10,859 nt of DNA from Nitrospira sp. (GTDB lineage Bacteria; Nitrospirota; Nitrospiria; Nitrospirales; Nitrospiraceae), in assembly GCA_024998705.1 (NCBI GenBank), contig JACOEF010000348.1:1-10859 (forward strand), read 5' to 3'. The notes below the pieces were generated by a model. It saw only the letters and a program-made list of their open reading frames with translations. It had not been told where the DNA came from and made no database searches. Within the stretch, counting starts at the first letter, position 1, and each line of letters begins with the position of its first letter. Position numbers and translations under genes: made by a program. Of the stretch, positions 1 through 10,859 are shown piece after piece.

Positions 1-63
1 CGACTCCGCGCGCCCGTCTCGCTTTGCGACTCCGCACGTTCGCGACGAACCGTCATGAATAAT

Positions 64-197
64 GCGGGCTCGCCGGCTGTTCAGAAAGGCCGCCCAGCGG
101 CGTTCTCGCTTCACTCAGAGCCTCAACGTACCGCAAGGGTACGCCTCAGCTCTTCATTCGCTGCGGCCTTGCCGGACAGCCTTTCTGAACAGCCCGC
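64..197 (+). repeat. Hairpin repeat element, copy 1 (intact)
   Basis: A 134-bp imperfect palindrome. The left arm (64-90) and right arm (179-197) pair through GCTGTTCAGAAAGGC and its complement, and the outermost GCGGGC/GCCCGC also pairs if a short insertion in the left arm is bulged out. Inside, a GCCGC..AGCG segment pairs with CGCTGCGGC. The apex is CGTACC (127-132) facing GGGTACG (137-143). The same core recurs at 2750-2876, at 7729-7846, and inverted at 1328-1449. It is noncoding; reading frames across it are by-products of the repeat. It lies upstream of the toxin-antitoxin promoter. The type resembles REP/BIME or MITE-like elements; no transposase is present in the window. Confidence 0.85.
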
Positions 198-355
198 AGG
201 GCACTAGCTCCGATTGCCAGCTTGTGCACCGACCCTTTCCCGGAGGCAGCGAACAGTGTGTCAACGCGCTGCTAGTACGCCGAGTTCGTCAAGGGTCAAA
301 CGTGAAGCGCATCTCGTGAGGCTGGAAAGCCAGTTCGTAGGCATGGCCTTCGCGC

Positions 356-384
356 TTGACGGGTACGGTGTATGACGATACGAT
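356..384 (+). promoter_or_regulatory. Candidate promoter of the toxin-antitoxin operon
   Basis: TTGACG at 356-361 is followed by a 17-nt spacer and TACGAT at 379-384, giving five of six and four of six matches to the sigma70 consensus. It lies 32 nt upstream of the antitoxin ATG, a sensible leader length. No other good promoter was seen between 198 and 416. The call rests on pattern matching alone. Confidence 0.45.
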
Positions 385-393
385 GATCGATCA
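384..393. promoter_or_regulatory. Palindrome, possible antitoxin operator
   Basis: TGATCGATCA is a perfect 10-bp palindrome that overlaps the end of the candidate -10 box. It is followed by a second small inverted repeat, CAATGATTG (392-400). VapB/MazE-type antitoxins usually repress their own operon by binding palindromes over the promoter, so the position fits. A palindrome this short can arise by chance. Confidence 0.35.
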
Positions 394-416
394 ATGATTG
401 GTAAGGAGGCATTGCG

Positions 417-626
417 ATGTCCATGACCACCATTTCGACGAAGTTTCAAATCGTGATCCCCAAAGACGTGCGGGAAAAGCTTCACCTGAGTCCTCAGCAG
501 CGCCTGCAAGTCCTGGAAAAAGGCGGAGTAATTACCCTTGTTCCGGAAGTGCCACTTAAGTCACTGAAGGGGGCCCTCAAGGGAATGTCCAAAACAGGCA
601 TCCGGGAGAAGAAGGATCGGCTGTGA
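417..626 (+). CDS. vapB: AbrB/MazE-fold antitoxin (VapB-like)
   Basis: A 69-aa protein. Its N-terminal half (residues about 4-45) has the swapped-hairpin SpoVT/AbrB pattern: TTISTKFQIVIPKDVREKL, then a short beta region ending in ITLVPE. The basic C-terminal tail (about 46-69) would be the part that binds and neutralises the toxin. The start is supported by a strong ribosome binding site, AAGGAGG at 403-409, 7 nt before the ATG. Its stop overlaps the start of the PIN-domain toxin by 4 nt, the usual translationally coupled layout of a VapBC pair. It should bind DNA as a dimer and repress its own promoter; the palindrome at 384-393 is a candidate site. Family assignment is confident; the subgroup (VapB or MazE-like) is not resolved. 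Confidence 0.9.
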   Translation: MSMTTISTKFQIVIPKDVREKLHLSPQQRLQVLEKGGVITLVPEVPLKSLKGALKGMSKTGIREKKDRL

Positions 627-994
627 AGATTTTGTTGGATTCTAGCGGATGGATCGAATTCTTTACAGGCGGACCGTTGGCTGATCGCTACGCTATGTAT
701 CTCACTTCCCGATACGACATCATCACGCCGACGATTGTGTTGTATGAGGTGTATAAGAAGATTAAACGCGAGCGTGGTGAGGAGACAGCCATATTATTCT
801 CTGGACGACTTCATGCAACTCGGGTGGTGCAGCTCACTGAATCTATCGCCTATTTGGCTGCGGATATCAGCCTTCGGCACGGTTTGGCAATGGCTGATGC
901 GATCGTCTACGCGACGGCCCAAGACCAGGATGCCGAGGTCATTACCGGTGATTCAGATCTTAAGGACCTACCTGGAGTGGTATACGTGAAGTAA
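623..994 (+). CDS. vapC: PIN-domain ribonuclease toxin (VapC-like)
   Basis: A 123-aa single PIN domain of typical VapC length. The acidic residues expected to hold the catalytic Mg2+ are visible: Asp6 (ILLDSSGWIEFF), Glu42 (VLYEVYK), Asp92 (MADAIVYA) and Asp110 (ITGDSDL). The toxin is expected to be an RNase that cuts tRNA or rRNA and is held inactive by the upstream antitoxin. The start is GTG at 623, overlapping the antitoxin stop (GTGA), with AAGGA at 612-616 as ribosome binding site. By eye the gene is more A+T-rich than the - strand genes, consistent with horizontal acquisition. It appears intact. The RNA target cannot be read from the sequence. Confidence 0.92.
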   Translation: MKILLDSSGWIEFFTGGPLADRYAMYLTSRYDIITPTIVLYEVYKKIKRERGEETAILFSGRLHATRVVQLTESIAYLAADISLRHGLAMADAIVYATAQDQDAEVITGDSDLKDLPGVVYVK

Positions 995-1035
995 TCTGTT
1001 CCCTGGGCGAGCTCCGAAGAACACTCGTCAGCAGA

Positions 1036-1089
1036 ACGGTCAAAACGATTGTCCGTCTAGGCCGCAGCTCGTGAAGGAGCGAGGCGTAT
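1036..1089 (-). repeat. Half copy of the hairpin repeat element
   Basis: This stretch aligns with the left half of the intact inverted copy at 1328-1449. Both share TCAAAACGA, then AGGCCGCAGC, then GTGAAGG and CGAGGCGTA, ending at the apex. The second half is absent: sequence after the apex (1090-1114) does not match. It is a truncated copy in - orientation. Confidence 0.7.
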
Positions 1090-1114
1090 CTAGAATGACG
1101 GCATGACTTCCGAT

Positions 1115-1137
1115 GCAGGCTGCTCAAACAGCCGTCT
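1115..1137 (-). repeat. Terminal fragment of the hairpin repeat element
   Basis: GCAGGCTGCTCAAACAG (1115-1131) is nearly identical to GCAGGTTGCTCAAACAG at 1155-1171, which is the end of the next decayed copy. It looks like an isolated end arm left by deletion or by a partial tandem duplication. With the copies around it, it fills most of the 456 nt between the toxin gene and the Memo-like gene, which otherwise has no gene I can support. Confidence 0.5.
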
Positions 1138-1154
1138 ACCGAGGGCGAAGCATT

Positions 1155-1326
1155 GCAGGTTGCTCAAACAGGTCAGCCAGCGAGGCCGCAGCCGATGAAA
1201 GCACCGGTGGCGTGCATTCTTACCCGCCCACCCTGGTCTGCCGGGACAGGCTCTTTTCCCATGGGCTACGTTAAGGATTTTGATGAGCAGAGAACGAAGG
1301 TAGAGGGATTTTTCAGCAGTCTGCCC
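1155..1326 (-). repeat. Decayed copy of the hairpin repeat element
   Basis: The left end GCAGGTTGCTCAAA (from 1155) and the right end TTTTTCAGCAGTCTGC (to about 1325) are near-complementary, including the same C/G disagreement beside the A-run seen in intact copies. Inside, GCCAGCGAGGCCGCAGC on the left, and TACGTTAAGG followed by GAGCAGAGAACGA on the right, correspond to the core of the intact copy at 1328-1449. The centre (about 1210-1265) no longer matches. The orientation is the same as its neighbours. A 79-aa reading frame across it has no protein-like features. Confidence 0.6.
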
Positions 1327-1327
1327 C

Positions 1328-1449
1328 CCGGGCGATCAAAACGACCGTTCGGCAAGGCCGCAGCAAGTGAAGGGCCGAGGCGTACTGATTAGTACGTTGA
1401 GGCCCTGAGCGAAGCGAGAACGACGCCGACGGTTGTTTTCATCGTCCGG
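1328..1449 (-). repeat. Hairpin repeat element, intact inverted copy
   Basis: A 122-bp palindromic element in - orientation. CCGGGCGATCAAAACGACCG at the left pairs with CGGTTGTTTTCATCGTCCGG at the right, leaving one unpaired position beside the A/T run. The apex is CGTACT-gatt-AGTACG (1381-1396), a perfect 6-bp stem in which the closing pair differs from copy 1 on both sides. It ends one base before the stop codon of the Memo-like gene, so the transcript of that gene would end in this hairpin. No U-run follows on the - strand, so a simple intrinsic terminator is not evident. Confidence 0.85.
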
Positions 1450-1450
1450 A

Positions 1451-2728
1451 CTAGAAGAAGGCCATGCTGGCATACGTGACCGTCGAATTATACTGATCCG
1501 TGATGCCGCGGTCGTACCGCAACACCTGCCCCGTTTCCGCTTGAATCAAACGCAGCAACGAGTAGATCGGCGAGAAGCCGGAAATGCGGCGTTGATCGTT
1601 TTCTTTCTGAATGAATTTCGCGAATTCTTCCGGGTCGCGGTTCTCGACGTGTTTGAGCATCTCGAGATCGGTTTGCATGCAGCGGTGGAAGGAGAAGTCC
1701 GTCGGCGGCGCCGAGTCACCGTAGCGCATGCCGATGTGGGCCAGTTCTGCTCCCACGACGACACAGTAGTTCTTGCCGGTGGCCACAAGGGCGTCCTTCA
1801 AGGCCTGAAGAAACGTCTCGACCTGCTCCCGTATTTGCGGATCGCGCAGGCTGTCCGCTGAAAACGATGGGAGGATCGGAACAATCGTATACGCCCGGTC
1901 TTTGCCGAGACTCTCTTGCAGGAACGGCAGCTGAAATTCCAGTGCATGTTCATTGTGGTGTGCCAATTCGTCGGTGAAAGCTGAAGGAATCTGCTCGCGC
2001 AGGCGATCGGTAATCGTACGTTCGACCTTCACGAGCCCCAATGGTGTCTCGAAATCCTTGTCCGTCATCGCCACGGGTTGTTCGAGCCCCGAGTAGGCGG
2101 TGCCGATAAGCACGTACAGGTCCGGCTGCTGGGCTTCCTGCAATTCTTTGTAACCCCAGGCATAAATCGGTCCGGCATGTTTCAGCTCGTAGGTCGGCGC
2201 GACGAGCCCCTTGATGAGCTTGCCCGCATGTTCGGATGCCTTGACCTCCGGTCCTTCTTTTGACGTGAAGAAGCCGTTGATCTGGGCGCGAAGTTTAGCG
2301 GCGTCGGCTTCGTAGCTGCGGCCTGCAAACTGCGGCAATCGGGCGGGGGCGTGACGATAGGCGTCCAATGCCTGCTGTTTGGCCTGTTCGGTGCGCTGCC
2401 CTTCCAGGAATAACTTGGTATCCAGATCGGCCAGTAATTGCTCGACCTTGTTCGGCATCAGGAACTCGCCGAACCGCTTCAGGTAGATCGCACCGATGTC
2501 CTGGACGCTGTGCTCCCCGTCGAGATGCTGGACGATGAAGAAATAGTTCAACGGCAGGACCAGTCGTTCCTTGCTCAGTCCGGTGGGGTCCCAGAGCACG
2601 ATGTACTGCTCCTCCCCTTCCTTGATGGGCGAGAATTGTAGGTTACGCAACAGCGGATATTGCGCGGGATCTTTAGCGGCGATGGTCGGCGTTGATTCCA
2701 TAATGAGCGGCATTGTAGCGGAGGCCAC
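1451..2728 (-). CDS. amrB: Divergent Memo-like protein (AmmeMemoRadiSam protein B family) with N-terminal extension
   Basis: A 425-aa protein. Residues about 170-425 follow the Memo fold order: LIKGLVAP, then GPIYAWGYKEL, ETPLG (227-231), HHNEHALEFQLPFLQ (257-271), VVVGAELAHIG (323-333) and a C-terminal TYASMAF. Residues about 25-115 form an extra domain with a winged-helix look (HLDGEHSVQDIG, 68-79), possibly PqqD-like. Alignment by eye with human MEMO1 puts Thr179 at the His49 position (APHAG there, APTYE here) and Tyr212 at the His81 position, and no Cys lies near the C terminus. His331 (DFCH position) and the NEH motif remain. If correct, the canonical metal site is lost. No AMMECR1 or radical-SAM partner is in the window. 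The start is uncertain: GTG at 2728, ATG at 2713 and ATG at 2701 all lack a clear ribosome binding site. The gene lies downstream of the membrane cluster, separated by a repeat element. Confidence 0.82.
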   Translation of the reverse strand: MASATMPLIMESTPTIAAKDPAQYPLLRNLQFSPIKEGEEQYIVLWDPTGLSKERLVLPLNYFFIVQHLDGEHSVQDIGAIYLKRFGEFLMPNKVEQLLADLDTKLFLEGQRTEQAKQQALDAYRHAPARLPQFAGRSYEADAAKLRAQINGFFTSKEGPEVKASEHAGKLIKGLVAPTYELKHAGPIYAWGYKELQEAQQPDLYVLIGTAYSGLEQPVAMTDKDFETPLGLVKVERTITDRLREQIPSAFTDELAHHNEHALEFQLPFLQESLGKDRAYTIVPILPSFSADSLRDPQIREQVETFLQALKDALVATGKNYCVVVGAELAHIGMRYGDSAPPTDFSFHRCMQTDLEMLKHVENRDPEEFAKFIQKENDQRRISGFSPIYSLLRLIQAETGQVLRYDRGITDQYNSTVTYASMAFF

Positions 2729-2749
2729 TTCTCAGGCGCAACAGCCTTA

Positions 2750-2876
2750 GCAGGATGCGGAAAAAAGGCCGCCAGCGGCGTTCTTGCGTCATTCAGAGCC
2801 TCAACGTACCGCAGAGGGTACGCCTCATCTCTTCATTCGCTGCGGCCTTGTTGGACGGCTTTTTTGCGCATCCTGC
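2750..2876 (+). repeat. Hairpin repeat element, copy 2 (intact)
   Basis: A 127-bp element. GCAGGATGCGGAAAAAAGGC at the left pairs with GGCTTTTTTGCGCATCCTGC at the right apart from a G-G mismatch next to the A/T run. The core closely matches copy 1 (TCAGAGCCTCAACGTACC and CTTCATTCGCTGCGGCCTTG), with apex CGTACC/GGGTACG at 2805-2822. It lies 21 nt upstream of the GTG start of the Memo-like gene and therefore within that gene's leader or promoter region. Confidence 0.87.
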
Positions 2877-2899
2877 GTACTGTTCCGCAGCCTGTCTTT

Positions 2900-2984
2900 C
2901 GTCAAGCGTATCTCGTCAAGCGTCTCTCGGCATGAACGACGCATCCGGGCGCTCCTGCTCCACTCTTTCTAACGACGAGATACG
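2900..2984. repeat. Short direct and inverted repeats in the intergenic spacer
   Basis: TCGTCAAGCGTATCTCG (2899-2915) is followed at once by an overlapping near-copy, TCGTCAAGCGTCTCTCG (2913-2929). CGTATCTCGTC (2907-2917) recurs as its exact complement GACGAGATACG (2974-2984). The stretch lies between copy 2 of the hairpin element and the 251-aa membrane protein gene; I see no gene in it. A similar phrase, AAGCGCATCTCGTGAGG, occurs at 305-321, so it may be a second, shorter intergenic repeat family. Confidence 0.5.
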
Positions 2985-2997
2985 AGCGACGAACGAC

Positions 2998-3021
2998 GGC
3001 ACCGGGTGCCAGCCTGGTGCC
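2998..3021 (-). terminator. Small hairpin just after the membrane-protein gene
   Basis: On the - strand, the stop codon of the 251-aa gene runs into GGCACC, a 12-nt gap and GGTGCC. This could form a 6-bp stem immediately 3' of the cluster. There is no T-run after it, so intrinsic termination is doubtful; it may only protect a 3' end. Confidence 0.22.
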
Positions 3022-3776
3022 TACTGTTTCGGTGGCTGTGCGCTACCGCGCCGACTGAGCACGATAAGGGTGGCGACGGTCAGCAAGAAGAGCCAGAGTG
3101 TGGGGCGGCCGTAGGAGGCGTCGGAGAATTCGATCAGGTCCGTCAGGCGGCCGATCAGCAGCGACATGCGGGCCATGACGGTATACCCGAAGGCTGCGCC
3201 GAAGGAGATCATCAGAAAGAGGATGCCGGCGCGCGCGACCGCCTTGCCCGGTCCGGAATGCTCCACGGAGAAAAAGAAATAAAACAGGACCGACACCACC
3301 CCGATCAGAATGATGATGCCGTTCAGATGGCTCGCGGGGTTCAGCAGCGAATAGTCGAACGTGATGCCGCCGCCCGGGGCCACGGCCAGGAGCGGGCGTA
3401 CCGTATCCTCGATCTGCTTCAGGATGAACGACGAAATGGTGCGGGGAATGGCAAGACCGGCGCCGATGCCTACGATAAAGGCGAAGGCATACCGCGAGAG
3501 CCAGGCGGCCTTGGGCACATATCGGGTCAGCATGAGCATGCCGATGGCGACCGGGATCAACAGCGACCATTCTCCCTTCTCGAGGATTGGCCGCAGGATC
3601 AGGGTCATGACCACCGTATCGTAGGTTTTGACGATCGTGTAACCCAGCGAGACGCCGACGTACAGGTGCTCAGACAGCTTGAACAGCGGATTATCCTCGT
3701 ACAGGAAGGACAGGATGAAGAGGGTCAACCCTGTGGCGATCCAGGCGCCGAGTATGACATCGAAGGAAAGATCCAT
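3021..3776 (-). CDS. Polytopic membrane protein, last gene of the ATPase/membrane cluster
   Basis: A 251-aa protein of unknown function with about six or seven hydrophobic segments, near residues 5-25, 39-60, 70-87, 96-115, 152-170, 180-205 and 225-241. Distinctive non-membrane stretches are SFLYEDNPLFKLSEHLYVG (23-41), with several charged residues after the first helix, and GYTVMARMSLLIGRL (197-211) in or after the sixth helix. I recall similar phrases in uncharacterised membrane proteins of other deep-branching phyla but cannot name a family. The ATG lies 4 nt beyond the stop of the preceding 281-aa gene, and an AGGA sits 10 nt upstream, inside that gene's end. The spacing implies co-transcription. 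No transporter or enzyme signature is visible. Confidence 0.85.
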   Translation of the reverse strand: MDLSFDVILGAWIATGLTLFILSFLYEDNPLFKLSEHLYVGVSLGYTIVKTYDTVVMTLILRPILEKGEWSLLIPVAIGMLMLTRYVPKAAWLSRYAFAFIVGIGAGLAIPRTISSFILKQIEDTVRPLLAVAPGGGITFDYSLLNPASHLNGIIILIGVVSVLFYFFFSVEHSGPGKAVARAGILFLMISFGAAFGYTVMARMSLLIGRLTDLIEFSDASYGRPTLWLFLLTVATLIVLSRRGSAQPPKQ

Positions 3777-3780
3777 GCGG

Positions 3781-4626
3781 CTACGATCCTAACCCGTCGT
3801 GCTGGCGCTGCTGCCGCCGCAACGTAAAGTAAAAGATGTTACAGATGGCGACGAGCACGATGATGGCGAGGTGCGTGGCCGACTGCGCATCCATACCGGC
3901 GACCGCCTTCCCCTTCTGCCCGATCAAGGTTTCGTATTCCGCTGCCCCGCGTAACCCGCCGATCAAGCCGTTGATCTGGCCGCTTCTGAGCAAGGGATAG
4001 AGGCCGGGCGCAATCACGCCGGTGCAGCCGCCGCCGAGTTCAAACTTATATTTGTCCTTGCCGAAGACGTACCAGGCTTCGACGCCGGGATTGCCCGCGC
4101 CCAAACTCACCGCATAGGTCACATCGCGCAGATTCTGCACCCCGGTCAGCACCGGCAGTCCCTTCGTGGCCTTGCCGCCATAGTCGGCCGGGAAGGCATT
4201 GTAGAGGTCCTGCCCCATGTTCAGGATGACGGCGCTGCCGCCTGGGCTCCAGCCCAGGAATACATAGTCCTTCCCGTTTTCCTTGCCCGCCTCCTTGGCC
4301 GTTTGCGAGAGAATTTGATCGGCCAATCCGGTGCCGGACACCCAGAGGGTCATGCCCACGACGCGCAGATTCTTCTTGAAGGCATGACGGAGGATGGCGA
4401 TGGCCTGCGGATAGAGCTCGGGTTTGGAGGCGGGATCGAAGTCAAGCGACAAGAGGAAGACCGATCCTTCGGGCAGACCTTCGATATAGTCGTACACGCC
4501 CCGCACTTCCGAGGAAATCTTGATGGGCAGGCCCACGGGAAAGAGCAGCGGCAGAAGCGTGCAGAGGCCGATCACCAGAAAGATGATCCGCCGGTCGATG
4601 CGCAACATGCGTTCAGCGAGGTTCAT
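3781..4626 (-). CDS. Membrane-anchored protein of unknown function (two TM segments, soluble middle)
   Basis: A 281-aa protein. It has an N-terminal TM segment (about 14-34), a soluble alpha/beta middle (about 40-248) and a C-terminal TM segment (about 251-269) ending in a basic tail, RRQQRQ. The soluble part has a strand-helix rhythm (GSVFLLSLDFDPASKPEL, 54-71; LRVVGMTLW, 87-95) and a glycine-rich stretch, GGGCTGVIAPGLYPLL (198-213). With both ends in the membrane, the middle is probably outside the cytoplasm, though topology is inferred. A GTG at 4671 would add 15 residues but has no ribosome binding site, while the ATG at 4626 has GAGGA 7 nt upstream and is preferred. It follows the 216-aa membrane gene after 78 nt and is followed 4 nt later by the 251-aa gene. 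Confidence 0.85.
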   Translation of the reverse strand: MNLAERMLRIDRRIIFLVIGLCTLLPLLFPVGLPIKISSEVRGVYDYIEGLPEGSVFLLSLDFDPASKPELYPQAIAILRHAFKKNLRVVGMTLWVSGTGLADQILSQTAKEAGKENGKDYVFLGWSPGGSAVILNMGQDLYNAFPADYGGKATKGLPVLTGVQNLRDVTYAVSLGAGNPGVEAWYVFGKDKYKFELGGGCTGVIAPGLYPLLRSGQINGLIGGLRGAAEYETLIGQKGKAVAGMDAQSATHLAIIVLVAICNIFYFTLRRQQRQHDGLGS

Positions 4627-4633
4627 CAGTTGT

Positions 4634-4638
4634 TCCTC
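4634..4638 (-). promoter_or_regulatory. Ribosome binding site deciding the 281-aa gene start
   Basis: GAGGA on the - strand, 7 nt before the ATG at 4626. It favours this start over the GTG at 4671, which has no comparable site. Confidence 0.65.
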
Positions 4639-4704
4639 GCGAACCGTGAAGGGTCTGTCATTCGGAAGCACCTGCGCTTCGCGCGATAGAAACGACGCGT
4701 CACG

Positions 4705-5355
4705 TTATTCCTTGCCTCCGCCCAGGTACGAGCGTTCGACGCCGAAGATGATCTTGAACGAGAGGGCCACGGCGCCGAGGCTCACGCCGATCAAAATGGC
4801 GCGCCGAACCGACGCGTTCAGGACGTTTAGAATCCAGCTGGAGAGGTCCCCGCTGATCGGCAGCATATATTCGCCGAGCGGCACCCGCCCCATCATGACG
4901 ATGACGGCGGCCACCAACAACACCGCGGCTTCACGGCTGCGCGCCCGAAACGACCGGTAGGCGGCGGAAGCAATGAAGAAGGCCAGGATCGCGAACATGG
5001 TGCCCTGCAGCGGCACGAGGGTATAGGAGTAGACCCAGCCGAAAGACGTCAGCGCCCCATCGATGCTTTCTTTCCCGCCGTTCCAGAGCCCGACGATGAT
5101 GGTGCCCAGCATCCCGACGTAAAGGACGAGGCTGTACGCCCAGCCGGCTTCCTTCCGCCGGATATTTGACGCATGCACGTGAAAGAGGCTGGCAATTCCC
5201 AATACGAGGGCGAAGCCGCCGCTGATCTGCAGCCATTTAGCGACGGTGGTCAGCAGTTGCTCGGAGGCCGCATGCGGCACGTAGTACTGCGCGGCCATGA
5301 CGAGGCCGGTGATCATCGTGATGAGCAGCGGCAGTTGTCGGCGAAGAAAAATCAT
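4705..5355 (-). CDS. Polytopic membrane protein (about six TM segments)
   Basis: A 216-aa protein with hydrophobic segments near residues 8-26, 41-62, 71-91, 111-132, 142-158 and 185-204. Charged links include HASNIRRKEAGW (61-72) and the basic YRSFRARSREAAVLL (133-147) between the fourth and fifth helices. The function is unknown. I would place it with the uncharacterised membrane partners that tend to travel with the DUF6754-like protein, but this is from memory. The frame could open earlier, at 5394. However, ATG at 5355 is preferred because it overlaps the upstream stop as ATGA and has AAGGA 6 nt before it. The overlap indicates translational coupling with the 415-aa gene, and therefore probably fixed stoichiometry or a shared complex. 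Confidence 0.87.
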   Translation of the reverse strand: MIFLRRQLPLLITMITGLVMAAQYYVPHAASEQLLTTVAKWLQISGGFALVLGIASLFHVHASNIRRKEAGWAYSLVLYVGMLGTIIVGLWNGGKESIDGALTSFGWVYSYTLVPLQGTMFAILAFFIASAAYRSFRARSREAAVLLVAAVIVMMGRVPLGEYMLPISGDLSSWILNVLNASVRRAILIGVSLGAVALSFKIIFGVERSYLGGGKE

Positions 5356-6599
5356 TTCAGATCCTTGAAGAGGTCGAGCAGCGGCTGCGCCCAATTATTC
5401 CCTGTGATGACGGCGAGCGTGGCCAGCACTGTTCCGATTCCGATGACAGCCAACACGAAGGCTTTCCCCAGGTCTTGCCCGCGCAGGGTGCCGATCTGGA
5501 TCGGCTCTTTCGACAGGTAGGCGCTGGCGGCATACAGTTCCCCACCGATCAACGTGTAGTCACAGGTGGTTACGAAAAAGGGCAGCTGGTGATCGGAGTC
5601 CGTCCCGGCGATTTGAATCGCTCCGGTGCTGGCACCGGTTTCAGTCAGAAGCAGCGATTCCGCAAAGTACGAGCCCATGAAAAAGTTGGCCGCCGGTTTC
5701 CGGCGGAGCATGATGCCGTCCACCGCCGCGGTGTAGCTGAACTGGTCGCTCGTGATGAAAAAGTTTGCGTCCTCCTTGAAGAGGTCCGGCTTGCCGGCTT
5801 CCATGTACGCTTGTTTGGTAATTTCCTGGCACACGGCCATGGTGATCGGCTCGCGGTGCGGTACCAGCAGTTCAGTTTCATAGGCAGCGGCCTTCTTGGC
5901 GACACGTCCCAGGATGACGGCGGCGGCGATCGTCGAGGGGTCGTTCATATCGTGCGCTCCGGTCATGTAGAGAATCGGCTTGCCCAATTCCGTCGCGCGC
6001 CCGATGGCTTCATCGACGGCATCGAGCCCGGGAATCCGCCGCAAGAAAATCTCTTTCCGCCTGGCCAGGTTGATGGCGTAGAACACGACGCCCCCGAACA
6101 TCAAGGCCAGCACCAGATTGTTGAGTTGGTTCCAATTCATCCAGTTCGGTTCGGGCGAGGCGAGGATCGGCAGGGCAATCACCCGTCCCTGACCGTTTGC
6201 GGCAGCCACCGTGACGGCATAGGCTTGATCGGCTTTCAGTTCGACGCCCTTCCCGTTCTTGAGTAGGAAGAGATGATCGCCGGGGTCGCCGGATCTCGTC
6301 CACCAGGCGGTCTTGCCCTCGCGAACATAGCGGGTATTGGCCGGAAATTCGGCGACGACTTTCCATGCGGACGGGTCTGCAGGCACGCTGCCCTCATGCA
6401 GCAGGATTTGATATTTCCACGTGGCGCTGTCGCTTGCCGAGGGAGCCCAGAGGACCGTGAGACTGCCGCCCCCATCACTGGGGGTATCGATGACCCGAAG
6501 CTGCTGCGGGAGGGTTTGTGCCGGGAGGAACGACGGCAGGCACGCGAGCATCGCGACGGCCAGAGAGAGAAGGCGAAGGTAGTGTGACACGCGGCTCAT
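5352..6599 (-). CDS. Signal/TM protein with a large soluble domain (DUF6754-like)
   Basis: A 415-aa protein. It has an N-terminal signal-like hydrophobic stretch (about 8-28), then a beta-rich segment (about 31-135) resembling a fibronectin type III domain (LTVLWAPSASDSATWKYQI, 47-65). A TM helix follows (159-178, ending in NLARRKE). The main soluble domain (about 188-375) includes PILYMTGAHDMNDPSTIAA (208-226), FFITSDQFSYTAAVDGIMLR (280-299) and AANFFMGSYFAESLLLTETG (303-322). A C-terminal TM (about 378-399) follows. By the positive-inside rule the main domain would be cytoplasmic and the FN3-like part outside. The main domain resembles the family I recall as DUF6754; the function is unknown. 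The start overlaps the 375-aa gene's stop as ATGA, with GGAG just upstream. Confidence 0.87.
   Translation of the reverse strand: MSRVSHYLRLLSLAVAMLACLPSFLPAQTLPQQLRVIDTPSDGGGSLTVLWAPSASDSATWKYQILLHEGSVPADPSAWKVVAEFPANTRYVREGKTAWWTRSGDPGDHLFLLKNGKGVELKADQAYAVTVAAANGQGRVIALPILASPEPNWMNWNQLNNLVLALMFGGVVFYAINLARRKEIFLRRIPGLDAVDEAIGRATELGKPILYMTGAHDMNDPSTIAAAVILGRVAKKAAAYETELLVPHREPITMAVCQEITKQAYMEAGKPDLFKEDANFFITSDQFSYTAAVDGIMLRRKPAANFFMGSYFAESLLLTETGASTGAIQIAGTDSDHQLPFFVTTCDYTLIGGELYAASAYLSKEPIQIGTLRGQDLGKAFVLAVIGIGTVLATLAVITGNNWAQPLLDLFKDLK
5362..5366 (-). promoter_or_regulatory. Ribosome binding site deciding the 216-aa gene start
   Basis: AAGGA on the - strand, 6 nt before the ATG at 5355 and inside the end of the upstream gene. 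Together with the ATGA overlap it rules in the internal start and makes the 13-residue longer reading (from 5394) unlikely. Confidence 0.7.
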
Positions 6600-7723
6600 G
6601 CTCCCTCGATCACTTCGATGTTGGCGCGGGGCACCACGGTGGTCGTGCCGTCGGGAAACCGGACTTCGAGCACGCGGACTTCACTCTCGGTGGGAATCGC
6701 TCTGAGTTCTGAGGGCAGGCCGGACACGGCGCCGATCTTGCCGAACAGCGGATCGCGGATGATCCGCACGGGATCGCCGAGCTGAATGCCTTCGCGCTCG
6801 ATCCGTGGAGCCTTGGCGTCGCCGGCGAGTGCCGCCTGGGGGATGATGATTTCCGGACGAATCACACCGGCTCGAATTTGCGTCGCCCCTGAGATAGACG
6901 CCTTCCGGCCCGCCCGGGAGGACAACAGGGCGAACGTCTTGGGCGCCATCGGGATCGTGCCGAACCCTTCCGTCAGGATCAACGTGAAGCCGACCTGTTC
7001 GCTGCCGGTGATTGCCACGCCCAAGTCATATCCGAGCAGCGCGCGCAGGTCTTTGTCGTGAATCCCCCCGACGACCAACCCGACGATGCCGAGCTCTTTT
7101 GCGCGGGTCATGGTGGCGGCCGACAGGAATGCGCCTCCGATCACGATCTTGCCCTTCATCGCCGGCGTCAACTGTTCAGGCGTCAGGGGCTGATCCGGCG
7201 CCGTGACGCCCATGACCAATTCCCCGCTGGTCTCTCCGCCGATGCCGAAGATGCCCTGTACCAGACTGCAGGAGGTTTCGACCGTCACGCCCTGTTCGGG
7301 GTGCACTTCGACAATCGAACCGTCGATATAGCCGAGCAGTTCGAGGATGCGCGGCGGTTCCCGCAATAGAATCTGGCCGGTGATGGTGGACACGGATTCC
7401 ACCTTGCCGGTGATCGGCGAGCGGATTTCCGTTTTAAACCATTTGATGAAGGGTTTGTTCTCGGCCAGCACGTCGTCCTTCTGAACCGAATCTTTTTCCT
7501 TCTTCACCAGATAGTCGTTGATCTCATCCGGCGCAATGCCCAGCTGGTTCGCCAGGTTGAGCGGAACGACTTTGCCCGGCAACTCCGCACGAGCCACAGC
7601 CGTATCGGCGTGAACGGGGGCTCCCACCTCGACCAGGACGGTCCCGGGCAGCGGGAGAATACGCCTGCGGCGAACGGTGGTCCGTTCGGTGACGGTTAAG
7701 CCTGGTGTGTAACTATGTGCCAT
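6596..7723 (-). CDS. Cytosolic protein with barrel-sandwich (biotinyl/lipoyl-like) and C-terminal KOW-like domains
   Basis: A 375-aa protein with no TM segment. The N-terminal third carries two stretches typical of barrel-sandwich hybrids: PLPGTVLVEVGAPVHADTAV (24-43), and SVQKDDVLAENK (79-90) with IRSPITGKVESVS (100-112). There is no MKM-type biotinylation site, so a structural role is more likely than a cofactor-carrying one. The middle (about 185-300) is alpha/beta and glycine-rich (KGKIVIGGAFLSAATMTRAK, 190-209). The C terminus (about 315-370) looks like a KOW motif (GDPVRIIRDPLFGKIGAVSG, 316-335), a fold that binds RNA or protein. The function is unknown. The ATG at 7723 has no recognisable ribosome binding site, and a hairpin repeat begins 5 nt upstream. 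It overlaps the DUF6754-like gene by 4 nt. Confidence 0.85.
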   Translation of the reverse strand: MAHSYTPGLTVTERTTVRRRRILPLPGTVLVEVGAPVHADTAVARAELPGKVVPLNLANQLGIAPDEINDYLVKKEKDSVQKDDVLAENKPFIKWFKTEIRSPITGKVESVSTITGQILLREPPRILELLGYIDGSIVEVHPEQGVTVETSCSLVQGIFGIGGETSGELVMGVTAPDQPLTPEQLTPAMKGKIVIGGAFLSAATMTRAKELGIVGLVVGGIHDKDLRALLGYDLGVAITGSEQVGFTLILTEGFGTIPMAPKTFALLSSRAGRKASISGATQIRAGVIRPEIIIPQAALAGDAKAPRIEREGIQLGDPVRIIRDPLFGKIGAVSGLPSELRAIPTESEVRVLEVRFPDGTTTVVPRANIEVIEGA

Positions 7724-7728
7724 TGTCG

Positions 7729-7846
7729 GTTGCTGAAAACGCCCTACCGCTTCGTTCTCAGTTGCTCGCTCCCCTCACCGTACAACTTCCGGTATGACTC
7801 GGGGCTCTCGCGCCTTGCGGCCTCGCCGCAGGGCGTTTTGAGCAAC
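7729..7846 (+). repeat. Hairpin repeat element, copy 4
   Basis: A 118-bp element. GTTGCTGAAAACGCCCT (7729-7745) pairs with AGGGCGTTTTGAGCAAC (7830-7846) except for one G-G mismatch next to the A/T run. The core is more diverged than in copies 1 and 2 but keeps CGTTCTCAGTTGCTCGCTC, CGTAC near the apex and CTTGCGGCCTCGCCG. It lies between the MutL-like and barrel/KOW genes, inside the cluster, and its outer arm ends 5 nt before the start codon of the latter. On the - strand transcript it would place a stem exactly where a ribosome binding site should be. Confidence 0.82.
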
Positions 7847-7859
7847 TTCCTCATGATAA

Positions 7860-8011
7860 GAGCTGATTGCTAATAGCCGATGGCAACGCGCCCAAAGCCA
7901 AGAGCGAATAATTCATGGCTTGTCTCTGACGGATTGCATGACCGACTTGGTTGCATGGGCTATCCGCATTCGGTTTCTTGCCATAAGCCATTCGCTATCA
8001 GCCATTAGCTC
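7860..8011. repeat. Long imperfect inverted repeat built of GCTRATNGC-like units
   Basis: The left arm, GAGCTGATTGCTAATAGCCG onward (7860-7884), matches the complement of the right arm (7987-8011) at about 20 of 25 positions. Both arms are made of short GCTNAT-type units, and the right arm continues with CCATAAG. The right arm contains the stop codon of the MutL-like gene (TAA at 8005-8007). Between the arms lies about 100 bp with no gene I can support; a reading frame starting at 7920 is not protein-like. Confidence 0.5.
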
Positions 8012-9855
8012 CCCGCCGGGTACAGTCCGACTGCCTGGTACCATCTGTTCAACATGGCGACGCGGGCAGTCTGTTCGCCTGGTAATTGTAACGGGCGACC
8101 ACGGCCGTCGAGCATGAGGCCGACCACGCCACCCTGTACTGTTTTTGTGAACGACTGTCCCGGTCCGCTGCCGAGATCGACCTGTTTGACCGGTTGCATC
8201 GTCACCGTGGCCTGCTGCTCTCGCGTCAGCGCAAACAGTTTGAGCTCTCCGAACGCCAGCATGCCCTTCTCCATCCGTCCGTCCGGCAACGCGATTTCAT
8301 AGTCGGCGCAGCGCTCCCCGTCTTTTCCCTGTCCGATCGGGGCGATGCAGGTGCCGAGATACACCATGCAATCCCGCACAAACACATCGGTGGCGGCCTG
8401 CTCGTTCACGGTCGAGAGTACGCCGAGGTGCGGCATCATGAAAATGCTGTCGACCGAGAGTGTCGTGACACCGAGTGGTTCATAGGCATCAACCATCATC
8501 AACATGGATTGAATGCGGCGTGGCGCATGCGACAGAATGCCGCCGCTGCCGACGATCAAATCCAGTGTCAACAGATCGATCAGGGTTTTGCCGGAAGTCC
8601 GCTGTTCGAACACATCGGAAATGGTGCGTTCCTGCTGGATGCCTTTGAGTCCCGTGGCGAGCGACTTGTGGTGAATCAACGCCAGCCGCAAGGCTTCACG
8701 CGCGATGGCATGTTCGATCTGCAGTTCGTCGAGCGATTGCGGAATCGTCGTGGGCCGCACCATCTTGTTCTTGATGCGGTTGCGCAGGGTTTGTTCGTCG
8801 ATGGTAAACGGCACCCAGCGCATGATGTTGTCGAGCCCTGCTTCCGCCAGCACGTTCGAAATGCTGTAGGACATGCCGAGGTTCGCGCTGACCGTGCGAT
8901 TGAAGAGTCCGTTGAAGACCGAGAACACGTCGGTGGTGGCTCCGCCGATATCGACGCCGATCAGATTGATGTGTTCGCGTTTGGCGATCGTCTCCATGAT
9001 GACGCCAACTGCTGCCGGAGTCGGCATGATGGGCGCGCCGGCCATCTCGATAAGTTTTTTGTAACCGGGGGCCTGCTGCATGACGTGTTCGAGAAAGAGG
9101 TCATGGATCTTGTTGCGGGCGGGCGCCAGGTTTTCGCGCTCGAGGACCGGCCGGATATTGTCGGCGAAATCCAAGGCGGTCTTTTCGCCGAGAATGGTTT
9201 TGATTTGCGGCCGGGCGTCTGTGTTGCCGGCGTACACGAGCGGCAGCCGGTAGGTGCTGCCGAAGCGCGGTCGCGGATCGGCGGCGCCAATGTACTCCGC
9301 CATCTCCATGACATGGGTGACGGCGCCGCCGTCGGTGCCGCCGGACATCAGGATCATGTCCGGGCGCATGGTTCGAATCCGCTCGATCTTCTCGTACGGA
9401 AGCCGTCCATCGTTGGAGGCCAAGACGTCGATCACGATGGCGCCGGCGCCGAGGGCGGCGCGTTGAGCGCTTTCCCCCGTCATGTTCTGCACCACGCCGG
9501 TGACCATCATCTGCAATCCGCCGCCGGCACTGCTGGTGGACACGTAAATATCCACACCTCGCTTCGGAACGCCCTGCGCCGCCTGGTTGGGGGTGATGAT
9601 GCGATCGCCCTCCAGAATCGTCCGCCCGGACAATTCTTCGATTTCGGCGATGGCATTCAAGACGCCTCGGGTGACGTCTTCAAAGGGCGCTTCGACCGTC
9701 GTCGGCGCTTCACCACGGTAGGTTTGGCGATACTCATCCCCGACCTTTTCGATCAGAATGGCTTTGGTGGTGGTGCTGCCGCAATCGGTCGCGACGATGA
9801 CGTTCAGGGGAAGGGCAGTTGCCGGTGTTGCGGGCGCGTGAGGCTGTTCCGTCAT
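8005..9855 (-). CDS. MutL-like ASKHA-fold ATPase (glutamate mutase L family, orphan)
   Basis: A 616-aa protein of the glutamate mutase MutL family, an actin/Hsp70/sugar-kinase fold. Visible motifs are phosphate-1 VATDCGSTTTKAI (21-33), STSSAGGGLQMMVTG (106-120), SGGTDGG (171-177), VYAGN (207-211), phosphate-2 IGVDIGGATTDVF (299-311) and an adenosine-type loop, IVGSGGILSHA (434-444). These predict ATP binding and hydrolysis. MutL in clostridial operons lies between the two subunits of the B12-dependent glutamate mutase and may act as a reactivase. Neither subunit nor any B12-binding motif is present here, and the neighbours are membrane proteins, so the role is probably different: an ATPase serving the membrane complex is my inference. 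The ATG overlaps the 124-aa gene's stop as ATGA, so the two are coupled. The gene appears intact. Confidence 0.9.
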   Translation of the reverse strand: MTEQPHAPATPATALPLNVIVATDCGSTTTKAILIEKVGDEYRQTYRGEAPTTVEAPFEDVTRGVLNAIAEIEELSGRTILEGDRIITPNQAAQGVPKRGVDIYVSTSSAGGGLQMMVTGVVQNMTGESAQRAALGAGAIVIDVLASNDGRLPYEKIERIRTMRPDMILMSGGTDGGAVTHVMEMAEYIGAADPRPRFGSTYRLPLVYAGNTDARPQIKTILGEKTALDFADNIRPVLERENLAPARNKIHDLFLEHVMQQAPGYKKLIEMAGAPIMPTPAAVGVIMETIAKREHINLIGVDIGGATTDVFSVFNGLFNRTVSANLGMSYSISNVLAEAGLDNIMRWVPFTIDEQTLRNRIKNKMVRPTTIPQSLDELQIEHAIAREALRLALIHHKSLATGLKGIQQERTISDVFEQRTSGKTLIDLLTLDLIVGSGGILSHAPRRIQSMLMMVDAYEPLGVTTLSVDSIFMMPHLGVLSTVNEQAATDVFVRDCMVYLGTCIAPIGQGKDGERCADYEIALPDGRMEKGMLAFGELKLFALTREQQATVTMQPVKQVDLGSGPGQSFTKTVQGGVVGLMLDGRGRPLQLPGEQTARVAMLNRWYQAVGLYPAGS

Positions 9856-10226
9856 CGAGCGGGCGCTCCCTGAGGAGCCGCGGCCTTGGCTTCGATGAGG
9901 GCGGTCAGGCGATGCATGGAATCACGCTGTTCCAGGAGGCGCGCGATCTGCGCGAGCTCCGTGTTCGTCAGCACGCATTCAACGATGGGAGCCAGGAAGT
10001 GCAGCGCCTGGCTGCCGAGAAAGTTCATGGGCCCCATCGATTCGAGAAACAGCGTGGCCGGTGCGGCCATGCCGCGCGCGACGACGGCGTCGGCAACGCG
10101 TTCGAGCAGGGCCAAGTCTTCGATCGTGAAGGTTGCTTGTTCGGGACGCACGGCAAAGGCGTGCCGGAGACCAGCTCGAAGATCCTGTGCGCGACGGGAT
10201 AAAAAACCAGCGGAGAAGGCAGACAT
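9852..10226 (-). CDS. Small helical partner of the MutL-like ATPase, function unknown
   Basis: A 124-aa soluble, mostly helical protein. Its most distinctive stretch is ATLFLESMGPMNFLGSQALH (57-76), followed by FLAPIVECVL and a helix ending in LLEQRDSMHRLTALIE (97-112). I recall the phrase 'FLES..P..F.GSQAL.FL.P' in small uncharacterised proteins beside MutL-like genes; this is memory, not a search. The tail (113-124) is Ala/Pro-rich. It is the first gene after a strong promoter and is coupled to the ATPase by a 4-nt overlap, so a binding partner or regulator of the ATPase is a reasonable inference. There is no clear ribosome binding site before the ATG at 10226 and no alternative start nearby. 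Confidence 0.82.
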   Translation of the reverse strand: MSAFSAGFLSRRAQDLRAGLRHAFAVRPEQATFTIEDLALLERVADAVVARGMAAPATLFLESMGPMNFLGSQALHFLAPIVECVLTNTELAQIARLLEQRDSMHRLTALIEAKAAAPQGAPAR

Positions 10227-10264
10227 AAGTGCTTGTGAGATCAGCTTAAACGGTTCGTTTCGGC

Positions 10265-10293
10265 ATTATATGAAGGGGCATCGGGAGAGTCAA
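10265..10293 (-). promoter_or_regulatory. Near-consensus sigma70 promoter of the ATPase/membrane cluster
   Basis: On the - strand, TTGACT (10293-10288) and a perfect TATAAT (10270-10265) are separated by exactly 17 nt. Transcription would start near 10258, leaving a leader of about 32 nt before the ATG at 10226. The leader contains a small inverted repeat, AAACG-gtt-CGTTT (10248-10260), close to the expected start site, which could be an operator. This is the best promoter match in the window and places the operon start between the DUF4124-like gene and the 124-aa gene. Confidence 0.8.
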
Positions 10294-10325
10294 TCGAGCC
10301 TGGTGGTGACGTGTGCGGCGAAGGT

Positions 10326-10769
10326 CTACGGGTTCTTCTCCGGCGGTGGCTCGCCTGCTGCCGGTGAACAATTCACGCCGGCGAAGGGATTCAGCGGGTT
10401 GAGTCGCGGTGAGCAACGTTGCGCTTCGGGTGCGGCCTTTTCTGAGGCCTCCTTCGCAGCCGGCGGTGATAATGCCGGGTCGCCTGGGCCCGGTTGGGGA
10501 GGAACCATCGGGGCAGCCGAGAGGGATGGTGGAATCGAATTCGCCGGTAGTTCCGTCTGTGCCGGTGCGGCCGGCTCGACCGGCGGGGTGAATCCTCCCG
10601 GGAGCGAGGGCGTGGCCGTGTCGATCGCGACGCAGCCTGGTTTGCCCTTCGGCTGGTCTGTCAGGATGGTGCGGCCATTGGCGCCTTGGCAACGATAGAC
10701 CTTAGCGGTTGCCCTGTCCGGCAGGAGGAGTACGACGAGGGTGAGAAGCAGGACGTGAACCCAGAACAT
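10326..10769 (-). CDS. Small exported DUF4124-like protein with a Pro/Ala-rich tail
   Basis: A 147-aa protein. Residues 1-22 form a signal peptide (hydrophobic run followed by ATA). Next comes a short DUF4124-like segment, KVYRCQGANGRTILTDQP (23-40), followed by GKPGC. The remainder (about 50-118) is a low-complexity Pro/Ala/Ser stretch, and a short Cys-containing end, RCSPRLNPLNPFAGVNCSP (118-136), closes it. Four Cys (27, 46, 119, 134) could form two disulfides in the periplasm. The function of DUF4124 proteins is unknown. The frame can open at a TTG at 10775, but the ATG at 10769, with GGA about 10 nt upstream, is preferred. A strong promoter follows between this gene and the next, so it is probably not part of the downstream operon. 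Confidence 0.75.
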   Translation of the reverse strand: MFWVHVLLLTLVVLLLPDRATAKVYRCQGANGRTILTDQPKGKPGCVAIDTATPSLPGGFTPPVEPAAPAQTELPANSIPPSLSAAPMVPPQPGPGDPALSPPAAKEASEKAAPEAQRCSPRLNPLNPFAGVNCSPAAGEPPPEKNP

Positions 10770-10859
10770 CGTCAATTTTCCGGTGCCGGATCTTGTCCGG
10801 TAAAGGCCTGCAGGCGAAGGATCGGCTTGTTGATTCGGATGGACTATAGGCGTGAGGCG

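What the first reader, a model, noticed from the sequence alone, without database searches (positions are those of the whole stretch)
3021..10226. Candidate undescribed system: an orphan MutL-like ATPase with a set of uncharacterised membrane proteins
Seven consecutive - strand genes combine a cytosolic ASKHA-fold ATPase, a small partner, a barrel-sandwich/KOW protein, a two-TM DUF6754-like protein and three more membrane proteins. Two ATGA overlaps and one 4-nt gap join most of the second block, and another ATGA overlap joins the first two genes. The sequence shows no mutase subunit, no transporter signature and no secretion signature. The stoichiometric coupling and the ATPase motifs suggest an energised or ATP-gated envelope complex. 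The ATPase's database name would hide this.
Basis: partly seen in the sequence, partly recalled or inferred. Interest (0 to 1): 0.8.

Follow-up and report, generated by a model that had tools for sequence, protein, structure and literature searches.

The report
Undescribed seven-gene ATPase-membrane protein operon
Seven neighbouring genes of unknown function, one for a likely ATP-using protein and four for membrane proteins, are inherited together in the same order by many Nitrospira-type and related bacteria, so they probably build one machine in the cell envelope that seems not to have been described.

Summary
Window 3021-10226 carries seven minus-strand genes (A-G) with three ATGA overlaps and one 4-nt gap. 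The host is a Nitrospira-type MAG. B is a MutL-family (PF13941) ASKHA ATPase with a 120-residue C-terminal extension. It scores far below the GlmL cut-off (226 versus 475 bits), and no glutamate mutase was found in 61 Nitrospirales genomes. In Methylomirabilota (NC10) the three genuine GlmL genes sit beside mutase E and lack the block. B, D and F share presence and absence across 61 Nitrospirales genomes apart from contig ends. All seven genes were recognised in order in 56 of 73 named loci; 15 of the other 17 lack only genes beyond a contig end. Relatives of C match barrel-sandwich and KOW families; D has an FnIII domain and a DUF6754 domain with 85 of 177 positions invariant in 53 sequences; E and G have six hydrophobic segments, F two. 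New clue: one Nitrospirales family carries c-heme proteins inside the operon. Most likely it is an ATP-switched inner-membrane complex. Its substrate is unknown; assembly and ATP coupling are inferred, not shown. Nothing on it appeared in the literature listings searched.

The parts
9852..10226 (-). Gene A, 124 aa small soluble protein, ATGA overlap with B
   Evidence: no hydrophobic segment over the threshold; no Pfam match better than E 0.028 in any of 21 relatives; region around FLESxGPMNFLGSQALHF conserved
8005..9855 (-). Gene B, 616 aa MutL-family (PF13941) ASKHA ATPase with a C-terminal extension of about 120 residues
   Evidence: PF13941 426.2 bits over residues 20-495; below GlmL, OR-4 and glmL_fam cut-offs; DCGSTTTK, DIGGATTD and GSGG motifs conserved
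7724..8004 (.). 281-nt spacer between B and C with a 17-nt near-perfect inverted pair (read by eye); not part of the conserved block
   Evidence: in 61 relatives the B-C distance (stop codon included) is median 94 nt
6596..7723 (-). Gene C, 375 aa soluble barrel-sandwich-like and KOW-like protein
   Evidence: Alignment A4; RnfC_N 22 of 25, Biotin_lipoyl 18 of 25, KOW 11 of 25 members at E up to 0.5
5352..6599 (-). Gene D, 415 aa: N-terminal hydrophobic segment, FnIII domain, TM helix, predicted cytosolic DUF6754 domain, C-terminal TM helix
   Evidence: PF20539 385.2 bits; FnIII by structure; hydropathy; invariant core
4705..5355 (-). Gene E, 216 aa membrane protein with six hydrophobic segments, ATGA overlap with D
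   Evidence: no Pfam match better than E 0.005 in any of 30 members
3781..4626 (-). Gene F, 281 aa membrane protein: TM, alpha/beta domain predicted outside, TM
   Evidence: no Pfam match better than E 0.048 in any of 29 members
3021..3776 (-). Gene G, 251 aa membrane protein with six hydrophobic segments, 4 nt after F
   Evidence: no Pfam match better than E 0.012 in any of 33 members
1451..2728 (-). Gene H, 425 aa Memo-family protein; follows G in 56 of 61 named f1/f2-type loci that show G, not found beside the block in the NC10 or f4 loci
   Evidence: TIGR04336 121.7 bits

Best explanation
The seven genes encode one inner-membrane complex switched by ATP. B, helped by the small protein A, is an ASKHA-type ATPase whose open/closed nucleotide cycle does the switching (motifs shown; activity inferred). 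C, a soluble barrel-sandwich/KOW protein, is the adaptor that passes that motion to the membrane (inferred). D, E, F and G are the membrane part: D's cytosolic DUF6754 domain is the docking or catalytic site facing B and C, E and G supply the membrane-embedded body, and the FnIII domain of D and the alpha/beta domain of F work on the outer face of the membrane (topology predicted; contacts inferred). A redox- or heme-linked extracytoplasmic substrate is the best present guess, because one lineage adds c-heme proteins inside the operon.
For: All of A-G recognised in order in 56 of 73 named loci examined; 15 of the other 17 lack only genes beyond a contig end. B, D and F share presence and absence over 61 Nitrospirales and 79 NC10 genomes except at contig ends. 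ATGA overlap at D/E in 58 of 67 and at A/B in 41 of 55 loci. B lacks mutase partners while true GlmL has them. ATPase motifs are intact. Topology: A-C soluble, D-G membrane. Pairwise-identity correlations among B-G are 0.91-0.97 over 49 loci (no unlinked control). In f2-type loci one or two Tll0287-like CxxCH proteins lie just upstream of D.
Confidence: 0.42

Rival explanations
1. Reactivase reading: B with its small partner A is an ATP-dependent chaperone that re-arms an enzyme, as proposed for GlmL and known for the diol-dehydratase and ethanolamine-lyase reactivases (recalled), and the enzyme is the membrane module, with DUF6754 as the catalytic domain.
For: B belongs to the same Pfam family as GlmL and has a small soluble partner gene overlapping it. 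The DUF6754 core has 85 invariant positions of 177, including His, Arg, Cys, Asp and Glu, which looks like an active site.
Against: No known cofactor-binding family was matched over cut-off in D-G. GlmL's own biochemical role is unproven (recalled). A matches no family.
Confidence: 0.25
2. ATP-assisted redox machine: C is an RnfC/NqrA-like adaptor, E and G are six-TM subunits in the manner of Rnf/Nqr, and ATP hydrolysis by B drives or gates electron transfer to extracytoplasmic heme partners.
For: Weak RnfC_N (22 of 25) and NQRA_N (11 of 25) matches in C; E and G each have six hydrophobic segments; c-heme Tll0287-like proteins inside the f2 operons. A preprint reports redox-like properties for stand-alone members of that family, on one tested protein (PMC12889525, abstract and passages seen).
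Against: No Rnf-Nqr membrane family was reported for E or G. The 25 aligned C proteins show only one near-invariant Cys and no shared iron-sulfur Cys motif. Heme proteins were not found in the other operons scanned.
Confidence: 0.13
3. Co-regulated neighbours only: genes for several separate envelope functions kept together without forming one complex.
For: B and C overlap in none of the 61 loci measured. Flanks include envelope housekeeping genes: secG in NC10, plsY/pgsA in some Nitrospira.
Against: Near-constant order and joint presence or absence across families and two phyla.
Confidence: 0.12
4. B still serves a B12 mutase in trans (methylmalonyl-CoA mutase) and its membrane neighbours are unrelated to it.
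For: PF01642 is present in 38 of 61 Nitrospirales, including the window's genome on another contig.
Against: 10 of the 47 genomes with DUF6754 have no PF01642 match, 7 of them at least 90% complete and at most 5% contaminated; G011 has PF01642 without the block. B is locked to C-G, not to the mutase.
Confidence: 0.04

Closest known systems
GlmL / MutL accessory protein of glutamate mutase (NF040745, PF13941)
   Same: Same Pfam family, same three nucleotide-binding motifs, about 31% identity
   Different: 616 aa instead of 463-472; extra C-terminal region; GlmL score 226 against cut-off 475 while three genuine GlmL score 554-558; no mutase neighbour; found with C-G
Membrane platforms with an ASKHA partner: PilM-PilN-PilO, MreB-MreC-MreD (recalled)
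   Same: General plan: cytosolic ASKHA protein plus several inner-membrane proteins with extracytoplasmic domains
   Different: No protein of the block matches the Pfam families of those systems; B falls in the MutL family with a weak hydantoinase match; the membrane proteins show no sequence relation
Rnf / Nqr electron-transfer complexes
   Same: C has a barrel-sandwich domain weakly like RnfC_N and NQRA_N; E and G have six hydrophobic segments
   Different: No Rnf-Nqr family match, no shared iron-sulfur motif in C, and an ATPase instead
Tll0287/DUF3365 (sCache_heme) proteins
   Same: Found inside the operon of one Nitrospirales family (PF11845, CxxCH)
   Different: Not part of the core block; absent in the window

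Membership tests
PF13941 MutL (Pfam) | Score over the curated cut-off (27 bits) across the profile | tested here: met
   426.2 bits, profile positions 1-449 of 450
GlmL equivalog NF040745 | Score at or above 475 bits | tested here: not met
   226.4 bits; positive controls L175, L176, L177 score 554-558, three other operon B proteins 220-234
GlmL equivalog NF040745 | Gene beside glutamate mutase subunits | tested here: not met
   PF06368 in 0 of 61 Nitrospirales genomes; all three canonical NC10 GlmL genes have MutE next door
Ornithine OR-4 (NF040744) | Score at or above 600 bits | tested here: not met
   204.5 bits
ASKHA ATPase | Phosphate-1, phosphate-2 and adenosine motifs | tested here: met
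   DCGSTTTK, DIGGATTD, GSGG aligned with GlmL motifs; motif names recalled
ASKHA ATPase | ATP binding or hydrolysis | not testable with these tools
   needs purified protein
PF20539 DUF6754 | Score over the curated cut-off (27 bits) | tested here: met
   D, 385.2 bits
Rnf/Nqr complex | RnfC_N barrel-sandwich over cut-off in C | tested here: inconclusive
   Window C 13.8 bits against 25.6; matched with E up to 0.5 in 22 of 25 members, best E 3.5e-6
Rnf/Nqr complex | Membrane subunits of the Rnf-Nqr family | tested here: not met
   Not reported for E (30 members) or G (33 members) at E up to 0.5
Rnf/Nqr complex | Iron-sulfur Cys motif in the RnfC-like subunit | tested here: not met
   One near-invariant Cys in the alignment of 25 C proteins (read by eye)
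PilMNO or MreBCD type platform | Membership of those Pfam families | tested here: not met
   Not among the Pfam matches of A-G at E up to 1; fold relationship not tested
AmmeMemoRadiSam protein B (TIGR04336), gene H | Score over the cut-off (26 bits) | tested here: met
   121.7 bits
AmmeMemoRadiSam system, gene H | AMMECR1 and radical SAM partner genes nearby | tested here: inconclusive
   Neither family is among the Pfam matches of the 10 window proteins scanned; the window is the whole contig, so further flanks of this genome are not available

The most novel reading that the evidence does not exclude
A previously unknown kind of energised inner-membrane machine, shared by Nitrospira-type bacteria, NC10 and probably other phyla, in which a mutase-chaperone-type ASKHA ATPase has been re-purposed to drive or gate a DUF6754 membrane complex acting on an extracytoplasmic, redox-linked substrate.
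Probability: 0.25. Interest if true: 0.85.

Novelty: categorically new. Interest (0 to 1): 0.6.

Why it matters
B and F average 67% and 66% identity between Nitrospira-family and NC10 loci, against 59% for the one core-metabolism control, phosphoglycerate kinase, over 251 residues. The lineages matter for the nitrogen cycle (recalled), yet A, C, E, F and G reach no Pfam or NCBIfam cut-off, D is a domain of unknown function, and the ATPase carries a misleading family name. Automatic annotation as 'MutL/GlmL' hides the system. If it is an ATP-switched membrane machine, it would be a new way of using an ASKHA ATPase, and the co-occurrence pattern makes it directly testable.

Tried and rejected
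GlmL or another B12-mutase accessory role: rejected for glutamate mutase on score, context and distribution; a trans role with methylmalonyl-CoA mutase is disfavoured, not excluded. Other B12 enzymes were not searched genome-wide.

Virus and plasmid routes: no relative of D confirmed in IMG/VR contigs or found in plasmids. RNA families at gathering score and tRNAs: none in the window.

Distribution outside Nitrospirota and NC10 could not be measured: the single genome-contig scan found 170 encoding stretches and kept the best 80; by title these are Nitrospirota-type or NC10 records, plus one titled uncultured Nitrosospira. Only protein names (Candidatus Binatia, Deltaproteobacteria) point further, and of about 8,000 scored proteins only the best 120 were listed in each.

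Literature: among the papers listed by searches (none; 20 of 42; 15 of 455; 1 of 1; 10 of 31; 10 of 201; 10 of 14; 1 of 1), no title or abstract start concerned this block; unlisted hits were not seen. (4 of 4) led to one preprint on Tll0287 proteins, of which I saw the abstract, outline and passages. All other papers were seen only in search listings.
Full report
What is there. The window is the whole of contig C436 of a 4.16-Mb, 1,028-contig MAG. The nearest named database proteins are from Nitrospira and Nitrospirota, Nitrospira defluvii among them. Seven minus-strand genes fill 3021-10226: A (124 aa), B (616), C (375), D (415), E (216 with the start used by relatives), F (281, likewise) and G (251). 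A/B, C/D and D/E share ATGA; F/G are 4 nt apart; B and C are 281 nt apart; E and F 78 nt.

It is one block. Of 80 named loci from genome contigs, seven of 5.5 kb or less were not examined. In the other 73 all A-G hits lie on one strand, and in 56 all seven genes were recognised in order (in two, L055 and L056, the longest F frame starts upstream of E, which I count as in order). Of the other 17, 15 lack only genes that lie beyond a contig end; L065 lacks A at a contig end and has E in two pieces in different frames with a part missing; L100 has no recognisable A, a G match that covers only residues 3-185, and no H. Eight of the 80 are titled Methylomirabilota or Methylomirabilis. In 61 Nitrospirales genomes DUF6754 occurs in 47, MutL in 44 and F in 45. 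Every genome with B or F has D. The three with D but no B (G020, G036, G048) and the two with D but no F (G028, G055) have the block at a contig end. The 14 without D also lack B and F: all 12 genomes of family f3, G011 (99% complete) and G035. In 79 NC10 genomes DUF6754 occurs in 14, F in 15 and operon-type MutL in 14. The mismatches are G269 (contig ends inside D), G255 (a 3,956-base contig on which B has no room) and G234 (contig ends inside E). A 148-genome draw of Nitrospirota found DUF6754 in 31, all of them in family f1.

It is not GlmL. In the same NC10 set three other genomes (G247, G252, G253) carry canonical GlmL of 463-472 aa scoring 554-558 bits, each with mutase E (PF06368) next door and no DUF6754 match in the genome. 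One further match over the Pfam cut-off (G224, 27 bits, 35 profile positions) is fragmentary, and 18 NC10 genomes have only weak matches below the cut-off. PF06368 is absent from all 61 Nitrospirales genomes. Against a wholly 'orphan' reading, 38 of 61 have a methylmalonyl-CoA mutase family gene; in the window's genome it is on another contig. Ten of the 47 genomes with DUF6754 have none, seven of those at least 90% complete and at most 5% contaminated, and G011 has it without the block.

How it is kept. Mean identities between 41 f1-type and 4 NC10 loci are B 67, F 66, E 61, C 56, D 56, G 54%. One housekeeping control, NC10 phosphoglycerate kinase against the window's genome, gave 59% over 251 residues. 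Pairwise identities of B-G over 49 loci correlate at 0.91-0.97; shared species history alone would give high values, and no unlinked gene was compared. The D/E ATGA overlap is kept in 58 of 67 loci and A/B in 41 of 55; B/C never overlap in 61 ('-1' there is an ATGA overlap because stop codons were not counted).

New clues from the surroundings. In the seven loci that group with family f2 and were scanned (L051, L059, L060, L065, L066, L067, L076), one or two proteins with a CxxCH heme motif lie just upstream of D on the same strand, between C and D where C is visible: two copies in L059, L065 and L066, one in L067 and L051, one visible in L060 and L076, whose contigs start there (the motif itself was checked in the six loci). 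A short eighth f2-like locus, L061, has a frame with such a motif too. L076 is placed in f2 by resemblance. The scan found none in the f1, f4 and NC10 loci. Five of these proteins match PF11845 Tll0287-like at 73-85 bits. A 2026 preprint (PMC12889525; abstract, outline and passages seen) reports that family as c-heme Cache domains whose stand-alone kind has redox-like properties, on one tested protein; its main text does not mention MutL or operons. Gene H (Memo) was found in 56 of the 61 named f1/f2-type loci that show G; three of the five without it end there, L100 and L116 do not. It was not found in the f4 or NC10 loci. In 15 NC10 loci (two of them repeats of a contig) secG lies 13-150 nt upstream of A; in 17 of the named Nitrospira-type loci plsY and in 14 pgsA lie upstream on the same strand, plsY within 155 nt in six, elsewhere up to 6 kb away.

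Mechanism. Shown: the block, the ATPase motifs, the predicted topology, the conserved DUF6754 core, the absence of glutamate mutase partners. Inferred: that the proteins form a complex, that B's ATP cycle switches it through C, that D's core is the docking or catalytic site, and that the work is done at the outer face. The redox guess rests on the f2 heme proteins and, weakly, on Memo and the Rnf/Nqr-like barrel-sandwich; it is the weakest step. The reactivase reading is the main rival and could be combined with it.

Reach. D has at least 7,853 relatives with E at or below 0.001 among the 8,000 candidates scored, a ceiling, and names from Candidatus Binatia and Deltaproteobacteria appear among the 120 listed, so DUF6754 reaches further than two phyla. 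Whether the whole block exists there was not tested.

Verdict. I rate it categorically new because no known system tested here includes it; that rating rests on sequence families and on the open-access literature listings named under Tried and rejected.

Noticed in passing
L059:8396-9917, L065:2872-4393, L066:4622-6176, L067:8082-8828, L051:8319-9134: One or two Tll0287-like (PF11845) heme proteins are inserted between C and D in Nitrospirales family f2 only, among the loci scanned.
   Followed up: partly
L184 (G234 contig C67): A genome of the NC10 draw carries E, F, G and a Memo gene of Nitrospirales type (about 62-75% identical to the window's), which suggests contamination or transfer.
   Followed up: no
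L100 and L065: Two loci where the block looks decayed or misassembled: L100 lacks A and H and has a shortened G match; L065 has E in two pieces in different frames.
   Followed up: no
window 72-197, 1336-1439, 2750-2876: A roughly 125-nt repeat occurs twice in direct and once in inverted orientation; probably a dispersed genomic repeat.
   Followed up: no
window 417-994: AbrB-type protein (TIGR01439, 48.5 bits) and PIN-domain protein (PF01850, 69.4 bits) with a 4-nt overlap, looking like a VapBC-like toxin-antitoxin module (label recalled).
   Followed up: no
window 10326-10775: 149-aa gene upstream of A, found in several Nitrospira loci (gene I), only weakly like DUF4124.
   Followed up: partly
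window 1451-2728: The Memo-family protein H carries about 130 N-terminal residues ahead of its Memo domain.
   Followed up: no
L052:9594-9785, L053:9627-9818, L054:4462-4662: In family f4 a conserved 64-67-codon reading frame on the opposite strand (MAKRNRERAKQAKRKAK...) sits between C and D.
   Followed up: no
G011: A 99%-complete genome of the window's own genus lacks B, D and F altogether, a natural absence useful for comparison.
   Followed up: no
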